In this document: piece after piece, positions 1 to 64,000 of the stretch
Position numbering within the stretch: the stretch's first letter is position 1
Layout: every line of letters starts with the position of its first letter
Source: Methanoculleus chikugoensis
Lineage (GTDB): Archaea; Halobacteriota; Methanomicrobia; Methanomicrobiales; Methanoculleaceae
DNA length: 64,000 nucleotides
NCBI RefSeq assembly: GCF_019669965.1
Contig: NZ_AP019781.1
Coordinates: 310,001 to 374,000 of the forward strand
Direction of reading: 5' to 3'
The notes under the pieces: model-generated
The model's input: the letters and a program-made list of their open reading frames with translations, nothing else
Databases searched by the model: none
Told to the model about the DNA's origin: nothing
Position numbers and translations under genes: made by a program

Positions 1-182
1 GGGACACGCCGCTCGTCCGCCGCGGCGAGATCGTCGCCGACCTCGGGGCGGCAAAGGCCGCGATGCGGGGGAAGACCGTCGCGTTCGACCTCGACCTTGC
101 CGCAGGCGACGGGAAGGCGACGGCGTGGGGGTGCGACCTCACCGAGAAGTACGTAGAGATCAACGGGAAGTATACGACATGA
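1..182 (+). CDS. argJ: Glutamate N-acetyltransferase (ornithine acetyltransferase), C-terminal fragment
   Basis: This is the last 59 codons of ArgJ, cut by the window edge and read in the frame that starts at base 3. The protein moves the acetyl group from N-acetylornithine to glutamate in the cyclic arginine pathway. The translated end ([19 protein letters not shown]) matches the usual ArgJ carboxyl terminus, with the conserved WGCDLT segment and the final TT. Its TGA stop overlaps the ATG of argB (ATGA), so the two are almost certainly cotranscribed and translationally coupled. The N-terminal part and the autoproteolysis site are outside the window. Confidence 0.9.
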
Positions 183-1048
183 AACGAGAAGACGTGCTGA
201 TGGAGGCACTCCCTTACATCCAGAAGTTTTACGGCAAGACGATCGTGATCAAACTCGGCGGCCACGCGATGGTCGACCAGGGCATCCTCGAGACGGTGAT
301 CCGGGACGCCGTTCTTCTCCGCTACGTCGGGATGAAGGTCGTCCTGGTCCACGGCGGGGGCCCGGAGATCACCGCGAAGATGCAGGCGATGGGAAAAGAA
401 CCCAAATTCGTCGGGGGGCTCCGGATCACCGACGCCGAGACGCTCGAGATCGCCCAGATGGTCCTTGTGGGCAAGATCAACGACGGCATAGTCTCCCTCA
501 TCGCGAACTGCGGCACCCGTTCCGTCGGGATTTCCGGCAACGACGGCAACCTCCTCATCGCCCGGAAGATGGAGCCCCAGCGGGTGAAGGTCGGGGAGGT
601 CATCGAGGAGGTGGATCTCGGCCAGGTTGGGGAGATCGAGGAGGTCGACCCCGAGGTGCTCCACTGTCTCCTCGCCCAGAACTACATCCCGGTCGTGGCC
701 CCGATCGCCATCGACCGGCAGGGGCGGAGCCTGAACATCAACGCCGACACGGCGGCCGCCGAGATCGCGATCGCTCTTGGCGCATTCAAACTGGTCAACC
801 TCACCGACGTCGACGGCGTGATGGACGCCGACCGGACGACGGTCTACCACCGGCTCTCCCTTACCGAAGCGGAGACGATGATCAGCAACGGAATCATCGC
901 CGGCGGGATGATCCCGAAGCTCGACGGGTGCATGAAGGCGGTCCGGAGCGGGGTTACGAGCGCCCACGTCGTGAACGGCAACAAGGAGCACAACCTGCTC
1001 CTCGAACTCTTCACCAACCAGGGCGTCGGGACGATGCTCACCCTCTAA
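179..1048 (+). CDS. argB: Acetylglutamate kinase
   Basis: ArgB phosphorylates N-acetylglutamate at the second step of arginine synthesis in the cytoplasm. The 289-residue protein is of normal family length. It has the amino-acid kinase fold signatures: IKLGGHAM near residue 25, the VHGGGPEIT glycine-rich loop near residue 60, GNDGNLL in the middle and NLTDVDGVM near residue 210. I chose ATG 179 because it overlaps the argJ stop; a longer reading to 125 lies entirely within argJ coding sequence. An acetyltransferase and acetylglutamate kinase side by side indicate the acetyl-recycling arginine route. The only downstream feature before the next gene is a repeat-derived inverted structure. Confidence 0.97.
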
Positions 1049-1068
1049 CCCCTTTCCTACATTTTCAG

Positions 1069-1191
1069 CTCACGCGAAGACGCGAAAGCCGCGAAGATGG
1101 GGGGAGCGTTTATCACGGCCTTTGCGTTCTTCGCGGCTCGCACCCAGCCGTGCTCAAGCTCCTGCCCTGCGGCAGTCGCACTTCGCGTGAG
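1069..1191. repeat. Imperfect inverted repeat built from CGCGAAG motifs, with a two-hairpin insert
   Basis: The left arm (1069-1096) reads CTCACGCGAAG then GCGAAAGCCGCGAAG. The right arm (1123-1191) is its approximate reverse complement, interrupted by a segment with the two-hairpin repeat described at 22948-23445. Read on the minus strand, that insert has GTGCGA, a CTGCC/GGCAG stem, the linker GAGCTTGAG, and a second stem near GGTGCGAG. It sits between the convergent genes argB and chorismate mutase, so a terminator-like role is possible. The same arms occur at 23119-23250 in the opposite order. Confidence 0.75.
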
Positions 1192-1247
1192 ACCGTATCG
1201 CAGGACTGGGGCTTGTCTTTGGACCCCGGAAATCCGTACCTTTCCTC

Positions 1248-1532
1248 TCACGGCAGGTTGCCGTCGCCGCTGCACTCCCGCTGTCGCTCCTCGCTCATAC
1301 CGACCAGGATCTCAAAGACGCTCCTGACGGCGACCGGGTCGATCCGGCTCTCGACGGCGTAGGTGAAGACCCGGTCGAGGACAACCTTTCGCTGCGCCGG
1401 ATCGTGGATGGAAAGACCCTCCTCCTGCTTGATCCGGGCGATCCTCGCCGCAAGTCTCTGCCGTTCCGCAACCAGATCGATGATTCTCTCGTCGATCTCA
1501 CGGATCTCGTTCCTGACGGCATCTAGAGTCAT
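1248..1532 (-). CDS. Chorismate mutase, AroQ type
   Basis: This 94-residue all-helical protein matches the monofunctional AroQ chorismate mutase domain, which converts chorismate to prephenate for phenylalanine and tyrosine synthesis. Visible features are the N-terminal DAVRNEIREIDERIIDLVAER helix with the substrate-binding arginine, then RIKQEEGLSIHDPAQRKVVLDRV, and a third helix ending in ILVGMSEERQRE. The start at 1532 removes an unrelated upstream extension and places the first helix at the terminus, as in the family. No other aromatic pathway genes are adjacent, so it is probably transcribed alone. It converges on argB across a repeat-filled spacer. Confidence 0.9.
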   Translation of the reverse strand: MTLDAVRNEIREIDERIIDLVAERQRLAARIARIKQEEGLSIHDPAQRKVVLDRVFTYAVESRIDPVAVRSVFEILVGMSEERQRECSGDGNLP

Positions 1533-1625
1533 ACTACATGATTGACCGCGGCCGGGGAATAAACCTGACGGGTCGCGCCCGGTGAGGCGAAGGATATTAT
1601 CGTGCCGGGACAAACCTGATACCGG

Positions 1626-2216
1626 ATGCTGGAACGAATACCGCTACGCGAACGCCGGGACCTCCTGATCGCGTGGCTTGCCATCTCGATTGCCTTCACC
1701 CTGATCTACATCCGGGGCGGCGTGGACCCTATCGGGCTCGTCTTCTTCTTCGTGATGTCGCTCGTCACGGTGGGCGTCGCCTTCGTCCTGCACGAGCTGG
1801 CGCACAAGTTCGCCGCGATGCGCTACGGATACTGGGCCGAATTTCAGAAGGACAACCAGATGCTCCTCGTCGCCGTGGTGATGGCGGCGCTCGTCGGGGT
1901 CGTCTTTGCGGCGCCGGGAGCGACCTACGTCTACGGGAACGCGACACGGACGGAGAACGGGCGGATATCGGCTGCGGGCCCGATCACGAACCTCCTCCTC
2001 TGCATACCCTTCGCGGCGCTGATGCTTCTCTCCGGCGGCGGGCTCCTCGCTCTCGTCGGCCTCGTCGGGCTCCGGGTCAACGCGATGATCGCGACCTTCA
2101 ACATGCTCCCGATCAGCGTCCTCGACGGGCGCAAGGTTCTCGCCTGGAACCCGGCCGTCTTTGCCGTGCTGATCGTCGCCTCCGCCGGGCTCCTCTTCTG
2201 GTCGCTCCTCCTCTGA
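1626..2216 (+). CDS. Site-2 protease family (M50) membrane metalloprotease
   Basis: A 196-residue multi-pass membrane protein. A TM segment near residues 14-30 is followed by a second one carrying the zinc-binding HELAH motif around residue 57. A third hydrophobic stretch near 76-95 and two more follow. The second metal site appears as NMLPISVLDGRKV near residue 165, the M50 third-ligand Asp motif. Proteins of this type cleave substrates within the membrane; this one has no PDZ domain. No substrate can be inferred from the neighbours. It diverges from chorismate mutase and ends 14 bases before the converging stop of the large kinase, with a short T-run between. Confidence 0.88.
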   Translation: MLERIPLRERRDLLIAWLAISIAFTLIYIRGGVDPIGLVFFFVMSLVTVGVAFVLHELAHKFAAMRYGYWAEFQKDNQMLLVAVVMAALVGVVFAAPGATYVYGNATRTENGRISAAGPITNLLLCIPFAALMLLSGGGLLALVGLVGLRVNAMIATFNMLPISVLDGRKVLAWNPAVFAVLIVASAGLLFWSLLL

Positions 2217-2230
2217 GTAACACCCTTTTT

Positions 2231-5200
2231 TCAGGCCTTCTTCAGGGTGAATCGGAACGCCGCGCCGCACTCCGGCCGACCCGGCACCCGGTCGCCGACC
2301 CGGATACGGCCGCCGTAGCGCGATACAAGCATCCGGGTGATGTAGAGCCCGAGACCCTGGCCGCTTTTGCGGCTCCGGCTCTGCCCGAACCGCATGAATA
2401 CGGCATCTTTCATCCCATCGGGAATCCCCGGCCCGGTATCCTCGACCGATACCCGGACCTCGCCGTCGCTCTCTTCCACGCGGATGGTGATCTCGACCTC
2501 CGGCCCCCCGAACTTGATGCTGTTGCCGATGAGGTTCGTGAAGACTTCGGGGAGGAGCGCGTCGGCCATGACCGAGAGGTTCGTGCCGCCGTAATGGATC
2601 CGGCTTCCGGAGAAGATCCCGATCTCGTTCCGGATGACCCCTTCGAGGTCTACCGGCGCGAGCACGGCCGATTCCTTGTGGATCCGGCGGATGGTCGAGA
2701 CGTTCCGCAGGATTTCGACGCTTTTGCGGATACTGTTCTGGAGTTTCTGTGCGTAGTCTCTTCCTTCCCCTTCGAGCATGTCGACGAGGAGATCGGTGTA
2801 GAGGCCCGAGACGTTCTCGGCGTTCCTGATATCGTGGCTGAGAATGTCGAGGTAGAGATTCGCCTCCTGTTCGGCTGTCTCAAGCTGCCGGATCAGCAGG
2901 GTGCGCTCGACGGAGGTGCCGATCTCTCTCCCGATGGCCGTAAGGAGCGACCGGTCGGCGTCGGTGAACTGGTTGCCGTTCCCGGAGACCACATTCAGCG
3001 CCCCGATCACTCTCCCGTGTGCCGTGATCGGGATGCTGGCGGACTGGTGCAGTGTTCCTTCTTCCTCCCCCGGGTAGCGGAGATCCGGGTGATCGTCGAA
3101 GAAGAGGGGGTTTCCTGCCACCAGCACCTCCACGTAGGGCCGCGCGGTGATGTCGGGGATGCACGGCTGTGAAGGAAAGCCTTCGGGGAGACCCTGCACG
3201 CAGACGAGTCGCGCTCTCTCCCTCCCCGGCTCGATCAGGTAGATGCCGCCGCCGGAGAGATCGAGGAGGGAGAGGACTGCCGCGAGGACCCGTCCCAGCG
3301 CCTCCTCGAGATCCGTCGCGGACGTCGATACCCCGATGATCCGGTTTAAGACCGAGAGCTCGCGATTGTGGGCCTGGATGTTCGCCTCGGCCTGTTTCTG
3401 GCCGGTGATGTCGGTGAGCGAAGCCGTGATGCAGAGAGGGACTCCGTCGCCGTCCCTGACCAGGCTTCCGGAGAACATGGCATAAAACGTCGTTTTATCC
3501 CGCCTTCTGCCGATCCGCTCTCCGATGTGCCTGCCGGTGCGGACGACGTTCTCAAACGTGTTCCGGGCCTCTTCCTCGTTCTGCCAGAGTTCCGTGACCC
3601 GCTTCCCGATCACCTCGGTCGGGGAGTCGTAGCCCCACATGGAGAGAAACGCCCGGTTGACATAGATCAGGCGGCCGTCGAGATCGGCGACGGTGAACGC
3701 GCTCAATGAAGACGCTATCGCCATATCCCTGATCCGGAGTTCCTGCTCGGCCTGCTTGCGTTCGGTGATGTCGATCCCCGATCCCATCGTGCAGATCCGC
3801 CTGCCCGCTTCGTCGGTGACGACGGAGAGGACGAGCTGCATGGGGAAGGTTGAGCCGTCTTTTCGTCGCGATTTCACCTCGCCCGACCAGGCGCCGTTTC
3901 GGACGAGTTCCTCTCGGATCTGATTCATCTCCCCCAGGTCCCCCCAGAGCACCGAGACATGCTGCCCGACGATCTCCTCCTCCTCCCATCCGTGTATGGC
4001 GAGAGAGGCGCGGTTGGCGTAGATGATCTTCCCGTCGTAGTCGGAAAGCGAGATGCCTTCGAGTGCCGAGGCTATCGCCATATCCTTGATCCAGAGTTCG
4101 AGTTCGGCACGTCGCTGCCCGGTCACGTCGCGGAGGGAGTAGAGCGTCCCGGTAACCTGCCCGGAATCGTCGGTTAACGTGCTGAGCGTCTCGTCGACGG
4201 ATATAACCTCTCCATCCCTCTTCCGGTGACTGACGACACCGCGCCAGGTTCCGGATGAGCGGAGGGCATTCTTCGCCGCCTCTTCGTCGTCCGGGCGGAG
4301 CCACTCGGTGGTGAAGAGTTCCGGGATCGGCCGGCCGAGAGCCTCACCGGAAGGGACGGCGTAGAGCCGCTCTGCCGCCCGGTTCATGTAGGTGAGCCTC
4401 TCATCCGTATCGGCTGCGATCACGGCGTCCTCCACCTGCGAGAGCACCTGGGCCTGGAACCGGAGCTGCTCTTCCGCCCGTTTTCGTTCGGTGATGTCGC
4501 GGCCGATCCCGAGCAGGCTCCGGGCGGTGCCGTCGGGTTCAACCATCGGGATGAGGCGCGTCTCAAGCCATATCCCCCCGCCGTCACCGGGAATCTGTCC
4601 CTCCGCGGTGAAGATCTTCCCTGGAGACTCCGCTACGGCCCGGAGCGCCGGAAGCCATCCATCAACGAGATCCGGCGGGAACAATTCCCTGATGTTCTTT
4701 CCCCGCAGGCTCTCCGGATCTGCGTCGACCAGGCGGCTGCCGGCACTGTTCACGAAGAGGACCTCGCCGTCCGTGCCTACGAGGAAGATGCCGTCCGGTG
4801 CAAACTCGGTAAGCGTCCGGTAGCGCTCCTCGCTCTCCCGGAGCGCCTGCGCCATGCGCATATCCTTGCTGATATCGACGGCGGTGGCCATGATGCAGAT
4901 CGGGTTTCCGGAGTCGTCCTTGAGGAGATTCGCGGTGATATGAGCAGTAAATTCCGTCCCATCGGCCTTTCTGCCGACCAGTTGCCCGTTGCACCTGCCG
5001 CGCCCCGAAAACGTCGCAAGCACCCTCTCGACCTTCGCCGGGTCCACCCAGAACTCCGTGAGATGCCGTCCGAGAACCTCTGCGGGGTCGGTCAGCCCGC
5101 CCAGCGCGAGCAGGGCCGGGTTGACGTGCGTGATGTTGCCGTCGAGGTCGGCGATGGCGATCGCGGCAAACGACGACTCCACCGCCATCTTCCCAATCAG

Positions 5201-6307
5201 GAGTTCTCGCTCCGCCTCCTTCCTCTCCGTGATATCGGAATGCGCCCCCACGATCCGGAGCGGCATTCCGCGGGCATCGTGCTCGACCACCCGGAGCCGG
5301 TCGAGCACGTAGACCCATTCTCCCGATGCGGACTTCATCCGGAACTCCATCTCGCAGCGATCGCGAACTCCTGCGGCCATCCCGGTGAGGGCTGCCTCGA
5401 CGCCGTCGCGGTCGTCCGGGTGGACGAGTGCGAGGATCGTAGGGGTCGTGGGCACGAACGCTCCCGGATCGTAGCCGAGCATCGTGAAACTCCGGGTGCT
5501 GTAGTAGGCCGTGCCGGTGCCGACGTCCCAGTCGACCAGCCCGTCGTCTGCCGCCGAGAGTGCCAGGTGCAGCCGTTCTTCGCTCACCCGGAGCGCCTGC
5601 TCCGCGCGGTTCCGCTCGGTCACGTCGAGGAGCGACATCACGGAACGGGCGGTTCCCGGGATCAGGCCGATGGTGACCTCGACGGCGTGGGTGTTGCCGG
5701 AACGGTCGACAAATGAGATGGCATAGTTCTTCGGTGCGGTTGCAGGATCGTTTCGCCGGAGGGCATGGTACTCCTTCAGCCGACGGCGTTCGTCTTCGGA
5801 TGCTACGAAATCGGTCAGCCGCTTTATCCCGACGATCTCGGCGCGCGGGTACCCGGAGAGCCGCTCGAACTCCGTGTTCGCCACCGATATGGTGCCGTTC
5901 TCCTCGATGAGGATCGTTGCCGTCCCGGTGTACTCGACGATCGCCTCGTAATCCCCGGTGCCCGGGGCTTCCCGGAGCCGGAGCACCCAGTTCTTCCCGG
6001 ACGGCGTTCTCCACCCCGAGCAGCGGTACCCCCGTTCTTCACCGCCCGGGCTCTTGAGCCGGCACTCGAACTCCAGAGTCCCGTTTCCGGGTGCCGCAAG
6101 AACCTTATCGGCAAGTTCGCTCACCGCCCCCGCCCGCCGGGTTTCTCCCTCATGCACGCCGAGCACCCTCCGGGAGGCCGTGTTCGCCCAGACTATGCGG
6201 GCGTCCTCATCGAGCACCAGGACAGCGTCTTCCATGCCCTCCAGTATCCGGTAATCCGGCTGCGCGCCGTGCAGGCGCTCCGGAGGCTTGGCGGGGGTCA
6301 CGCGCAT
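2231..6307 (-). CDS. Eight-PAS, GAF multisensor histidine kinase
   Basis: A cytoplasmic sensor kinase of 1358 residues with no clear membrane segment. Reading from the N terminus, about eight PAS domains can be recognised between residues 15 and 985, several with the PAC tail ending in DITERK or similar. A GAF domain follows (about 990-1140). The H-box is ILSHDIRN, with the phospho-acceptor His near residue 1170. The ATPase has an N box (NLIGNSIKFGG), G1 (VEDTGPGIPD) and G2 (GQGLGLYIT). No receiver domain is attached or encoded next to it. I prefer ATG 6307 because GGAG lies just upstream; an in-frame TTG at 6325 has no such site. Multi-PAS kinases of this kind are abundant in Methanomicrobiales and their ligands are mostly unknown. 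Confidence 0.93.
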   Translation of the reverse strand: MRVTPAKPPERLHGAQPDYRILEGMEDAVLVLDEDARIVWANTASRRVLGVHEGETRRAGAVSELADKVLAAPGNGTLEFECRLKSPGGEERGYRCSGWRTPSGKNWVLRLREAPGTGDYEAIVEYTGTATILIEENGTISVANTEFERLSGYPRAEIVGIKRLTDFVASEDERRRLKEYHALRRNDPATAPKNYAISFVDRSGNTHAVEVTIGLIPGTARSVMSLLDVTERNRAEQALRVSEERLHLALSAADDGLVDWDVGTGTAYYSTRSFTMLGYDPGAFVPTTPTILALVHPDDRDGVEAALTGMAAGVRDRCEMEFRMKSASGEWVYVLDRLRVVEHDARGMPLRIVGAHSDITERKEAERELLIGKMAVESSFAAIAIADLDGNITHVNPALLALGGLTDPAEVLGRHLTEFWVDPAKVERVLATFSGRGRCNGQLVGRKADGTEFTAHITANLLKDDSGNPICIMATAVDISKDMRMAQALRESEERYRTLTEFAPDGIFLVGTDGEVLFVNSAGSRLVDADPESLRGKNIRELFPPDLVDGWLPALRAVAESPGKIFTAEGQIPGDGGGIWLETRLIPMVEPDGTARSLLGIGRDITERKRAEEQLRFQAQVLSQVEDAVIAADTDERLTYMNRAAERLYAVPSGEALGRPIPELFTTEWLRPDDEEAAKNALRSSGTWRGVVSHRKRDGEVISVDETLSTLTDDSGQVTGTLYSLRDVTGQRRAELELWIKDMAIASALEGISLSDYDGKIIYANRASLAIHGWEEEEIVGQHVSVLWGDLGEMNQIREELVRNGAWSGEVKSRRKDGSTFPMQLVLSVVTDEAGRRICTMGSGIDITERKQAEQELRIRDMAIASSLSAFTVADLDGRLIYVNRAFLSMWGYDSPTEVIGKRVTELWQNEEEARNTFENVVRTGRHIGERIGRRRDKTTFYAMFSGSLVRDGDGVPLCITASLTDITGQKQAEANIQAHNRELSVLNRIIGVSTSATDLEEALGRVLAAVLSLLDLSGGGIYLIEPGRERARLVCVQGLPEGFPSQPCIPDITARPYVEVLVAGNPLFFDDHPDLRYPGEEEGTLHQSASIPITAHGRVIGALNVVSGNGNQFTDADRSLLTAIGREIGTSVERTLLIRQLETAEQEANLYLDILSHDIRNAENVSGLYTDLLVDMLEGEGRDYAQKLQNSIRKSVEILRNVSTIRRIHKESAVLAPVDLEGVIRNEIGIFSGSRIHYGGTNLSVMADALLPEVFTNLIGNSIKFGGPEVEITIRVEESDGEVRVSVEDTGPGIPDGMKDAVFMRFGQSRSRKSGQGLGLYITRMLVSRYGGRIRVGDRVPGRPECGAAFRFTLKKA

Positions 6308-6509
6308 TTGCTCCTGCTGCCCCAAGATGCATCGTGCGGGCTGGTACTGAATATGGAGACGGTCAAAACGTATTAATCTGTTCCGGTTGCAGGGCGGCAG
6401 GGAAAAATATTGATCCGTGCGGCCGGCGATGGAGTGGGGGATCGTGCCCGGGATCGGTGATATGGAAACATTCGTTGCCGGAGCCGGCCGCGCGCGGGGC
6501 AGACGGGAG

Positions 6510-7121
6510 TCAGGCCTCTGCGTCTTGCAGGCCGGCGAGAAGGTTGACCACGTCCCGCCCTTTCTTCCGTGCTTCCGTGAGTGCTGTCGGATGCCCCGCG
6601 ATCCCCCCGTAGCGGTCGAGATCGTTGGCGATGACGTTGTCCCAGTACTCGAACCCGGTGGTGTTGAAGAAGGCGGTGATCGCCGGGAACGCCGCGTCGA
6701 AGACGTTCTCCCACCCGAGCCCCGCGGTCGAGACGAATATCCCCTTGTGGCGGCGGAGGCGGTCGGGAGCGTAGTGGAGATTCTTCAGGATGAACTTGCG
6801 CGCCCAGAGGTACTGCGCGCGGTCGATCAGCCCCTTCGCCTCCGCCGTGATCCCCATCGAGTAGATGGGGGAAGCAAGGACAAGGACGTCGGCGTCGCCG
6901 ATCTTCTCAAAAACCCCTGTGAGGTCGTCTTTGATGATGCAGACACCTGTCTTGTGGCAGGCGTTGCACCCCCGGCACGAGGCGTAGTCGAGCGGCCGCA
7001 GAACGATCTTCTCCACATCGGCCCCCGCTTCCCGGGCGCCCTCGATCACGGCATCGAGCAGCGTCTCGGTGTTTCCGTGCCGCCGGGGGCTGCCGGAGAT
7101 ACCGAGGACTTTTACGGTCAT
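6510..7121 (-). CDS. Iron-sulfur flavoprotein (NADPH-dependent FMN reductase family)
   Basis: A 203-residue flavodoxin-fold protein. The FMN phosphate loop is GISGSPRRHGNTETLLD at residues 6-22, followed by a compact cysteine motif CRGCNACHKTGVC near residues 48-60 that can bind a [4Fe-4S] cluster, as in archaeal Isf. A second flavin contact, ASPIYSMG, lies near residue 85. Isf proteins pass electrons from ferredoxin and can reduce O2 or H2O2 in methanogens; that role is inferred here from family and context. The ATG overlaps the stop of the upstream paralogue by four bases (ATGA), so the two are a translationally coupled pair. Confidence 0.9.
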   Translation of the reverse strand: MTVKVLGISGSPRRHGNTETLLDAVIEGAREAGADVEKIVLRPLDYASCRGCNACHKTGVCIIKDDLTGVFEKIGDADVLVLASPIYSMGITAEAKGLIDRAQYLWARKFILKNLHYAPDRLRRHKGIFVSTAGLGWENVFDAAFPAITAFFNTTGFEYWDNVIANDLDRYGGIAGHPTALTEARKKGRDVVNLLAGLQDAEA

Positions 7122-7729
7122 GCCACCCCGACCTCCCGCAGGTGCGCGGCGACCTCCCGGGCGAGAGCCTCCGCGTCGGCCTTCGCGGTCGGGTGGCGCT
7201 CGATCGCGCCCTTCTCGTCGACCCCGTTCACCATCAGGTACCGGAGGTCCTTATTCCGGACATCGGCGACGTTAAAGAAGCACTTCACCGACGGGATCGC
7301 CGCGTCGAAGACGTAGTTCCAGTTCTGCCCGGCGGTCGAGAGGAAGATCCCGACCCGCTTCCCCTTCCGCTCGGGCGGGGCGACCGGGAGATGGAGGACG
7401 TACTTCCGGGACCGGAAGACCTGCGCCCGGTCGACCAGCGCCTTCGCCTGTGCCGGGAGCCCCATGCAGTAGATCGGGGCGGCGAGGACGATGCAGTCGG
7501 CCGCGACGATCCGGTCGTAGACGTAGTCCATGTAGTCCCGCTGGACGCACCGGTTGAGCGTCTCGCAGACATTGCACCCGCGGCAGGGCCTGATATCAAC
7601 CTCGGTGACGGCGATCTTCTCGGTCGCGGCCCCCTCCTCCGCCATCGCCGCGAGCACCCAGTCGAGGAGGGTCTCGGAGTTGCCGTGACGGCGGGGCGAG
7701 GTCGCAAACGCGAGGACGTCGATGGTCAT
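7118..7729 (-). CDS. Iron-sulfur flavoprotein, paralogue of its downstream neighbour
   Basis: The first gene of a coupled pair, 203 residues, clearly paralogous to the protein at 6510-7121. The FMN loop reads FATSPRRHGNSETLLD, the cluster motif is CRGCNVCETLNRC near residue 48, and the second flavin loop is AAPIYCMGLP. Both proteins share a C-terminal helical region with YVFDAAIPSVKCFFN-type sequence, so a recent tandem duplication is likely. I start at ATG 7729, which places the Rossmann-like first strand at the N terminus. A longer in-frame reading runs through the peroxiredoxin gene and is not credible. The partner electron donor is not visible. Confidence 0.9.
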   Translation of the reverse strand: MTIDVLAFATSPRRHGNSETLLDWVLAAMAEEGAATEKIAVTEVDIRPCRGCNVCETLNRCVQRDYMDYVYDRIVAADCIVLAAPIYCMGLPAQAKALVDRAQVFRSRKYVLHLPVAPPERKGKRVGIFLSTAGQNWNYVFDAAIPSVKCFFNVADVRNKDLRYLMVNGVDEKGAIERHPTAKADAEALAREVAAHLREVGVA

Positions 7730-7770
7730 ATACAGAGTGTTGCTCGGCCGGAGGCAAAAAAAGTACGGGT

Positions 7771-8415
7771 TTAGAGGTTCTTGAAGCAGAGGTACCAGTC
7801 TTTGCACTCGTAGCCTTCCTGCATCCGCTTCTCGATCCCCTCGGGGGTCGTCGGCGCCGGGACGATGACCTTCTCGCCGGGCTGCCAGTTCGCCGGCGTC
7901 GCGACGCCGTGCGCGTCCGAGGTCTGGAGGGCCTTCGTGATCCTGAGGATCTCGGGCATGGAGCGGCCGTTGGACATCGGGTAGTAGAGCATGGCACGCA
8001 TGACGCCCTTGTCGTCGATGAAGAAGACCGTCCTGATCGTCGAGGTGGTGCTCTGCCCGGGGTGGAGCATCCCGTAGGTCTTGGCGACCTTCATGTCGAG
8101 GTCGGCGATGATCGGGAACGGGATCTCGACGCCCATCTTCTCCTTGATGTTTCGAACCCACGCAAGGTGCGAGTGGACGCTGTCGATCGAGAGGCCGACG
8201 AGCTGGACGTTCAGTCCTTTGAGTTCATCGGCGATCCCGGCGAACGCCATGAACTCCGTGGTGCAGACCGGCGTGAAGTCGGCCGGGTGGGAGAAGAGGA
8301 TGACCCACTTTCCCTTGAGGTCCGAGAGTTTCAGGCGTCCGTGAGTGGTCAGCGCGTCGAATTCCGGTGCTTTCTCGCCGATGACCGGCATCTGGAGTAG
8401 CCCTGCAGGTTCCAT
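7771..8415 (-). CDS. Peroxiredoxin, Prx6/1-Cys-like
   Basis: This 214-residue thiol peroxidase belongs to the long AhpC/Prx6-type group common in archaea. The peroxidatic motif HPADFTPVCTTEF lies near residue 48, with the conserved Thr and Cys. Downstream are SIDSVHSHLAW, the active-site Arg region near residue 120, and a C-terminal extension with two further cysteines (YECKDWYLCF). Those could act as resolving residues, as in the archaeal Prx with a C-terminal CXnC. It reduces H2O2 and organic peroxides in the cytosol. It begins three bases after the AhpD-like gene, so the pair is an operon. An internal Met at residue 9 (MPVIGEKAPEF) is an equally plausible start. Confidence 0.93.
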   Translation of the reverse strand: MEPAGLLQMPVIGEKAPEFDALTTHGRLKLSDLKGKWVILFSHPADFTPVCTTEFMAFAGIADELKGLNVQLVGLSIDSVHSHLAWVRNIKEKMGVEIPFPIIADLDMKVAKTYGMLHPGQSTTSTIRTVFFIDDKGVMRAMLYYPMSNGRSMPEILRITKALQTSDAHGVATPANWQPGEKVIVPAPTTPEGIEKRMQEGYECKDWYLCFKNL

Positions 8416-8418
8416 GAC

Positions 8419-8769
8419 TCACTTCTTCGGGCGGTTGCCCAGATATTCTTCGAGGGCGGTCTTGCCGTGGACGTAGGCCGGCATCCCCGCGAGCAGGAAC
8501 GCAACCCTGAGTCCTTCCTCGATCTCTTCCTTCGATACGCCAAGATTCGCGGCACCGGCCATCTGCGCCCGGACGGCGTGCCCGTCCCGGAGCGCCGCGG
8601 CGATCGCGATCGCGATGACCTTCTTCGTCTGCCTGGAGAGGGCGCCGTCGGCCCAGATCACCTGATCGAGCCCCATGACCTTTCCGTAGAGGTCGGGGTC
8701 GGTCTCTTTGAGTTCCTTGAAGATCACGGGGATCTTCCCGATCTTCTCTTCGAGTTTCTTCTCTTCCAT
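8419..8769 (-). CDS. Carboxymuconolactone decarboxylase family (AhpD-like) protein
   Basis: A 116-residue all-helical protein of the CMD/AhpD superfamily. The core helix reads ALSRQTKKVIAIAIAAALRD. The usual AhpD CXXC pair is absent: the position where it normally lies reads DGHAVRAQM, so a redox function through that dithiol is unlikely unless another residue substitutes. The C-terminal helix pair ends in AYVHGKTALEEYLG. Its place directly upstream of peroxiredoxin suggests an accessory role in peroxide defence, but the loss of the cysteines argues for a non-disulfide role. I start at ATG 8769 (MEEKKLEEK). Confidence 0.82.
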   Translation of the reverse strand: MEEKKLEEKIGKIPVIFKELKETDPDLYGKVMGLDQVIWADGALSRQTKKVIAIAIAAALRDGHAVRAQMAGAANLGVSKEEIEEGLRVAFLLAGMPAYVHGKTALEEYLGNRPKK

Positions 8770-8774
8770 GCCGC

Positions 8775-8900
8775 TCACTCCTCGAGCACCATCGGTTCGC
8801 CGCAACAGATCAGTTCGCCGCCGCCGGCCTCCATTACCTGGACCACGTTTCCGCAGATCTCGCAGTGGTAGATCTCTCCTTTTGCCGATACATTCACCAT
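8775..8900 (-). CDS. Desulforedoxin-like small iron protein
   Basis: A 41-residue protein. It starts [20 protein letters not shown] and contains the desulforedoxin signature CX2C near residue 14 and the adjacent-cysteine motif LICCGEPM near residue 32. Four cysteines of this spacing bind one rubredoxin-like Fe(SCys)4 centre, as in desulforedoxin or the N-terminal domain of desulfoferrodoxin. The superoxide reductase catalytic domain is absent. It ends five bases before the AhpD-like gene starts, so it belongs to the peroxiredoxin operon and is a good candidate electron carrier for it. Confidence 0.85.
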
Positions 8901-8928
8901 TCTTCTCACCTACCTTGACGGGCCCCGA

Positions 8929-9159
8929 TCACTTCTTCCTCTTCGGGGGGTTCATGACGTCTTCCGGGGTCTTGATGTCCGGTCTGATGTGGGTCATCGG
9001 AAAACAGTTATACATTTCGCAGGCACAGGTCGGGCACTTAACGAGGTCTGCATCGGTGCTGTCGATGCGGATTTCCCGCCCGCAGTCGATACAGATGTAG
9101 CGGCCCGGGCCCGGTTTCTCTCCTGCCTTCGCCGTTTTGCTGGATCCTGGTTCGACCAC
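8929..9159 (-). CDS. Small rubredoxin-like/zinc ribbon protein
   Basis: A 76-residue protein with two CXXC knuckles, YICIDCGREI and VKCPTCACEMY, separated by 16 residues, so it likely binds one zinc or iron atom. A lysine-rich tail ends in PPKRKK. It begins with GTG at 9159; GGTGA six bases upstream supports that choice. The gene lies 28 bases upstream of the desulforedoxin gene, in the same direction as the peroxide-defence genes, and may be the first gene of that operon. I do not recognise a specific named family. A redox carrier or a nucleic-acid-binding zinc ribbon are both possible. Confidence 0.72.
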   Translation of the reverse strand: MVEPGSSKTAKAGEKPGPGRYICIDCGREIRIDSTDADLVKCPTCACEMYNCFPMTHIRPDIKTPEDVMNPPKRKK

Positions 9160-9273
9160 AGAAAATCACCGGACTGTTACTATCATTTCAAGGTATTTAG
9201 CAGTTTTCACCCGGGCAAGAACCGGTCCGGCCGGGGTATCCGGTTATCCCGACCCGCACCGGAGGAGCCCGAA

Positions 9274-9287
9274 CCCTATTAATAGGG
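9274..9287. promoter_or_regulatory. Perfect 14-base palindrome at the promoter of the flavoprotein gene
   Basis: CCCTATTAATAGGG is a perfect palindrome centred 26 bases upstream of ATG 9307. Its A+T core can act as the TATA element of a short-leader transcript, and its symmetry suggests binding of a dimeric regulator to the same site. The assignment is an inference. Confidence 0.5.
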
Positions 9288-9306
9288 CCGTGAACAACCC
9301 TGCATC

Positions 9307-9897
9307 ATGCCTAAGACGGTTATCGCACTGCTCGGGAGCCCGATCCTCGACGGGAACACCGCCCGCCTCCTCGACGAGGCCATCCGGGGCGTAGAGGAGG
9401 AGGGGGTCCGGGTCGAGAAGATCGAGGTCGCGCAGATGGACATCCTGCCCTGCATGGAGTTCTTCCAGTGCAAAGGGAGCGAGAACTGCCTGATCGAGGA
9501 CGAGATGACGGAGATCTTCCGGAAGTTCCGGGAGATGGACGGCCTGATCGTGGCGACCCCGGTGATGACGATGGGTGTTCCCGGGAGGCTCAAGTCGTTC
9601 ATCGATCGGTTCCAGGTCTTTTATATGGCGAAGTATCACCGGGGCAACTCATTTATCTCTCCTGAACGCCGGAAAAAACGGAAGATGCTTTTTATATCGA
9701 TCGCGGGGATGAATATCCCGAACGTCTTTGACGGGGTCAGGATGACCATGCAGGCGTTCGGGGAGATCATCGACTGCCCCCTCTGGGCCGAGGTGCTCCA
9801 GAACGACATGGACACCGTCCAGGATATCACTACGCGGCCGGAGGTGATGGAAGCGGCGTACCGGAAGGGCCGCGAACTCGGGCGGCTCTTACAATGA
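9307..9897 (+). CDS. Flavodoxin-fold iron-sulfur flavoprotein family
   Basis: A 196-residue member of the NADPH-dependent FMN reductase family. The FMN loop is LGSPILDGNTARLLD at residues 8-22. The cluster region is altered from the neighbours: it reads CMEFFQCKGSENC near residue 46, giving three cysteines with wider spacing, so a cluster may be incomplete or of another type. ATPVMTMGVPGRLKSFIDRF is the second flavin loop. The gene diverges from the zinc ribbon gene and its last nine bases overlap the end of the opposing CDF gene. A palindromic promoter element lies just upstream. Confidence 0.85.
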   Translation: MPKTVIALLGSPILDGNTARLLDEAIRGVEEEGVRVEKIEVAQMDILPCMEFFQCKGSENCLIEDEMTEIFRKFREMDGLIVATPVMTMGVPGRLKSFIDRFQVFYMAKYHRGNSFISPERRKKRKMLFISIAGMNIPNVFDGVRMTMQAFGEIIDCPLWAEVLQNDMDTVQDITTRPEVMEAAYRKGRELGRLLQ

Positions 9898-10935
9898 GCC
9901 GTCGGGTTCGATATGGACCACGACCTCCACGAGCCCCGGCACCGCCTCTTTGAGCCGCCGCTCCACCTCGTCGGAGATCGCGTGGGCACGGGGGACCGGG
10001 AGGGCCGCCTCGACGGTGATGTGGATGTCGGCGAAGATCTCGCCGGGTTTCCCCCGGCACCGGAACTCGTGGTACCCGGCCACACCGGGGGTGTCCGTCA
10101 CCACCGCCCGGATGAGTGCCGGGTCACAGGGGAGGTTCATCGCATCGGTGAGGACCTGCGCGGCTTCGTAGAGGATCCCGATCCCCATCCTTGCAATGAG
10201 GAGGCCGATGGCGAGTGCGATGACCGGATCGGCCGCCGGAAACCCGAGTCTGACGGCGAGGAACCCCCCGAGGACGGCGATCGAGACGAAGACGTCGCTT
10301 TTCGTGTGCTGGGAGTCGGCGACCAGGATCTGGCTTTGGTACTCCTCCCCCTTCCTCCGTTCATAGGTGGATACGGCGAGGTTGATGGCGAGCGTTCCGA
10401 CCATGACCACGACAGTGACAGGGGTGATCTCGGGGACGACCGGGACGATGAGCCGCCTGTACCCCTCGTAGAGGATCCCTCCTGCGGTCAGGAGGAGCAT
10501 CGCCCCGATGGCCAGGGTCCCGAGCGTCTCGATCTTGCCGTGGCCGTAGGGGTGTTCGGGGTCGGGGGGTTTCCCGGCGAAGTAGAGGGCGATTATGCCG
10601 ACGACGTTCGAGAAGGAGTCGAACCCCGAGTGGATGGCGTCGGCCACCATGCTCACCGACCCGGCGAGGAGGCCGAAGACCGCTTTTGCGACCGCGACGG
10701 CGAGGTTCAGCACGAGGACGAGGAGAAAGACCCGCTGCACCTTCCGGCCCGTCGCACTTGAATCCTCCTGGTCTTCTCGTTCTCCGGCCGTTCCGCCCGC
10801 CGCCCCCCTCACCTCCGGTGCTCCTGCTCCGGCACTTCGTCTCGTCGCACTCGAAGACCTTCGGTCCTCTCGAGCTCCGGTCGTTCCGTCCGTCGCAACC
10901 CTCATCCACCGGGGGTGGTGGTGTTCCAGCGGCAT
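9889..10935 (-). CDS. Cation diffusion facilitator (CDF) transporter with repeat-encoded N-terminal extension
   Basis: A metal/proton antiporter of 348 residues as read from ATG 10935. From residue about 69 it is a normal CDF protein: TM1, the metal site motif MVADAIHSGFDS (HxxxD near residues 102-106), the loop HPYGHGK, further TM segments and a cytoplasmic domain ending HIEPDGSL. Residues about 13-64, rich in Arg, Ser, Gly and Glu, are encoded by interspersed hairpin repeats (10745-10905) and resemble no CDF N terminus. A GTG at 10740 (VQRVFLLVLVL) would give a standard-length protein and leave the repeats in the leader, so the true start is uncertain. The metal is not predictable. Confidence 0.88.
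   Translation of the reverse strand: MPLEHHHPRWMRVATDGTTGAREDRRSSSATRRSAGAGAPEVRGAAGGTAGEREDQEDSSATGRKVQRVFLLVLVLNLAVAVAKAVFGLLAGSVSMVADAIHSGFDSFSNVVGIIALYFAGKPPDPEHPYGHGKIETLGTLAIGAMLLLTAGGILYEGYRRLIVPVVPEITPVTVVVMVGTLAINLAVSTYERRKGEEYQSQILVADSQHTKSDVFVSIAVLGGFLAVRLGFPAADPVIALAIGLLIARMGIGILYEAAQVLTDAMNLPCDPALIRAVVTDTPGVAGYHEFRCRGKPGEIFADIHITVEAALPVPRAHAISDEVERRLKEAVPGLVEVVVHIEPDGSL
10745..10905 (-). repeat. Hairpin-repeat copy overlapping the start of the CDF gene
   Basis: Read on the minus strand, the segment has GACC-GAA-GGTC (10856-10866, extendable to seven pairs), CACC-GGA-GGTG (10810-10820), the linkers CGGAGCTCGAG and GGAGCAGGAG, and GTGCGAC spacers. These are the same parts seen at 23244-23340 and 28555-28600. 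The reading frame of the CDF gene stays open through them. Confidence 0.7.
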
Positions 10936-10960
10936 AGGGTTTCCGGAGATTAAGATGAAA

Positions 10961-10970
10961 GGTTTAATAC
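10961..10970 (+). promoter_or_regulatory. TATA-like element of rubrerythrin
   Basis: GGTTTAATAC lies about 28 bases before the rubrerythrin ATG, the right spacing for an archaeal TATA box with a very short leader. The 58-base space also carries the promoter for the divergent CDF reading if that gene starts at 10935. Confidence 0.45.
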
Positions 10971-10993
10971 GAGCGTCCCGCAATGATCCATCC

Positions 10994-11494
10994 ATGCCGA
11001 CAGATGAGAACGCTCAGAATGCGTATGCCGGGGAGTCCCAGGCGAACAGAAAGTACTCGGTCTTTGCAGAGAAGGCAGCCGCCGAGGGGTATCCCGCGGT
11101 GGCAAAACTCTTCCGTGCGGCAAGCGAAGCGGAGGCCGTCCACGCGAAACGCCTTCTCTTCATCCTGAACGCCGTCGGGAGCACTGAAGAGAACCTGAAA
11201 AGCGCGATGGAGGGCGAGAACTATGAGTTCATGGAGATGTACCCCCCGTTCGTCGCCGAGGCGAAGAAGGAGCGCAAAAACGAGGCATCGATCGTCTTCA
11301 CCCATGCGATGAAGGCGGAAGAGGTGCACGCGAACCTCTACCTCCAGGCGCTCGAGGCCGTCCGGGAAGGCAAAGACCTCGATGCGGATAAGGTCTTCCT
11401 CTGCCCGGTCTGCGGCAACCTCGAGATCGGGGCGGCGCCGGAGAAATGCCCGATCTGCGGGGTTCCGGCGCGGATGTTCCGCGAAGTCCAATAA
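10994..11494 (+). CDS. Rubrerythrin
   Basis: A 166-residue peroxide-reducing di-iron protein. The ferritin-like four-helix part carries the Glu/His ligands in NAYAGESQANRKY (residues 9-21), ASEAEAVHAKR and MKAEEVHANLY. A C-terminal rubredoxin-like domain with CPVCGNLE and CPICGVP follows. This is the usual rubrerythrin layout and length. It reduces H2O2 with electrons from rubredoxin or NAD(P)H systems and is a main defence of anaerobes; two rubredoxins are encoded at 48128-48713. ATG 10994 was chosen because upstream in-frame sequence belongs to the opposing CDF gene. The next gene, a thioredoxin reductase fusion, starts 89 bases later. Confidence 0.95.
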   Translation: MPTDENAQNAYAGESQANRKYSVFAEKAAAEGYPAVAKLFRAASEAEAVHAKRLLFILNAVGSTEENLKSAMEGENYEFMEMYPPFVAEAKKERKNEASIVFTHAMKAEEVHANLYLQALEAVREGKDLDADKVFLCPVCGNLEIGAAPEKCPICGVPARMFREVQ

Positions 11495-11583
11495 TTCCTT
11501 TCTTTTCGGCTCGGTGCCGCCGTGGCCGGGGTTCCTGCACCGCACCCCCTATGTTAAATACTCTTCCCGAGATATTCCCTCAC

Positions 11584-12768
11584 ATGGCAGGCGTTAAGGT
11601 CTACACGACGGAGAACTGCCCGTACTGCCGGATGGTTCAGGCGTTCCTCCGGAAACACGACGTCGAGTTTGAGATCGTCGACGTCGGGAAGGATCGCGAG
11701 GCAGCCCGGGAGATGATCGCGATCTCGGGGCAGCGGGGGGTGCCGGTCACGGTCTTTGGCGACGAGGTGGTCGTCGGGTTTGATGCAAAGCGGCTCCGCG
11801 AGCTCTTTGGGACGCCGCCGGAGGAGATCGTCCACGACGCGGTCATTGTGGGCGCCGGTCCGGCAGGGCTGACGTCAGCGGTCTATTGCGCCCGGAAACT
11901 CATGAAGACCGTCGTCATAGCGGAGAACGTCGGCGGTCAGGCGGCCTGGAGCTGGACCATCGAGAACTATATGGGATTTTCGACGATCTCGGGCGAGGAA
12001 CTGGTCCGGAAGTTCGAGGAGCAGGTCCGGGGGTTCCAGGTCCGTCTCGAGCTCGAGAGCGTCGGGGATGTCCGCAAGGAGAATGAGACGTTCCTCGTCC
12101 GGACGGCCTCGGGAACCGTCTACCGTTCCCGGACGCTCATCCTCGCCCCGGGCAAGGAGCCCCGGAGACTGGGGATCCCGGGTGAGGACCGGCTGATGGG
12201 GAAGGGCGTCTCGATCTGCGCCATCTGCGACGCCCCGCTCTATCGTGGCAAACCGGTAGCCGTCGTCGGCGGGGGGAACGCAGCGCTCCAGACCGCGATC
12301 GAGATGACGAAGTTCGCGAGTTCGGTGGCCCTGATCGTCCGGCGATCCCTCCGCTGCGACGAGGTCTACATCGACCGGGCGGAAGAGGCGGGGATACGGA
12401 TCCTCTCCCGCCACGAGGTGACGGCGCTCCACGGGGACGCGGGCCTGACCGGGATCACGATCCGCGACAGCGAGACCGGTGAGGAGACGGACCTCGATGT
12501 GGAGGGGCTCTTCCTCGCGATCGGGCTTGCGCCGAATACGGGTTTCCTCAAGGATCTCGTGGCGCTGAACGAGCAGGGTGAGATCGTCATCGACGAGAAC
12601 GGCCATACGAGCGTTCCCGGGGTCTTCGCGGCCGGGGACGCGACCTGCGTCAAGGCCAAACAGATCATCGTCGCCGCCGGCGACGGGGCGAAGGCGGCGC
12701 TCTCGGCGCACGAGTACTTCGAGGAACTCACGGGCAGGCCGACCGAGGAGCGGGCCGTCTGCACGTGA
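11584..12768 (+). CDS. Glutaredoxin-thioredoxin reductase fusion protein
   Basis: A 394-residue fusion. Residues 1-80 form a glutaredoxin-like domain with the dithiol motif ENCPYCRM near residue 10 and the cis-proline GVPVTVF near residue 55. Residues about 85-385 form an FAD-dependent reductase: FAD motif VIVGAGPAGLTSA, redox motif SICAICDAPLYRGK, NAD(P)H motif VAVVGGGNAAL, and the FAD closing motif GVFAAGDAT. The active-site disulfide spacer is CAIC rather than the usual CATC. The reductase probably recharges its own glutaredoxin domain and possibly the thioredoxin at 23822. ATG 11584 was chosen because it begins exactly at the first strand of the glutaredoxin fold. Confidence 0.93.
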   Translation: MAGVKVYTTENCPYCRMVQAFLRKHDVEFEIVDVGKDREAAREMIAISGQRGVPVTVFGDEVVVGFDAKRLRELFGTPPEEIVHDAVIVGAGPAGLTSAVYCARKLMKTVVIAENVGGQAAWSWTIENYMGFSTISGEELVRKFEEQVRGFQVRLELESVGDVRKENETFLVRTASGTVYRSRTLILAPGKEPRRLGIPGEDRLMGKGVSICAICDAPLYRGKPVAVVGGGNAALQTAIEMTKFASSVALIVRRSLRCDEVYIDRAEEAGIRILSRHEVTALHGDAGLTGITIRDSETGEETDLDVEGLFLAIGLAPNTGFLKDLVALNEQGEIVIDENGHTSVPGVFAAGDATCVKAKQIIVAAGDGAKAALSAHEYFEELTGRPTEERAVCT

Positions 12769-12772
12769 GGGG

Positions 12773-13115
12773 CTACACCCGGGTGCCTTCGGCCAGTGCC
12801 TGAAGGGCGAACGGGTTCTCCTCTCGGATCAGGTCGGCGAACTCCTTGTCGATGTAGCAGAGCGGTTCGACCGGGAGGTCGGTGAGACCGATGATGAACG
12901 CTGCAATGTTTGTGAGGACGCTCGGGGAAGTCGCCGACGACGATCAGGTCGACGTCGCTCTCCTCGTGGAAGTCCCCGCGGGAGAACGACCCGTAGAGGA
13001 TGATAGCGCTGACACGCCGGCGCGCCCGGATCTCGCGAGCGAGAGCCCGGACCTGCTCCATCACCCGGCGAGCGCTCGTCTCGCGGCACTGCAGATCGAA
13101 TCCGCATGTTCGCAT
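12773..13115 (-). pseudogene. Frameshifted minimal nucleotidyltransferase (MNT family)
   Basis: Read from ATG 13115, the first 65 or so codons encode a nucleotidyltransferase core with ILYGSFSRGDF and ESDVDLIVVGDF, the GS motif and paired Asp metal ligands. The expected continuation (VLTNIAAFIIGLTDLPVEPL, then REENPFALQALAEGTRV and TAG at 12775) lies in the next frame. One extra base, or loss of two, around 12915-12922 joins the two halves. The total length of 343 bases also fits one surplus base. It may be a true pseudogene, a sequencing error or a slippage site. Domain order and end match MNT antitoxin-type proteins. No HEPN partner adjoins it, while the divergent MntA at 13229 does have one. 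Confidence 0.75.
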
Positions 13116-13228
13116 CCATGGTATCGGCCCGATGGTCAACAAACTCCTGTCGCTCCCGGGATATAAGTGCGCCGCGGTGTTCCCCCGGCGGCACAAGGTC
13201 TTTATCCGTCGCCGCCGATCTCTCTCCA

Positions 13229-13654
13229 ATGAGACCCCGGAACCTCTCCCCGGAAGAGAAACAGGGCCTCCGTGCCCTCCTCGCCGCTCGACTGGGGGAG
13301 AAGAAGGAGATCCTCTTCGCGTACGTGTACGGCTCCTTTGTGCAGGGTCCCTTCCGCGATATCGATATCGCTGTCTTCCTCGCGGACGGCAGCACCGGGT
13401 CGTCCGACCCGCTTCGGTACGAGCTGGCGCTTGAACAGGAACTGGAGGAGGTTACCGGGGTGCCTATAGATGTACGGGTGCTCACCACGGCGCCGCTTTC
13501 GTTCGCGTTCACGGTTCTCCGTACCGGGGAAATCCTGGTATCCCGCGATGAGGAGGCGCGCTGCGAGTTTGTCTGCAGGATTCTTACTGAGTATCACGAT
13601 TTCTCCCATCACCGGGAGCGTTACAGGAGGGAGGCTCTTGGTCTCCTACGATGA
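13229..13654 (+). CDS. MntA-type nucleotidyltransferase antitoxin
   Basis: A 141-residue minimal nucleotidyltransferase with AYVYGSFVQGPFRDIDIAVFL near residue 30, the GSF motif and the DID metal pair. In characterised MntA/HepT systems this protein adds AMP to the HEPN toxin and so silences it. The gene overlaps the HEPN gene by 17 bases, a strong sign of the module. ATG 13229 gives an N terminus of charged helices typical of the family. It is divergent from the broken nucleotidyltransferase at 12773-13115; the two do not look like close paralogues. A plasmid-like or defence role is inferred from the family only. Confidence 0.85.
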   Translation: MRPRNLSPEEKQGLRALLAARLGEKKEILFAYVYGSFVQGPFRDIDIAVFLADGSTGSSDPLRYELALEQELEEVTGVPIDVRVLTTAPLSFAFTVLRTGEILVSRDEEARCEFVCRILTEYHDFSHHRERYRREALGLLR

Positions 13655-14066
13655 GGAGAAGGTTACTGCGCTGTCATCGGAGCTGATGCAGGCCTGTGAG
13701 AGGCTCCGGGAACTGGGTCAACTCCCGAGGGAGGTGTTTACGGGAGACCCTCACCTCGTTGCAAGCGCGAAGTATCATCTGATCGTCGGCGTCGAGGCGG
13801 CTATCGATCTCGCCAACCACGTGATCACGAAGAATCGATGGAAAATGCCTGAAAATTATGCCGACACGTTTTGTATCGTGCAGGAACACGGGTTCTTCGA
13901 CGAAGACCTTGGAAAACGCCTGCAAACGATGGCCCGGTTCAGGAACCGGTTGATCCACATCTATTGGGATATCGATAACGACAGGATTTACGACCTGCTC
14001 AGGGAGGACGTCGGCGACATCGAGCAGTTTCTCACCGAATATATCCGTGCCCTGCAGAGGGAGTGA
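13638..14066 (+). CDS. HepT-type HEPN RNase toxin
   Basis: This 142-residue helical protein carries the HEPN ribonuclease motif RNRLIH (R-x4-H) near residue 100, followed by YWDID. The first helix region and MARFRNRL context match the DUF86/HepT family. It is the toxin partner of the nucleotidyltransferase just upstream. The start is the TTG at 13638, preceded by GGAGGGAGG; it overlaps the antitoxin gene end, giving coupled translation. Upstream in-frame sequence belongs to the antitoxin. HepT toxins cut tRNA or mRNA; the target here is unknown. Confidence 0.87.
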   Translation: MVSYDEEKVTALSSELMQACERLRELGQLPREVFTGDPHLVASAKYHLIVGVEAAIDLANHVITKNRWKMPENYADTFCIVQEHGFFDEDLGKRLQTMARFRNRLIHIYWDIDNDRIYDLLREDVGDIEQFLTEYIRALQRE

Positions 14067-14172
14067 AGGCGCTGGCACTCTACTGGCCCCGGGCCACTCA
14101 TCATTCCGTGCGTCCCGAGCTCATTCATGCGAGCCTGACCCGTGAATATGGCCGATCGCATGCTATCACGGG

Positions 14173-14466
14173 TCAGAGTCTGCCGTAGCGTTTATGCGCC
14201 TGTTCGATGGTCATCAGGTGGGTGATCTCGACCCAGTTCCTGTCGGTATCGGTATGGATAATATAGAGCGCGGTAAACGTTCGCCCTATATGGAGGCGAA
14301 ATACCTCCACGCCATCCGTATTCAGGCGTTCTTTATCTCCCCCGCTACCGGGATATGGGTCTGTCTGTAGAATAGCAAGCTTTGCCGCGATGATGCGCTG
14401 CGACTTCTCCGGCAGAGTATTCAAGAAATCCGCTGCCGACCGCCTGAACAGAACGGCAAACGTCAC
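14173..14466 (-). CDS. RelE/ParE-family toxin
   Basis: A 97-residue protein with the RelE/ParE fold: an N-terminal strand (FAVLFRRSAADFLNTL), a helix pair, then strands including VFRLHIGRTFTALYIIH and a C-terminal ITHLMTIEQAHKRY. Residues of the last strands match the group that cleaves mRNA on the ribosome, with conserved Arg and basic positions. It starts with GTG, which overlaps the stop of the antitoxin gene (GTGA). That arrangement, antitoxin first with four-base overlap, is usual for type II modules. Whether it targets ribosomes or gyrase cannot be told from the sequence. Confidence 0.85.
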   Translation of the reverse strand: MTFAVLFRRSAADFLNTLPEKSQRIIAAKLAILQTDPYPGSGGDKERLNTDGVEVFRLHIGRTFTALYIIHTDTDRNWVEITHLMTIEQAHKRYGRL

Positions 14467-14648
14467 AATGGGATCTCCACGAGTTCTTCCGTCTCCTGGA
14501 TCCGCTTGATATCCTCCATAAGCCGCCGCTTCTTTTCGTGTTCGATCATCTCCTCTATCAGTTCGGAGAAGGTCATCCCCGGCTTGCGCATACTGGAGAG
14601 GGCAGCCCAGACCTCTTCCCTGACAACAATACGCTTTATGGCATTCAT
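14463..14648 (-). CDS. Antitoxin partner of the RelE-family toxin
   Basis: A 61-residue protein with an N-terminal ribbon-helix-helix-like DNA-binding part (KRIVVREEVWAALSSM), a TFSELIEEMIEHEKKRR helix, and an acidic tail (QETEELVEIPL) that would wrap the toxin. Size, order and overlap with the toxin gene identify its role; the specific antitoxin subfamily is not certain. It probably represses its own promoter, located in the A+T-rich stretch just upstream of 14648. Confidence 0.8.
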   Translation of the reverse strand: MNAIKRIVVREEVWAALSSMRKPGMTFSELIEEMIEHEKKRRLMEDIKRIQETEELVEIPL

Positions 14649-15000
14649 GATATTCGTGATATATGTACTACTGACAGAAAAACATTGCCGGTGTATCGGG
14701 TATTCTCCGGCAAGAATCCTTCAACCGGGAGGTGCGACTCCCGGTGGGAAGCCATGTTAGCAATTCGACACTGTATAATGGCATTCCTTCGAAAATCTGC
14801 GTGAGAATGCTCTACATCAGGCGGATCTTCGATCGCTGGACACTTTCGGGACGACTTCAATGATTATTCCCATAATAATTATAGATACAATCATTGTGGC
14901 CACCGCCCGGGAGAGACACCCTTATCTCCCGAGAGGAACGATCCCCTGCCATGGCAGGGTCGGCGGCGGTCGCGGATCAGCTCTCCGGGGTGACGGGCCG
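14649..15000. other. Intergenic region with a short hairpin and a 17-codon reading frame
   Basis: No credible gene was found in this stretch. It holds the promoters of the divergent antitoxin and of the lipid synthase, with an A+T-rich tract near 14855-14890. CCGGGAG-GTGCGA-CTCCCGG (14725-14744) is a perfect hairpin containing the GTGCGA word of the repeat family. A short ATG frame from 14951 ends in the TGA that overlaps the GTG start at 15001; it is too short to trust as a gene. Confidence 0.55.
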
Positions 15001-15579
15001 GTGATCGAGGAGCACCTCCGGGGACGGTTGAACGGGGCGCTCACCCGGATCGCAGCCCTCGTTGCCCGGACGGGGGCGACCCCGAACACCCTCACCCTGC
15101 TCGGGTTTCTCGGGATGGCGGTCGCGGGGGTCCTCTGTGCTTTAGGATCGTTCTTCTTCGCCGGCATCATCGTCGCCGCATCCTGCGTCTTCGACGCCCT
15201 CGACGGGGCGCTCGCCCGGGTGACCGGCGCCGCCTCTCCCTTCGGGGCGTTCTTCGACTCGTTCCTGGACCGCTACGCCGAGGCGGCGGTTTACGGGGGG
15301 CTCGTCGTGCATTACGCGGGGGTGGGGACGATCTCGGGCGTCGAGGCTGCGTTTGCCGCCGCGATCGGGTCGCTGATGGTCAGTTACGCCCGGGCCCGCG
15401 CCGAGGGGCTCGGGATCGAGTGCCGGGCCGGGCTCTTCGCCCGCCCGGAGCGGATCGCGGTCATCATCATCGGACTGGTGACGGGTCTCGTCCTCCCGGC
15501 GCTCGTCCTCCTCGCGGTCGCGACGAACATTACTGCGGCGCGGAGACTCCTCGCTGTCCGGGGGGTGTCACACTGGTGA
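15001..15579 (+). CDS. CDP-alcohol phosphatidyltransferase (archaetidylinositol phosphate synthase-like)
   Basis: A 192-residue membrane enzyme. The full CDP-alcohol phosphotransferase motif is visible near residues 62-88: DALDGALAR, then GAFFDSFLDR. Hydrophobic segments flank it (LLGFLGMAVAGVLCALG and three more). Archaeal members couple CDP-archaeol to inositol phosphate, glycerol or serine to form polar lipids; the archaetidylinositol phosphate synthase group is my best match, but the acceptor alcohol is uncertain. I use GTG 15001, preceded by GGGGTGA. Extending upstream adds sequence not homologous to the family. It converges on tfrB. Confidence 0.85.
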   Translation: MIEEHLRGRLNGALTRIAALVARTGATPNTLTLLGFLGMAVAGVLCALGSFFFAGIIVAASCVFDALDGALARVTGAASPFGAFFDSFLDRYAEAAVYGGLVVHYAGVGTISGVEAAFAAAIGSLMVSYARARAEGLGIECRAGLFARPERIAVIIIGLVTGLVLPALVLLAVATNITAARRLLAVRGVSHW

Positions 15580-15617
15580 TGTATGATGCAAAAACAGTTC
15601 GGCGGAAGGGGCTTCTC

Positions 15618-17075
15618 TCACTGCCCCGCTTCCGCGTCCTTCTTCCGGTAGCCCTCGAGCAGGACCGTCACCAGGTTCTTGACGGGCACGTCCGTGCAGT
15701 CCGCGATGTGGAACTCGCAGAACGGGCAGACCGTCACCACCACGTCCGCGCCGGTCGCCTTCACGCACTCGTTGCGTTTCGCCCCGAGGGCCTTCGCCTC
15801 CTCCGGCACCCCCGACCGGACGCCGCCGCCAGCGCCGCAACACTGGGAGGGCATCTCGACGAACTCCCGGACAGCCTCGCGGAGGAGCGCCCGCGGCTGC
15901 TCGCTGATCCCCTGGCCACGGAGGAGGTGGCAGGGATCGTGGTAGGTCGCCCGGAGGTCGAGTTTCGCCGTGGGCTCGATCCCGTACCCGGTGAGGATCT
16001 CGGTGACGTCTTTGACCTCGAACGGCGTCTCGTAGTCGTTCTTCAGCGTCGCCCCGCACCCGGCGCAGATCGTCATCACGGTCGTGATCCCCCGGCGGGC
16101 GAAGGCCTCGATGTTCTTCTTCTTCAGGTCGGAGACATTCGTCGTCTGCCCCGTCCGGATCAGCGGCGAACCGCAGCAGACCTGGTCGTGGGGGACGATC
16201 ACCCGGATGCCGTTGCGCTTCATCACCTCCATCGCGTCGAGCGCCGTCTGCGGCACCCGGCCGTTGAACATGCACCCGACGAAGAACCCCACCTCGCCGC
16301 GGACGGGGCCGTCGGGCTCGATAACCTCCGGGACCTGTTCGAGGAAGGTCGGCTGTGTCCGCTCGACGCTCCGGCCGGTCTCCTGCACCAGCCGCGCCAC
16401 CTCCCGGTGGCGGGGAAGGGTCAGCCCGCGGCGGTTCGCGATCTCCCGGAGTTTCTCGATCGCCTTCCCCGGGATATCGATCTCTTTCGGGCAGACCTCC
16501 GTGCAGCGCTTGCAGGTCGTGCAGTAGAAGAGCCCTTTTGCGATCGCGTCGGTTATCCTGTCCCCGGAGTCGCGGGGGTCAAGGGCGAGGCGCATCTCCT
16601 GCCGGATCACCGTCGGCCCCGCGAAATCCGTCACCTGGAGCGCCGGGCAGGCCGATACGCAGCAGAGGCACTCGATGCAGTCCCGGAGCGGCTTGATCGC
16701 CTCGATCTCTTCCTTTGCCGGGAGCACTGCATCCGGCGCCGGGCAGATCCTGGCGATCTTCGCGATCACCGGCTCCATATCCACCGTCAGGTCTTTCAGG
16801 ACAGGGAGGTCCAGCGGCTCGACCGTCATCCCGTCCCGGGCCTCCTCCATGCAGGCGAGGACGGGCTTCCCGTCCACCCGGACGGCACAGCTCCCGCACT
16901 GCCCCGACCCGCAGCAGTAGCGGTAGGTGAGCGTCGGGTCGTGCCCGTCGCGGACGGCGTGGAGGGCGTGGAGCACCCGGGCGCCCTCGTTGACCCGGAC
17001 GGCGTACTCCTCGAAGTGCGGCTCCGCGTCCACGGCCGGGTCGAAGCGAGAGACCTGTAGCGTGATCGTCTTCAT
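15618..17075 (-). CDS. tfrB: Thiol:fumarate reductase (CoM/CoB) iron-sulfur subunit
   Basis: TfrB, 485 residues, transfers electrons from coenzymes M and B (via a heterodisulfide-type site) to fumarate reduction on TfrA. The N-terminal half is a succinate dehydrogenase-like ferredoxin: [2Fe-2S] motif RYCCGSGQCGSCAVRVDG, then CIECLCCVSACP and CTTCKRCTEVCP cluster motifs. The C-terminal half has two CCG domains like HdrB, with FFVGCMFNGR...QVCCGSP and CHLLRG...SQCCGAGGG. This fusion is specific to methanogen TfrB. Its ATG overlaps the stop of tfrA by four bases. In methanogens the enzyme supplies succinate for the incomplete reductive citric acid cycle. Confidence 0.95.
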   Translation of the reverse strand: MKTITLQVSRFDPAVDAEPHFEEYAVRVNEGARVLHALHAVRDGHDPTLTYRYCCGSGQCGSCAVRVDGKPVLACMEEARDGMTVEPLDLPVLKDLTVDMEPVIAKIARICPAPDAVLPAKEEIEAIKPLRDCIECLCCVSACPALQVTDFAGPTVIRQEMRLALDPRDSGDRITDAIAKGLFYCTTCKRCTEVCPKEIDIPGKAIEKLREIANRRGLTLPRHREVARLVQETGRSVERTQPTFLEQVPEVIEPDGPVRGEVGFFVGCMFNGRVPQTALDAMEVMKRNGIRVIVPHDQVCCGSPLIRTGQTTNVSDLKKKNIEAFARRGITTVMTICAGCGATLKNDYETPFEVKDVTEILTGYGIEPTAKLDLRATYHDPCHLLRGQGISEQPRALLREAVREFVEMPSQCCGAGGGVRSGVPEEAKALGAKRNECVKATGADVVVTVCPFCEFHIADCTDVPVKNLVTVLLEGYRKKDAEAGQ

Positions 17076-18703
17076 GCCGTGACCTCCCGCTGCTCGATCC
17101 CCTCGCGGGCGAGCGAGATGTAGGTGTGGCCGAACGGCGACGTCGCAGGGTCAGTCACGATCTCCGCGTCCAGCCGGACGTGGGCACCCCGGTTCTCGGG
17201 CCGCAGGAGGGCGCACCGGACGATCAGGGACGCCGTGGTGCACATGTTCCGGACCGTACAACATTCAAGCAGGTTCGCGGTCGAGGCGGCGCAGAGCCGC
17301 GTCTCCGCCAGCCGCCGGACGTGCCCGAGCGCCGTCCGGAGGTCGGGGGCGTTCCGGAAGATCCCGGCCTGGTTCCACATCGTGAGTTTCAGGTCCTTCC
17401 TGACGTCTGCGGGGCTTATCGCTCCCTCGAAGAAACCGTCGAGCATCCGGAGTCTCTCGTCGATTGCGCCCTCATCAAACCGGCCGCCCCGTGCGGGTGC
17501 CTTCCCGGCGAACTCCCCGGCGCGCTTCCCGAAGACCTGCGTCTCCGCGAGGGCGTTCCCGCCGAGACGGTTTGCCCCGTGCACCCCGCCGGCGACCTCC
17601 CCACAGGCGAAGAGGCCCGGGAGGGTCGTCCGGCACTCCGGGGTGATCCGCAGCCCCCCCATGATGTGGTGGGCGGTGGGGGCGACCTCCATCGGCTCCC
17701 GGCGGATGTCGACGCCGAACGCGAGGAACTGCTCGAGCATCACCGGGAGCCGGGTCTCGATCTTCTCCGCGGGGAGGTGGGTCACGTCCAGGTAGACCCC
17801 GCCCCGGTTCGTCCCCCGGCCCTCCAGCACCTCGGTCGCGATCGCCCGCGCCACCACGTCCCGGGTGGAGAGTTCCATCCGGTCGGGGTCGTAGCGCTTC
17901 ATGAACCGCTCCCGCCGCGCATTCAAGAGGATGCCCCCCTCGCCCCGGACGGCCTCCGTCACCAGCCGGCCGCGGGCGTCGTAGGGGTAGACCGCCCCGG
18001 TCGGGTGGAACTGGATCATCTCCATGTCGATCAGTTCCGCCCCCGCCCGGTAGGCCATCGCAAACCCGTCTCCCGTCCCGGCGGCGGAGTTCGTGGATAT
18101 ATCGTAGACCTGCGTCCCCCCGCCGGTCGCGAGCACCGTCGCGTCGGAGCGGAAGAGCACGACGTTCCCGTCGCGGTCGAGAGCAATCGCGCCTGCGACC
18201 GCACCGTTCTCGTCCTTCACAAAGTCGACGACCGAGACCTCCTGGTAGAGGTGCGTATCGGTCGCGTCGAGCCGGTCGAGGAGGGTCATGATCATCTCGT
18301 GCCCGGTCCGGTCTCCGGCGTAGCAGGTCCGGGGGAACCGCTGCCCCCCGAACGGCCGCTGCGCGATCTCCCGGTCCTCCGTGACGTCGAAGACCGCGCC
18401 CCACCGGACGAGGTCGGCCATCCGCTCCGGCGCTTCGCGGACCAGCGCGTCCACGAGGGCCGGGTCGTTGAGATACGCCCCGCCTTTCAATGTATCTTCG
18501 CGGTGAACGTCGACCGAGTCCCGGTCCCGCAGCACGGCGTTGTAACCGCCTTCCGCCATCGTCGTGCACCCGCCTTTGCCGGCGATGGTCTTGGAGACCA
18601 TGACCACGTCGCCGTACCGGGAAGCCTCGATGGCGGCCCGCACCCCGGCGCCGCCGCTTCCGACAACCAGCACGTGCGCGTCCACAATCTCGTCTGCATG
18701 CAT
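17072..18703 (-). CDS. tfrA: Thiol:fumarate reductase (CoM/CoB) flavoprotein subunit
   Basis: TfrA carries FAD and the fumarate site. The FAD motif is VLVVGSGGAGVRAAIEA near the N terminus, followed by KTIAGKGGCTTMAEGGYN with the conserved HG/EGG region. The catalytic segment includes FHPTGAVYPYDARGRLVTEAVRGEGG, and HHIMGGLRITPECRT holds the second active-site His. It is a fumarate-reducing member of the SDH/FRD family. I chose ATG 18703; an ATG ten codons upstream (18733) lies inside the TATA-like stretch TTATAATACCAT that serves this gene and/or lysC. TfrA and TfrB form one operon. Confidence 0.94.
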   Translation of the reverse strand: MHADEIVDAHVLVVGSGGAGVRAAIEASRYGDVVMVSKTIAGKGGCTTMAEGGYNAVLRDRDSVDVHREDTLKGGAYLNDPALVDALVREAPERMADLVRWGAVFDVTEDREIAQRPFGGQRFPRTCYAGDRTGHEMIMTLLDRLDATDTHLYQEVSVVDFVKDENGAVAGAIALDRDGNVVLFRSDATVLATGGGTQVYDISTNSAAGTGDGFAMAYRAGAELIDMEMIQFHPTGAVYPYDARGRLVTEAVRGEGGILLNARRERFMKRYDPDRMELSTRDVVARAIATEVLEGRGTNRGGVYLDVTHLPAEKIETRLPVMLEQFLAFGVDIRREPMEVAPTAHHIMGGLRITPECRTTLPGLFACGEVAGGVHGANRLGGNALAETQVFGKRAGEFAGKAPARGGRFDEGAIDERLRMLDGFFEGAISPADVRKDLKLTMWNQAGIFRNAPDLRTALGHVRRLAETRLCAASTANLLECCTVRNMCTTASLIVRCALLRPENRGAHVRLDAEIVTDPATSPFGHTYISLAREGIEQREVTA

Positions 18704-18763
18704 CTTATTAGTCGGTGCGTTGTATAATACCATAAAGTAATTGCAGGGGACAAGTGAGCCAGA

Positions 18764-20164
18764 ATGAGGCTTTTAATGAAATTTGGCGGCACTTCCGTCG
18801 GAGAGACCGACTGTATCGGGAGGGTCGCAGACATCGTGGAATCGCATCGTGCGGCAGGCGACGAGGTTGCATTAGTCGTATCGGCATGCTCGGGGGTCAC
18901 CGACCAGATCATCGCGGTGACCGACGAGGTCATGGCAAGCAAGGAGCAGCCCCGGATTGAGACGTTTCTCTCGGTGATACGGGAGCGGCACACCCGGCTC
19001 CTTGAGAAAGTGGCTCCCGACCACGCCCGCGAGGTGACCGCGATCATCGATGACCGGCTCACCCGGCTGCAGAACATCCTCACCGCGGTGCATACCTTAA
19101 AGGAACTGACGCCCCGGTCCCGCGACTACATCATCTCCTTCGGGGAACGGCTCTCCGCCCCGATCGTCGCGGCCGCCCTGCGGCAGCGCGGGATCGCTTC
19201 GGTCGTCCTCGACGGCGCCGGGGCCGGGATCGTCACGACCGCAAACCACGGGGACGCCCGTGCCCTCCCGGTCAGCGAGGAGAACATCCGTGCCCGGGTC
19301 GCCCCGCTGCTCGCCGATTCCGTCCCGGTGATCATGGGTTTCATGGGGGCGACCGAGCAGGGCGTCGTCACCACCCTCGGGCGGAGCGGTTCCGACTACT
19401 CGGCCGCCGTCGTCGGCGCCGGGCTTGATGCCGACGAGATCTGGATCTGGACCGACGTCGACGGTGTGATGACCTCCGACCCCCGGATCGTCAGGGACGC
19501 CCGGGTCCTCGACGACATCTCCTACCTTGAGGTGATGGAACTCTCTTTCTTCGGCGCGAAGGTCCTCCACCCGCGTTCGATCGAACCCGCGATGCAGAAG
19601 GATATCCCGATCCGGGTCAAGAACTCGTTCCGGCCCGAAGTCCCCGGCACCCTCGTCCTCCGGGACAAGCACCAGGAGAAGCGGGTGGTCAAGGCCCTCG
19701 CTCTTATCGAGAAGGTGGCGCTGGTCAACATCAACGGCGCCCAGATGGTCGGCCGTCCCGGCGTGGCAAAGACGATCTTCTCCGCGCTCGCCGAGCGGGA
19801 GGTGAACGTCATGATGATCTCGCAGGGTTCGAGCGAGGCGAACATCTCCCTCATCATCGACGAGTCGCACCTGGACGCCGCGATCGCCGCCCTCAACCCG
19901 ATCGTGAAACAGGGTGTCGTGCGCGAGGTCACCTACGACCGGGACGTCGCCGCGCTCGCGGTCGTCGGTGCGGGAATGGCCGGCACGCCGGGAACCGGCG
20001 GTCGAATCTTCTCGGCGATCGGCCGGGCCGGTATCAACATGATGATGATCTCGCAGGGTTCAAGCGAGGTGAACGTCTCCTTCGTCGTGAAGGGCGGGGA
20101 CGGGAAACGTGCCTTGCAGGTGCTGCACGATGAATTCCGACTATCGGAGAACTCAGATGACTGA
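18764..20164 (+). CDS. lysC: Aspartate kinase
   Basis: The first enzyme of the aspartate family pathway, 466 residues. It has the amino-acid kinase signature KFGGTSVG at residues 6-13, SFGERLSAPI, GRSGSDYSAA and TDVDGVMTSDP. Two C-terminal ACT domains follow (from about residue 310), each with a VMMISQGSSEANIS or NMMMISQGSSEVNVS segment, which implies allosteric feedback, probably by threonine or lysine. The last codons overlap the purM start by eight bases. It is divergent from tfrA, sharing a 60-base promoter region. Confidence 0.96.
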   Translation: MRLLMKFGGTSVGETDCIGRVADIVESHRAAGDEVALVVSACSGVTDQIIAVTDEVMASKEQPRIETFLSVIRERHTRLLEKVAPDHAREVTAIIDDRLTRLQNILTAVHTLKELTPRSRDYIISFGERLSAPIVAAALRQRGIASVVLDGAGAGIVTTANHGDARALPVSEENIRARVAPLLADSVPVIMGFMGATEQGVVTTLGRSGSDYSAAVVGAGLDADEIWIWTDVDGVMTSDPRIVRDARVLDDISYLEVMELSFFGAKVLHPRSIEPAMQKDIPIRVKNSFRPEVPGTLVLRDKHQEKRVVKALALIEKVALVNINGAQMVGRPGVAKTIFSALAEREVNVMMISQGSSEANISLIIDESHLDAAIAALNPIVKQGVVREVTYDRDVAALAVVGAGMAGTPGTGGRIFSAIGRAGINMMMISQGSSEVNVSFVVKGGDGKRALQVLHDEFRLSENSDD

Positions 20165-21152
20165 AGAACATACCTACCGTGAAGCCGGGGTCGACATCGA
20201 CCTCGAGGCCCGGGCGGTCCGGGCGCTGATTGATTCCCTCACCTACCGGAGATCCGGCGACTTCTCGATGCTCGGGAAGGTCGGGCACTTCGCCGGGCTG
20301 ATCGACTGCGGGCCGTACGTCCTCGCGCTCGCCGTCGACGGCGTCGGCACGAAGATGCTCGTCGCCGACGCCCTCGAGGACTGGAGTACCGTCGGGATCG
20401 ACTGCATCGCGATGAACACGAACGACCTCTACGTGATGAACCTCGAGCCCGTGGCGTTCGTCGACTATATCGCGACCGACGCCCTCTCGCCGGAGAAGAT
20501 GGCCCAGATCGGCGAAGGACTGAACGAGGGGGCGAGGCTTGCGAACATGAACATCGTCGGCGGCGAGACCGCGACCCTCAAGGGGCTCGTGAACGGCCTC
20601 GACCTCGCGGGAACCTGTCTTGGGGTCCAGAAGAAGGAGAAGGTCGTCACCGGCGCGGGGATCGTTCCCGGCGACGTGATCGTCGGGGTTCCCTCGAGCG
20701 GCATCCACAGCAACGGCCTGACCCTTGCCCGGAAAGTCGTCGAGGACTGCGCATCCTACGATACCCGTCTCTCGAACGGCAAGACCCTCGGTGAAGAGCT
20801 CCTGACGCCGACCCGGATCTATGCCGAGGTGCTCCGGGTGGCTGAGGCTTGCGAGATCCACGGGATGTGCCACGTCACCGGCGGCGGCCTCCTGAACTTC
20901 AAGCGGCTCTCGGAGTACGGGTTCTCCATCACCGACCCCCTGGAGGTTCCCGAGATATTCTCCTGGCTGCAGGAGGCCGGGAAGATCAGCGACGCAGAGA
21001 TGTACCGGACCTTCAACATGGGCATGGGCTACGCCTTCGTCGCCCCGGAGAAGAGCGTCGCCGCGATCCGGGCAATCGTCCCCGACGCCCGGGTGGTCGG
21101 CGAGGTGACGGAGGAGCCCGGCGTGCGGTTGAAGGGTGTGGAGATCCGATAA
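20157..21152 (+). CDS. purM: Phosphoribosylformylglycinamidine cyclo-ligase (AIR synthetase)
   Basis: PurM (331 residues) uses ATP to close the imidazole ring in purine synthesis. Recognisable parts are the N-terminal VDIDLEARAVRALIDSL, the nucleotide loop VDGVGTKMLVADAL, NTNDLYVMNLEPVAFVDY, GGETATL, VGVPSSGIHSNGLTLARKV, and the substrate segment HVTGGGLLNFKRL. The ATG overlaps the end of lysC, so the two are translated from one message even though they serve different pathways. The length is standard for archaeal PurM. Confidence 0.96.
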   Translation: MTEEHTYREAGVDIDLEARAVRALIDSLTYRRSGDFSMLGKVGHFAGLIDCGPYVLALAVDGVGTKMLVADALEDWSTVGIDCIAMNTNDLYVMNLEPVAFVDYIATDALSPEKMAQIGEGLNEGARLANMNIVGGETATLKGLVNGLDLAGTCLGVQKKEKVVTGAGIVPGDVIVGVPSSGIHSNGLTLARKVVEDCASYDTRLSNGKTLGEELLTPTRIYAEVLRVAEACEIHGMCHVTGGGLLNFKRLSEYGFSITDPLEVPEIFSWLQEAGKISDAEMYRTFNMGMGYAFVAPEKSVAAIRAIVPDARVVGEVTEEPGVRLKGVEIR

Positions 21153-21245
21153 GACCCCTTCTCCCCCTTTTTGAACGGTTACCGGGACCCGGCGCAATTC
21201 TTATCCTCCGGCAGCCGGAAAGTACCCGCAAGGGAGCATGGATCG

Positions 21246-22349
21246 ATGGCAGACGTCTATTTTGCCGCCCTCAGGGCACGGGGTCCGCACGAAAGCAAAA
21301 TCGCGAAGATCCGCCGCCTCTTTGACGCGGCCGGGTTTGACGGGGCTATCCGGCCGGGGGATCTCGCGGCCGTCAAGCTGCACGTCGGGGAGCGGGGGTG
21401 CGACACCTACGTCCACCCGCTCTTTGCCCGGCAGGTGGTCGATAAGATAAAAGAGCGTGGAGCGCAGCCGTTTCTCACCGATACCGCCACCCTCTACGCC
21501 GGGAGCCGGGCCGACGCCGTCCGCCACACCGTCACCGCGATCGAGCACGGGTTTGCCTACGCGGTGGCCGGCGCCCCGGTCATCATCGCCGACGGCCTCA
21601 CCGGCGGGTACTGGAGGGAGGTCGCCGTCGGCGGAAAGCACTTCGAACGCGTCCGGATCGCCGGGAGCATCCTCGACGCCGACAGCATGATCGTCCTCTC
21701 GCACGTCAAGGGCCACGATCTTGCCGGGTTCGGCGGCGCGATCAAGAACCTGGCGATGGGCTGCGCCCCGCCGTCGGGGAAGGCGGAGCAGCACGCGGGC
21801 CGGCCGTTCGTGGAGATCGAGCGGTGCGGCGGGTGCGGGAAGTGCACCACGGTCTGCCCCCTGGCGGCGATGACCCTCGCCGACGGGCGGGCGGTGCTCA
21901 ACCCGGAGCACTGCGTCGGGTGCGGCGACTGCATGCGGTCCTGCCCGACGGGCGCGATCGAGTTCGACTGGACGACGGAGATCCGCCCGTTCATCGAGCG
22001 GCTCTGCGAGTACGCCCTCGGCGCCGTCCGCGGCAAACCCGGAAGGGTCGGCTACATCAACTTCCTCCTCAACATCACCCCGGACTGCGACTGCGTCTCC
22101 TGGAGCGACGCGGCGGTCGTCCCCGACATCGGGATCCTCGCCTCCACCGACCCGGTCGCGATCGACCGCGCGAGTTTCGACCTCGTCAACAGCGAGCAGG
22201 GGTTCTCCCGGACGCTGCTTGCGGGGAACTTCGCTCCTGGGGAGGACAAGTTTAAGGGGATCTGGGACTACACGGACGGCAGGTACCAGTTCGCCTACGC
22301 CGCCGGGATCGGGCTCGGGGAAGAGACCTACCGGCTGATCGAGGTGTGA
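21246..22349 (+). CDS. DUF362 protein with two [4Fe-4S] ferredoxin motifs
   Basis: A 367-residue protein of the DUF362 family. Residues 1-170 carry the domain (KLHVGERG, HVKGHDLAGFGGAIKNLAMG with the conserved KGH-GGAIKN sequence), residues about 190-250 form a ferredoxin domain with CGGCGKCTTVCP and CVGCGDCMRSCP, and the remainder completes the DUF362 fold. Its biochemical job is not established; a redox enzyme acting on a sulfur or cofactor substrate is a fair inference. It lies one base upstream of an FMN flavoprotein gene, suggesting a shared redox task. ATG 21246 begins the conserved part. Confidence 0.88.
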   Translation: MADVYFAALRARGPHESKIAKIRRLFDAAGFDGAIRPGDLAAVKLHVGERGCDTYVHPLFARQVVDKIKERGAQPFLTDTATLYAGSRADAVRHTVTAIEHGFAYAVAGAPVIIADGLTGGYWREVAVGGKHFERVRIAGSILDADSMIVLSHVKGHDLAGFGGAIKNLAMGCAPPSGKAEQHAGRPFVEIERCGGCGKCTTVCPLAAMTLADGRAVLNPEHCVGCGDCMRSCPTGAIEFDWTTEIRPFIERLCEYALGAVRGKPGRVGYINFLLNITPDCDCVSWSDAAVVPDIGILASTDPVAIDRASFDLVNSEQGFSRTLLAGNFAPGEDKFKGIWDYTDGRYQFAYAAGIGLGEETYRLIEV

Positions 22350-22350
22350 G

Positions 22351-22920
22351 ATGTCGACCGGTAGAGTTGTACTGCTCTGCGGGAGTCCCCGGCGCGAGGG
22401 GAACACCGCACAGGTGCTCGGGGAGTGCGCGAAGGTCCTCGAGCGCGAGGGTGTCGAGACCGAGACCGTCATGCTCGGAGAGATGCGTATCCTCTCCTGC
22501 ACCGCCTGCGGGCTCTGCACCGAAGGGGAATGCTCCCTCGATGACGGCTTGAACGAGATCATCGAGAGGATCCGGGAGGCCGACGGGTTCATCGTGGGGA
22601 CCCCGGTCTACTTCGGCACCGCCCGCGGCGACGTCACGGCGGCCCTGCAGCGGATCGGGATGGTCTCGATGTCGTCCGACTCCTTCCTCTCGCGGAAGGT
22701 GGGCGGCCCGATCGCCGTGGCCCGGCGGGGCGGGCATACCGCCACGCTCCAGGAGCTGCTGATGTTTTACCTCATCAACGACATGATCGTGCCGGGCTCG
22801 ACCTACTGGAACATGGTCTTCGGGAGGACGCCGGGAGAAGCCCTGGGCGACGAAGAAGGGATGAGAACGGTCCGGCGGTTCGCCGAGAACGTGGCATACC
22901 TGATCAAGAAGTTGCGCTAG
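22351..22920 (+). CDS. Iron-sulfur flavoprotein, FMN reductase family
   Basis: A 189-residue flavodoxin-fold protein. The FMN loop is LLCGSPRREGNTAQVLGE, and the cysteine motif is CTACGLCTEGEC near residue 50, the Isf-type compact cluster site, followed by GTPVYFGTARGDVTAAL. It shares family with the three flavoproteins at 6510-9897 but is not one of their recent duplicates. The ATG comes one base after the DUF362 stop, so the two genes are translated together and probably function together. The repeat zone starts directly after the stop. Confidence 0.88.
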   Translation: MSTGRVVLLCGSPRREGNTAQVLGECAKVLEREGVETETVMLGEMRILSCTACGLCTEGECSLDDGLNEIIERIREADGFIVGTPVYFGTARGDVTAALQRIGMVSMSSDSFLSRKVGGPIAVARRGGHTATLQELLMFYLINDMIVPGSTYWNMVFGRTPGEALGDEEGMRTVRRFAENVAYLIKKLR

Positions 22921-23477
22921 TGTGCAGCCCACTGACATCAACTCATGCGAAGTGCGAGGGGTGGGGCATCCGGAGTTTGAGAAGCCATCAGGTCTTCGAA
23001 GTGCGACCTCCCCTGTGGGGGGGAGCATGAGAAGCCATCAGGTCTTCGAAGTGCGACCTCCCCTGTGGGGAGGGAGCATGAGAAGCCATCAGGCTTCGAA
23101 GGGGAGTAACTCCCAACCAACCTGATCTTCGCGTTCTTCGCGGCTCGCACCTACGGTGCTCAAGCTCGCTGCGCTCGCACTTCGCGTGAGATAGTTGGGT
23201 TGAGCACCAAAACGGCCTCACGCGAAGGACGCGAAGCCGCGAAGAACGACAGGCCGAAGGGCCGGAGTTCGAGCACCGTCAGGTGCGAAGTGCGACGTTC
23301 CGTAGGAACGGAGCTTGAGAAGACCGGAGGTCTTCGAGGCGCGAACACAGTGAGCGTGAGCACCGAAGGTGCGGGAAAGGAGTTCGAGCACCTAACGGAG
23401 TTCAAGCAACCTGAAAGTCTTCAAGCACCGGTGCTCCGGAGAATAACCTTTTTCATCCTCTCCGATGAGGGATCAGT
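22921..23477. repeat. Repeat zone made of hairpin units and CGCGAAG arms
   Basis: No gene is seen here. The region contains: a tandem array (22981-23100, period 50-51 bases); the CGCGAAG inverted element (23119-23250); and a run of small hairpins (23244-23445) including CGTTCC-GTA-GGAACG (23296-23310), AAGACC-GGA-GGTCTT (23320-23334) and CACC-GAA-GGTG further on. Hairpins are separated by linkers close to GGAGCTTGAG or CTTCGAG and preceded by GTGCGA. The promoter of the next gene lies at the end, close to 23445-23470. Confidence 0.8.
22981..23100 (+). repeat. Tandem repeat, 2.4 copies of a 50-51 base unit
   Basis: Copies start at 22981, 23031 and 23082 (the last truncated), each beginning GAAGCCATCAGG. 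Each full unit includes TCTTCGAA, GTGCGAC, and a stem CCCC-TGT-GGGG followed by GGGAGCATGA. The two full copies differ only by one base pair in length and an A/G change, so the duplication is recent or kept uniform. Confidence 0.85.
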
Positions 23478-23825
23478 ATGGATCTTTCGTCTGAGGCGAT
23501 CGTCCCGGATGTCGCGGATACGGCACCGTTGACCCGGCGGGAGATCGCCGACCTCCTGCCGGAAGTCCCGGACTGGTCGCTCGAAGACGGGCGGCTTACC
23601 GCCCGGTTCTCCTGCAAAGGGTTCGATGAAGCGGTGACGTTCCTCAACGAGGTCGCCGAATTTGCCGCGCGGGAGAACCATCCCCCGGACCTCGGTATCC
23701 ACGCTGCGAGGTACGTGGACGTCGCCTGGTATACCTACGCCATCGGCGGACTCTCCCGGAACGACTTCGTCATGGCCGCACGGCTCTCCGAGTGGCTCCG
23801 GTGCCGGCAGGGCGCGTTCCTCTAG
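23478..23825 (+). CDS. 4a-hydroxytetrahydrobiopterin dehydratase (pterin carbinolamine dehydratase) family
   Basis: A 115-residue protein matching the PCD/DCoH fold: helix LTRREIADLLPEVPDWSLEDGRLTARFSCKGF with the W typical of strand 1, then FLNEVAEFAARENHPPDLGIHAARYVDVAWYTYAIGGLSRNDFVMAARL. Family members dehydrate pterin carbinolamine. The usual catalytic HHP and TH motifs appear here as NHPPD and TYA, so two of the histidines are replaced and normal activity is doubtful. In some archaea homologues act on modified pterins. The end overlaps the opposing thioredoxin gene by four bases. Confidence 0.82.
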   Translation: MDLSSEAIVPDVADTAPLTRREIADLLPEVPDWSLEDGRLTARFSCKGFDEAVTFLNEVAEFAARENHPPDLGIHAARYVDVAWYTYAIGGLSRNDFVMAARLSEWLRCRQGAFL

Positions 23826-24238
23826 CCGGTGCCGAACGCCCGCATGACCCGTGCTTTGATGGCCTCTTTCGGGAGCGCGCCGACCACCCGGTCGACCAGC
23901 ATGCCGTTCGCGAAGAACAGGAGCGTGGGTATCGCCGTTATACTGAAACTCGCTGCTATCGTGGGGTTTTGATCGACGTTGCACTTGCCGAAGGTCACCC
24001 TGCCGGCGAAGTCACGCGCAAGGTCCTCGACGACCGGGGCCACCATCCGGCAGGGGCCGCACCATTCCGCCCAGACGTCGACGACCAGAGCGGGGTGCTC
24101 CTGCAGGATCTTCTGGAGCGCACCATCGGCGATCTCGATGACACCGCCCGGCGTACCCGTCAGCCGTTCTTCGAGTTTCCGGAGACGTTCTTCCCGGAGA
24201 CGCTGCAGTTCGTCGTCAAGCGGCCTCTCTCCTTCCAT
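23822..24238 (-). CDS. Thioredoxin
   Basis: A 138-residue thioredoxin. The core has VVDVWAEWCGPCRMVAPVVEDLA with the CGPC active site near residue 61, AIPTLLFFANG with the cis-proline near residue 105, and a final helix. An N-terminal extension of about 30 charged residues (coiled-coil-like, LDDELQRLREERLRKLEERLTG) precedes the fold and is unusual for plain thioredoxins. It is a likely substrate for the reductase at 11584-12768. A TATA-like CATTTAATATG lies about 25 bases upstream on the minus strand. The stop overlaps the opposing gene. Confidence 0.93.
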   Translation of the reverse strand: MEGERPLDDELQRLREERLRKLEERLTGTPGGVIEIADGALQKILQEHPALVVDVWAEWCGPCRMVAPVVEDLARDFAGRVTFGKCNVDQNPTIAASFSITAIPTLLFFANGMLVDRVVGALPKEAIKARVMRAFGTG

Positions 24239-24330
24239 ATGACGGAAGTATGCCGCTCGCTCATATTAAATGGTTAGCCCTGCGCCGGGCACCGGCACCC
24301 CGGACCCGCGCCGGTCCGGCCCGCACAAAG

Positions 24331-24360
24331 ATATATATCTCCCAAAAAACAATGCATATA
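24331..24360 (+). promoter_or_regulatory. Promoter region of the initiator tRNA gene
   Basis: Two A+T tracts, ATATATATCT (24331-24340) and GCATATA (24354-24360), lie 15-45 bases upstream of the tRNA. The first is at the usual TATA distance for a short-leader pre-tRNA. Which is used cannot be told by eye. Confidence 0.45.
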
Positions 24361-24374
24361 CCTCACAGGTCAGA

Positions 24375-24449
24375 AGCGAGGTGGGGTAGTCAGGATATCC
24401 CGGCGGGCTCATAACCCGTAGATCGATGGTTCAAATCCATCCCTCGCTA
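24375..24449 (+). tRNA. Initiator tRNA-Met (anticodon CAU)
   Basis: The 75-base gene folds as a complete cloverleaf: acceptor AGCGAGG with CCTCGCT, D arm with GGGT/TCCC-like pairing, anticodon arm with loop CTCATAA, and a T arm with loop TTCAAAT. The A1:U72 pair and the GGG/CCC pairs at the base of the anticodon loop are the features of archaeal initiator tRNAs, so I call it initiator rather than elongator. CCA is not encoded; the next bases are TGA. T-rich tracts follow at 24465-24483. Confidence 0.95.
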
Positions 24450-24464
24450 TGAAAGACGATTCTG

Positions 24465-24483
24465 CGTTTTTGCACGTTTTTAT
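24465..24483 (+). terminator. T-rich terminator after the initiator tRNA
   Basis: Two runs of five T residues separated by GCACG lie 16-33 bases downstream of the tRNA. Archaeal RNA polymerase stops at oligo-T tracts without need of a hairpin. Confidence 0.55.
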
Positions 24484-24579
24484 GCGTTATCCATCTCCTG
24501 TACCTCAGGTTTTCCCCGGACGAAACGCATGCCTGCGGCCGCTCCGCCTGGAATAGGGGTTGTGAGCCGCGCAGAAGGG

Positions 24580-24603
24580 GTCCGGACTCGAACGAGTCCG
24601 GAC
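24580..24603. repeat. Perfect inverted repeat downstream of purF
   Basis: Two 11-base arms (24580-24590 GTCCGGACTCG and 24593-24603 CGAGTCCGGAC) are separated by AA. It lies about 56 bases beyond the purF stop on the minus strand, after an oligo-T tract on that strand at about 24608-24614. It could be a 3'-end structure of the purF message. Confidence 0.6.
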
Positions 24604-24658
24604 GGAACAAAAAATCTCGTCGTGCCGGAGAAAGAGAACGGCGATCCGGAACGACCGC

Positions 24659-26095
24659 TTACGTCCGTCCCTTTCCGGCCCTGAACGTCGAGAGGTCGGA
24701 CTGGTGGGTGCCGGCCCCGTAGTCCACGATGCAGTGGCAGTTCTTCTCGTTGTTGATCTCCACCGGATAGCATCCCGTCAGGCACCCGGTGCAGAGGTTC
24801 CGCTCGCCGCACCCGATCGCCTCCACCAGGTCTTCGAGCGGGATGTAGGTGAGCGACGTCGCGCCGATGCTCTTGCGCACCGCCTCGACCTCCTTGCCGC
24901 TCGCGATCAGCTCCGTGCGGGTGGGCATATCCACCCCGAGGTAGCAGGGGGCGATGATCGGCGGGGAACCGACCCGGAGATGGACCTCTTCGGCCCCCGC
25001 ATCCCGGATCATGTTCACGATCCGGCGGGAGGTCGTCCCCCGGACGATGCTGTCGTCGATGAGCACCACCCGCTTATCCTTCAGGTTTCCCCGAACGGTG
25101 TTGAGCTTGATCCGGACCGCCCGCTCGCGCTGCTGCTGGGTCGGCATGATGAACGTCCTGCCCATGTAACGGTTCTTCATCAGCCCCTCGAGGAACGGGA
25201 TCCCGGACTGCTTGGCGTAGCCCGCGGCGTACGCGATCCCGGAGTCGGGAACCGGGCAGACCGTGTCGCCCTCAATGGGGCATGTATCGTAGAGTTTCTG
25301 CCCGATCCGCCGCCGGACGTCGTAGACCAGCGTCCCGTCTATCACGGAGTCGGCGCGGGCGAAGTAGATGTACTCGAAGATGCAGTACGCCTTCCGGTTC
25401 GCGGTCGCGATCTGGATCGAGGTGAGCCCGGACTCGTCGATCCGGACGAGTTCGCCGGGACGCACGTCCCGGACGAACGTGCCGTCCAGTGCATCGATCG
25501 CAACGCTCTCCGACGCGACGATGTAGCCGTTGTCGAGTTTCCCGATACAGAGCGGTTTGATGCCGAGCGGGTCGCGGAAGGCGTATACGGTGTCGTTCAG
25601 GAGGGCCACGGTGGCGTAGGAGCCGCGCAGCCGCCGCATGCAGAGCAGAACGGCATCCTCCATGCTCTTCGAGGTCCGGAGCGCATCGGCGATGATGTTC
25701 CCCATGATCTCGGTATCGGTCGTGGTGCAGAAGATCTGTCCCCGGCGTTCGTATTCTTCGCGGAGTTCGGCCGTATTAACCAGGTTGCCGTTATGGGCGA
25801 TCGAAAGATTGAGGCCCCGGTACCGGAAATTGAACGGCTGAACGTTCTCTGAGACCTTCGACCCGGTTGTCGGGTAGCGGACGTGTCCGATTCCGGCGTT
25901 CCCCGGCAGATCCTGCAGGGTCTGGCTGTTGAAGACTTCGGCCACGAGCCCCTGGGCTTTGTGCGTGTGCAGGGTCGTGCCTTCAAAAGTAGAGATCCCT
26001 GCGCTCTCCTGCCCCCGGTGCTGGAGAGCGTACAGGGCGTAGTACAGCGGAAACGAGACACCGCCAGCATCGACGATGCCAACGATACCACACAT
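24659..26095 (-). CDS. purF: Amidophosphoribosyltransferase
   Basis: PurF (478 residues) transfers an amide nitrogen from glutamine to PRPP as the first step of purine synthesis. The N-terminal Cys2 nucleophile is exposed by MCGIVGIVDAGG. Glutaminase features IGHVRYPTTGS and the PRTase loop VVLIDDSIVRGTTS near residue 350 are present. A 4Fe-4S cluster is indicated by GERNLCTGCLTGCYP and NEKNCHC near the C terminus, as in oxygen-sensitive PurF enzymes. Two ribosome/RNA-binding genes (rpl37e, LSm) lie upstream in the same direction within 10-20 bases, so this is one operon. Confidence 0.96.
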   Translation of the reverse strand: MCGIVGIVDAGGVSFPLYYALYALQHRGQESAGISTFEGTTLHTHKAQGLVAEVFNSQTLQDLPGNAGIGHVRYPTTGSKVSENVQPFNFRYRGLNLSIAHNGNLVNTAELREEYERRGQIFCTTTDTEIMGNIIADALRTSKSMEDAVLLCMRRLRGSYATVALLNDTVYAFRDPLGIKPLCIGKLDNGYIVASESVAIDALDGTFVRDVRPGELVRIDESGLTSIQIATANRKAYCIFEYIYFARADSVIDGTLVYDVRRRIGQKLYDTCPIEGDTVCPVPDSGIAYAAGYAKQSGIPFLEGLMKNRYMGRTFIMPTQQQRERAVRIKLNTVRGNLKDKRVVLIDDSIVRGTTSRRIVNMIRDAGAEEVHLRVGSPPIIAPCYLGVDMPTRTELIASGKEVEAVRKSIGATSLTYIPLEDLVEAIGCGERNLCTGCLTGCYPVEINNEKNCHCIVDYGAGTHQSDLSTFRAGKGRT

Positions 26096-26104
26096 GATGC
26101 AACT

Positions 26105-26287
26105 CTAATGCGTCGGTACCTTTGCCTTCTTCTCCGTCCAGCGGTAACTGCGGATTCTCTGGCTTCTGCCGAATCCACAGGCCGCACAGACCTTGTGCTG
26201 TGCGTGGAACGAGATCTTGCCGCATCGCCTGCAGGCGATGTGAGTGCGCTTCTGGCGTTTGCCCATCGATGGTGTGCCTTTTGACAT
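26105..26287 (-). CDS. rpl37e: Ribosomal protein L37e (eL37)
   Basis: A 60-residue basic protein with the eL37 zinc motif [21 protein letters not shown] and the C-terminal RSYRWTEKK. It binds the large ribosomal subunit. The first eight residues, MSKGTPSMG, are the standard archaeal start. It is followed nine bases later by purF and preceded by the LSm gene 16 bases upstream. The L37e-LSm pair is a common archaeal arrangement and often precedes a purF gene. Confidence 0.97.
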
Positions 26288-26303
26288 GCTCTCTCACCTA
26301 ATG

Positions 26304-26531
26304 TTATTCGACTGAAGGGGTAATGTAGATCACATTGTCACCGCGGACGATCAACGTGCCGAGTTTCTGCGCCGCGCCGTCCACTTCTTCTTCTGCCTTG
26401 TCCAGTACCAGATTCATGTGAACGTCGTATCCCTGGAGGATCCCCCGGATCTCCCTCCCACCTTTCAGGCTGATGATGACGGGCTGACGATTCAGTACCT
26501 GATCTAAAATATCCAACGGTCTTGGCGTCAT
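26304..26531 (-). CDS. LSm/Sm-like RNA-binding protein
   Basis: A 75-residue archaeal LSm (SmAP) protein. The Sm1 motif is [24 protein letters not shown] and the Sm2 motif [11 protein letters not shown]. Such proteins form heptameric rings binding U-rich RNA. It is the likely first gene of the operon LSm-rpl37e-purF, starting at ATG 26531, with an A+T-rich tract near 26565-26595 between it and the divergent PUA gene that could hold both promoters. Confidence 0.95.
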
Positions 26532-26639
26532 ATGATTACCCTTTGCCGTCCATTCTGGAGTAATATATTTGAGTGAGGAAGCTACTTAAATATAACCGCG
26601 TTGCTGCGCGAACGTCAGCGCACCCCGAGGTTTCAAGAC

Positions 26640-27137
26640 ATGCCAAAGATTACCGTTAAAAAACGCCACGTTATCCGGAAATCGCAGATCAGTGAACTTC
26701 TCGAGCGGCTCACGGGCGAGATCGGGGCATCCGCCGACCTCTTCCGGTCGGACAGGATCGAGCGGGTGGAGACGGATGCTCCCGTCGGGATCTACCTCGT
26801 CGACAAAAAGCCCCTCCTGATGGGAACCGACGATTGGACCTTTCCGACCCTGCGGGGTCTCGTCGAGCACCCTATCCCCGAGCGGCGGGTGGTGGTCGAT
26901 TCCGGCGCGGTCAGGTTCGTAGCAAACGGCGCGGATGCCATGCGCCCCGGGATCATATCGATCTCGCCGGACATCCGTGCGGGGCACCCGGTGCAGGTCG
27001 TCGAGGAACGGCATGGAAAACCGCTTGCTGTGGGGATTGCGCTCCTGGATGCAGCCGATATGGAGCAGCAGGAGAAGGGCAAGTCCGTCAAAAGCGTCCA
27101 CTACGTCGGGGACGATCTCTGGAATCTGGAGATCTGA
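26640..27137 (+). CDS. PUA-domain RNA-binding protein
   Basis: A 165-residue protein with a pre-PUA domain (residues 1-70: KKRHVIRKSQISELLERL and GIYLVDKKPLLMG) and a PUA domain (about 75-155), visible as RRVVVDSGAVRFVANGADAMRPGIISISPDI and PVQVVEERHGKPLAVGIAL. PUA proteins bind tRNA, rRNA or modify them. No catalytic domain is fused. It is comparable to the archaeal DUF1947/translation-related family, so a ribosome or translation factor role is possible. ATG 26640 removes 13 unrelated residues. Confidence 0.88.
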   Translation: MPKITVKKRHVIRKSQISELLERLTGEIGASADLFRSDRIERVETDAPVGIYLVDKKPLLMGTDDWTFPTLRGLVEHPIPERRVVVDSGAVRFVANGADAMRPGIISISPDIRAGHPVQVVEERHGKPLAVGIALLDAADMEQQEKGKSVKSVHYVGDDLWNLEI

Positions 27138-27187
27138 CGGTGAAAATAATAGATACTATTAAATAAAATTCATTCCTCAATTTTTCT

Positions 27188-27565
27188 ATGGTTAAAAAAC
27201 TCTTTGACAGCATCCTCGGCAAAAGTCCGGCCCGGAACGAAGAGGACTACATGGAGCTCGATCTCGCCTCTTACGAGGGATCGAACGAAGAAGTGCCGGC
27301 ATCCATGTACATCAAGATCGCCACCATCGCCGATCTCAAAGATACCCCCCGCGTCAAAGACGAAGTTTACAACGGCAATATCGTCATCGTCGACATCGGG
27401 CGGCTGAAGATGGACAAGGTGACGTTCGAGCGGGTCTTAAAGGATCTTCGTGACGTGGCAAAGGACGTGAACGGCGACATCGTCGGCCTCGGCGAGCAGA
27501 AGTACGTCGTCATCACGCCCATGTCCGTCAAGGTCTCCCGCGAGAAGATCGGCGGGGGCCTCTAG
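27188..27565 (+). CDS. sepF: Cell division protein SepF (archaeal)
   Basis: A 125-residue protein. The N-terminal MVKKLFDSILGKS is the amphipathic membrane-targeting helix. An acidic linker (EEDYMELDLASYEG) follows, then the SepF core domain (about 40-120) ending VVITPMSVKVSREK. Archaeal SepF anchors FtsZ at the division site. It is followed by zpr1 with a one-base overlap, so they are probably translationally coupled. A short A+T tract around 27150-27165 forms its likely promoter. Confidence 0.94.
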   Translation: MVKKLFDSILGKSPARNEEDYMELDLASYEGSNEEVPASMYIKIATIADLKDTPRVKDEVYNGNIVIVDIGRLKMDKVTFERVLKDLRDVAKDVNGDIVGLGEQKYVVITPMSVKVSREKIGGGL

Positions 27566-28092
27566 TGCGGGAGTCCCATCCGGGAACCTGCCCCGCCTGC
27601 GGGAGCGAGATCCGGATTGTCCATCACCGTCTCGACATCCCCCACTTTCCCGACCTCCTGCTCGTCTCTATCGCCTGCGACGCCTGCGGCTACCGGCACA
27701 CCGACACCATCATCCTCGGGGAGGGCATCCCTGTCCGGTGGACGGTGCGGGTGGAGGAGCCCGGCGACCTTGCCATCCGGGTGGCGCGGAGCACGACAGG
27801 GAAGATCGAGATCCCGGAACTCGGCCTCGCGGTCGAACCCGGCGCCGCCTGCGAGGGTTTCGTCACCAATATCGAGGGGATCCTCTACCGCTTCGAGCAG
27901 GCGGTGGAGACGGTCCTCGCGGATCCCGAGAGCGAAGACGAGCGGGCGGCCGCACTCAGGATGATGGAGACGATCGCCGCCGCACGGGAGGTGGCCTTCC
28001 CGTTCACGGTCACCCTCGAGGATCCTGCCGGGAACAGCGCGCTCGTCAGCGAGAAAGCCGAAAAGGTGCTCTTCGATCCGGGAGACGCCTGA
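27565..28092 (+). CDS. ZPR1-type zinc finger protein
   Basis: This 175-residue protein matches the ZPR1 domain: CPACGSEIRIVHHRLDIPHF and SIACDACGYRHTD (two CXXC pairs forming one zinc site), then VRVEEPGDLAIRVARSTTGKIEIPELGL. Eukaryotic ZPR1 assists eEF1A folding; archaeal single-domain versions are less studied. It starts with GTG that overlaps the sepF stop by one base, with no separate promoter. A run of seven T residues after the stop (28096-28102) is a plausible terminator. Confidence 0.88.
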   Translation: MRESHPGTCPACGSEIRIVHHRLDIPHFPDLLLVSIACDACGYRHTDTIILGEGIPVRWTVRVEEPGDLAIRVARSTTGKIEIPELGLAVEPGAACEGFVTNIEGILYRFEQAVETVLADPESEDERAAALRMMETIAAAREVAFPFTVTLEDPAGNSALVSEKAEKVLFDPGDA

Positions 28093-28095
28093 CCC

Positions 28096-28102
28096 TTTTT
28101 TT
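28096..28102 (+). terminator. Oligo-T terminator after sepF-zpr1
   Basis: Seven T residues start four bases after the zpr1 TGA, the simplest archaeal termination signal. No stem is needed. Confidence 0.5.
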
Positions 28103-28171
28103 CCCGATCCCGCGAGGGTTAACCTGAAATAGAACCTCTCCTCATACGGCAGCGCCGTGAGGTGAAGAGCA

Positions 28172-28408
28172 ATGGCACGAACGATATCGGTACTGAAGTG
28201 GGAGAGCGAACAGGACGTCGATAACGCCGTCCATGACATAAGAGCGGAGATAGACGAGCGCGGCGGGCTCACCAAGGATACCGAGCGGGCGATGCAGCAC
28301 TCGTTCCTGGTGGCCGATCCCGACCTCACGAACTACTTCCTGCGGACGGTCAGGGCGCAGGTTCCCGAGGCGCTGCGCTACTTCGAGGAGCGCGGCGGCG
28401 GGGCGTGA
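28172..28408 (+). CDS. Small conserved-looking acidic protein of unknown function
   Basis: A 78-residue protein beginning MARTISVLKWESEQDVDNAV. No motif identifies a family. It has a mixed charged amphipathic pattern with a DIRAEIDERGG helix and an LRTVRAQVPEALRYFEERGGGA tail; no transmembrane or signal sequence is visible. A strong ribosome binding site GAGGTGAAGAG lies before ATG 28172, and the codon use is like the neighbours, so I treat it as real. It is followed by a repeat zone. Confidence 0.7.
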   Translation: MARTISVLKWESEQDVDNAVHDIRAEIDERGGLTKDTERAMQHSFLVADPDLTNYFLRTVRAQVPEALRYFEERGGGA

Positions 28409-28425
28409 GTGCCTGATTACCTTCA

Positions 28426-28600
28426 GGTGCGACTTGCGACGTTCCCGAAGGGTGCGATGTTCCGGAGGACGACTGTCCGCAGGATGGCGATGGACAACCT
28501 CCGGAGTTTGAGAAGTCATCAGGATTCGAAAGAGAGTTTTGGCACCCCTCTACCGAACGACAGGCCGAAGGGCCGGAGTTCGAGCACCGGAGGTGCGAGT
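28426..28600 (+). repeat. Second hairpin-repeat zone
   Basis: No gene here. Small stems include CCC-GAA-GGG (28444-28452), TCC-GGA-GGA (28461-28469) and TCC-GCA-GGA (28476-28484). The 35 bases at 28555-28589 are identical to 23244-23278. GTGCGA, CCGGAGTTTGAGAAG and CACC-GGA-GGTG occur as in the other copies. It separates the orphan gene from the GNAT gene. Confidence 0.75.
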
Positions 28601-28626
28601 GCGGTGGAAGTCCGTGAGGCGCCGGG

Positions 28627-29106
28627 TTACAACCCGGCTCTCCTGAACATCGGCCGGACCTCGGCGCCTTCCATGTTCCCCGCCGCCCAGGTGTAGCGCT
28701 CCCGGATACTGAGCGGGAGGTCACGTTCCGGTATCGAGATGAACCCGAACCCCGCGTAGAACCCGGCGAGGCTCTCGACCGCGTACATGTAGAGGTCGTC
28801 GTTGTGGCAGGCCACAACAAGAGCGTTCATCACCATGCGGGCATACCCCTGTTTCCGGCAGGCATCGGGCGTGAAGACGCCGTCGACCTCCAGGCCGTCG
28901 GGATGCCTCCTGCACCGGGCGAGAGAGACGATCTGCCCTGCAAGGAAGGTCGCGAAGATCCGGTCCCGTGCGGGTTCGCCGGTTGTGCCGTGGTAATCGC
29001 GCCATACCTCGTTTGCAGCGGGGAACTCCGCGCTCGTCAGTTCACGAACCTCCGGCCGGATCCCGGTTGTCGCCATCCCGTTTCCTGAAATAACAGCCGT
29101 TATCAT
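28627..29106 (-). CDS. GNAT-family N-acetyltransferase
   Basis: A 159-residue protein with the acetyl-CoA-binding pattern VDGVFTPDACRKQGYARMVMNAL around residues 74-96 (R/Q-x-x-G-x-A-type loop) and the motif B region ALVVACHNDDLYMYAVESLAGFYAGFGFISI. The substrate cannot be inferred. It lies ten bases beyond the stop of the sensor kinase and in the same direction, so it may be the last gene of the signalling operon. ATG 29106 gives the longest version; MATTG at 29076 is an alternative. Confidence 0.85.
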   Translation of the reverse strand: MITAVISGNGMATTGIRPEVRELTSAEFPAANEVWRDYHGTTGEPARDRIFATFLAGQIVSLARCRRHPDGLEVDGVFTPDACRKQGYARMVMNALVVACHNDDLYMYAVESLAGFYAGFGFISIPERDLPLSIRERYTWAAGNMEGAEVRPMFRRAGL

Positions 29107-29116
29107 CCCGATAGCC

Positions 29117-30523
29117 TCATACCACCCTGTATCCTTCGGGCGGCACCAGGATCTCGAACCTCGCCCCCGTCCCGAACGTTCCGGTCTCGCGGATCGCGAT
29201 CCCGGTGATGGCGAGGATCTCGTGGGCGAGGAAGAGCCCGTGCCCGTAACTCTCCGCCTTCTGCCCAAAAAGATCTCCTTTCTCTGCGTCCGGGATGCCG
29301 GTCCCGTCGTCCTCGACGACGATCGCACACCCTTCCGGGCGCAGGTGGTAGGTGACGACGATCCTGCTCGCTTTCGTCGCCGGAGCGAGCGAGTTCTCGA
29401 AGAGGTGCGTGAAGACCGTCGCAAGATGGGGGTCGGCGAAGATCTCGAGCCGTTCCGTCCACGCATCGAGGGAGACGCTCCCGAAAGAGAGGGTGGCGGC
29501 TGCCTTCCGGACAGTCTGCTGCACGGGGATCCACGCCGGCGGCGACATCCCGATGTTGCGGAACTCGCGGGAGATCTCGATCCGCCGCCGGATCCCGTTT
29601 GCGGCATTGTTCAGGTCGTCGATGAAGGAGAGTACCGCGGGATCGTCGAACTTCATCACGCCCACCGAGAGATGCCCGTACAGGACCGCGAGCCGGTTCG
29701 CCAGGTCGGTGCGCAGGATCCCCGTGAGCGTGTTGAGCTGGCGGCTGGCGTTCTGCAGTGCGGCCTCCGTCATCACTTCGTCGCTGACGTCCCGGATGGA
29801 CTCGATGGCCCCGGTGACCTCTCCGCTCCGGTCGAGAAGCGCGGTCGCCGCGAACTTGATGTGCGCCCCCCGCCCGCCCCTGAGAAGAGGGGTATGAATC
29901 TCCGCGACAAGGACGTCGCCGCTCCTCCTGACCGACGGGTACCCGGTCTCGGGATCGCCGTGGAGAACCAGGTCTGCAAGCAGCGGCCGCGGTTCGCCGT
30001 AGAAGGGTACGGCGTACTCGTAGCCCCCCCGACCGAGCATGGCCTCTTTCTTCACCCCGGTCATCTCCTCGATCGCGCGGTTCCAGGCGATGACCTTCCC
30101 CTCGCGGTCGATGGCGAAGGTCGCGTCGGGCAGGAACTCGATGATCTGGTTCATCTGCTGCTCGGACTCCCGGAGTTTCGTCGCGAGAAACGCAACCACG
30201 CCGCCGATGAGGACGAGGAGGATCGCGCGCAGGAGGATGGTGTACGCGAGCAGGGGGCCCGGCGGAGAGAGGAAGTAGGTCGTGACGGCGTAGACGGATG
30301 CGAAGCAGACGGAGACGGGGATGCCTCGCCGCGGGTACCAGTAACTCGCAATGATGATCGGGATGGTGAGCGGGAGGGTGGGAAGAGGGAGAAGGCTCTC
30401 CGGTGTGCCGAGGACCATGGCGAGCAGGTTCCCGCCGAGGGTCAGCACGGCTATCCCGGCGATGATCGCGATGCGGTTGCGCGTATCGGTGACAAGCGCG
30501 GTCTGAATGTCGGTGAAGTTCAT
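29117..30523 (-). CDS. Membrane PAS sensor with degenerate (His-less) histidine kinase domain
   Basis: A 468-residue protein. The N terminus has about four membrane segments (residues 18-110), followed by a PAS domain (about 125-245) beginning IIEFLPDATFAIDREGKVIAWN, a helical dimerisation region and an ATPase domain. At the H-box the sequence reads ILRTDLANRLAVL, with Thr where the phospho-acceptor His is expected. The paralogue next door has ITRHDLLNQLAAL. The ATPase has N box-like LFENSLAPA, G1 VEDDGTGIPD and G2 YGHGLFLAHEI. It may act in a heterodimer or as a regulator of the neighbour. It follows the response-regulator kinase by 28 bases. Confidence 0.88.
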   Translation of the reverse strand: MNFTDIQTALVTDTRNRIAIIAGIAVLTLGGNLLAMVLGTPESLLPLPTLPLTIPIIIASYWYPRRGIPVSVCFASVYAVTTYFLSPPGPLLAYTILLRAILLVLIGGVVAFLATKLRESEQQMNQIIEFLPDATFAIDREGKVIAWNRAIEEMTGVKKEAMLGRGGYEYAVPFYGEPRPLLADLVLHGDPETGYPSVRRSGDVLVAEIHTPLLRGGRGAHIKFAATALLDRSGEVTGAIESIRDVSDEVMTEAALQNASRQLNTLTGILRTDLANRLAVLYGHLSVGVMKFDDPAVLSFIDDLNNAANGIRRRIEISREFRNIGMSPPAWIPVQQTVRKAAATLSFGSVSLDAWTERLEIFADPHLATVFTHLFENSLAPATKASRIVVTYHLRPEGCAIVVEDDGTGIPDAEKGDLFGQKAESYGHGLFLAHEILAITGIAIRETGTFGTGARFEILVPPEGYRVV

Positions 30524-30551
30524 GAGGGAGGCCTGCGGTTATCGTCTCGGA

Positions 30552-31874
30552 TCATCCGGTCTGCCGGCCGGGAGCGCGGATCGTTTCTGCCGGGCAGAGG
30601 ATCTCGAATCGTGCTCCGTTTCCGGGGATCCCCGTCTCCTGGATGGAGATCCCGGTTATGGCCAGGATCTCCCGCGCGAGGAAGAGGCCGAGTCCGGTGT
30701 TCATGCCGTGCGCATAGGTGAAAATCTTCTCCTTCTCGTCGGCAGGAATCCCCACCCCGTCATCCTCGCAGAGGAGGGTGTACGTCTCTCCATCCTGTTT
30801 GAGGCTGAAGGTGATGGTGGTGATCGTCTCCCCGTAACGCAGCGCGTTATCGATAAGGTTCGAGAATACCTTCTCGATGAGCGGGTCGGCGAAGATCTCC
30901 ACCCCCGCCGGAACGGCGTTCTCAAGGGTGACCTTGCCCGTCGAGACGTACTTCTCCGACCGCTCCACAATCGTCCTGATCTCCTGCCAGGTCGGAGCCG
31001 CCGACCCCACCTTCTGGTACTCGGCCGTAAACCGGACGGTGTTGTTGATCCGGTTCACCATCTCGGCAGCGCTATCGACGTGGCGCCACGCGTTTGCCGG
31101 CTCCCGCTCGCGCAGTATCTGGGCCAGGTCGAGATACCCCCAGAGCGCCGCGAGCTGGTTCAAGAGGTCGTGGCGGGTGATGCTTGCCATGAGCTGGAGT
31201 TTCCGGTTGGCATCCGCGAGCGCTTTCTCCACGCGACGCCGTTCCTGGTTCTCGGCGGCCAGGCTCTCGTTGCTGCGCGAGAGATCCGCTACGGCCTCCT
31301 GGAGCTGTTCGTTCAAGGAGTGCAACTGCTCCTGCGCCTCCTGGAGTTCGGTGTTCTTCGTCACCGCGATGGTGTACGTCGAGAGAAGGGTGTTCAGGAT
31401 CTTGAGCCGTCCTGCGGTGATGGTGTAGGTGCTGCCGGCGAAGGGGATCTCCAGTCCGGCGGGAGAATCTTCCGGTTCGGAGATCTCCCGCACCCGCATG
31501 ACGGCCTCGATCTGGGAGCGGACATGCTCCGGGTCGACGGGTTTCACGATGAAATTGTCCGCTCCCGATGCAAGCCCTTTCAGCACGTCGGCGGGATCGA
31601 AGAGGCTGGTAACCAGGATGACGGGTGTATCCGGGTTCTGCTGCTTGATCCGGCGGCAGAGTTCGTACCCGTCTATCCCCGGCATCATGATGTCGGTCAG
31701 GACGATATCGGGCGTATCGACCTCCATCCGCCGTATCGCCTCGGTGCCGTCGGCGGCCAGGGTGACGTCGTATCCTTCCGTCTCAAGAACGTAACGGATG
31801 AACTCGGCCTGCGTCCTGCTATCCTCTACCACCAGAACGCGCATTCTCGTTCCTCCTGCATGCTTCTCTTCCAT
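30552..31874 (-). CDS. Receiver-histidine kinase hybrid protein
   Basis: A 440-residue cytoplasmic protein. A receiver domain (residues 11-130) has VVEDSRTQAEF, the phosphoryl Asp in IVLTDIMMPGIDGYEL and the conserved Lys in FIVKPVD. A short insert and a coiled coil (about 170-230) follow, then a histidine kinase with the H-box ITRHDLLNQLAALWGYL. The ATPase boxes are FSNLIDNALRYGE, CEDDGVGIPAD and NTGLGLFLAREILAITG. A receiver ahead of a kinase suggests it is itself controlled by phosphorylation, perhaps by the CheA just upstream, whose stop lies one base before the start of this gene. Confidence 0.92.
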   Translation of the reverse strand: MEEKHAGGTRMRVLVVEDSRTQAEFIRYVLETEGYDVTLAADGTEAIRRMEVDTPDIVLTDIMMPGIDGYELCRRIKQQNPDTPVILVTSLFDPADVLKGLASGADNFIVKPVDPEHVRSQIEAVMRVREISEPEDSPAGLEIPFAGSTYTITAGRLKILNTLLSTYTIAVTKNTELQEAQEQLHSLNEQLQEAVADLSRSNESLAAENQERRRVEKALADANRKLQLMASITRHDLLNQLAALWGYLDLAQILREREPANAWRHVDSAAEMVNRINNTVRFTAEYQKVGSAAPTWQEIRTIVERSEKYVSTGKVTLENAVPAGVEIFADPLIEKVFSNLIDNALRYGETITTITFSLKQDGETYTLLCEDDGVGIPADEKEKIFTYAHGMNTGLGLFLAREILAITGISIQETGIPGNGARFEILCPAETIRAPGRQTG

Positions 31875-31875
31875 A

Positions 31876-34185
31876 TCATCGCTCCTCTCTCTCTCCCTCG
31901 CGGCGACGCATCAGGCGCCGGACTATCTTGAGAAACTCTTCCGCCTCGAAGTTCTTCTTGACGATATATCCATCCGCCCCGACCGCCTTTCCCCGCTCCC
32001 GGTCTTCAGGTGAACCGAGCGAAGTGACGAGCACCACCCGGATCCGGGCAACCTGCCCGCCTTCGGCCCGGATCTTCTCGGTGAGCGTAAAACCGTTCAT
32101 CCGAGGCATATCAACATCTGAAACGACCATATCAAACTCATGCTGCTTAAGCCTTGCGAATGCGTCGAGCCCGTTGACAGCGGTCTCCACCTGATATCCG
32201 GCTCCTTCGAGTATCGCCTGCAGCAGGGCACGCGACGTAACCGAGTCGTCGACAACCAGGATCCGCTGTTGTGTCGCCTGCGGGAGCACGGGTGCAGGCA
32301 CCGGCCGTTCCGCCTGCATCGCGTCCTGGATCAGTTCGAGCGGATCGAGCACGAGCACCAGATGCCCGTCCCCGAGGGTCACGGCCCCGTCGATCCTCCG
32401 CACAGAGATGAGCTGGCTGCCGAGCGGCCGGACGACGATCTCCTGGACCCGGATCACTTCGTCGACCATGCCCGCGATCTGCCCGGCCCCGTAGGCGATG
32501 ATGACGAGTGGCTTTGGCCGCTCCTCCTCCCCGGCAGGGCAGGACGAGGGGATGCCCAGGGCGTCGGTGAGCCGGATGACCTCGATCGTCTCTCCCCCGA
32601 GGCTGATCGTCGGCCGCCCCTTCGCGATGGCCAGGGAGTCCGGGCGAACCCGGAGAACCTGCTTCACCTGCTGCATCGGGAGGACGTATACCTGCCGCTC
32701 AGAGCGGACGAGGAGCCCGCGGAGGGTGGCCATCCTCACCGGGACGGTCAGGGTGATCGCCGTCCCCCTGCCGACGGTCGAGGAGACCGTCACCTCTCCC
32801 CCGAGACGGGAGACGGTGTCTTCCACGATCGCAAGCCCGAGCCCCCTCCCCGAGAGATCGGTGATGATCCGGCTCGTGGTCATCCCCGATCGGAAGATGA
32901 GCCAGATCGCCTCGCTGTCCGTGAGGGTTGCGTCCTCATCCGCCGTGATCACCCCGGTCTCGACGGCCGTCCTCCGGATCGCGCTGCTGTCGATGCCGGC
33001 GCCGTCGTCGGCCACCTCGATGCCGACCCGGCTCCCCGATCGGGGGAAGACCCGAATCCGCACGGTGCCTGTGGCGGATTTTTGCTCTGCTCTTCTGGTC
33101 TCAGGGCTCTCGATGCCATGATCGATGCTGTTCCGTATGAGGTGCGTGATGGGGTCCTTCAACGCATCGAGGATCCGGCGGTCGACCTCGATCTCGCCAC
33201 CCTCGATCGCGAGGTCGACCGATTTCCCCGAGGTGCGGGAGAACTCTCTCACGAACGCGGAGAAGGGGGCGAGTATGGTTGAAGCCGGGAGCAGCGCGGC
33301 ATCGTGGACGAGGTCCGAGATCTCGGATGTGCTCGTCTCGAGTGCCGACCGGTCGATCTCCATGGAACGCAGGTGCGTGGCGATATCGTGCTGGAGGTTG
33401 GTTATGAACTCGCGGTTGTACTCCTGGAACTCGACCGTTCGCTGGAGCGGCAGGAGAAGATCGGGAGGAATCGCCACCTTCTCTTCCCCGAAGGCTCTCC
33501 CGCGGATCGCCTGCAGGTCGTTGAACGCCTGGGAGTAGTTCCACTGCCAGAGGGAGAAACGGGTCGCCATCTCCTCGAGTTCGCGTATCCTCTGCGTGAT
33601 GAAGAGCCGGGTCGTGAGGAGGCTCTCGGCTCCGGCGGTGAGCCGGTCGAGTTTGTGGGCGGCAATCCGCACCATGCCCCGGTCGGTTCCCTGCTCGCTG
33701 CCGTTATAGGGACCCGGCATTTCGGGCGCGTGGTTCTCCCCGGAGGCCGGACCCGTTCCGGCCGGTCGATCTTCCGGGAAACCGCTCGGGACCGTCTCTT
33801 TCCTGCCGGGGACGGCCCGGAGCGCCGCGTTGATCTCCGCCGGCGAGGCGTCGGGTCTCTCTCCCTGAAGGAGACTTTTTATGACCGCGATTGCCCGGTG
33901 GAAGAGATCAAAGTCGTCCACTCCGGGGACGTACTCTCCCCGCTTCACAAGGGAGAAGACGGTCTCGAGGTTCTGGCAGATGGACTCGATATCCCGGAGG
34001 TTGACCGCGCGTGCCGCTCCTTTCAGGCTGTGAACCGTCCGGTAAATCCGCTCGACCAGATCGGGCGTCGGCCCGGCCTTCTCAAGCGCGATCAGCCCCT
34101 CGGTGATTGCTTCAAGGTGCCCGTCCGCCTCCTCGCGGAACGTCTCGAGGAGACGGGCACGAAATACGTCGTCCGATCCGGTCAT
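31876..34185 (-). CDS. cheA: Hybrid CheA with C-terminal receiver
   Basis: A 769-residue chemosensory kinase. The P1 (Hpt) domain carries His52 in RTVHSLKGAARAV. There is no clear P2. The dimerisation and ATPase parts follow: HLIRNSIDHGIESPE (N box), VEVADDGAGID and LSGRGLGLAIVEDTV. A CheW-like P5 follows (about 480-620), and a fused receiver domain (about 640-760) has VVDDSVTSRALL and VVSDVDMPRMNG. Hybrid CheA proteins with a receiver act without a separate CheY or use it as a phosphate sink. Named cheA on domain layout; it is encoded directly after the MCP. Confidence 0.94.
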   Translation of the reverse strand: MTGSDDVFRARLLETFREEADGHLEAITEGLIALEKAGPTPDLVERIYRTVHSLKGAARAVNLRDIESICQNLETVFSLVKRGEYVPGVDDFDLFHRAIAVIKSLLQGERPDASPAEINAALRAVPGRKETVPSGFPEDRPAGTGPASGENHAPEMPGPYNGSEQGTDRGMVRIAAHKLDRLTAGAESLLTTRLFITQRIRELEEMATRFSLWQWNYSQAFNDLQAIRGRAFGEEKVAIPPDLLLPLQRTVEFQEYNREFITNLQHDIATHLRSMEIDRSALETSTSEISDLVHDAALLPASTILAPFSAFVREFSRTSGKSVDLAIEGGEIEVDRRILDALKDPITHLIRNSIDHGIESPETRRAEQKSATGTVRIRVFPRSGSRVGIEVADDGAGIDSSAIRRTAVETGVITADEDATLTDSEAIWLIFRSGMTTSRIITDLSGRGLGLAIVEDTVSRLGGEVTVSSTVGRGTAITLTVPVRMATLRGLLVRSERQVYVLPMQQVKQVLRVRPDSLAIAKGRPTISLGGETIEVIRLTDALGIPSSCPAGEEERPKPLVIIAYGAGQIAGMVDEVIRVQEIVVRPLGSQLISVRRIDGAVTLGDGHLVLVLDPLELIQDAMQAERPVPAPVLPQATQQRILVVDDSVTSRALLQAILEGAGYQVETAVNGLDAFARLKQHEFDMVVSDVDMPRMNGFTLTEKIRAEGGQVARIRVVLVTSLGSPEDRERGKAVGADGYIVKKNFEAEEFLKIVRRLMRRREGEREER

Positions 34186-34196
34186 GGCAGATCGTG

Positions 34197-36578
34197 CTAG
34201 ACCCGGTACTGCTGGGTGATCCTCTTTAAGCGGGCGCCGAGCTCGTGCAGGTCCTCGGCGGTCTTCTCCGCCTTGTGGGTGGTCTCGAGGTTCTTCTGTG
34301 CCGCGTCACGGATGTTCTCCATCGCGCGTGAGATCTGGTCTATCCCTGAGGCCTGTGTCTGGATCGAGGAGGCGATCTCGATGACCTCCTGCGAGGAGTC
34401 GGCTATCGACCGGGCGAGCACCTCTATCGCCTCCTGGGCGTTGTTCGTCAACCGGGCTGCGTCCGCCACGGACCGGATCCCCTGCTCGGTCGAGACCGCG
34501 GTCGAGGTGACTCCCTGCTGGATATCGGTGAGGATGGCCCGGATGTTCGAGGTCGCCTTCTTCGACTGCTCGGCAAGGTTATGGATCTCGTTTGCGACGA
34601 CCGCAAACCCTTTCCCGAACTCTCCGGCTTTTGCGGCCTCGATGGAGGCGTTCACCGCGAGCAGATTGGACTGCTCGGAGATGTCGGTCACGGTCGCGAT
34701 GATCTCGCCGACGGCCTGGCTCTGCTCGGAGAGCCGGATGACGTTCATCCGGACGATATCCATCTCTCGCTGGATCTGGTTCATGCCCTCGAGGATCTCC
34801 CGCACCGATTTCTGGCCGTCCTTTGAGACATCCAGCGCCCGCATCGCCTTCTCCGAGACGCCTTTCGTCTTCTGGTTCACGAGTTCGGTCTTCTTCCTGA
34901 CGCTCTCGACCGAGTCCGAGGTCTCGTTCACCGTTGCAGCGGTCTGTGAACTGGCCGCGGAGAGCTGGCTCGTGACCGCCAGTATCTCGTTTGAAGCGAG
35001 CGAAAGAACCGAGACGCCTTCGTAAAGTTCCTCGCTGATCAGTTTCATCAGCCGCGAGAGTTCGATCCCGATGGTGTTGAGGGCGTCGCGGTAGGCGACG
35101 AACTCCCCGGCGACCGGGATCTTCTCGTCGAACCGGGCGGTGAAGTCGCCGGAAGCGTAGAATCGCGCAAGCCGCATCGCCTCGTTCACCGGTTCGGTGA
35201 TCGATTCGAGGGTCTTGTTGAACCCGGCGATGATCATCCGGTAGCCGCCGCGGAACGCTTTCTCATCGCCGCGGATGGAGAGATCGCCCGCACGGGCGGC
35301 ATCGGTGAGTTTGAGCGTCTCTTTGTGAAGGTGGTCGAGCGACTGGACCATCATCGCGAGCGCGGGACGTATCTCGTCGCCCTCGTCGGCGACCGGGAAC
35401 TCCTGGACGTACTCGCCGAGAGCGATCTTTTTGAGGTTCCCGACGACGTTCGTCTGGAGATCGCCGGCGAACTCGTCCATCGTCCTGGCCATGACCCCGA
35501 TCTCGTCCTGACGCCTGATGTTGAGCCGGGCGGAGAGGTGTCCGCTGCGGAGTTCTTTGAGCATCAGGACGACCTGCTGCAGGGGATCGGAGATTGAGCG
35601 GCCGAAGAGGATGGCGATCGCGACGCCGATGGCGATGGATGCGAGGACGACGACGACGATCGTGTTCCTGATAGTGTCTATCGGCCCGGTGAAGTCGGAG
35701 AGTTCGGCACGCGAGACGATGTACCAATCGAGCGGTTCGTAGTAGGTATAGGCGTCGATGATATCGGTGCCGTCGATCTGGTGGCGGATGACCCCGACCT
35801 TGTTCTGGAGCATCTCCTTGGCGAACTCTTCGCCGGCCCAGTTCTCGCCCTCGAGGGACGGATGCACGAGAACCTGCCCGGCGCTGTCGATGACGAACAT
35901 GTAGCCGTTTCTGCCGATGACCGTCTCCTTGAGGCTCGACTTGACGACGTCGAGCGTCTCCTGCTCCTCCGTCCCGACGAAGAGAACTCCGACGATGTTT
36001 CCGCGGCTATCCTTTATCGGTTCGTATGCGGTGACGTAGCGCTTGCCGAAGAGGTCCCTGCTCCCGTAGTAGGTCTCTCCCTGGTTCACCACGACGTCGT
36101 AGACGTTCTGGGTCAGCTCGGTCCCGACCGCCCTCGTCCCGTCGTTTCCGATGACGTTCGTGGAGATCCTGACGGCATTGTCGTCGTAGACCTGGAAGAC
36201 CGTCGCCGCGCCGCCGACCAGCGACTGGACCTGGTCGACGATCTCGAAGTTGTCGTTGATGACGTACGGGTTGCTGTCCCCGTCCACCAGCGTCAGTTTC
36301 CCGTCGATGACCTCCGGAGTGCCCCGGGCGTAGAAGTTCTCGTGGAGGACGTTGAGGTCGCTGTTCACCTTGTTGCGCGTGAGTTTGTAGACGTCGTTGG
36401 TCCATCCCCGCGCGTCGTGCACCTGCGTCTCGAGCAGCGTCTCGATCTGCTCGTTAATCACACCGCTCGAACTGGTATACGCCACTATGCCGAGCATAAG
36501 CGTCGGGATGATCGCCAGAAATAGGCAGATGACGAGGATCTTCGTCCCGACTTTCATGTCTGAAAAAAATGTGAACAT
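34197..36578 (-). CDS. Methyl-accepting chemotaxis protein with Cache-type sensor
   Basis: A 793-residue receptor. An N-terminal TM (about residues 15-35) is followed by an extracytoplasmic Cache domain of about 270 residues, then a second TM (about 305-325), three HAMP-like segments, and the coiled-coil signalling domain. The hairpin tip sequence near residue 640 ([23 protein letters not shown]) is the conserved CheA/CheW contact. It lacks a C-terminal CheR/CheB-binding pentapeptide. The ligand class is likely a small organic acid or amino acid (Cache family), but this is not determined. GGAGGTAGC precedes ATG 36578, a strong ribosome binding site. Confidence 0.95.
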
Positions 36579-36707
36579 GCTACCTCCGTTCCACTCGCTC
36601 TTGTACGACGACTTAATAGATTGATGCGCACTCCGGGTTAAATAATGATCTGTCCTGTGAATGACGCCCAGGGCTCCCGTTAGAGCTAATAGGGAGATAA
36701 AACCGGT

Positions 36708-37679
36708 CTATTTTCTTGTCTGGTCAATCACCATCGCGGGGTCGGCGAGGATCGCGGCCGCGTCGAGGACGATCACCGATCCGTCTATGGCGCCCAGGAG
36801 GTAACGCTGCTCGATAGGCGTCGTGTCGGGCTCTACGGGGGAGAACGGGTCGGTCGGCCGGATGTAGATGTCCGTGATGTAATCTGCAAGAACTCCAAAG
36901 GTCATCGTCCCGTCGGAGAGGACGATGACCCGGTTGAGGTCGGTCAGGCCGTGCTTCGGGATCGAGAAAAGTGCGCGGAGATCGACGACGGAGATGATCT
37001 CGCCCCTGACGGCACAGATCCCGACGATGAAGTCGGGAACCCCGGGGACCGGGATGATCTCGTGCATGATGAAGACTTCGCGGATGTACTGTGTCTTGAT
37101 GGCGTACTCCTGACCCGCGAGCCTGAACGTGAGGAGTTCCGAGAACGGGGTCTCGCCATTCTCTTTCTTGGGCCGCGCAACCGCCCGCGCCCGTTCTGCG
37201 AGGATCTCACCGGCCTTTTCGGCGTCGTGAGGCGGTGTCGCCCCCCCGGCAACGGCCGCGCCGTCCGGGAGGAGGTGGTGCGCGATCTCTTCCGCTGCAA
37301 GGAATGCGCCGAGATCGTGGACGATGATCTCTCCTTCTTCGGTCGGCAGCACGCCGGGAGAGGAGGAGGCGTCGGGCGGGAGTTGCACCCGGCTCTCCTG
37401 CACCCCCCGCACCCCGTCCGCCCAGAGGGCCACGCATTCTCCGGAGGGGTGAGCGATGATGAGGACGTCGGTGGGGAGAGGAGGGCGCTCGGCGAGCCCG
37501 AGAAGACTCCGGAGCGAGTAGACCGGGACGGTTCTGCCGTGCAGGTTCATGGTTCCCGCTCCCCCGCGGCGTCTGCCGGTCTCCGGCCGGAGTTCCACCA
37601 TGCCGACAACCTGGCGGATCTCGGCGAGAGGGAGAGCGCAGGGTATCCCCTCAACGGTAAAGAACAGAAGGTGCGTCAT
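36708..37679 (-). CDS. Tandem CheW protein
   Basis: A 323-residue coupling protein with two CheW domains: residues 1-130 (FTVEGIPCALPLAEIRQVVG, VPVYSLRSLLG) and about 180-320 (LTFRLAGQEYAIKTQYIREVF, GEIISVVDLRALF). Most CheW proteins have one domain, so this could bridge two kinases or receptors. It is the first gene of the chemosensory cluster, with MCP 130 bases downstream. No CheR, CheB or CheY gene is visible in this cluster. Confidence 0.92.
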   Translation of the reverse strand: MTHLLFFTVEGIPCALPLAEIRQVVGMVELRPETGRRRGGAGTMNLHGRTVPVYSLRSLLGLAERPPLPTDVLIIAHPSGECVALWADGVRGVQESRVQLPPDASSSPGVLPTEEGEIIVHDLGAFLAAEEIAHHLLPDGAAVAGGATPPHDAEKAGEILAERARAVARPKKENGETPFSELLTFRLAGQEYAIKTQYIREVFIMHEIIPVPGVPDFIVGICAVRGEIISVVDLRALFSIPKHGLTDLNRVIVLSDGTMTFGVLADYITDIYIRPTDPFSPVEPDTTPIEQRYLLGAIDGSVIVLDAAAILADPAMVIDQTRK

Positions 37680-37744
37680 GGCGGATCATCGGATGCTCGA
37701 AGGTATGTGCGGAGGGGATAAAAGGTTACGGGGAGGCGCGCCGG

Positions 37745-38611
37745 TCAGGGGCCGAAGAGGTCGATGCCGGCGTTCGAGGTTGTGACGGTGACGGTCGGCC
37801 CCCCGTTGCCGAGCGTTCCCGAGACCGAGGTACCCGTCGACTCTTCGAGTTGGAGCAGAAGATCGTGAACCGCTATCCTGCCGTTCGAGGTGGTGGCGGC
37901 CAGCCGGGCATCCAGATCCCCGGCAAACCTGAGCGTGATGCCGGCATTGCTCGACGATATCGTCACGTCCCCCCGGACGGCGGGAATCTTGGCGGAGATT
38001 GCTCCGTTCGAGGTCGAGAGCCCTGCAACTCCTCCGCAGTCCTCCACCGTGATCCCGGCGTTGCTGGTCGTCGCAGTAACGTAGCCCTCGACGCCCGAGA
38101 GTTCGATCCGGCCGTTCGAGGAGGTCGCCGCGAGATCGCCGCCGGGAGCGTCGTGCACGATCACCCGGCCGTTCGACGTCAGGAGTTCCGTCTCTGTAAC
38201 CCGCACTCCCGCGAGTTCGATCCCGCCGTTCGAACTCTCGATCCTCTGCAGGACGACGGTCGGCGGCAGGGATATCGTGTAGTCGACGCTCACCCGCGGG
38301 TTGAACCCGGTATGCACCGTCTCTACCCTGAGGGGATCGCCCTCCGTCACCTCGATCCTGACCTTATCGAGTTCGCTCCGGCCGTATACGGATCGTTTGA
38401 CCGCCGTGATGCCGACGTCATTCCCCTCGCGGACGTTCACGGCGACGTTTCCGTTGCGGTTGGTCACGACGATACCGCTCCCGGGCTCCACCGCGACCGT
38501 CCGGTCGAACTGCTCCGTCTCCTCGAGGCCCGGCACCCCGGTGCATCCGGAAAGGGCGGTGGCGAGGACGACGAGGGCCAGCACCGCGTATACGGTTCCC
38601 TGCATGCTCAT
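37745..38611 (-). CDS. DUF4097-type lipoprotein with beta-strand repeats
   Basis: A 288-residue protein with a lipoprotein signal (ALVVLATALSGCTG; Cys near residue 23). The rest is rich in repeats of about 18-25 residues with the words SSNGGI, TSNGRV, SSNGRIEL and TSNAGITV, typical of DUF4097 beta-solenoid-like surfaces. Function of the family is unknown; it often lies near ABC transporters or two-component systems. Here the downstream genes in the same direction are an ABC-2 permease and ATPase, though separated by 26 bases, so an operon is possible. The first Met (38611) has a GAGGA ribosome binding site. Confidence 0.85.
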   Translation of the reverse strand: MSMQGTVYAVLALVVLATALSGCTGVPGLEETEQFDRTVAVEPGSGIVVTNRNGNVAVNVREGNDVGITAVKRSVYGRSELDKVRIEVTEGDPLRVETVHTGFNPRVSVDYTISLPPTVVLQRIESSNGGIELAGVRVTETELLTSNGRVIVHDAPGGDLAATSSNGRIELSGVEGYVTATTSNAGITVEDCGGVAGLSTSNGAISAKIPAVRGDVTISSSNAGITLRFAGDLDARLAATTSNGRIAVHDLLLQLEESTGTSVSGTLGNGGPTVTVTTSNAGIDLFGP

Positions 38612-38637
38612 CCTCTCTGCTTCATAGGAGATTACCC

Positions 38638-39474
38638 TTACGTCACGACGGCCTTCTCAAACGTCCGCCGGGCAAGGAGGTACATCACCGCCGCAAAGAT
38701 TGCCAGGTACGCGAACGACCCGAGGACGTCGACCGTGCTGGAGGTGTAGCGGGCGCCGACGGCGAAGAAATCGTTTCCGAGGGCGAAGTAACGGATCCCG
38801 TTGACCAGGTGGGTCAGGGGGTTGTAGATCGAGAGCGCCTGCAAAAGCGGTGGGAACGCCTGGACCGGGTAGAGGGCGTTCGAGACGAAGAAGAGCGGCA
38901 GGGTGAGAAGGGTGATGATCCCCTGCAGCCCTTCCGGGCTTTCGAGGCGCATCGAGATGGCGGAGGAGAAGAGCAGGAACCCGAGCGAGAAGGCAGCGAC
39001 GAACGCGAATATGCCGAGGATCGAGAGGACGATCCGGGCAGCCGAATACCCCGGGAAGAACTCGACCCCGAGGAGGAACCCGAAGACCATGATGATGGCG
39101 ACCTGGATGAACGACTTCGTCATCCCCGAGAGGCTGACCCCGAGCATGATATGCGTCCGGGGCATGGGGCTTGCAAGCATCTCCCGCATCAGCCCCCAGT
39201 TCTTATCGAAGAGGAGGCTGATCCCGCCGAAGAGGCTCGTGAAGAGGGTCGTCATCGCGATCACCCCGGCGGCCATGAAGGTGAGGTAGTCGACCGGGAC
39301 GGCACCCGCCGGGACCGGGACGGTCGAGGTGAACCGGCTGAAGTTCGAGGACATCGCGACGCCGAAGAACGCCATCCAGAGCGCCGGCTGCAGGAGCGAC
39401 GAGAGGAGCTGCGTCCTGAACCTGACGAACCGGATCATCTCCCGCCAGTAGACGGTAAGGAACTCCCATGCCAT
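38638..39474 (-). CDS. ABC-2 type exporter permease
   Basis: A 278-residue membrane protein with six predicted TM segments, an ABC-2 membrane domain of the DrrB/daunorubicin-like group. Typical signs are FRTQLLSSLLQPALWMAFFG near the N terminus and the loop GLMREMLASPMPR that contacts the ATPase. It pairs with the ATPase gene 4 bases upstream. Substrate is unknown; lipid, drug or carbohydrate export are all found in the family. Confidence 0.9.
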   Translation of the reverse strand: MAWEFLTVYWREMIRFVRFRTQLLSSLLQPALWMAFFGVAMSSNFSRFTSTVPVPAGAVPVDYLTFMAAGVIAMTTLFTSLFGGISLLFDKNWGLMREMLASPMPRTHIMLGVSLSGMTKSFIQVAIIMVFGFLLGVEFFPGYSAARIVLSILGIFAFVAAFSLGFLLFSSAISMRLESPEGLQGIITLLTLPLFFVSNALYPVQAFPPLLQALSIYNPLTHLVNGIRYFALGNDFFAVGARYTSSTVDVLGSFAYLAIFAAVMYLLARRTFEKAVVT

Positions 39475-39478
39475 CCGT

Positions 39479-40429
39479 TCATGCCCCCGTGTCGCGCAGT
39501 TCTCTTCCGGTATAGTGGACGAAGACGTCGTCCATCGTCGGTTTCTTCAGGTTCACGCTTGAGATCCCAATCCCGGCACCGCGCACCGCATCGACGATTA
39601 TCGGAAGGCAGTGACTCCCGTCGGCCGATATCGTGATCGAGAGGCCGCGGGTCGAATCCGTGACCGACCGGATCTCTTCGATCCCCTCGAGGGCATCCCT
39701 GGCCCTTCTGTCGTCGTCGGTCTCCAGGTAGACGACATCCTCGCCGAGGGCGTTCTTCAGTTCGGCCGGGGTTCCGGTGACGACGATCCTGCCGTGGTCG
39801 ATGATGCTGATCCGGTCGGAGAGCATGTCGGCCTCCTCCATGTAGTGCGTCGTTAAGAATATCGTCGTCCCGGCCCCGTTCACCTGCCGGATATAGTCCC
39901 AGATCCGCATCCGCGTCTGGGGATCGAGCCCCTGCGTCGGCTCGTCCAGGAAGAGCACCTCGGGCCGGGTCATCAGGCCGCGAGCGATCTGGAGCCGCCG
40001 TTTCATGCCGCCGGAGAGGTTCTTTGTCCGCTCGTCCCGTTTGAACTCAAGTTCGACGACCCGGAGCAGGTCGCCGATCTGCCGCCGCCGTTCTTCCCGG
40101 GGGATGCTGTAGAGCCGGCCGTGGAACTCCATCGTCTCCTGAACAGTGAGATCCCGGTCGAGCACGTCGTCCTGGAAGACGATGCCGATCGCCTTCCTGA
40201 CCTCCCCGGACTCCCGTGCGACGTCGTACCCGGCCACCCGCACCGTACCCTTCTGGAGAGGGAGGAGGGTCGTCAGGATGTTGATGGTGGTGCTCTTCCC
40301 CGCGCCGTTGGGGCCGAGAAAAGAGAAGATCTCGCCTCTTCTGACGGTGAAACTGATGCCGCGAACCGCCGCGAAGTCGCCAAACGCATGTTCGAGGTCT
40401 CGCACCTCGATGATATTGTCCCCTCCCAT
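39479..40429 (-). CDS. ABC exporter ATP-binding protein
   Basis: A 316-residue DrrA-like ATPase: Walker A ([11 protein letters not shown]) near residue 40, Q loop GIVFQDD, signature [15 protein letters not shown], Walker [13 protein letters not shown], and the H loop FLTTHYMEE. The C-terminal DUF4162-like region (about 230-310) is characteristic of this family. It drives export with the permease that begins four bases later. The upstream 332 bases hold no gene. Confidence 0.95.
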
Positions 40430-40761
40430 CGGTTGTCGTCCGTTTCCGCACTTCTAAACCTCATGTACGGTGCTGTCATATCTCCTTTTTCCTCCCGGAA
40501 TGCGGCGGCCTGTGCGTGAACCCGTGCAGTCCCCCCGTATCTTCGGGGTATCGGTCGGAGCGGCAAATACGTCGCGGCGTCCCTTCGGCAGCCGGGCCGG
40601 ATAGATATCCTGAAATACCAGAATCGGCCATCCATTCTCGGAGACGGCATGTACGGCAGCAGTTTGCCGACCCGGGGAGGGGATGAGCGGGCTCGCTCCG
40701 CGCAGAGCATCGCTCCCCGGGCCGGCGCACCGGAGCGCGGAGCGCGGGCGGGGGGTGTTCG
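40430..40761. other. Intergenic region between the ABC ATPase and a secreted protein
   Basis: Only promoters and leader sequence can be suggested here. Open frames in the region are rich in Arg and Pro, of a type expected of G+C-rich antisense sequence, and I do not accept them. An A+T-rich tract near 40475-40495 could be the ATPase promoter. GGGGGTG just before 40762 is the ribosome binding site of the next gene. Confidence 0.5.
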
Positions 40762-41256
40762 ATGACCCCGGGTGCCCGGATGGTCCTCGTCCTTCTCCTC
40801 GCGGCGCTGGCGCTCACCGTGCCGGCGAGTGCGCTCGTGGTCGAGAACGCCGACCTGACCCCGGCGGAGGTGAAACTCCTCTTCGCGATGCGGGAGTATA
40901 CCCTGACCTACAATGAGTACGCCGGCCGGCTGCCGGGATGGGTGACCGGACCGTTTGCGGATGAGAAGGTCAACCTTTACGTCGTGTCTCCCGACGGCGT
41001 GCTGGTCATCGGGATCACGTTTCACGACAAAAAGATCGTCCAGTTCGACGCGAAAGGCTGCCCGGATCCGATCGCCACGGTGACCACCGACGCCGCGACG
41101 GTGGAGGAGGTCATGGTCTCCGACCGGCCGTTCGACACCTTCCGGGCGGCGATGCAAAACGGCACGGCCACGGTCGAGGGGAACAACCTCCTCGGCACGT
41201 TGCGGACGGGGATGGTCCGGTTCGGGCTCTGGGCGATGGATCTTATCGGCTTGTAA
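40762..41256 (+). CDS. Secreted protein of unknown function
   Basis: A 164-residue protein with a clear signal peptide (VLVLLLAALALTVPASALV, cut likely after the Ala-x-Ala). The mature part has alternating strands (VKLLFAMREYTLTYNEYAG, VNLYVVSPDGVLVIGITF) and an unknown fold. No cysteines beyond one and no catalytic motif. A short hydrophobic tail ends MVRFGLWAMDLIGL. Good ribosome binding site GGGGGTG and codon use like the neighbours support it as a gene. Role unknown. Confidence 0.75.
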   Translation: MTPGARMVLVLLLAALALTVPASALVVENADLTPAEVKLLFAMREYTLTYNEYAGRLPGWVTGPFADEKVNLYVVSPDGVLVIGITFHDKKIVQFDAKGCPDPIATVTTDAATVEEVMVSDRPFDTFRAAMQNGTATVEGNNLLGTLRTGMVRFGLWAMDLIGL

Positions 41257-41382
41257 CTGTCTTCCCCTTTGCGCCTTCTCGAACTCTGTTCCGTCAGGAC
41301 GCCGTTTCTGGACGGCACAGGCTAACAGTGCGATCTCCGGTGGGAAGAAGGGAAACAGATCCGGTTCCGCGTCCGGAGCGTA

Positions 41383-41583
41383 TCACAGCCCCACGAGACG
41401 CATACAGACCCCGATGGTCAGCCCCGACATGGAGGATGTCGCCGAGAGGGCCGCGAGGATGGCGGCGTTCATCATCGGCCCGATCCTGAGCGGGGTGTAG
41501 GTCGGGTTGCGCTGCAGTCTCCGCACTACCCGAAACGGCTTTGCGGTCGTCGAGATGGGGGGTTTATACGGTCTGATCCTCAT
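41383..41583 (-). CDS. Small protein with one hydrophobic segment
   Basis: A 66-residue protein beginning MRIRPYKPPISTTAKPFRVV, followed by a Met/Ala-rich segment (AAILAALSATSSMSGLTIGVCM) that could span a membrane once. A near-perfect ribosome binding site GGAGGTG lies before ATG 41583, the main reason for accepting it. The family is unknown. It is surrounded by other small orphans. Confidence 0.55.
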   Translation of the reverse strand: MRIRPYKPPISTTAKPFRVVRRLQRNPTYTPLRIGPMMNAAILAALSATSSMSGLTIGVCMRLVGL

Positions 41584-41788
41584 GTGGACACCTCCGTGTG
41601 CCGGATAGAACACTGGTTTGAGTGTGGGTTGTTTCTCCGGGTGATATTTTTTGTGGTTTTATTTCCCGGCCGGGTACGGGCGCACCTGAAGCCCCGGCAC
41701 CGGTTTTCCTGCACCGTTTCCCGGATCCCGTAGTCCGGCCCCGGCCTACGACAGGTTTATCCGTCCTCCGGGAGAGGAAACTCTTCCG

Positions 41789-41953
41789 ATGCAGCGATAC
41801 GTAAAACTCCTCCTCTACGGTATGCTTGCGTTCATCGTCTTTGCGGGCATCAGTTTCACCCTCGGCGGCCGGGTGAACTGGGTGCTCGCGGCGGCGACGG
41901 CGGTCGGGGTGATGATCGCGTACTTCTTCGCCGCTCCCCGGAGGGAGAGGTGA
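41789..41953 (+). CDS. Small membrane protein upstream of arginine deiminase
   Basis: A 54-residue protein starting MQRYVKLLLYGMLAFIVFAG with two hydrophobic stretches (residues 7-22 and 29-48) separated by a short loop and ending RRER. Its TGA overlaps or closely abuts the start of arginine deiminase (six bases to ATG 41959). The position suggests a membrane partner or simply a translationally coupled small gene. No family recognised. Confidence 0.65.
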   Translation: MQRYVKLLLYGMLAFIVFAGISFTLGGRVNWVLAAATAVGVMIAYFFAAPRRER

Positions 41954-41958
41954 GCCGG

Positions 41959-43257
41959 ATGGCGGCGGGGGTGCGTGCGGAGTGGGAGCGGCTCCGGACG
42001 GTGGCCGTCCACCGCCCGGGGATCGAAATGTTCTTCGGGCTGCTTGAGCCGTATGCGGCGCTCTATGAACGGGCGTTCAGCCGCTACGAGGCGCGGCGCG
42101 AGCATGACTCCCTCCAGCGTACGCTCGGGGAGGAGTTCGGGGTTCGGGTGCTGCGGCTCAAGGAGACGATTCTCGATGCCGCCGACCGCGATCCGGCGGT
42201 GCGGCGGCGGCTCGTTGATTGGGCGCACGAGACCGTCGCCGTCCGGGGCGGCAGGAGGGAGGTGGCGGAAGCCCGGCGAAGCATGGAGCAGAACGCCGAT
42301 GCCCTGGACTCGCTGCACTTCTTCACCCTCCTGCTCCTGAATCCGATCATCGACGTGGGCGGGAGGGGTGCCGGCGGCGGGGTGGATGTCCGTATCCTCG
42401 GGCAGAGCCCGCTTGCAAACCTCTACTTCATGCGCGACCAGCAGGCGGCGACCGCCCGCGGTCTCGTCGTCGGCCGGCCGGCAAAACGGCAGCGGGCAAG
42501 GGAGCCCGAGATCACCCGGTTCCTCTGGGATATCCTCGGCATCCCGATCGCCGGGACGGTCGAGGAGCCGGGAACGTTCGAGGGCGGCGACTTCATGCCG
42601 ATGGGGGAGTTCGCCCTCGTCGGCACCGGGGATAGGACGAACCGCGAGGGAGTATCCCGGTTCCTCGATCTCGCCCCGGGGTTCGACGAGATCGGCATCG
42701 TCCACCAGCCGGGCCACCCGCTCATCCCGGGCGACCGGCCCGACCCGATGGTCGACATGCACCTCGACACCTACTTCAACGTCGCGGGAAGCGGTGTGGT
42801 GCTCGGCTCGGAGTTCCTCCTCCGGAGGGCGCGCCTCGAGGTCTGTTATCGGTCGGGCGAGGGCTACGAGCCGTCCGGCGAGACGACGACCCTCTACGAC
42901 TACATCCAGTCGAAGGGGTTCTCCGTGATCGATCTCTCGATCCTGGAACAGCTCTCCTACGCCGCAAACGTCCTCTGCGTCCGGGACGGGAGCATCCTTG
43001 CGGTGGAGGGGGAACGGGTGATGCAGACGGTGCTCCTTAACCTGGAGCGGAAGGCCGCCCGCGACCCGGAGCGCTACGGGCGGCTTTTACGCCACGCGGA
43101 GGAGGACTGCCGCCGGATAATGAACGAAGGGCGCATCTTCCCGCACAAGCCGGAGTTCGCCCGGCACGGCATCGAGGTTTTCCCGCTGCACCTTGAGAAC
43201 CTGACGGGGGGCTACGGCGGCCCCCACTGCATGACCTGCACGCTGGAGCGGGGGTGA
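41959..43257 (+). CDS. arcA: Arginine deiminase
   Basis: A 432-residue enzyme converting arginine to citrulline and ammonia. The family signatures are visible: LGQSPLANLYFMRDQ, GTFEGGDFMPMG, HLDTYFNV and the active-site loop ending GGPHCMTC near residue 425, with the nucleophilic Cys in HC. Reading start: ATG 41959 is preceded by GGAGAGGTGA at good spacing; GTG 41950 would add three residues. It is followed four bases later by carbamate kinase, so an arginine deiminase operon is likely. A transcarbamylase gene is not present here. Confidence 0.95.
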   Translation: MAAGVRAEWERLRTVAVHRPGIEMFFGLLEPYAALYERAFSRYEARREHDSLQRTLGEEFGVRVLRLKETILDAADRDPAVRRRLVDWAHETVAVRGGRREVAEARRSMEQNADALDSLHFFTLLLLNPIIDVGGRGAGGGVDVRILGQSPLANLYFMRDQQAATARGLVVGRPAKRQRAREPEITRFLWDILGIPIAGTVEEPGTFEGGDFMPMGEFALVGTGDRTNREGVSRFLDLAPGFDEIGIVHQPGHPLIPGDRPDPMVDMHLDTYFNVAGSGVVLGSEFLLRRARLEVCYRSGEGYEPSGETTTLYDYIQSKGFSVIDLSILEQLSYAANVLCVRDGSILAVEGERVMQTVLLNLERKAARDPERYGRLLRHAEEDCRRIMNEGRIFPHKPEFARHGIEVFPLHLENLTGGYGGPHCMTCTLERG

Positions 43258-43261
43258 TGGG

Positions 43262-44206
43262 ATGCCGGGGAGAGCCGTGGTGATCGCGCTCGGCGGCAAC
43301 GCCATCCTGCAGCACCGGGAGACGGGGACGGCCGAGGAGCAGTTCGCGAACGTGCAAAAGGCGTCGCGGCAGATCGCAGCGATCGCAGGCGAAGGCTATG
43401 CGGTTGCCGTCACCCACGGAAACGGGCCGCAGGTGGGGGACATCCTCCTCAAAAACGAGCTCGCGAAGGAGACCCTCCCGCCGATGCCGCTCGACGTCTG
43501 CGGGGCGGAGAGCCAGGGGATGATCGGCTACATGCTCCAGCAGTCGATGCAGGAGGCGCTCCGGGAGGCCGGGCTCGACCGCCCGGTCGCGACGGTGCTC
43601 ACGCAGACCCTGGTCGACGGCGACGATCCGGCATTTACGAACCCCGAGAAACCCATCGGCCCGTTCTACACCGCGATGCAGGCGAGGAGGCTCGAAAGCG
43701 AGAAGGGCTGGCGGATGGTCCGGATCCCCGGGCAGGGTTCCCGGCGGGTCGTCCCCTCCCCGCGTCCGGTCGCCCTCGTGGAGGAGCGGGCTATCGTCTG
43801 CCTCTTCTCCGCCGGGACGATCGTGATCGCCGCGGGCGGCGGAGGCGTTCCGGTGGTTGCGGACGGTGGAGGCACCCTCCGGGGCGTCGAGGCGGTCGTG
43901 GACAAGGACCTCACCGCGGCCCTCCTTGCCCGGCTCGTCGGCGCCGAAGACCTCCTGATCCTGACCGATGTCGAGCGCGTCGCCCTGAACTACGGGCGGC
44001 CGGACCAGCAGGAGATCGGGGAGATGACGGTTCGCGAAGCGCAACGTCACCTCGCGGCGGGGCAGTTCCCGCCCGGGACGATGGGGCCGAAGATCGAGGC
44101 GGCTCTCGGGTTCCTCGAGGCCGGCGGGAAGCGGGCGACCATCGCGTCGCTGGAGGGTGCCTTCCGGGCGCTTTCCGGGCGGGCGGGAACCCGGATCCGC
44201 CCGTGA
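43262..44206 (+). CDS. arcC: Carbamate kinase
   Basis: A 314-residue enzyme making ATP from carbamoyl phosphate and ADP. Signatures: VVIALGGNAIL at residues 6-16, THGNGPQVGDIL, GGGGVPVV, DKDLTAALLA and PAMGPK-type PPGTMGPKIEAA near the C terminus. Directly downstream of arginine deiminase, it completes the energy-yielding end of that pathway, provided that an ornithine transcarbamylase elsewhere converts citrulline to carbamoyl phosphate. It could also run in the synthesis direction. Confidence 0.96.
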   Translation: MPGRAVVIALGGNAILQHRETGTAEEQFANVQKASRQIAAIAGEGYAVAVTHGNGPQVGDILLKNELAKETLPPMPLDVCGAESQGMIGYMLQQSMQEALREAGLDRPVATVLTQTLVDGDDPAFTNPEKPIGPFYTAMQARRLESEKGWRMVRIPGQGSRRVVPSPRPVALVEERAIVCLFSAGTIVIAAGGGGVPVVADGGGTLRGVEAVVDKDLTAALLARLVGAEDLLILTDVERVALNYGRPDQQEIGEMTVREAQRHLAAGQFPPGTMGPKIEAALGFLEAGGKRATIASLEGAFRALSGRAGTRIRP

Positions 44207-44225
44207 CCGGTCACCTGCCCCAACG

Positions 44226-44237
44226 CTTATATACCAC
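44226..44237 (+). promoter_or_regulatory. TATA box of the DUF5518 gene
   Basis: CTTATATACCAC lies about 33 bases before ATG 44269, in the normal position for an archaeal TATA element, after the arcC stop. Confidence 0.55.
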
Positions 44238-44268
44238 GTCTCCGAATCCCCGGCGGTGATGGAAGAAT

Positions 44269-44607
44269 ATGGCGGATAACTTCTGGACCGGCGTCATCGT
44301 CGGGTGGCTCGTGGGACTTGTTCTCGGCTTCCTGCTGCCGGTCATCGGACCGTTGATCGGCGGGTTCGTCGCAGGCTGGATGGTCCGGGGCGGAATAGGA
44401 AACGGTGCAAAGGCCGGGCTGCTTGCCGGCATCCTCGGCGCCATCGTCATCGCGGCGCTGCTTCTCATCGGCGGCACGGTTCTCCTCGGGGCGTTCGGGT
44501 TCATCGCGGGCCTCGGAACGTCGCTCGTCATCATCGTGATGGCGTTCGTCTACCAGGGTCTTCTCTCCCTGATCGGCGGCGCCATCGCCGGGGCGATCCG
44601 GCGGTAA
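44269..44607 (+). CDS. DUF5518-type small membrane protein
   Basis: A 112-residue protein with four hydrophobic segments rich in Gly, Ala, Val and Ile (WTGVIVGWLVGLVLGFLL, FVAGWMVRGG, AGLLAGILGAIVIAALLL, LGTSLVIIVMAFVYQGLL). This is the typical composition of DUF5518 archaeal proteins with no known function. TATA box and ribosome binding site GGTGATGG are present upstream. A 9-base-pair stem follows the stop. Confidence 0.8.
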   Translation: MADNFWTGVIVGWLVGLVLGFLLPVIGPLIGGFVAGWMVRGGIGNGAKAGLLAGILGAIVIAALLLIGGTVLLGAFGFIAGLGTSLVIIVMAFVYQGLLSLIGGAIAGAIRR

Positions 44608-44628
44608 GGCGGTAACGCGGAACAAACA

Positions 44629-44650
44629 CCGGGGAGGGCAGCCTCCCCGG
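44629..44650 (+). terminator. Hairpin terminator after the DUF5518 gene
   Basis: CCGGGGAGG (44629-44637) pairs with CCTCCCCGG (44642-44650) around a GCAG loop. A pyrimidine-rich stretch (CTCTTCTC) follows. It is the strongest perfect stem in the window and lies 22 bases after the stop, so it likely ends that transcript. Confidence 0.6.
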
Positions 44651-44659
44651 CTCTTCTCA

Positions 44660-44914
44660 TCAGGGTTTCTCCTCTATCTCCACGCTTGTAGGCCGCATGG
44701 TCATCCTCTTCATCCGCCCGTTCTCCCCGAGTCCCTCCCGGAGCCTCACCGTGCCGGAGAGCAGGACGGGCCGGATCGAGAAGTCGTGGAGATCCTGCCG
44801 GGTCTCCGGGGGTGGGGCGGGCACCTTCACGAGGATACTGGGGGCAGAAACCCATAAGGTACTGCACGGCTCCGAAACGAACGATAGCCGGTCTTTATTT
44901 GCGCGAAGTGTCAA
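44660..44914 (-). CDS. Possible small hypothetical protein
   Basis: An 84-codon frame whose C-terminal two thirds look like genuine protein (SILVKVPAPPPETRQDLHDFS to the end, with a balanced mix of residues), while the first 25 codons look less so. A GTG inside (44839) could be the real start. It opposes the MFS promoter region and converges on the DUF5518 gene, so one gene or the other could be wrong. No family recognised. Confidence 0.35.
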   Translation of the reverse strand: MTLRANKDRLSFVSEPCSTLWVSAPSILVKVPAPPPETRQDLHDFSIRPVLLSGTVRLREGLGENGRMKRMTMRPTSVEIEEKP

Positions 44915-44949
44915 TGCCTATCTATACGCTCCCGGCAGGGGTGTGGGGG

Positions 44950-46332
44950 ATGGAAGTGAAGCAGGACGAGGAGAAACCATATTCGCGAAGGTTTATCCTG
45001 ATCCTCATCACCGTCGTCACGTTCCTCAACCCGTTCACGGGTTCCGCGATCAACCTCGCCCTGCCGGCTATCGGGGCTGAGTTCTCCGCCGACGCCGCCA
45101 TGCTCGCCTGGGTCGCCAGTGCCTATCTCCTCGCGTCGGTCATCTTCCTCCTCCCGGCAGGGAGGCTCGGCGACTCATGGGGGAGGGTCACCGTCTTCCT
45201 GCTCGGGGTCGTCGTCTACACCGCCGGCTCCCTTCTTACCATCTTCACGCCCACGCTCGAACTGCTCCTCGTCTTCCGCTTCCTGCAGGGGGCCGGCGGC
45301 GCCATGATCTACGCAAACAGCGTGGCCCTGATCACCCACCTCTACCCGCCCGGCGAACGCGGCACCGCCATCGGGCTGAACGTCACCGCCGTCTACGCCG
45401 GGCTCTCGCTCGGGCCGTTCCTCGGGGGTGCCCTGACCCAGTTCTTCGGCTGGCGGAGCATCTTCATCATGACCGCGCTCCTCGCCGTCCCGGCTCTCTT
45501 CTACGCCAACAAGTTCCCGGCGTTCTTGAACGAGCAGCAGCACGAGCACTTCGACATTCCCGGGATGGTCCTCTCCTCCGCCCTGATCCTCTGCCTCTTC
45601 CTGGGCCTGGCCTGGGTGACCACCCCGACCGGCGTGGCGCTCCTCGCGGCGGCCGTCCTGCTCGGGGCGGCCTTCTTCCGGGTGGAGCAGCGGCACCCCT
45701 CTCCCCTCCTCCCGGTCCCGCTGCTTGCGTCGAACCGGGTCTTTGCCGCCTCGAACGGGGCCGCCCTGATCAACTACAGCGCCACGTATGCGGTCGGATT
45801 CCTCCTCTCCCTCTACCTCCAGTACGTCCGGGGCTACGAACCCATCGCCGCGGGCACCCTGCTTCTGGTCCAGCCGGTGATCCAGGTCTTCGTCGCCCCG
45901 ATCTCGGGCCGCCTCGCCGACCGGATACAGCCCGGGCTCGTCGCCTCGGTGGGGATGGCGCTCTCGGCCGTGGCCCTCTTCGGCTTCTCCTTCCTCTCTC
46001 CGACGATGCCGATCGCCGCGATCGTCGCCCTTCTGGTCCTGCTGGGGGTGGGAGTCGGGATCTTCTCGTCCCCGAACACCACCGCCATCATGGGCTCCGT
46101 CACGAAGCGGGATTATGGGTGTGCCTCCGCGATGACGGCGATGATGCGGTCGCTCGGCATGATGCTCAGCATGGGAGCGGTTCTCGTGGTCTTTGCGGTC
46201 GTCATGGGGTCGACCATCGTCACGCCGGCGGTGTTCCCGGACTTTCTGCTGAGCCTGCACCTGATCTTCCTCGCGCTCGCGGTCCTCTCGGCCTTCGGAG
46301 TTGTTCTCTCGCTCCGCAGGAACAAATGCTGA
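44950..46332 (+). CDS. MFS transporter, drug:H+ antiporter-2-like
   Basis: A 460-residue, about 14-segment transporter. The signature loop RLGDSWGRV follows TM2 region, and TM5 has the DHA2 motif GLSLGPFLGGALTQFFGWRSIF. A C-terminal ISGRLADR repeat of the loop motif follows near residue 350. It belongs to the EmrB/QacA-type exporters. Start at ATG 44950 is in keeping with the TATA-like CTTTATTTG near 44891, some 55 bases upstream. Substrate unknown. Confidence 0.9.
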   Translation: MEVKQDEEKPYSRRFILILITVVTFLNPFTGSAINLALPAIGAEFSADAAMLAWVASAYLLASVIFLLPAGRLGDSWGRVTVFLLGVVVYTAGSLLTIFTPTLELLLVFRFLQGAGGAMIYANSVALITHLYPPGERGTAIGLNVTAVYAGLSLGPFLGGALTQFFGWRSIFIMTALLAVPALFYANKFPAFLNEQQHEHFDIPGMVLSSALILCLFLGLAWVTTPTGVALLAAAVLLGAAFFRVEQRHPSPLLPVPLLASNRVFAASNGAALINYSATYAVGFLLSLYLQYVRGYEPIAAGTLLLVQPVIQVFVAPISGRLADRIQPGLVASVGMALSAVALFGFSFLSPTMPIAAIVALLVLLGVGVGIFSSPNTTAIMGSVTKRDYGCASAMTAMMRSLGMMLSMGAVLVVFAVVMGSTIVTPAVFPDFLLSLHLIFLALAVLSAFGVVLSLRRNKC

Positions 46333-46419
46333 CGGAAGGCGCCGAATCCTCCGAACAAACCTTCCTGGAATGAAAAGGAAGCGTTAAACCTCCCGCCGCC
46401 CTGTGATCATCTTGAGCGG

Positions 46420-48042
46420 ATGGAGATCGTCATCGGGAAGGACGGCGACCGCGACGTCGCCGTCGACGCCCAGGAACTGGTCACGGGAAGAACCTGTATC
46501 ATCGCGCAGTCCGGTGCCGGGAAGAGCTGGAGCATCGCGGTCATCTGCGAGCAGCTCCTGCAGGCGCGGGTGGGGTTCTGTCTCATCGATACGGAGGGGG
46601 AGTACTCCTCGCTCAGGGACCGGTTCCACCTCCTCTGGATCGGTTCCGGCGACGATTGCGACGTGGATATCGAGCGGGCGAACCTCCGGGAACTGATGCA
46701 GAACGCGATCTGTTCCCGGACGGCGGTGATCTTCGACGTCTCGGAGACCGATATGCAGGAGAAGGTGGCTCTCCTCGCCGACATCCTCTACGATCTCGAG
46801 AGCGGGCTCAAGAAACCCTTCCTGCTGATCGTGGAGGAGGCGGATAAGTTCATCCCCCAGTCCGGCGACTCCATCAAGAAGATCGAGGAGATCTCCCGCC
46901 GGGGGCGCAAACGCGGGCTCGGGATGCTGGTCGCGACCCAGCGCCCGTCGCTCGTGACGAAGAACGTCCTCTCGCAGTGCAACAACCAGATCATCGGGAA
47001 ACTCTCGATAGAGAACGACTTAAAAGCGGTCAGCCTCTTCTTTTCGTCCCGTAAAGAGGTCGCGGAACTCGCGGAACTCGAGCCGGGGGAGTTCTTCGTG
47101 ATGGGCGGCCTCTCCCGCGAGAAGGTGAGGATGCGGTTTCGCGACCGGCTCTGCGAGCATCGGGGGCTGACACCCCGGCTCGTGCCCGCACGGCCGGTCA
47201 GGCCGACCGAGCCCAGACCGGCAGAGCCCGCCCGCGTGGAACCGGCCCGCACCGAACCGTGCGGCCCCGAAGATCTCCTCCGGGAAGAACCGGCAGAAGC
47301 ACCGCAGGCAGCCGCGAATGCGGTTATCCCGGTGCTGCTCCGCGAGGAGGCGCTCGATATCGCGAAGGCCAGGCGGAAACGCCGGTTCTTTGTTCTCGAA
47401 CCCGAAGAGCGGATCGTCTCGGGGGAACGGGTCTACCGGCCGCTCCACCGGGTGGATATCCGCTACATCGGCGGGTTGCTCCGGAGATCTACGAAAACAG
47501 CGTCGTTCGTCATCGACGGGTTTACCGGCTGCATCGTCGAGATGGATCGCGGCCTGAAAGTCCGGCCGGGGTTCTCGGAGCTCCTGGGGCTCGATGAGGC
47601 CGCGGTGAGGGTCGTTGCCGGGCTCGCGAACGGCGGCTCGACCCTGACCGAGATCGAGGCCGACACCCATCTCCCGCCGGCTGCGGTGAAGAAGGCGATA
47701 AAGAGCCTTACCGGTGCGAAACTCGTCACGGAGATGAAGACGGTGGGCGACACGACGGTCTACGTCCCCCTGCTCGCGGAAGATGTCCCCGCGCTCTCCG
47801 CTCTCCGTCCGGGGTCAGGCGACCTCCCGATGGAGCCCCTCCGCGGGGAGTCTCTCGAGGCGAGGGCCACGGAGTCGTCGCTCCGGACGATCCTCAAAGG
47901 GCTCGAGCCGACGGCGGAGATCGTGGGGTTCGATACGATCTACTACCCGGTCTACCTGATCCGGTTCGCCTCGGAGCGGGGAGACCGCTCGATCGTTCTC
48001 GACGGCTGCACGGGGAAAGAGCTGCTCTTTCCGGGCTCGTGA
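46420..48042 (+). CDS. HerA/VirB4-like ATPase with C-terminal regulatory-looking extension
   Basis: A 540-residue protein. The N-terminal ATPase (about residues 15-240) has Walker [11 protein letters not shown], a Walker B-type segment [10 protein letters not shown] and the ARG/Q region [20 protein letters not shown], close to the HerA/DUF87 translocase group. A Pro/Glu-rich linker (residues about 255-290, with repeated EPAR/TEP words) leads to a C-terminal domain of about 250 residues with [21 protein letters not shown] and a winged-helix-like [23 protein letters not shown]. The usual partner NurA is not adjacent. Probably a DNA-linked ATPase; precise role unknown. Confidence 0.85.
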
Positions 48043-48062
48043 CCGGAGTGCTTATCCTCACG
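48041..48062 (+). promoter_or_regulatory. Upstream element of the first rubredoxin, duplicated
   Basis: This 22-base stretch beginning GACCGGAGT recurs at 48469-48490 with two mismatches and lies 87 bases before the rubredoxin ATG. A G-rich stretch then leads to GAGGTGA in both copies. Confidence 0.5.
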
Positions 48063-48127
48063 CAGGAGTATACGAGATCTCATGTCCTGCCGCCCTCGCG
48101 GCCGGTGGGCGGAGAGGTGAGGAAGCA

Positions 48128-48286
48128 ATGGATTCATACCGCTGCACGCTGTGCGGCTACGTTTACAGTCCTGCTGTCGGCGACTTCGACCATGGCGTCA
48201 AGGCCGGCACGGCCTTCGAAGACCTGCCCGAGACCTGGAAGTGCCCCCGGTGCGGTGCGCCGAAGAGCCGGTTTAAGAAGGTTTAA
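48128..48286 (+). CDS. Rubredoxin 1
   Basis: A 52-residue rubredoxin beginning [20 protein letters not shown], with the second knuckle [12 protein letters not shown]. The four cysteines (CXXC twice) bind one Fe. It is an electron carrier, probably for rubrerythrin and peroxide reductases. Ribosome binding site GAGGTGAGG lies upstream. The next gene is a second rubredoxin 265 bases downstream. Confidence 0.95.
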
Positions 48287-48468
48287 GGGAGAGCCGTTCT
48301 TGACCGGATTCCGGTCTTTTATCCCGGCGATACGCGCCGATTGTCGTATTGCTCCCTCTTTTTCCGCCTGAACCGGAACTCCCGTGTCCCCTCCGTGGAT
48401 CTCCCGCCTCGAAGAGCGATTCGTCCGTGACGGCTCTGCCGGCAGGGAACCTTATCCCCCGATCCCCT

Positions 48469-48490
48469 GACCGGAGTACTTATCCCCACG
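48469..48490 (+). promoter_or_regulatory. Upstream element of the second rubredoxin, duplicated
   Basis: Copy of the element at 48041-48062 with two mismatches, located 83 bases before the second rubredoxin ATG. It implies duplication of the promoter together with the gene. Confidence 0.5.
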
Positions 48491-48551
48491 AGGGTACATG
48501 GTGCCGCGCCCCCGTCGACGTTGCGGCCGGTCGGGGCGGTGAGGTGAAGAG

Positions 48552-48713
48552 ATGATGGATTCATACCGGTGCGGACTCTGCGGCTACGTCTACAACCCCA
48601 GGGCCGGCGAGCCCGGCCACGGCATCGAGCCCCGCACGGAGTTTGGAGATCTGCCCGAGAACTGGGCATGCTCCCGGTGCGGTGCGGAGAAGAACCTGTT
48701 CCGGAAGGCGTAA
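48552..48713 (+). CDS. Rubredoxin 2
   Basis: A 53-residue paralogue of the first rubredoxin: MMDSYRCGLCGYVYNPRAGE at the start, ACSRCGAEKNLFRKA at the end. The metal-binding cysteines are conserved, while the loop between them diverges from the first copy. ATG 48552 or the next codon (48555) can start it; GAGGTGAAGAG precedes. Tandem rubredoxins suggest separate partners or conditions. Confidence 0.94.
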   Translation: MMDSYRCGLCGYVYNPRAGEPGHGIEPRTEFGDLPENWACSRCGAEKNLFRKA

Positions 48714-48796
48714 GGGACAGGTCCGAGCCCCACGAAGATCCGGCGTTTGAGAGGGCAGGAAGTCTTTTTGAGCGCGAGGCCACGAGGGGTGGCCTG

Positions 48797-49321
48797 TCAA
48801 CCACCCCACCGGAAGGTCCGGAGCCCCTCCCCGTGGATCTCGCGCCCGGCGAGGTGCTCCATCTCGTGGTCGATCCCGTAGGCGGTGGAGCCCGTAAACG
48901 CCATCTCCACGGCACCGAGGTCTTCAGTCCGGATCGTCCGCTCAAGCGGGTGAACGGTCGCCCTGATGACACGGCTGGCGCCGAGCCGTACCCGGTAGGG
49001 CCGTTTTACGAGCAGCCGTGCGGGAGCGCTGCCGCACTTCTCCAGCCGGTAGACGGTTCCCTCCCGCTGCAGGAGTACCGGGTCGACGAAGAGGTAGATC
49101 TCTTCGAGGGAGTAGCCGACCAGCCGTTCATCATCGTAGACCGTGGTCTTCTTCACGGCCGATATGGCGGTGAGACCCTCCGCGGCGTAGCTCCAGTCGC
49201 CCCCGTAGCACAGTGAGAAGAGGAGGGGGACGAGCGCCTCGGCAGGTATCCCGAACCGCTCGGCGAGGGCGGCTTCCTGGGCGGCAAAGATGAGTTCTTC
49301 CCGGATCTCGTCGGTCTCCAT
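48797..49321 (-). CDS. Peptide deformylase-like protein
   Basis: A 174-residue protein with the peptide deformylase metal-binding arrangement: the Cys motif EKCGS near residue 96 (normally EGCLS) and HEMEHLAG near residue 154 (normally HExDHLxG) supplying two His and the catalytic Glu. The N-terminal GxGxAAxQ motif of bacterial enzymes is not recognisable. Archaea do not formylate initiator methionine, so the substrate is unclear. Upstream sequence around DDERLVGYSLEEIYLFVDPVLL matches the strand with FVNPEI in the family. Its end lies 83 bases past the second rubredoxin stop, converging. Confidence 0.8.
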   Translation of the reverse strand: METDEIREELIFAAQEAALAERFGIPAEALVPLLFSLCYGGDWSYAAEGLTAISAVKKTTVYDDERLVGYSLEEIYLFVDPVLLQREGTVYRLEKCGSAPARLLVKRPYRVRLGASRVIRATVHPLERTIRTEDLGAVEMAFTGSTAYGIDHEMEHLAGREIHGEGLRTFRWGG

Positions 49322-49355
49322 CGGTTCGCCCCTGCGCCGGGCGACCGGATAAATG

Positions 49356-50405
49356 CTACCGTTTGAAGACGTGGACCGCAGATGCCTTGAAGGTGACGTA
49401 GGCCGGCTCCCCCTCGACGAGGCCCAGGCGGGCGACGCTCTGCGGGGTCAGGACGGCGACGAAGGGCAGCCCTGTGTCCACGACGACCCGCGAGAAGACG
49501 CCGTTATGCCGGATCGCCGTGACCGTGCCCTGGAAAGTGTTCGCGGCGCTCGACTCGAACGGTTGGCGGGAGAGGATCACCTCCTCCGGCCGGATGCCGA
49601 CGCAGACGTCGCCTTCTATCGCGGTGACCGTCCGGACGACGATCTCCCCGAGGTCGATCGCCGCTTCCCCGTTCCGGACGCGTGATACCCCGCAGTAGAC
49701 GTTCTCCATGCCGGTGAAGGCGGCGACGAACTCGGTGGCGGGTCTCCGGAAGATCTCGTCGGGCGTGCCTGTCTGGACGATCCTTCCGTCCTGCATCACT
49801 GCGACCCGGTCGGCGAGGGCGAATACGTCCTCGAAGTGGTGGGTGATGTGGACGACCGTCGTCCCGGTCGCCCGGTGAACGGCTTTCAGTTCCTCCCGGA
49901 GCCGGTCCCGTGTGACGGCGTCGAGCGCCGAGAGCGGTTCGTCGAGGAGCAGGACACGGGGCCGGAGGACGAGCGCCCGGGCGATCGCCGTCCGTTGCTG
50001 CTCGCCGCCGGAGAGCGTCCCCGGCGTGCGTTCAAGAAGGTGGCCGATCCCGAGGAGGCCTGCGATCTCCTGCACGCTCTCCCGGATGCGGGCGGGTTCG
50101 GTCTTACGTTGCAGGAGGCCGAACCCGATGTTCTCCGCGACCGTGAGGTGGGGGAAGAGCATGTAGTCCTGGTAGACCATGCCGACCTCCCGGTCCTTCG
50201 GGTCGGTGGCGGTCACATCGAGGCCGTCGAGGGTGATCGTTCCCGCGTCGGGAGCGTAGATCCCCGCGATCGTCTCAAGGAGTATCGTCTTCCCGGCGCC
50301 GGTCGGGCCGAGGATGATGAAGTACTCGGCGTCCGCGACGGTCAGGTTCACATCGGTGAGCGTGAAATCCCCGAGGCGTTTGGAGAGTCCGGCGATCCCG
50401 AGCAT
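49356..50405 (-). CDS. Molybdate/tungstate ABC transporter ATPase
   Basis: A 349-residue ATPase with Walker A LGPTGAGKTI, Q loop VYQDYML, signature LSGGEQQRTAIARAL, Walker B LLLDEPLSALD and a C-terminal TOBE/MOP-like domain (about 285-345). The gene order substrate-binding protein, permease, ATPase, together with the MOP-like tail, fits WtpC or ModC. Whether tungstate, molybdate or both are transported cannot be told from sequence alone. Confidence 0.9.
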   Translation of the reverse strand: MLGIAGLSKRLGDFTLTDVNLTVADAEYFIILGPTGAGKTILLETIAGIYAPDAGTITLDGLDVTATDPKDREVGMVYQDYMLFPHLTVAENIGFGLLQRKTEPARIRESVQEIAGLLGIGHLLERTPGTLSGGEQQRTAIARALVLRPRVLLLDEPLSALDAVTRDRLREELKAVHRATGTTVVHITHHFEDVFALADRVAVMQDGRIVQTGTPDEIFRRPATEFVAAFTGMENVYCGVSRVRNGEAAIDLGEIVVRTVTAIEGDVCVGIRPEEVILSRQPFESSAANTFQGTVTAIRHNGVFSRVVVDTGLPFVAVLTPQSVARLGLVEGEPAYVTFKASAVHVFKR

Positions 50406-50406
50406 G

Positions 50407-51219
50407 TCAGAAGACCTCCCGGGTACCGGAGTACCGTTCGAAGACGGAGAGCGACGCCACCGATATGACGATCAGGATGACGGATGCGGCGATGGCGAGG
50501 TCGAGATCCCCGGTCGACATGTTCAGGAAGAGCGCGATGGGCAGGGTCTCGGTCTTCATCTGCGTGGCCCCCGCGAGCATGAGGACCGCGCCGAACTCGC
50601 CGATGGACTTCGACCAGGTGATGACCAGGCCCGCGATAAGGCCGTTTCGGGCGAGAGGCAGGGTGACCTGGCGGAACGCACCCCACTCGGTGCAGCCGAG
50701 TGTCCGGGCGACATATTCGTAGCGGGGATTGATCGTCTCGAAGGCCGACCGGGTGACCCGGACCATGTAGGGGAGGTTGACGAAGAACTGGGCGACGATT
50801 ATGCCGAGCGGGGTGTAGACGACGTCGAGCCCCCAGGCGGAGAGCATCCGTCCGAACGTTGAAGGGCCGTAGAAGATGAGCAGCGCCACGCCCGCTACGA
50901 GGGGCGGGAGGGCGAGCGGGATGTTGAAGATGGTGTTCGCGATCCTCCTGCCGGGGAACGAGAACCGGGCGAGCGAGTAGGCGACCGGCACGGCGGCGGT
51001 TACACAGAGGGCGGTGGAGATCGCGGAGGTGACGAGCGAGAGTTCGACGGCAAAGAGGATCTCGGGGGATGCGAGACTATCGAGGAGGGCCGGGAGCGGC
51101 GGATAGGCCACGAGGCCGACGATGACGACGACCATGTAGGCGATCAGGCCGGAAAGGGCGGCGAGAAAGAGCGCCTTGAACGGCGTGGGGTAGGGGAGGG
51201 CATCTTGGTTCGGGGGCAC
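50407..51219 (-). CDS. Molybdate/tungstate ABC transporter permease
   Basis: A 270-residue membrane protein of the ModB/WtpB/CysT group, with six TM segments and the cytoplasmic coupling loop EYVARTLGCTEWGAFRQVTLPLARNG (EAA motif, with G in the expected spot). I use GTG 51219, which comes after the stop of the preceding TrmO-like gene with AGGTTGG upstream. A longer in-frame start at 51285 would overlap that gene by 55 bases. It partners the ATPase 1 base downstream. Confidence 0.9.
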   Translation of the reverse strand: MPPNQDALPYPTPFKALFLAALSGLIAYMVVVIVGLVAYPPLPALLDSLASPEILFAVELSLVTSAISTALCVTAAVPVAYSLARFSFPGRRIANTIFNIPLALPPLVAGVALLIFYGPSTFGRMLSAWGLDVVYTPLGIIVAQFFVNLPYMVRVTRSAFETINPRYEYVARTLGCTEWGAFRQVTLPLARNGLIAGLVITWSKSIGEFGAVLMLAGATQMKTETLPIALFLNMSTGDLDLAIAASVILIVISVASLSVFERYSGTREVF

Positions 51220-51230
51220 GACCGACCAAC

Positions 51231-51713
51231 CTAGATGGATGCGCTCTGATTTCTGATCCGCCCGACGTGTTGAGGCGTCACCCACCCGGAGGTCGCACCC
51301 GGGATGCAGTCGAACGCCGGGATATAGGGCTTGATGTCGAGGACCGGAGTCCCGTCCAGGAGATCGGCACCCTCGACGGTGAGCGTGGTGCCGTCGATCC
51401 CGACGATCTTGACGACCGATATGCCGAGCCGGTTCGGGCGGTTGAAGTGCCGGGTGGCGAAGATGCCGTGCGGCTCCGCACCGTCGATGAGCGCTCGCTC
51501 GCTGAGTTCTTCGCCGGCGGCCCGGTGGAACTGATAGATGAGGATGATGTGGGAGAACTCCGCGAGGGCCGCAAGACCGTCCCGGAACTCAGGGTAGACC
51601 TCCACCGTCCCGCGGGCGGTGGAGAAGGCCGCCTGGATCGGGGTGGCGGCCGGATCGGAGAACGGTGTCCGGGCGATCCCGATGGCCCTGCAGGGGTACT
51701 CTGCACCGCTCAT
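51231..51713 (-). CDS. TrmO/TsaA-family protein 1 (UPF0066)
   Basis: A 160-residue protein with the family sequence GTPVLDIKPYIPAFDC at about residues 123-138 and ISVVKIVGIDGTTL, RPNRLGIS and RTPFSDP earlier. Named members N6-methylate t6A37 in tRNA; archaeal ones are less tested and often lie next to molybdenum or tungsten genes. The ATG overlaps the stop of the binding-protein gene by four bases (ATGA). The paralogue at 52648 is on the other side of that gene. Confidence 0.85.
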   Translation of the reverse strand: MSGAEYPCRAIGIARTPFSDPAATPIQAAFSTARGTVEVYPEFRDGLAALAEFSHIILIYQFHRAAGEELSERALIDGAEPHGIFATRHFNRPNRLGISVVKIVGIDGTTLTVEGADLLDGTPVLDIKPYIPAFDCIPGATSGWVTPQHVGRIRNQSASI

Positions 51714-52543
51714 GGTTCGATCCCTGCGTACGCCGGGTCGGGGTAGGTCGGGAACCCGTGCTTTGCAAAGATCGCCTTGCCTTCGTCGGAGGTGACGAAC
51801 TCGACGAACGCCTGAGCGGCGTCGGGCTGCGTTGTGAAGGTGGTCGCTCCTATCGGAACGATGAGGGCGAGGTTGTCCTCCTGTGGGAGATCGATCGCAT
51901 CCATCTTCTCGGGGTTGATCTGGTCCAGCGTGAGAAGCGCGGCATCGGCCGTGCCCATGTTCATCGCGACCACGACTTCGTTGATCGTCGGCGCCCGGAG
52001 GACGACGTTCGCTTCAACGGCGTCGCGGATACCGTGCGCCCGGAAAAGTTTGTCGCCGGCCCCGCCGATCGAGGTCGAGTTCACGCCGCCGAGCGCGATC
52101 TTCAGCCCGGGCCGGGCAAAGTCGTCGACCGACGTGATGTTGTGCGGATTGCCCTTCTGGACGGCGATCACCGGGACGTGGTAGGCGACGTACCCCGGCT
52201 CTCCGACCAGCCCTTTCTCCCGGGCGATGCGGTAGTCCGGCGTTCCGCCGGGGATGAAGGCGTCGCCCTTCCGGGAGAGTTCCATCTGGGTCATGAGCGT
52301 CCCCGAACCGGCGAAGGTATACTCGACGCCGATGCCGTATTTATCGGTGAATGCCTCTCCGATCTCGCTCATCGGCTTCTTGAGGCCTGCGCCGGAGTAG
52401 ACGAGGAGCGAGGTGTCCGCTACGGCTGGGGTGGCGTTCTCCCCGGTGACCAGCGGCTGGGTGGTGCAGCCGGCCGTACAGAGGAGGGCGGCGAAGAGAA
52501 CGATGGCGATCAGTGGAATTGCTCGTTTTGTCATGGATACCAT
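51710..52543 (-). CDS. Molybdate/tungstate ABC transporter substrate-binding lipoprotein
   Basis: A 277-residue protein with a lipoprotein signal peptide (IVLFAALLCTAGC, Cys near residue 25) followed by the ModA/WtpA fold: LLVYSGAGLKKPMSEI, FAGSGTLMTQMELSRKGDAF, PVIAVQKGNPHN and ALGGVNSTSIGG. The Ser and Gly-rich oxyanion-binding points are as in the family. ATG 52543 is the longest start; ATG 52534 (MTKRA) is close to the promoter and equally good. It heads the operon. Confidence 0.9.
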   Translation of the reverse strand: MVSMTKRAIPLIAIVLFAALLCTAGCTTQPLVTGENATPAVADTSLLVYSGAGLKKPMSEIGEAFTDKYGIGVEYTFAGSGTLMTQMELSRKGDAFIPGGTPDYRIAREKGLVGEPGYVAYHVPVIAVQKGNPHNITSVDDFARPGLKIALGGVNSTSIGGAGDKLFRAHGIRDAVEANVVLRAPTINEVVVAMNMGTADAALLTLDQINPEKMDAIDLPQEDNLALIVPIGATTFTTQPDAAQAFVEFVTSDEGKAIFAKHGFPTYPDPAYAGIEP

Positions 52544-52574
52544 ACAGTACCCGTCTGTCGATATTAAAGGTGTT

Positions 52575-52602
52575 TCATTTACTTTTTAGTTATGTTAAAT
52601 GA
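52575..52602 (-). promoter_or_regulatory. Inverted repeat in the molybdate/tungstate operon promoter
   Basis: TCATTTA (52575-52581) and TAAATGA (52596-52602) form perfect half-sites 14 bases apart in an A+T-rich region upstream of the substrate-binding gene. On the minus strand a TATA-like TTTAATATC lies downstream of it, near 52560. It resembles a dimeric regulator operator such as a ModE/WtpR-type, but the identity is an inference. Confidence 0.45.
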
Positions 52603-52647
52603 TTTTACCTCAATTACCCCCTGTTAAATGTTGCTCTCCTCCCGAAG

Positions 52648-53130
52648 TCAGCAGAACCGGCCGTCCGAGCGCCTGGTGCGGGCGTCCTCCGAGGTTGAGG
52701 CCAGCCACCCGGACCGCTCGTCGGGGTAGGCGTCGAACGCCGGGACGTAGGGCTTGATGTCGAGGACCGGGGTGCCGTCCAGGATATCCACGTCATCGAG
52801 ATGGAGCGTCGCGCCCTCGACGGCGACCAGCCGCAGAACCGAGAGACCGATCGCGTTGGGGCGGCGGGGCGCCCGGGTCGCAAAGACGCCGTGGGGTGTC
52901 GTATCGAGGAACGGCACCACTTCGAGCGCGTAGCCCTCCGAGCGGTGGAAGTGGTAGAGAACGATGATCCGGGAGAACCCCGTGAGGTCTTTCAAGCCGG
53001 TGGCATAGGCGGGGTCGAGTTCGACTGTCCCCCGGACGCCCCGGGCGCCGACGGGCTGGATCGGCATGTCGCGGGGGTCGCTGAACGGGGAGTGGACGGT
53101 GCCGATGGGAGTGAAGGTTATCCCGGTCAT
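52648..53130 (-). CDS. TrmO/TsaA-family protein 2 (UPF0066)
   Basis: A 160-residue paralogue of the protein at 51231-51713. Sequence signs are PIGTVHSPFSDPRDMPIQP, RRPNAIGLSVLRLVAVEGATL, and GTPVLDIKPYVPAFD. It shares the TrmO core but differs in the N-terminal and C-terminal ends (ends DGRFC). It lies upstream of the ABC operon with its own possible promoter and may be transcribed separately. A second copy near a metal transporter is unusual. Confidence 0.85.
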   Translation of the reverse strand: MTGITFTPIGTVHSPFSDPRDMPIQPVGARGVRGTVELDPAYATGLKDLTGFSRIIVLYHFHRSEGYALEVVPFLDTTPHGVFATRAPRRPNAIGLSVLRLVAVEGATLHLDDVDILDGTPVLDIKPYVPAFDAYPDERSGWLASTSEDARTRRSDGRFC

Positions 53131-53222
53131 AGGTATCCCTCTCTCCGGGGGGAGAAGAGGGTTTGCGTCCGGGTTGACTATGGGAAACGGTTATTAGCGC
53201 CCCATGCGTCCACGTGCTCTTT

Positions 53223-53591
53223 ATGGAAGATCTGTTAGCGGCTCTGCTGGATATCGAGAAGCGGGCCTGGGAGGCTGCCGACACCCGGAACGTGGAGTTC
53301 TACCGTGATTATCTCGCGCCGGAGGCCCTTGTCGTCAGTCCCCGGGGCATCCTGGACAGGGAAGGGATCCTCCGCGATCTCGTGGAGAACCCCAACGAAC
53401 TTCCGGAGTACGCCATCATGGATCCGAGGGTCGTGCCCCTCGGGGAGGAGAGCGCCGTCCTCGCGTATACTGTCTCCTTCGGCGGGCAGATACTCTTCGT
53501 ATCGACGGTGTATGCCCGGGCCGAGGGCCGGTGGCGGGCGGCCTTCCACCAGCGAACGCCTGCTTCTCCGGTGGCCGGGACGATGGATTAA
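53223..53591 (+). CDS. NTF2-like (SnoaL/DUF4440) protein
   Basis: A 122-residue protein with the NTF2-like pattern: helix EDLLAALLDIEKRAWEAADTRNVEFYRDYLAPEALVVSPRGI and strands including AVLAYTVSFGG, FVSTVYARAEGRWRAAFHQRT. The family acts as small ligand-binding or polyketide-like enzyme folds; its role here is unknown. I use ATG 53223; an upstream in-frame GTG at 53214 is possible. It is divergent from the TrmO-like gene and overlaps the end of thiE by four bases. Confidence 0.8.
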   Translation: MEDLLAALLDIEKRAWEAADTRNVEFYRDYLAPEALVVSPRGILDREGILRDLVENPNELPEYAIMDPRVVPLGEESAVLAYTVSFGGQILFVSTVYARAEGRWRAAFHQRTPASPVAGTMD

Positions 53592-54223
53592 TGCTGGTTT
53601 GCTTTTGCGGCGACGATCCGGGCGCGGAGATCCCTGGCGGCGGCGGTGACGTCGTCCTGTCCGACGACCGCCGAGATCACCGCGACCCCGTCCGCTCCCG
53701 CGGCGATGACGTCAGCGACGTTTTTCGCGGTGATCCCGCCTATCGCGACGAGGGGGAGGGCGACCGCGGTCCGGATCTCCGCGAGCGTCGCGAGCCCGTG
53801 CCCCGGGCCTGCGTCGTCCTTCGATCCGGTCGCAAACGTCGGGCTGAGGGCGAGATAGTCGGCCCCCTCCGCCGCGGCGCGGATCGCCGTCGCCACCGAC
53901 CCGACCGATGCCCCGATGATGAACCCCGGCGGTGCAAGCCGTCGCGCCTCTCCGATGGGGAGATCGCTCTCGCCGAGGTGAACCCCGTCGGCACCCGCCG
54001 CGAGAGCGACGTCCAGGCGGTCGTTCACGATGAAGAGCGCCCCGGCATCGGAGGCGATCTCGCGGATGGTGGAAGCCGCCGTGAAGAGATCCCGGCCTGA
54101 GAGGGTCTTGTCGCGGAGCTGGATCGCGTCCGCGCCGCCGGCGACGGCGCGGGCGGCAAGTTCCGCGTGGGATCGCCCTTGGCCGATCCCCTCGTCGGTG
54201 ATCACGTAGAGATCATATGCCAT
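53588..54223 (-). CDS. thiE: Thiamine-phosphate synthase
   Basis: ThiE (211 residues) joins HMP-PP and thiazole phosphate to thiamine phosphate. Visible motifs are LYVITDEGIGQGR, AIQLRDKTLSGRDL, LFIVNDRLDVALAAGADGVHLGESD and the Gly loops VAIGGITAKNV near the C terminus. The ATG overlaps the thiM stop by one base, giving the order thiM-thiE. Complete thiamine synthesis would need other genes outside. Confidence 0.94.
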   Translation of the reverse strand: MAYDLYVITDEGIGQGRSHAELAARAVAGGADAIQLRDKTLSGRDLFTAASTIREIASDAGALFIVNDRLDVALAAGADGVHLGESDLPIGEARRLAPPGFIIGASVGSVATAIRAAAEGADYLALSPTFATGSKDDAGPGHGLATLAEIRTAVALPLVAIGGITAKNVADVIAAGADGVAVISAVVGQDDVTAAARDLRARIVAAKANQH

Positions 54224-55062
54224 TACCGCTCCTCGATCCGCGCGTGCCCGGCAAGGTCGTCGGGGGTGAGGGCGGCAAGTTCGTCGAAGAGCGCCGTCCT
54301 GAACGAGTAGGGGCCGCGTGCCTCAAGTGCGGCCCTTTCTCCCGCCCGGCCGAAGGCCGCGAGCGCCGCGGCCGACGCGACTGCATAATCGTCCGCGACC
54401 GCGACGAACGCCGCGGTGATCGAGGAGGCCATGCACCCCGTCCCCGAGAGGCGGTCCATCGCCGGGTTGCCGTTCCTGACGAGGAAGACCCTGCTATCGT
54501 CGGTAACCACGTCGACCGCCCCCGTCATCGACACGACGGTTCCCGTGAGGTGGGCGCACTCCCGCGCCGTCTCGATGGGATCTCCTGCAATTCCGCCGGA
54601 GTCCACACCCCGGACGCTCCCGCCCGTCCCGGCAAGGACACCGATCTCCCCGGCGTTGCCCTTCAGGACGGCGACATCGAGGGTGTCGAGGATTCTTTGG
54701 GCGGTCTCGGTGCGGAACCGGGTTGCCCCGACGCCGACCGGGTCGAGGACGACCGGGATGCCGAGTTCGTTTGCCCGGCGCCCGGCAATCAGCATGGCAT
54801 CGACCTGCGTAGCGGAGAGCGTCCCGATGTTCAGGACGAGGGCGCCGGCGGCGGCGACCATCTCGGCGACCTCCTCGGGCGCCTCTGCCATCACCGGGGC
54901 GGCCCCGGTGCAGATGGTTATGTTCGCGCAGTCGTTGATCGTGACGCTGTTCGTGATGTGATGGATGAGCGGCCGCCCTGACCGCACGGCGGCGAGGAGA
55001 GCGGCGGGGATGGCGCCGTTCATGAAGCGTGCCGATATACCTTTGTTCATGTTGCCCGGCAT
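54223..55062 (-). CDS. thiM: Hydroxyethylthiazole kinase
   Basis: ThiM (279 residues) phosphorylates hydroxyethylthiazole for thiamine salvage. The pattern includes HITNSVTINDCANI, VLDPVGVGATRFRT, LKGNAGEIGVLAG and the catalytic SGTGCMASSITAAF near residue 205. I use ATG 55062, which follows AAGGT; ATG 55050 is an alternative. TATA-like TTTTATGC about 25-30 bases upstream (near 55092) on the minus strand fits a short leader. It is followed by thiE. No thiamine riboswitch was recognised. Confidence 0.94.
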   Translation of the reverse strand: MPGNMNKGISARFMNGAIPAALLAAVRSGRPLIHHITNSVTINDCANITICTGAAPVMAEAPEEVAEMVAAAGALVLNIGTLSATQVDAMLIAGRRANELGIPVVLDPVGVGATRFRTETAQRILDTLDVAVLKGNAGEIGVLAGTGGSVRGVDSGGIAGDPIETARECAHLTGTVVSMTGAVDVVTDDSRVFLVRNGNPAMDRLSGTGCMASSITAAFVAVADDYAVASAAALAAFGRAGERAALEARGPYSFRTALFDELAALTPDDLAGHARIEER

Positions 55063-55237
55063 AGGTACCTTAGGTGTTTCCCGGGCAGTTGCATAAAACC
55101 GGTAGCCGGATCCGCAGGTCCCATCAATTTGTGCGATACCCGCACAGGGTCGCGCACCCTGCCGCCGGACGACAATTCCTTGAAACGGAGCCATAGTATG
55201 GCCTGTCGTGGGCCGATGGCGACGATCCGGCCGGACG

Positions 55238-57109
55238 TCAATCCTGTTCGTGCCGCCGGAGGAACGCACGAACTTCCCGCGACTCCACCCATCCCCGATC
55301 CAGCTGCGTGATGTACTCGTTGATCCGCTCGACCTGATTGTGGATGACCGTCGACGTCCTGGGATCGTCGGTCAGGTCGGCCATGCCGAGGATCACCTGC
55401 AGGGGCTGGCGTATGTGATCGCCGAGGACGGCGAACTGCTCGATGTTCCTCTCGATCTGCTCGAACGCCTGCTGCCGGAGACGTTCATTCTGTCTCCGCT
55501 CGGTGATGTCCCTGCCGGTCGCCTGGACGCCGACTACCTTTGCGTTTTCCACGATCGGGGATTCGCTCAGCTCGACGAAGGCCGCCGTCCCGTCTTTTCG
55601 GCGGAACTCGACTTCGAGCCCCTCTATCGATTCGCCTCCGGCCATCTTCTTCTGTGCCTCCTCCCATTCGGCGAGCGACAAGGGGCTGACGTAGTCACGG
55701 CACTTGCAGCCGATGAGTTCGGCGGGGGCATAGCCGAGGATGCGGGTCACGGCCGGGGACATGTAGGTGATCCCCCGGTCGTAGTAGCAGGTATAGATCA
55801 TATCGAAACTCCGCTGTGCTATCTCGCGGAACTTCTCCTCGCTTTTGCCGAGCGCCTCTTCGGCCGCCTTTCGCTTGATCCCCTGTGCCAGAACGTTTGC
55901 GGCCGCCTGGACGAAGTTGATGTCGTCCCGGGTGAACCTGCGCAGGGTCCGGGTATGGGCGCCGAGCACCCCGTACGGCGCCTCGTCACCTTGGATAATG
56001 ACGCTGATGCCGCTCACGATACCCTCCCTCCGCAGAAGGGCCGGGCCCCGGAACCGCGTCTCGGCGTCGAAATCTTCGACGATCACCGGCTCGTGGGAGA
56101 GAAGGGTGTATCCCGCCTGGGAATCGGTTCCCCCGTTCACTTTCTCGGTACCGATCTGGACTCCGCCGAACCCCACTGCCGCTTCGAGGATGAAGAGATC
56201 TTCTCTGGGCAGGTACCGGAGCACTTTGGCGTACTCGACTCCCAGACGCTCCGCCACCACCCGGACCACGGCGTTCATCAGTTCGGGAGGTTCGGCCCCT
56301 GCAAGAGCGAACTGGCCGAGGTCCGCGACGGCTGCCTGCTGCGCCGCCCGGACGGCGGTGAGCTGCTCGGCCTGTTTTCTCGCGGTGATGTCGAGGTTGA
56401 TCCCGACCCAGAAGACGATCTGCCCGTCCCTGTCACGGACAGGAGCTCCCCGGGAGAGGATGATGTGGCATTCCCCGTCGGGATCCGGAATCCTTAACTC
56501 GCGATCCCACCGGCATCCCGTATCGAGGCACCGTCTCCAGTCGGAGCGCACTGCCGCAGCATCCTTGAGCGGGATGCACTCCAGCCATCCGGAGTGCCGG
56601 CACTCCTCGATCGTCCTTCCCACCAGTTCGAGGAACGAGGCGGAGAGATAGAGCACGTCGCCGTCCGGCCCGCATACCCAGAGGCCGTAGGGCACCAGTT
56701 CCCCGACGGTGGCAAAGACCGACTCGGCCCTGATCCGTGCCCTCTCTTCCTTACGCCCGGGAGTGTTCTCCCGGAACCGTACAAGCCTCTCCCCGGCGCA
56801 GGGCTCGCCGGAGATCGCCCGGCACGAGAGCGAGAAACGGCACACCTCGCCGCTGGAGGTTCGCATCCGGTAAGCCCCGTGCGCCACCTCCTCCCGGTTC
56901 CGGAACGCGTCGATTAACCTCCCGGCAGAGTTCCCCTCCTCGAAGAGCGGTGCGAGGTGGCGGGCGATGAGGTCGCCTATCTCCATGCCACGGGCAGCGT
57001 CATTGCCGATCCCGAACGTCTCCTGAAACGATCGGTTCAGCCGCACAACGGTGTTGTCCCGGTCGAGGATGGCGACAGCATCGTCGAATTCGTCAAAGCA
57101 GCGGTACAC
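55238..57109 (-). CDS. PAS-PAS-GAF-PAS sensor protein lacking a kinase ATPase domain
   Basis: A 623-residue protein. Two PAS domains (about residues 1-110 and 125-255) are followed by a GAF (about 270-420) and a third PAS (about 430-545) ending QATGRDITERR. After this comes a short helical segment with LGDHIRQPLQVILGMADL, close to the H-box and dimerisation helices of histidine kinases, and the protein ends shortly after, without any N, G1 or G2 boxes. It may act as a scaffold or phosphate receiver for other kinases. GTG 57109 is used, preceded by GGAGATCTCCC; a TTG at 57163 is possible. Confidence 0.88.
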   Translation of the reverse strand: MYRCFDEFDDAVAILDRDNTVVRLNRSFQETFGIGNDAARGMEIGDLIARHLAPLFEEGNSAGRLIDAFRNREEVAHGAYRMRTSSGEVCRFSLSCRAISGEPCAGERLVRFRENTPGRKEERARIRAESVFATVGELVPYGLWVCGPDGDVLYLSASFLELVGRTIEECRHSGWLECIPLKDAAAVRSDWRRCLDTGCRWDRELRIPDPDGECHIILSRGAPVRDRDGQIVFWVGINLDITARKQAEQLTAVRAAQQAAVADLGQFALAGAEPPELMNAVVRVVAERLGVEYAKVLRYLPREDLFILEAAVGFGGVQIGTEKVNGGTDSQAGYTLLSHEPVIVEDFDAETRFRGPALLRREGIVSGISVIIQGDEAPYGVLGAHTRTLRRFTRDDINFVQAAANVLAQGIKRKAAEEALGKSEEKFREIAQRSFDMIYTCYYDRGITYMSPAVTRILGYAPAELIGCKCRDYVSPLSLAEWEEAQKKMAGGESIEGLEVEFRRKDGTAAFVELSESPIVENAKVVGVQATGRDITERRQNERLRQQAFEQIERNIEQFAVLGDHIRQPLQVILGMADLTDDPRTSTVIHNQVERINEYITQLDRGWVESREVRAFLRRHEQD

Positions 57110-57536
57110 GGGAGATCTCCATTGATCGGTGCGGAAGCCCCGGGTAGGGGTGCCATATATCAATACAGTTTAATCAAGTTCATAAATATCATCGTTTGGA
57201 AATACCCCCGGCCGGCAGCGGTACCGGTGTTTCAGGGTATTTCGGACTCCGGGTGCACAGTTTCTGGACCTGTGCCGGAGAGCCCGGGAGGATAAGGCAA
57301 AGGAGTCTGAATCTCTCGGGGGATGAGGCGCCGGGGAACCCCCGGAAGATCCTACCTCATCATCCATTCATGTTCAGTTCTCAGTCTTGACTGTCTGCGG
57401 AAGGGCAACCGTCTCCTTCACCCCTGATAGCCGAGCCGAGGACTCCGGCGCGGGCGATGCTGAAGAGGTCTGTCTGCTAACATTGCGTACAGGGAACTGC
57501 GATGGACTGCTTGGAACGTTGAACTCTCAAAACGGA
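57110..57536. other. Intergenic region between the PAS sensor and tRNA-Ser
   Basis: No protein gene is convincing in these 427 bases. A TATA-like region near 57160-57190 (AATACAGTTTAATCAAG) can serve the PAS gene on the minus strand. The rest is G+C rich with weak stems. I see no structured RNA that I could name. Confidence 0.5.
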
Positions 57537-57621
57537 CGCCGAGGGGGAGATTTGAACTCCCGAGGTGCCAGGCACCAGTGGCTTTCGAGGCCACCGCCTT
57601 CCCGGACTAGACTACCTCGGC
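57537..57621 (-). tRNA. tRNA-Ser (anticodon CGA)
   Basis: The 85-base gene on the minus strand folds with acceptor GCCGAGG/CCTCGGC, anticodon loop CTCGAAA (CGA) and the long class II variable arm (GGTGCCTGGCACC). The T loop is TTCAAAT. The discriminator base is G, as in tRNA-Ser. CCA is not encoded. It reads the UCG codon. Confidence 0.95.
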
Positions 57622-57672
57622 ACAGAATCAGCCTAGAGTATTTAGGCTCTACGACTATAATAGTATCGAGAT

Positions 57673-57876
57673 ATGCTCTGTCGACTCACCCTTATCCCGG
57701 ACGGCGACGTGCTGGTCTACCGCGGGCGGCCGGGCGACACGTATGAGACAGCCCTCCTCTCCTTCGGGCTCAACCCGGATACGGCGCTGATATTCCGTCG
57801 CGGACGGAGCGTTCCGCAGGACGAAGAAATAACGGAGGAAGAAGGCGGGATCTTCCTGGCCTCTTCGCGCGGATGA
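57673..57876 (+). CDS. Small beta-grasp protein, ThiS/MoaD/SAMP-like
   Basis: A 67-residue protein. The pattern DVLVYRGRPGDTYETALLSFGLNPDTALIFRRGRSVPQDEEITEEE resembles the ThiS/MoaD/ubiquitin-like fold, where a GLNP-type helix precedes the strand with an RRGRSVP turn. It ends SSRG with one Gly instead of the usual GG, so covalent tagging or sulfur transfer would be altered unless the last residue is used alone. It runs toward the opposing thermosome gene and their ends are one base apart. Assignment is by pattern only. Confidence 0.6.
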   Translation: MLCRLTLIPDGDVLVYRGRPGDTYETALLSFGLNPDTALIFRRGRSVPQDEEITEEEGGIFLASSRG

Positions 57877-57877
57877 C

Positions 57878-59467
57878 TTATTGTGCGGCTGGCTTTCCGG
57901 TCTGGGTGATCATCATGTCGTCGACACGGACGAGGAGCATGGCCGTCTCGGTCGCGCTCTTGATCGCCTGGGTCTTCACCCGCTCGGGCTCGATGACCCC
58001 GGCTTCTAACATGTCGACGATCTCGCCGGTGTAGACGTTGAGCCCGGCGTACTTCGCGCCGTCGGCGTGAGCCTTCCGGAGTGCGACGACCTTGTCGATG
58101 GTGTCGAACCCGGAGTTCTCCGCGAGAGTTCTCGGGATGACCTCGAACGCGTTCGCAAACGCTTCGATGGCAAGCTGGGCCCGGCCGCCGACGGTTGCGG
58201 CGTAGTCGCGGATGCGCATCTGGAGTTCGGTCTCGACCGATCCGCCGCCGACGACGAACTTGCCGTCCTCGATGGCGTCCTGGATGACCCGGGCCGCGTC
58301 GTAGACCGCCCGCTCGAGTTCGTCAAGCAGGAGCTGCGAGGTGCCGCGCAGGAGGATCGTGACGGCCTTCGGGTTTTCGCACCCGGAGATGATCGTCAGG
58401 TCGGCGTCGGGGACTTCCTCGGCTGCTTCGGCGTGGCCGAGCGTCTCCTCGGTGAGTTCCTCGGGCTTGTTGACGATGGTGCCGCAGAGCGCTCTCGCGG
58501 CGAACTTCATATCCTCTTCTTTCACGTCCTCGACGGCGTAGACGCCGTGTTTTGCCAGGTAGTACTGCACCGCGTCGGCGATCCCCTTCTGGCAGAGGAC
58601 GACGTTCGCGCCGGCGGCAACGATCTGCCCGGCAAGTTTCCGGAGGGACTCGCGTTCCTGCTCGGAGAACGCCTTCAGCTGGTCGGAGGAGGTGATCTTG
58701 ATCTTCGACTTCACCTGGGTCTTCGTGATCTCGAGCGGCTGGGCGAGCAGGGCGACTTTAGCGTCCGTGACCTTATCGGGCATCTGCTCGAATACGCGCT
58801 TCTTGTCGATGACGATGCCCCGGATCAGTTCGGCGTCGTCCATCGAGTCGCCGACCTGCTTCTTGATCTTGATATCGTCCTCGTCCACGGTGTAGGTGCC
58901 CCGGCCGGTCTCGGTCGCGACCTGCTGCACCGCGTCCACCACGATGCCGGAGATCCGGTCCTTGATCGCCTCGATGGACTTTCCGGTCATGGCGGTTCCG
59001 GCGAGTTTGATGAGGTTCTCCCGGTCGTCGGCACTGATGGCGATGGCCAGGTCCTCGAGGATCGAAAGAGCCTTCTCCATGCCGAGCTGGTAACCGTTCG
59101 CGATGATGGTGGGATGAACCTCCTGGGCGAGCAGCGTCTCCGCTTCTTCCATGAGGGACCCCACGAGCACGGTCGCGGTCGTGGTGCCGTCGCCGACCTC
59201 GTCGTCCTGGGTCTCCGCAACCTCAACGACCAGCTTGCCGCCGGGGTGCTGCACGGACATCTCGTGCAGGATGGTTGCCCCATCGTTCGTGATCACCACG
59301 TCGCCGGTGGAGCTGACCAGCATCTTGTCCATTCCCCTGGGACCGAGTGTCGTCCGAACGGCGGCTGCAATTGCCTTTGCAGCCATGATATTCGAGCGTT
59401 GCGCCTCGAATCCGCGAGTGCGCTCAACATTGTCCCGTAAAATAATGATGGGCTGTCCAGCAAGCAT
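57878..59467 (-). CDS. Thermosome subunit (group II chaperonin)
   Basis: A 529-residue chaperonin subunit. Signatures: [26 protein letters not shown]-type start, [28 protein letters not shown], and ATPase site [10 protein letters not shown]. The C terminus is short and ends GKPAAQ, without the GGM tail often seen. GGAGGATT precedes ATG 59467, and a TATA box lies about 40 bases upstream. It folds cytosolic proteins in a double-ring complex. Confidence 0.97.
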
Positions 59468-59502
59468 TGTATAATCCTCCTTTGCTCGTTAGGTTTGTTC
59501 AG

Positions 59503-59518
59503 AGGTTCTATATATATC
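59503..59518 (-). promoter_or_regulatory. TATA box of the thermosome gene
   Basis: TATATATATCG-type sequence about 40-50 bases before the thermosome start on the minus strand. Strong match to the archaeal TATA consensus. Confidence 0.6.
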
Positions 59519-59679
59519 GTTCGATGGGGGTCGCCCTTCCCCGGACGTCCGGGCCGAACGGCGGTGATGCATCATCCGTCAGCGCTGCTACGCGCCGGGA
59601 TCCCCCGGAGAGGGTGCAATCCGTTTCACCGCTCTCGCCGGAGCGCGATCCGGGCGTATCGAAAAAAATGGCGTGTCGT

Positions 59680-60294
59680 TCACCCGAGCCTCGATATCAC
59701 GAAGAGCGAGTGGACCGGGACCCCCTCGACCTCCCGGACGCCCCGCTTGTCGAAGAGCGACCAGACCGCCATCGGCGTGGCCCCGTGCTGCCGGAGGAAC
59801 GCAATCGTCTCGGAGAGCGTCGTCCCGGTCGTGACGACATCGTCGACGATGATGCACCGCTGTCCGGTGATCGCGGAGAAGGTGCCCGAGAGCGATCCGG
59901 TGGGGGTCTCGCTCCGGCTGTGCTTCGCCGGGAGGTAGACCGCGAGTTTCAGCCCCTCCTCTGCGGCGATGAGGGTGGCGAGCGGGGCACCCGACGGCGC
60001 GACGCCGACGACCGTGTCGGGAAGGTCGTCGACGGCACGTACGACGCTTCCTTCCGCCAGGTAGAGGAAGCGCTTGAGCATCATCATTGCCATGTCGTTT
60101 AAGAGGACGCCGTGGCTCCCTACCGCCGCCCAGTCGATGTGGACGTCTTTTGGCGCCTCCATACCCTTCTGCTGGGTGAGCAGCCAGGTGACCGTCTCCA
60201 TCGAGAGACCCAGCTCGTCGGAGATCTGGCCGGGGGTGTGCCCTTCTGCCTGGAGCGCTTTTGCCTTCGTGATCAGTTCTTCGAGCGCGGACAT
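59680..60294 (-). CDS. gfcR: GfcR-type transcription regulator (PRTase-like)
   Basis: A 204-residue protein with an N-terminal helix-turn-helix (residues 1-45, HTPGQISDELGLSMETVTWLL) and a phosphoribosyltransferase-like domain with the PRPP loop CIIVDDVVTTGTTLSETI. Homologous archaeal proteins (GfcR) regulate sugar or central carbon genes and sense phosphorylated sugar-type ligands or PRPP; no orotate PRTase activity is expected. It follows nob1 by 21 bases in the same operon, with prs at the head, which produces PRPP. Confidence 0.85.
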   Translation of the reverse strand: MSALEELITKAKALQAEGHTPGQISDELGLSMETVTWLLTQQKGMEAPKDVHIDWAAVGSHGVLLNDMAMMMLKRFLYLAEGSVVRAVDDLPDTVVGVAPSGAPLATLIAAEEGLKLAVYLPAKHSRSETPTGSLSGTFSAITGQRCIIVDDVVTTGTTLSETIAFLRQHGATPMAVWSLFDKRGVREVEGVPVHSLFVISRLG

Positions 60295-60315
60295 GAAGAA
60301 AAGATATCCGGGTGA

Positions 60316-60771
60316 TTATTTAAGTTTTCTTTTGATTGATGCGCCGCAGATCGGGCAGTCCCCCGGCTCCTTCCAGTACCGCCCGCACCCGCTGCACCGG
60401 TAGCGCCACCGGATCGGCCGGGCTGGCCGTTGCCTGATGCTCCGGGTCTCGATGCCGAGACGGTGGGCGACGTTCTGGACGGCGAAGTCGTCGGTGATGA
60501 GGACGGCCGAGAGTTCCAGCGCGAGCGCAAGGATATCCCGGTCGGTTCCGGAGAGCACCCCGGCATCTCCCGTCCGGAGCGCGGCCGCATCAACCCGCGA
60601 GAGGTCTTCCTCGCGCGGCTCCCGAACCCTGAGCCCCGCAGCCGAAAGAGCCTCGAATCGGCATTTCGCGTGGGTGTCGGTGAGTTCCGCGACGACCGAC
60701 GGCGTGGTCGCGATCGGGCCGTCGAGGGGGATCTCCGCAAAAAAGGCCGAGGCGTCGAGGACAAGCGTCAT
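60316..60771 (-). CDS. nob1: Endoribonuclease Nob1
   Basis: A 151-residue rRNA-processing enzyme. PIN domain residues 1-105 (VLDASAFFAEIP, ATTPSVVAELTD with catalytic acidic residues, GTDRDILALAL, LITDDFAVQN) are followed by a zinc ribbon (YRCSGCGRYWKEPGDCPICGA). It cuts the 3' end of 16S rRNA during small-subunit maturation. The ATG overlaps the rtcA stop (ATGA). A longer in-frame reading upstream lies inside rtcA and is rejected. Confidence 0.93.
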   Translation of the reverse strand: MTLVLDASAFFAEIPLDGPIATTPSVVAELTDTHAKCRFEALSAAGLRVREPREEDLSRVDAAALRTGDAGVLSGTDRDILALALELSAVLITDDFAVQNVAHRLGIETRSIRQRPARPIRWRYRCSGCGRYWKEPGDCPICGASIKRKLK

Positions 60772-61748
60772 GCGGAGAACCTCACGATGTCGTTCTTCTC
60801 GCACCGGATCGCGTACCCGAACTCGGAGAGGAGAGAGCCTGCGGTCTTTGCGTGCATCGAGAGGGTATGGGTGCTGTACTCGCCCCCGTAGAGGGCAAGG
60901 TAGACGAGGAGCTGGTCGGCGAGATGGACGTCGACCGTGCCGGGGCTGCGGCACTCGCCGGCGAGTTCCCGTGCCGCCGTCCGGCCCACCTCTTCGGCGG
61001 GAAGCCCCCGCCTCCCGAGCGCGACGGCTCCCTTCGCACCGCTCCATGCCGTGACCGAACTCCCGACGCTCGCCCCGCCCCCGCGGGGGTCGAGGACGGC
61101 GGTGCAGGGAAGATCGAGTTCCCGGTTCAGGAGATCGCGTGCGGCCGTTGCCTGGCGCTCCACGACGTGCGCGGGGAGGCCGGCCGAAGAGGATACGATC
61201 CCGCAGCCCTCCCCCTCCGGGATCGCGATTGGGGCCGGGCGGGACGGCTCCACCCTGACGCGCACCCGTCCCCCTCCCCGGGGATAATACCCCCTATCGA
61301 GCACCGTAATCTCGATCGAGGCCCCGGCGCGGCGGAGCACCGGCGCGAAGACATGCTCCAGGTAGTCGATGGTCGGGCTCCACGGCACCTCGGTCCCGCC
61401 CGAGACGGTGATGCTCCCGCCGGCGGCGAGGGCGACCGGGAGCCACGCCTGGACGATGAGGGGTATGCTCCCGGCGGTGCCGGGGTCGATCGCGAGGTCC
61501 GCCTGCCGGATTCGGCCGGGGGTAAACGAGATCTCCCGGCTTCCCGGTGTGAGGCCGGTGCATTCCGCGTCGGAGGCCCCGGCGACCGCCCGGACTGCAG
61601 CGATGTGCTGGGGAGCGAGCCCGGGGTTCTTCCGGTTCTGCCGGATCCTCGTTACGGTGACCGGTTCGGCGGAGATCGCCGAGAGGGCGACCGCCAGACG
61701 GAGGATCTGCCCGCCCCCCTCGAGGTGTGATCCGTCAACGGTGAGCAT
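60768..61748 (-). CDS. rtcA: RNA 3'-terminal phosphate cyclase
   Basis: RtcA (326 residues) converts RNA 3'-phosphate to a 2',3'-cyclic phosphate with ATP. The N-terminal VDGSHLEGGGQILRLAVALSAIS and PRGGGRVRVRVEPSRPAPI are standard. The active-site His region lies near the end (HLADQLLVYLALYGG), preceded by TVDVHL. It overlaps prs by 14 bases at its start and nob1 at its end, giving one compact operon. Confidence 0.95.
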   Translation of the reverse strand: MLTVDGSHLEGGGQILRLAVALSAISAEPVTVTRIRQNRKNPGLAPQHIAAVRAVAGASDAECTGLTPGSREISFTPGRIRQADLAIDPGTAGSIPLIVQAWLPVALAAGGSITVSGGTEVPWSPTIDYLEHVFAPVLRRAGASIEITVLDRGYYPRGGGRVRVRVEPSRPAPIAIPEGEGCGIVSSSAGLPAHVVERQATAARDLLNRELDLPCTAVLDPRGGGASVGSSVTAWSGAKGAVALGRRGLPAEEVGRTAARELAGECRSPGTVDVHLADQLLVYLALYGGEYSTHTLSMHAKTAGSLLSEFGYAIRCEKNDIVRFSA

Positions 61749-62592
61749 CTTCTTTGATCGCGGTGACGATAGCGCTTGCAGCCGATATGAAACTTGAGGC
61801 GTTCTCGTAGGTGTCGCTGGAGACGACCGAAGAGACTCCCGCCGCCCGCAGGCGGGTGTAGGCGCCGCTCGTGAGCACCCCGTGGACGCAGGCGGCGTGG
61901 ATGGACGCGGCTCCCTGCTCCCGGAGCATGCAGGCGGCGGTCGCGAGGGTTCCGCCGGTGGATATGATATCGTCCACGATCACGGCGTCCCGGCCGGCCG
62001 CATCGATGGTCTTCGGGGCGATCCTGACCTCCTCGCCCGAGAGCCGGGTCTTCTCGAGGTGATCGCAATCCCACCCGCCGACCGCCGCGACGCCTGAAGC
62101 GAAGTCGATCGCGCCCTCGTCCGGGGCGAGGATCAGGGGATTTTTCAGGCGCAGGTCGCCGATGTAGCCGCCGACGGCCGGAGCGATGGTGACGTTCTTT
62201 GCCGGGACACCGAAGTGGCTCAGCACGCCCGGGTCGTGGATGTTGACGACGTAGACCCGCTCGATGCCGGTCGAGAGGGCCCGTGCGACGGCCCGGGCGC
62301 TGATCGGTTCGCCCGGGGAGAAACGTTTGTCCTGCCGGGAGTAGCCGAGATACGGGACCACCAGCGTGTTCTTCGAATGATCGGCGGCATCGATAGCAAG
62401 AAGAGTCTGCATGAACATATCGTTGTCCACGATGCTGCTGACGATCAGGGTTTCGTCGTCCAGTTCTCCGCACTTAAGATACAGTTCCCCGTCGGGAAAT
62501 CGGGTGAATTTCGTCTCGACCAGTGAGATTCCCAGTCTTTCGGCGACGCGGGCTGCGAGAACCTGGGACCGTTCCGTGCTGATTATTCTCAT
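61735..62592 (-). CDS. prs: Ribose-phosphate pyrophosphokinase
   Basis: Prs (285 residues) makes PRPP from ribose 5-phosphate and ATP. Signatures: FPDGELYLKC, VPYLGYSRQDKRFSPGEPISARA and the PRPP loop DAVIVDDIISTGGTL. It heads the operon prs-rtcA-nob1-gfcR. A ribosome binding site (AAGGTG) precedes ATG 62592, and a shared A+T-rich promoter separates it from lonB. Confidence 0.96.
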   Translation of the reverse strand: MRIISTERSQVLAARVAERLGISLVETKFTRFPDGELYLKCGELDDETLIVSSIVDNDMFMQTLLAIDAADHSKNTLVVPYLGYSRQDKRFSPGEPISARAVARALSTGIERVYVVNIHDPGVLSHFGVPAKNVTIAPAVGGYIGDLRLKNPLILAPDEGAIDFASGVAAVGGWDCDHLEKTRLSGEEVRIAPKTIDAAGRDAVIVDDIISTGGTLATAACMLREQGAASIHAACVHGVLTSGAYTRLRAAGVSSVVSSDTYENASSFISAASAIVTAIKEDAHR

Positions 62593-62621
62593 GAAACACC
62601 TTTGGTAGAAAGTATTTGAAC

Positions 62622-62645
62622 GAGGATGAATAAATTATATAAGTA
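62622..62645. promoter_or_regulatory. Shared divergent promoter of prs and lonB
   Basis: The A+T block AAATTATATAAG (about 62632-62643) lies about 32 bases from the lonB ATG and about 40 from the prs ATG, and is nearly symmetrical. It can serve TATA-binding protein in both directions. Confidence 0.5.
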
Positions 62646-62673
62646 CCAGTGCAGCAAAGAGGTAAACTCGACG

Positions 62674-64000
62674 ATGGATTCGACGCAAACACCAGAAATT
62701 CCCAACATTGAGCTCACGAACGACGAACTGGAGGAGACGGATGTCTTTTCCGGCCTTGAGCTGAGCGCATCGTCGGATATCGACGTACCCCCGAATCTCA
62801 TCGACCAGGTCATCGGCCAGGAGCATGCCGTCGAGGTGATCCGGAAGGCCGCCGTCCAGCGCAGGCACGTGATGATGATCGGCACCCCGGGGACCGGCAA
62901 ATCGATGCTGGCGAAGGCGATGGCCGAGCTCCTCCCGAAAGAGGAACTACAGGACATTCTGGTCTACCCGAACCCCGAGGATAACAATAACCCCATCATC
63001 AGGACCGTCCCCTCCGGCCGCGGCAAGCAGATCGTGAACGCCCACAAGGTGGAGGCGCGGAAGAAGATCCAGATGCGGAGCACCCTCATCATGCTCCTCA
63101 TCATCGGTATCATCGGCTACGCGATCATCACCTACCAGTGGCTCATGGGCATCATTGCCGCCGCATTCGTCTTCATGGCGCTGAAGTATTCGATGCCCCG
63201 CGAGGAGGCGATGGTCCCGAAGCTCCTGATATCCCACGACCCGAACACCACGGCGCCCTTCATCGACGCCACCGGTTCGCACGCGGGCGCCCTGCTCGGC
63301 GACGTCCGGCACGACCCCTTCCAGAGCGGCGGGCTTGAGACGCCGTCCCACGATCGCGTCGAGGGAGGTGCCATCCACCGGGCGCACGGCGGGGTGCTCT
63401 TCATCGACGAGATCAACACCCTCACCCCCCACTCCCAGCAGAACCTGCTGACCGCGCTCCAGGAGGGCACCTTCCCGATCACCGGCCAGAGCGAGCGCTC
63501 GAGCGGCGCGATGGTCCGGACGGAACCGGTTCCCTGCCGGTTCGTGATGATCGCGGCGGGCAACCTCGACGCCATCCAGGGGATGCACCCGGCGCTCCGG
63601 TCGCGTATCCGGGGCTACGGCTACGAGGTCTACATGCGCGAGACGATGGAGGACACCCCGGAGAACCGGAAGAAGTTCCTCCGGTTCATCGCGCAGGAGG
63701 TCAAGAACGACGGGAAGATCCCCCACTTCGACCGCGCGGCCATGCTGGAGGTGCTCCGCGAGGCCCGGCGCCGCTCGAACCGGAAGGGTCACCTGACCCT
63801 GAAACTTCGTGACATGGGCGGGCTGATCCGGGTGGCGGGCGACCTCGCCCGGCAGGAGGGTGCGGAGTTCACCACGGCAAAGCACGTCCTCGCCGCGAAA
63901 TCGGCGTCCCGCTCGATCGAGGACCAGATCTCCGACGAGTACATCCGGCGGAGCCGCGACTACGACATCACCGTCATCGAGGGCACCCGGGTGGGCCGGG
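62674..64000 (+). CDS. lonB: ATP-dependent membrane protease LonB, N-terminal part
   Basis: The first 442 codons of archaeal LonB, running off the window end. The AAA+ ATPase has the Walker A GTPGTGKSML near residue 75, then two adjacent TM segments (about residues 132-170: STLIMLLIIGIIGYAIITY and LMGIIAAAFVFMAL) inserted between Walker A and B, as is typical of archaeal LonB. Walker B VLFIDEINTL, and the arginine finger region HPALRSRIRGYGYEV follow. The Ser/Lys protease domain lies beyond the window. GAGGT and the TATA box lie upstream. Confidence 0.97.
   Translation, partial: MDSTQTPEIPNIELTNDELEETDVFSGLELSASSDIDVPPNLIDQVIGQEHAVEVIRKAAVQRRHVMMIGTPGTGKSMLAKAMAELLPKEELQDILVYPNPEDNNNPIIRTVPSGRGKQIVNAHKVEARKKIQMRSTLIMLLIIGIIGYAIITYQWLMGIIAAAFVFMALKYSMPREEAMVPKLLISHDPNTTAPFIDATGSHAGALLGDVRHDPFQSGGLETPSHDRVEGGAIHRAHGGVLFIDEINTLTPHSQQNLLTALQEGTFPITGQSERSSGAMVRTEPVPCRFVMIAAGNLDAIQGMHPALRSRIRGYGYEVYMRETMEDTPENRKKFLRFIAQEVKNDGKIPHFDRAAMLEVLREARRRSNRKGHLTLKLRDMGGLIRVAGDLARQEGAEFTTAKHVLAAKSASRSIEDQISDEYIRRSRDYDITVIEGTRVGR

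Follow-up and report, generated by a model that had tools for sequence, protein, structure and literature searches.

The conversion of intergenic repeats into protein sequence has been documented mainly for the Rickettsia palindromic elements (RPE). These elements are found in frame within many unrelated genes (PMC10969869). The Methanoculleus repeat described here has its nearest parallel in RPE in that it is dispersed, short and palindromic, and in that some copies appear to be read in frame in a protein and tolerated. However, its host is an archaeon, its unit is a modular 46-50 nt hairpin array, and none of the clusters surveyed has a copy inside a gene; its incursions are at gene ends, with one gene dominating. 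Given that insertion within genes was looked for and not found, this insertion habit sets the repeat apart and we do not class it as an RPE. By analogy, it may work like an RPE at a single gene end. The repeat is also similar to REP, ERIC and other small repeats or MITEs of bacteria, which have many intergenic hairpin copies and sometimes contribute ORFs (PMC10969869, PMC2229807), but its unit strings short hairpins together through fixed linkers. For non-coding repeat families, a survey of archaeal satellites lists other archaea (PMC6749651), and no description of the Methanoculleus repeat was found in the papers searched. The product of the gene that the repeat enters has the full domains and the conserved H and D positions (orthologue alignment) of the CDF transporters (Pfam Cation_efflux and ZT_dimer); unlike other CDF transporters, it has a predicted N-terminal tail that is encoded by the repeat and is absent from most orthologues.

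The CDF gene and its insert

The window is the whole stretch of Methanoculleus DNA that was analyzed (64,000 nt), and the host genome, whose relatives belong to Methanoculleus, is a single contig of 2,622,259 bases. The features of the locus are given below, where R1 is our covariance model of the hairpin repeat module.

9889..10905, minus strand: CDF (cation diffusion facilitator) transporter gene (Pfam PF01545 and PF16916), with its conserved ATG at 10905-10903
9889..10743, minus strand: conserved CDF core, which begins KVQRVFLLV (orthologue alignment; coding score +0.75)
10744..10902, minus strand: repeat-derived insert of about 53 residues between start codon and core, missing in 14 repeat-free orthologues and at the same place in 11
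10843..10878, minus strand: repeat module 1 (R1 match, 44.2 bits, E 3.5e-8)
10798..10830, minus strand: repeat module 2 (R1 match, 26.2 bits, E 3.5e-4)
10750..10785, minus strand: degenerate repeat module 3, GGAGAACGAGAAGACCAGGAGGATTCAAGTGCGACG (linker pattern and 75% direct repeat; no R1 match)
10934..10945, minus strand: TATA-like motif CGGAAACCCTAT, located some 30 nt ahead of the start codon and conserved in all 27 leaders, with one variant base in one (putative promoter element)
10994..11494, plus strand: divergent rubrerythrin gene (PF02915 and PF21349), a neighbor kept in relatives

The product of the minus-strand gene is, by its domains, a CDF transporter, as the earlier note had proposed. 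Both PF01545 (E 5.5e-49) and PF16916 (E 2.9e-18) were matched, covering a full Cation_efflux transmembrane domain and a C-terminal ZT_dimer dimerisation domain, and metal transport activity is predicted. Its back-to-back order with the rubrerythrin gene is common to all 27 relatives in which the extracted stretch includes both genes. The minus-strand ORF has no stop from 10995 down to the stop at 9889 and traverses three repeat copies, in agreement with the claim that the frame remains open through the repeats. These three copies of the dispersed repeat (10750-10878), two of them clear and one degenerate, lie in the insert, and a 67-nt repeat is present twice (10745-10811 and 10838-10904; identity 75%). 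A role for the insert in RNA structure was considered and dropped, given that 10600-11100 matched no Rfam family up to E 1 and that the insert folded no better than shuffles (z -0.81).

The repeat family and its position relative to genes

The repeat family is real, dispersed and hairpin-forming. In 30 aligned copies, GGAGYTYGAG is followed by a short hairpin and then by CGARGTGCGAC, with hairpin arms of AAGACC/GGTCTT, AAACCC/GGGTTT or CACC/GGTG around a short loop. The arms covary, with 96.8% of cells paired and a score of 0.24 versus 0.074 in shuffles, a value reached by 0 of 500 shuffles. The host genome contains about 132 R1 matches grouped in 71 clusters, and this covarying hairpin thus forms a palindromic repeat family dispersed through the genome. 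Besides the CDF insert, the window contains three further occurrences.

22972..23383, plus strand: intergenic array of the same repeat (R1 matches)
28503..28607, plus strand: intergenic copies of the same repeat (R1 matches, one weak)
1129..1162, minus strand: weaker intergenic copy of the same repeat (R1 match, 23.4 bits)

The arrays at 22972-23383 and 28503-28607 each mix several hairpin types. When 150 genomes of the order were searched more strictly, the repeat was present in at least 24 of 29 Methanoculleus genomes, with at least 16 strong matches in G038, a genome from another genus of the same family, and at least one or two copies in each of five further genomes of the order. No sampled genus of the family besides Methanoculleus and that of G038 was among the matches listed at the strict cut-off. 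Given the 16 matches in G038, the repeat family may predate Methanoculleus or have moved between genera. Separately, a 46-nt form of the repeat, with two hairpins per unit, is repeated in tandem in about 14 near-perfect copies at L264:2480-3110 in genome G007, which we take to be M. marisnigri, suggesting that the module can amplify in tandem too.

Neither the 68 clusters of the host genome beyond the window nor 20 clusters from M. marisnigri and SM3-B2 showed a repeat copy inside a gene. Since these clusters show no internal copy, we regard the repeat family as intergenic and the CDF site as a recurring exception across species. Nine ORFs near other copies were considered as N-terminal insertions and rejected, given that the repeat lies upstream of the likely start in nearly all of them (the short ORF L209 apart); these candidates resemble HisF, HIT, DHH, CofG-like and Lon-like proteins as judged by eye. 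At the other end of a gene, a copy in SM3-B2 (L271:1520-2029, plus strand) gives the last ~10 residues (RSLRNPKGFE) of a short conserved-looking protein, a C-terminal incursion.

The start codon and the state of the site in 27 species

We extracted the stretch from the rubrerythrin start to the CDF core and compared it in 27 species. All 27 leaders contain GGAAACCCTAT, a one-base variant of it, or at least its AAACCCTAT end, and in every species an ATG lies 28-33 nt downstream of this TATA-like motif, the counterpart in the window being ATG 10905. In the repeat-free species (n=14) the conserved ATG stands four codons ahead of the core (e.g., M-Q-G-D-R-V-Q-R). From the spacing of the CDF motif and ATG we infer an archaeal TATA box and a leaderless transcript; TTTAATA is placed equally far ahead of the rubrerythrin gene. 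In the four loci L037, L038, L044 and L053 (genomes UBA303, G030, G002 and thermohydrogenotrophicum), the rubrerythrin start and the TATA-like motif of the CDF gene are separated by ~60-160 nt of unrelated extra DNA, which sets the two putative promoters apart.

The earlier note had counted about 52 repeat-encoded residues at the N terminus and had offered two readings, a new tail or a leader upstream of a true start at GTG 10740. The length of the segment is upheld (about 53 residues, 10744-10902), and its translation into a new tail is the better supported of the two readings. The start at 10935 implied by that count is replaced by the conserved ATG 10905, and the predicted tail read from there includes MRVATDGTTGAREDRR. 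Starts at ATG 10935 or 10995 were rejected, given that 10935 forms part of the conserved TATA-like motif and shares the frame of the core in no more than 2 of 27 species; a protein begun at 10935 would open with 10 residues (MPLEHHHPRW) that derive from upstream DNA. Automatic annotation may misplace the CDF start at either position. Because the conserved ATG corresponds to 10905 in the window, both ATG 10935 and GTG 10740 are unlikely starts.

The comparison of orthologues revealed an empty site in 14 species and repeat DNA at the same place, between the conserved ATG and the core, in 11 of 27; in a twelfth carrier the sequence stops at a contig end. Between the ATG and the core, two early-branching species have 19 codons in which no repeat is recognisable. 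No orthologue compared combines the same N-terminal residues with an absence of repeat-like DNA. The comparison does not support a single ancestral insertion, given that the carriers are scattered on a three-protein tree (with weak branches) and that their joints differ; from the joints and the tree we count about four insertion histories.

With the conserved ATG as the start, the insert is in frame and open in 7 of the 11 carriers, the window included (54 to 162 nt), and out of frame in the other four, whose inserts are longer (302 to 569 nt). Insert lengths in related pairs of carriers differ by multiples of three. Segments of the same lengths taken in random frame from the other arrays of the host are open in 11% (162 nt) to 57% (54 nt) of cases. 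From these open fractions (0.11-0.57), the neutral chance of being both in frame and open is roughly 4-19% per species, although the species are related and represent about four insertion histories, so that the frame statistics are weaker than the raw counts and their support is moderate. Whether TGA appears in one of the frames depends on the seventh base of the module. This base is T in 88 of 125 other copies in the host genome and in 24 of 46 copies in relatives; in the coding inserts it is T at 0 of 12 stop-sensitive positions versus 3 of 5 harmless ones, and at 0 of 8 stop-sensitive positions when only the inserts read from the conserved ATG are considered.

Constraint on the predicted tail and loss of the frame

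The tail appears to be weakly constrained. Its codon-usage score is unlike that of host genes (-0.47 for the insert versus +0.75 for the CDF core). Between the window and Afa-1, pN/pS is 0.91 in the tail (19 codons) versus 0.31 in the core, and between UBA77 and G003 it is 0.61-0.64 (34 codons) versus 0.24. The tail is predicted to be disordered, with an AlphaFold pLDDT of 42-57 over the first 50 residues and above 85 over most of the transporter. The best explanation is a tail that is translated, tolerated and disordered, with little maintained beyond its frame, and we consider it probable, on the comparative evidence, that such a frame-kept, otherwise weakly constrained, repeat-derived tail is read from ATG 10905. 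The counterpoint is the four carriers that are out of frame from the conserved ATG.

Under this explanation, a normally intergenic Methanoculleus hairpin repeat would have entered the 5' end of the CDF gene directly behind the start codon. The gene would be transcribed leaderless, as the TATA-like motif ~30 nt before the ATG suggests, and a transcript of this kind would lack a 5' untranslated region, so that repeat DNA inserted downstream of the promoter would become part of the coding sequence. Microhomology may have guided insertion and set the frame, given that the insert edge GAAGGGTGCGACGG (repeat) resembles the gene codons CGGGTGCGGCGG; this resemblance at the joint may explain the recurrence at the CDF site. 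The ribosome would begin at ATG 10905, and the repeat would supply a charged, disordered tail of ~53 residues before the first transmembrane helix. Selection would hold the frame open while constraining the amino acids little, and relatives with long, frame-lost inserts would have come to use a new start ATG closer to the core.

We regard it as unlikely that the repeats of the window are a transcribed 5' leader with the start at GTG 10740 (no tail) or GTG 10812 (23-residue tail). The codon at 10740 is GTG in all carriers, which fits this start and microhomology equally, but the valine is encoded by GTA or GTT in 4 of the 16 relatives in which no repeat is recognisable, and a suitably spaced Shine-Dalgarno sequence is missing upstream of 10740. 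Within the array, GTG 10812 is preceded by GGAG at ~8 nt, and in three other species a Shine-Dalgarno sequence stands before a start that lies within their array; a leader would nevertheless leave unexplained the in-frame, open counterpart of ATG 10905 in seven carriers and the missing TGA in the stop-sensitive frame. The non-coding-like codon usage of the tail agrees with a leader and is expected for a translated tail alike.

It seems very improbable that the tail serves as a functional domain maintained for the sake of its amino acid sequence, e.g., for regulation or metal binding. The tail is charged, and GAREDQRPSSATGR-like residues recur in several species, but this likeness is accounted for by common repeat DNA, and other carriers read the repeat in different frames, with different residues. 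The near-neutral pN/pS, the predicted disorder and the absence of the tail in many relatives also speak against such a domain, for which the tail should not be taken. We give next to no credence to the idea that the open frame is a chance product of a GC-rich repeat, with the insert as neutral debris and the gene decaying or unexpressed. Stops do make up only 2.7% of codons in the arrays, and the frame is lost in four carriers, but the gene has an intact, conserved core (pN/pS about 0.3), and the insert is in frame and open in 7 of 11 carriers against a neutral chance of about 4-19% per species.

In M. marisnigri, M. sediminis and MH98A there are stops in the insert and a new ATG 21 codons before the core, preceded by the Shine-Dalgarno sequence AGGAGGTGAAGC or AGAGGTGAAGC, so that three of the four out-of-frame carriers have a new start of this kind. 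These three species suggest that the start moves once the frame is lost, and a leader would apply to them in part, since most of the array would lie upstream of the new start. In MH98A (L047, L068), a 106-codon repeat-made ORF runs from the conserved ATG, and its TGA overlaps the CDF ATG, so that the two could be translated in a coupled manner.

Collectively, we tentatively propose, at somewhat less than even confidence, that a genus-wide archaeal repeat inserts repeatedly into one and the same gene, behind its leaderless start codon, and makes new protein N termini, and that the array region supplies a new start when the frame is lost. The same site is empty, filled, in frame or out of frame across Methanoculleus, offering a stepwise view of coding gain and start relocation. 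If our proposal is true, this one locus would represent a natural series in which non-coding repeats become coding and start sites move.
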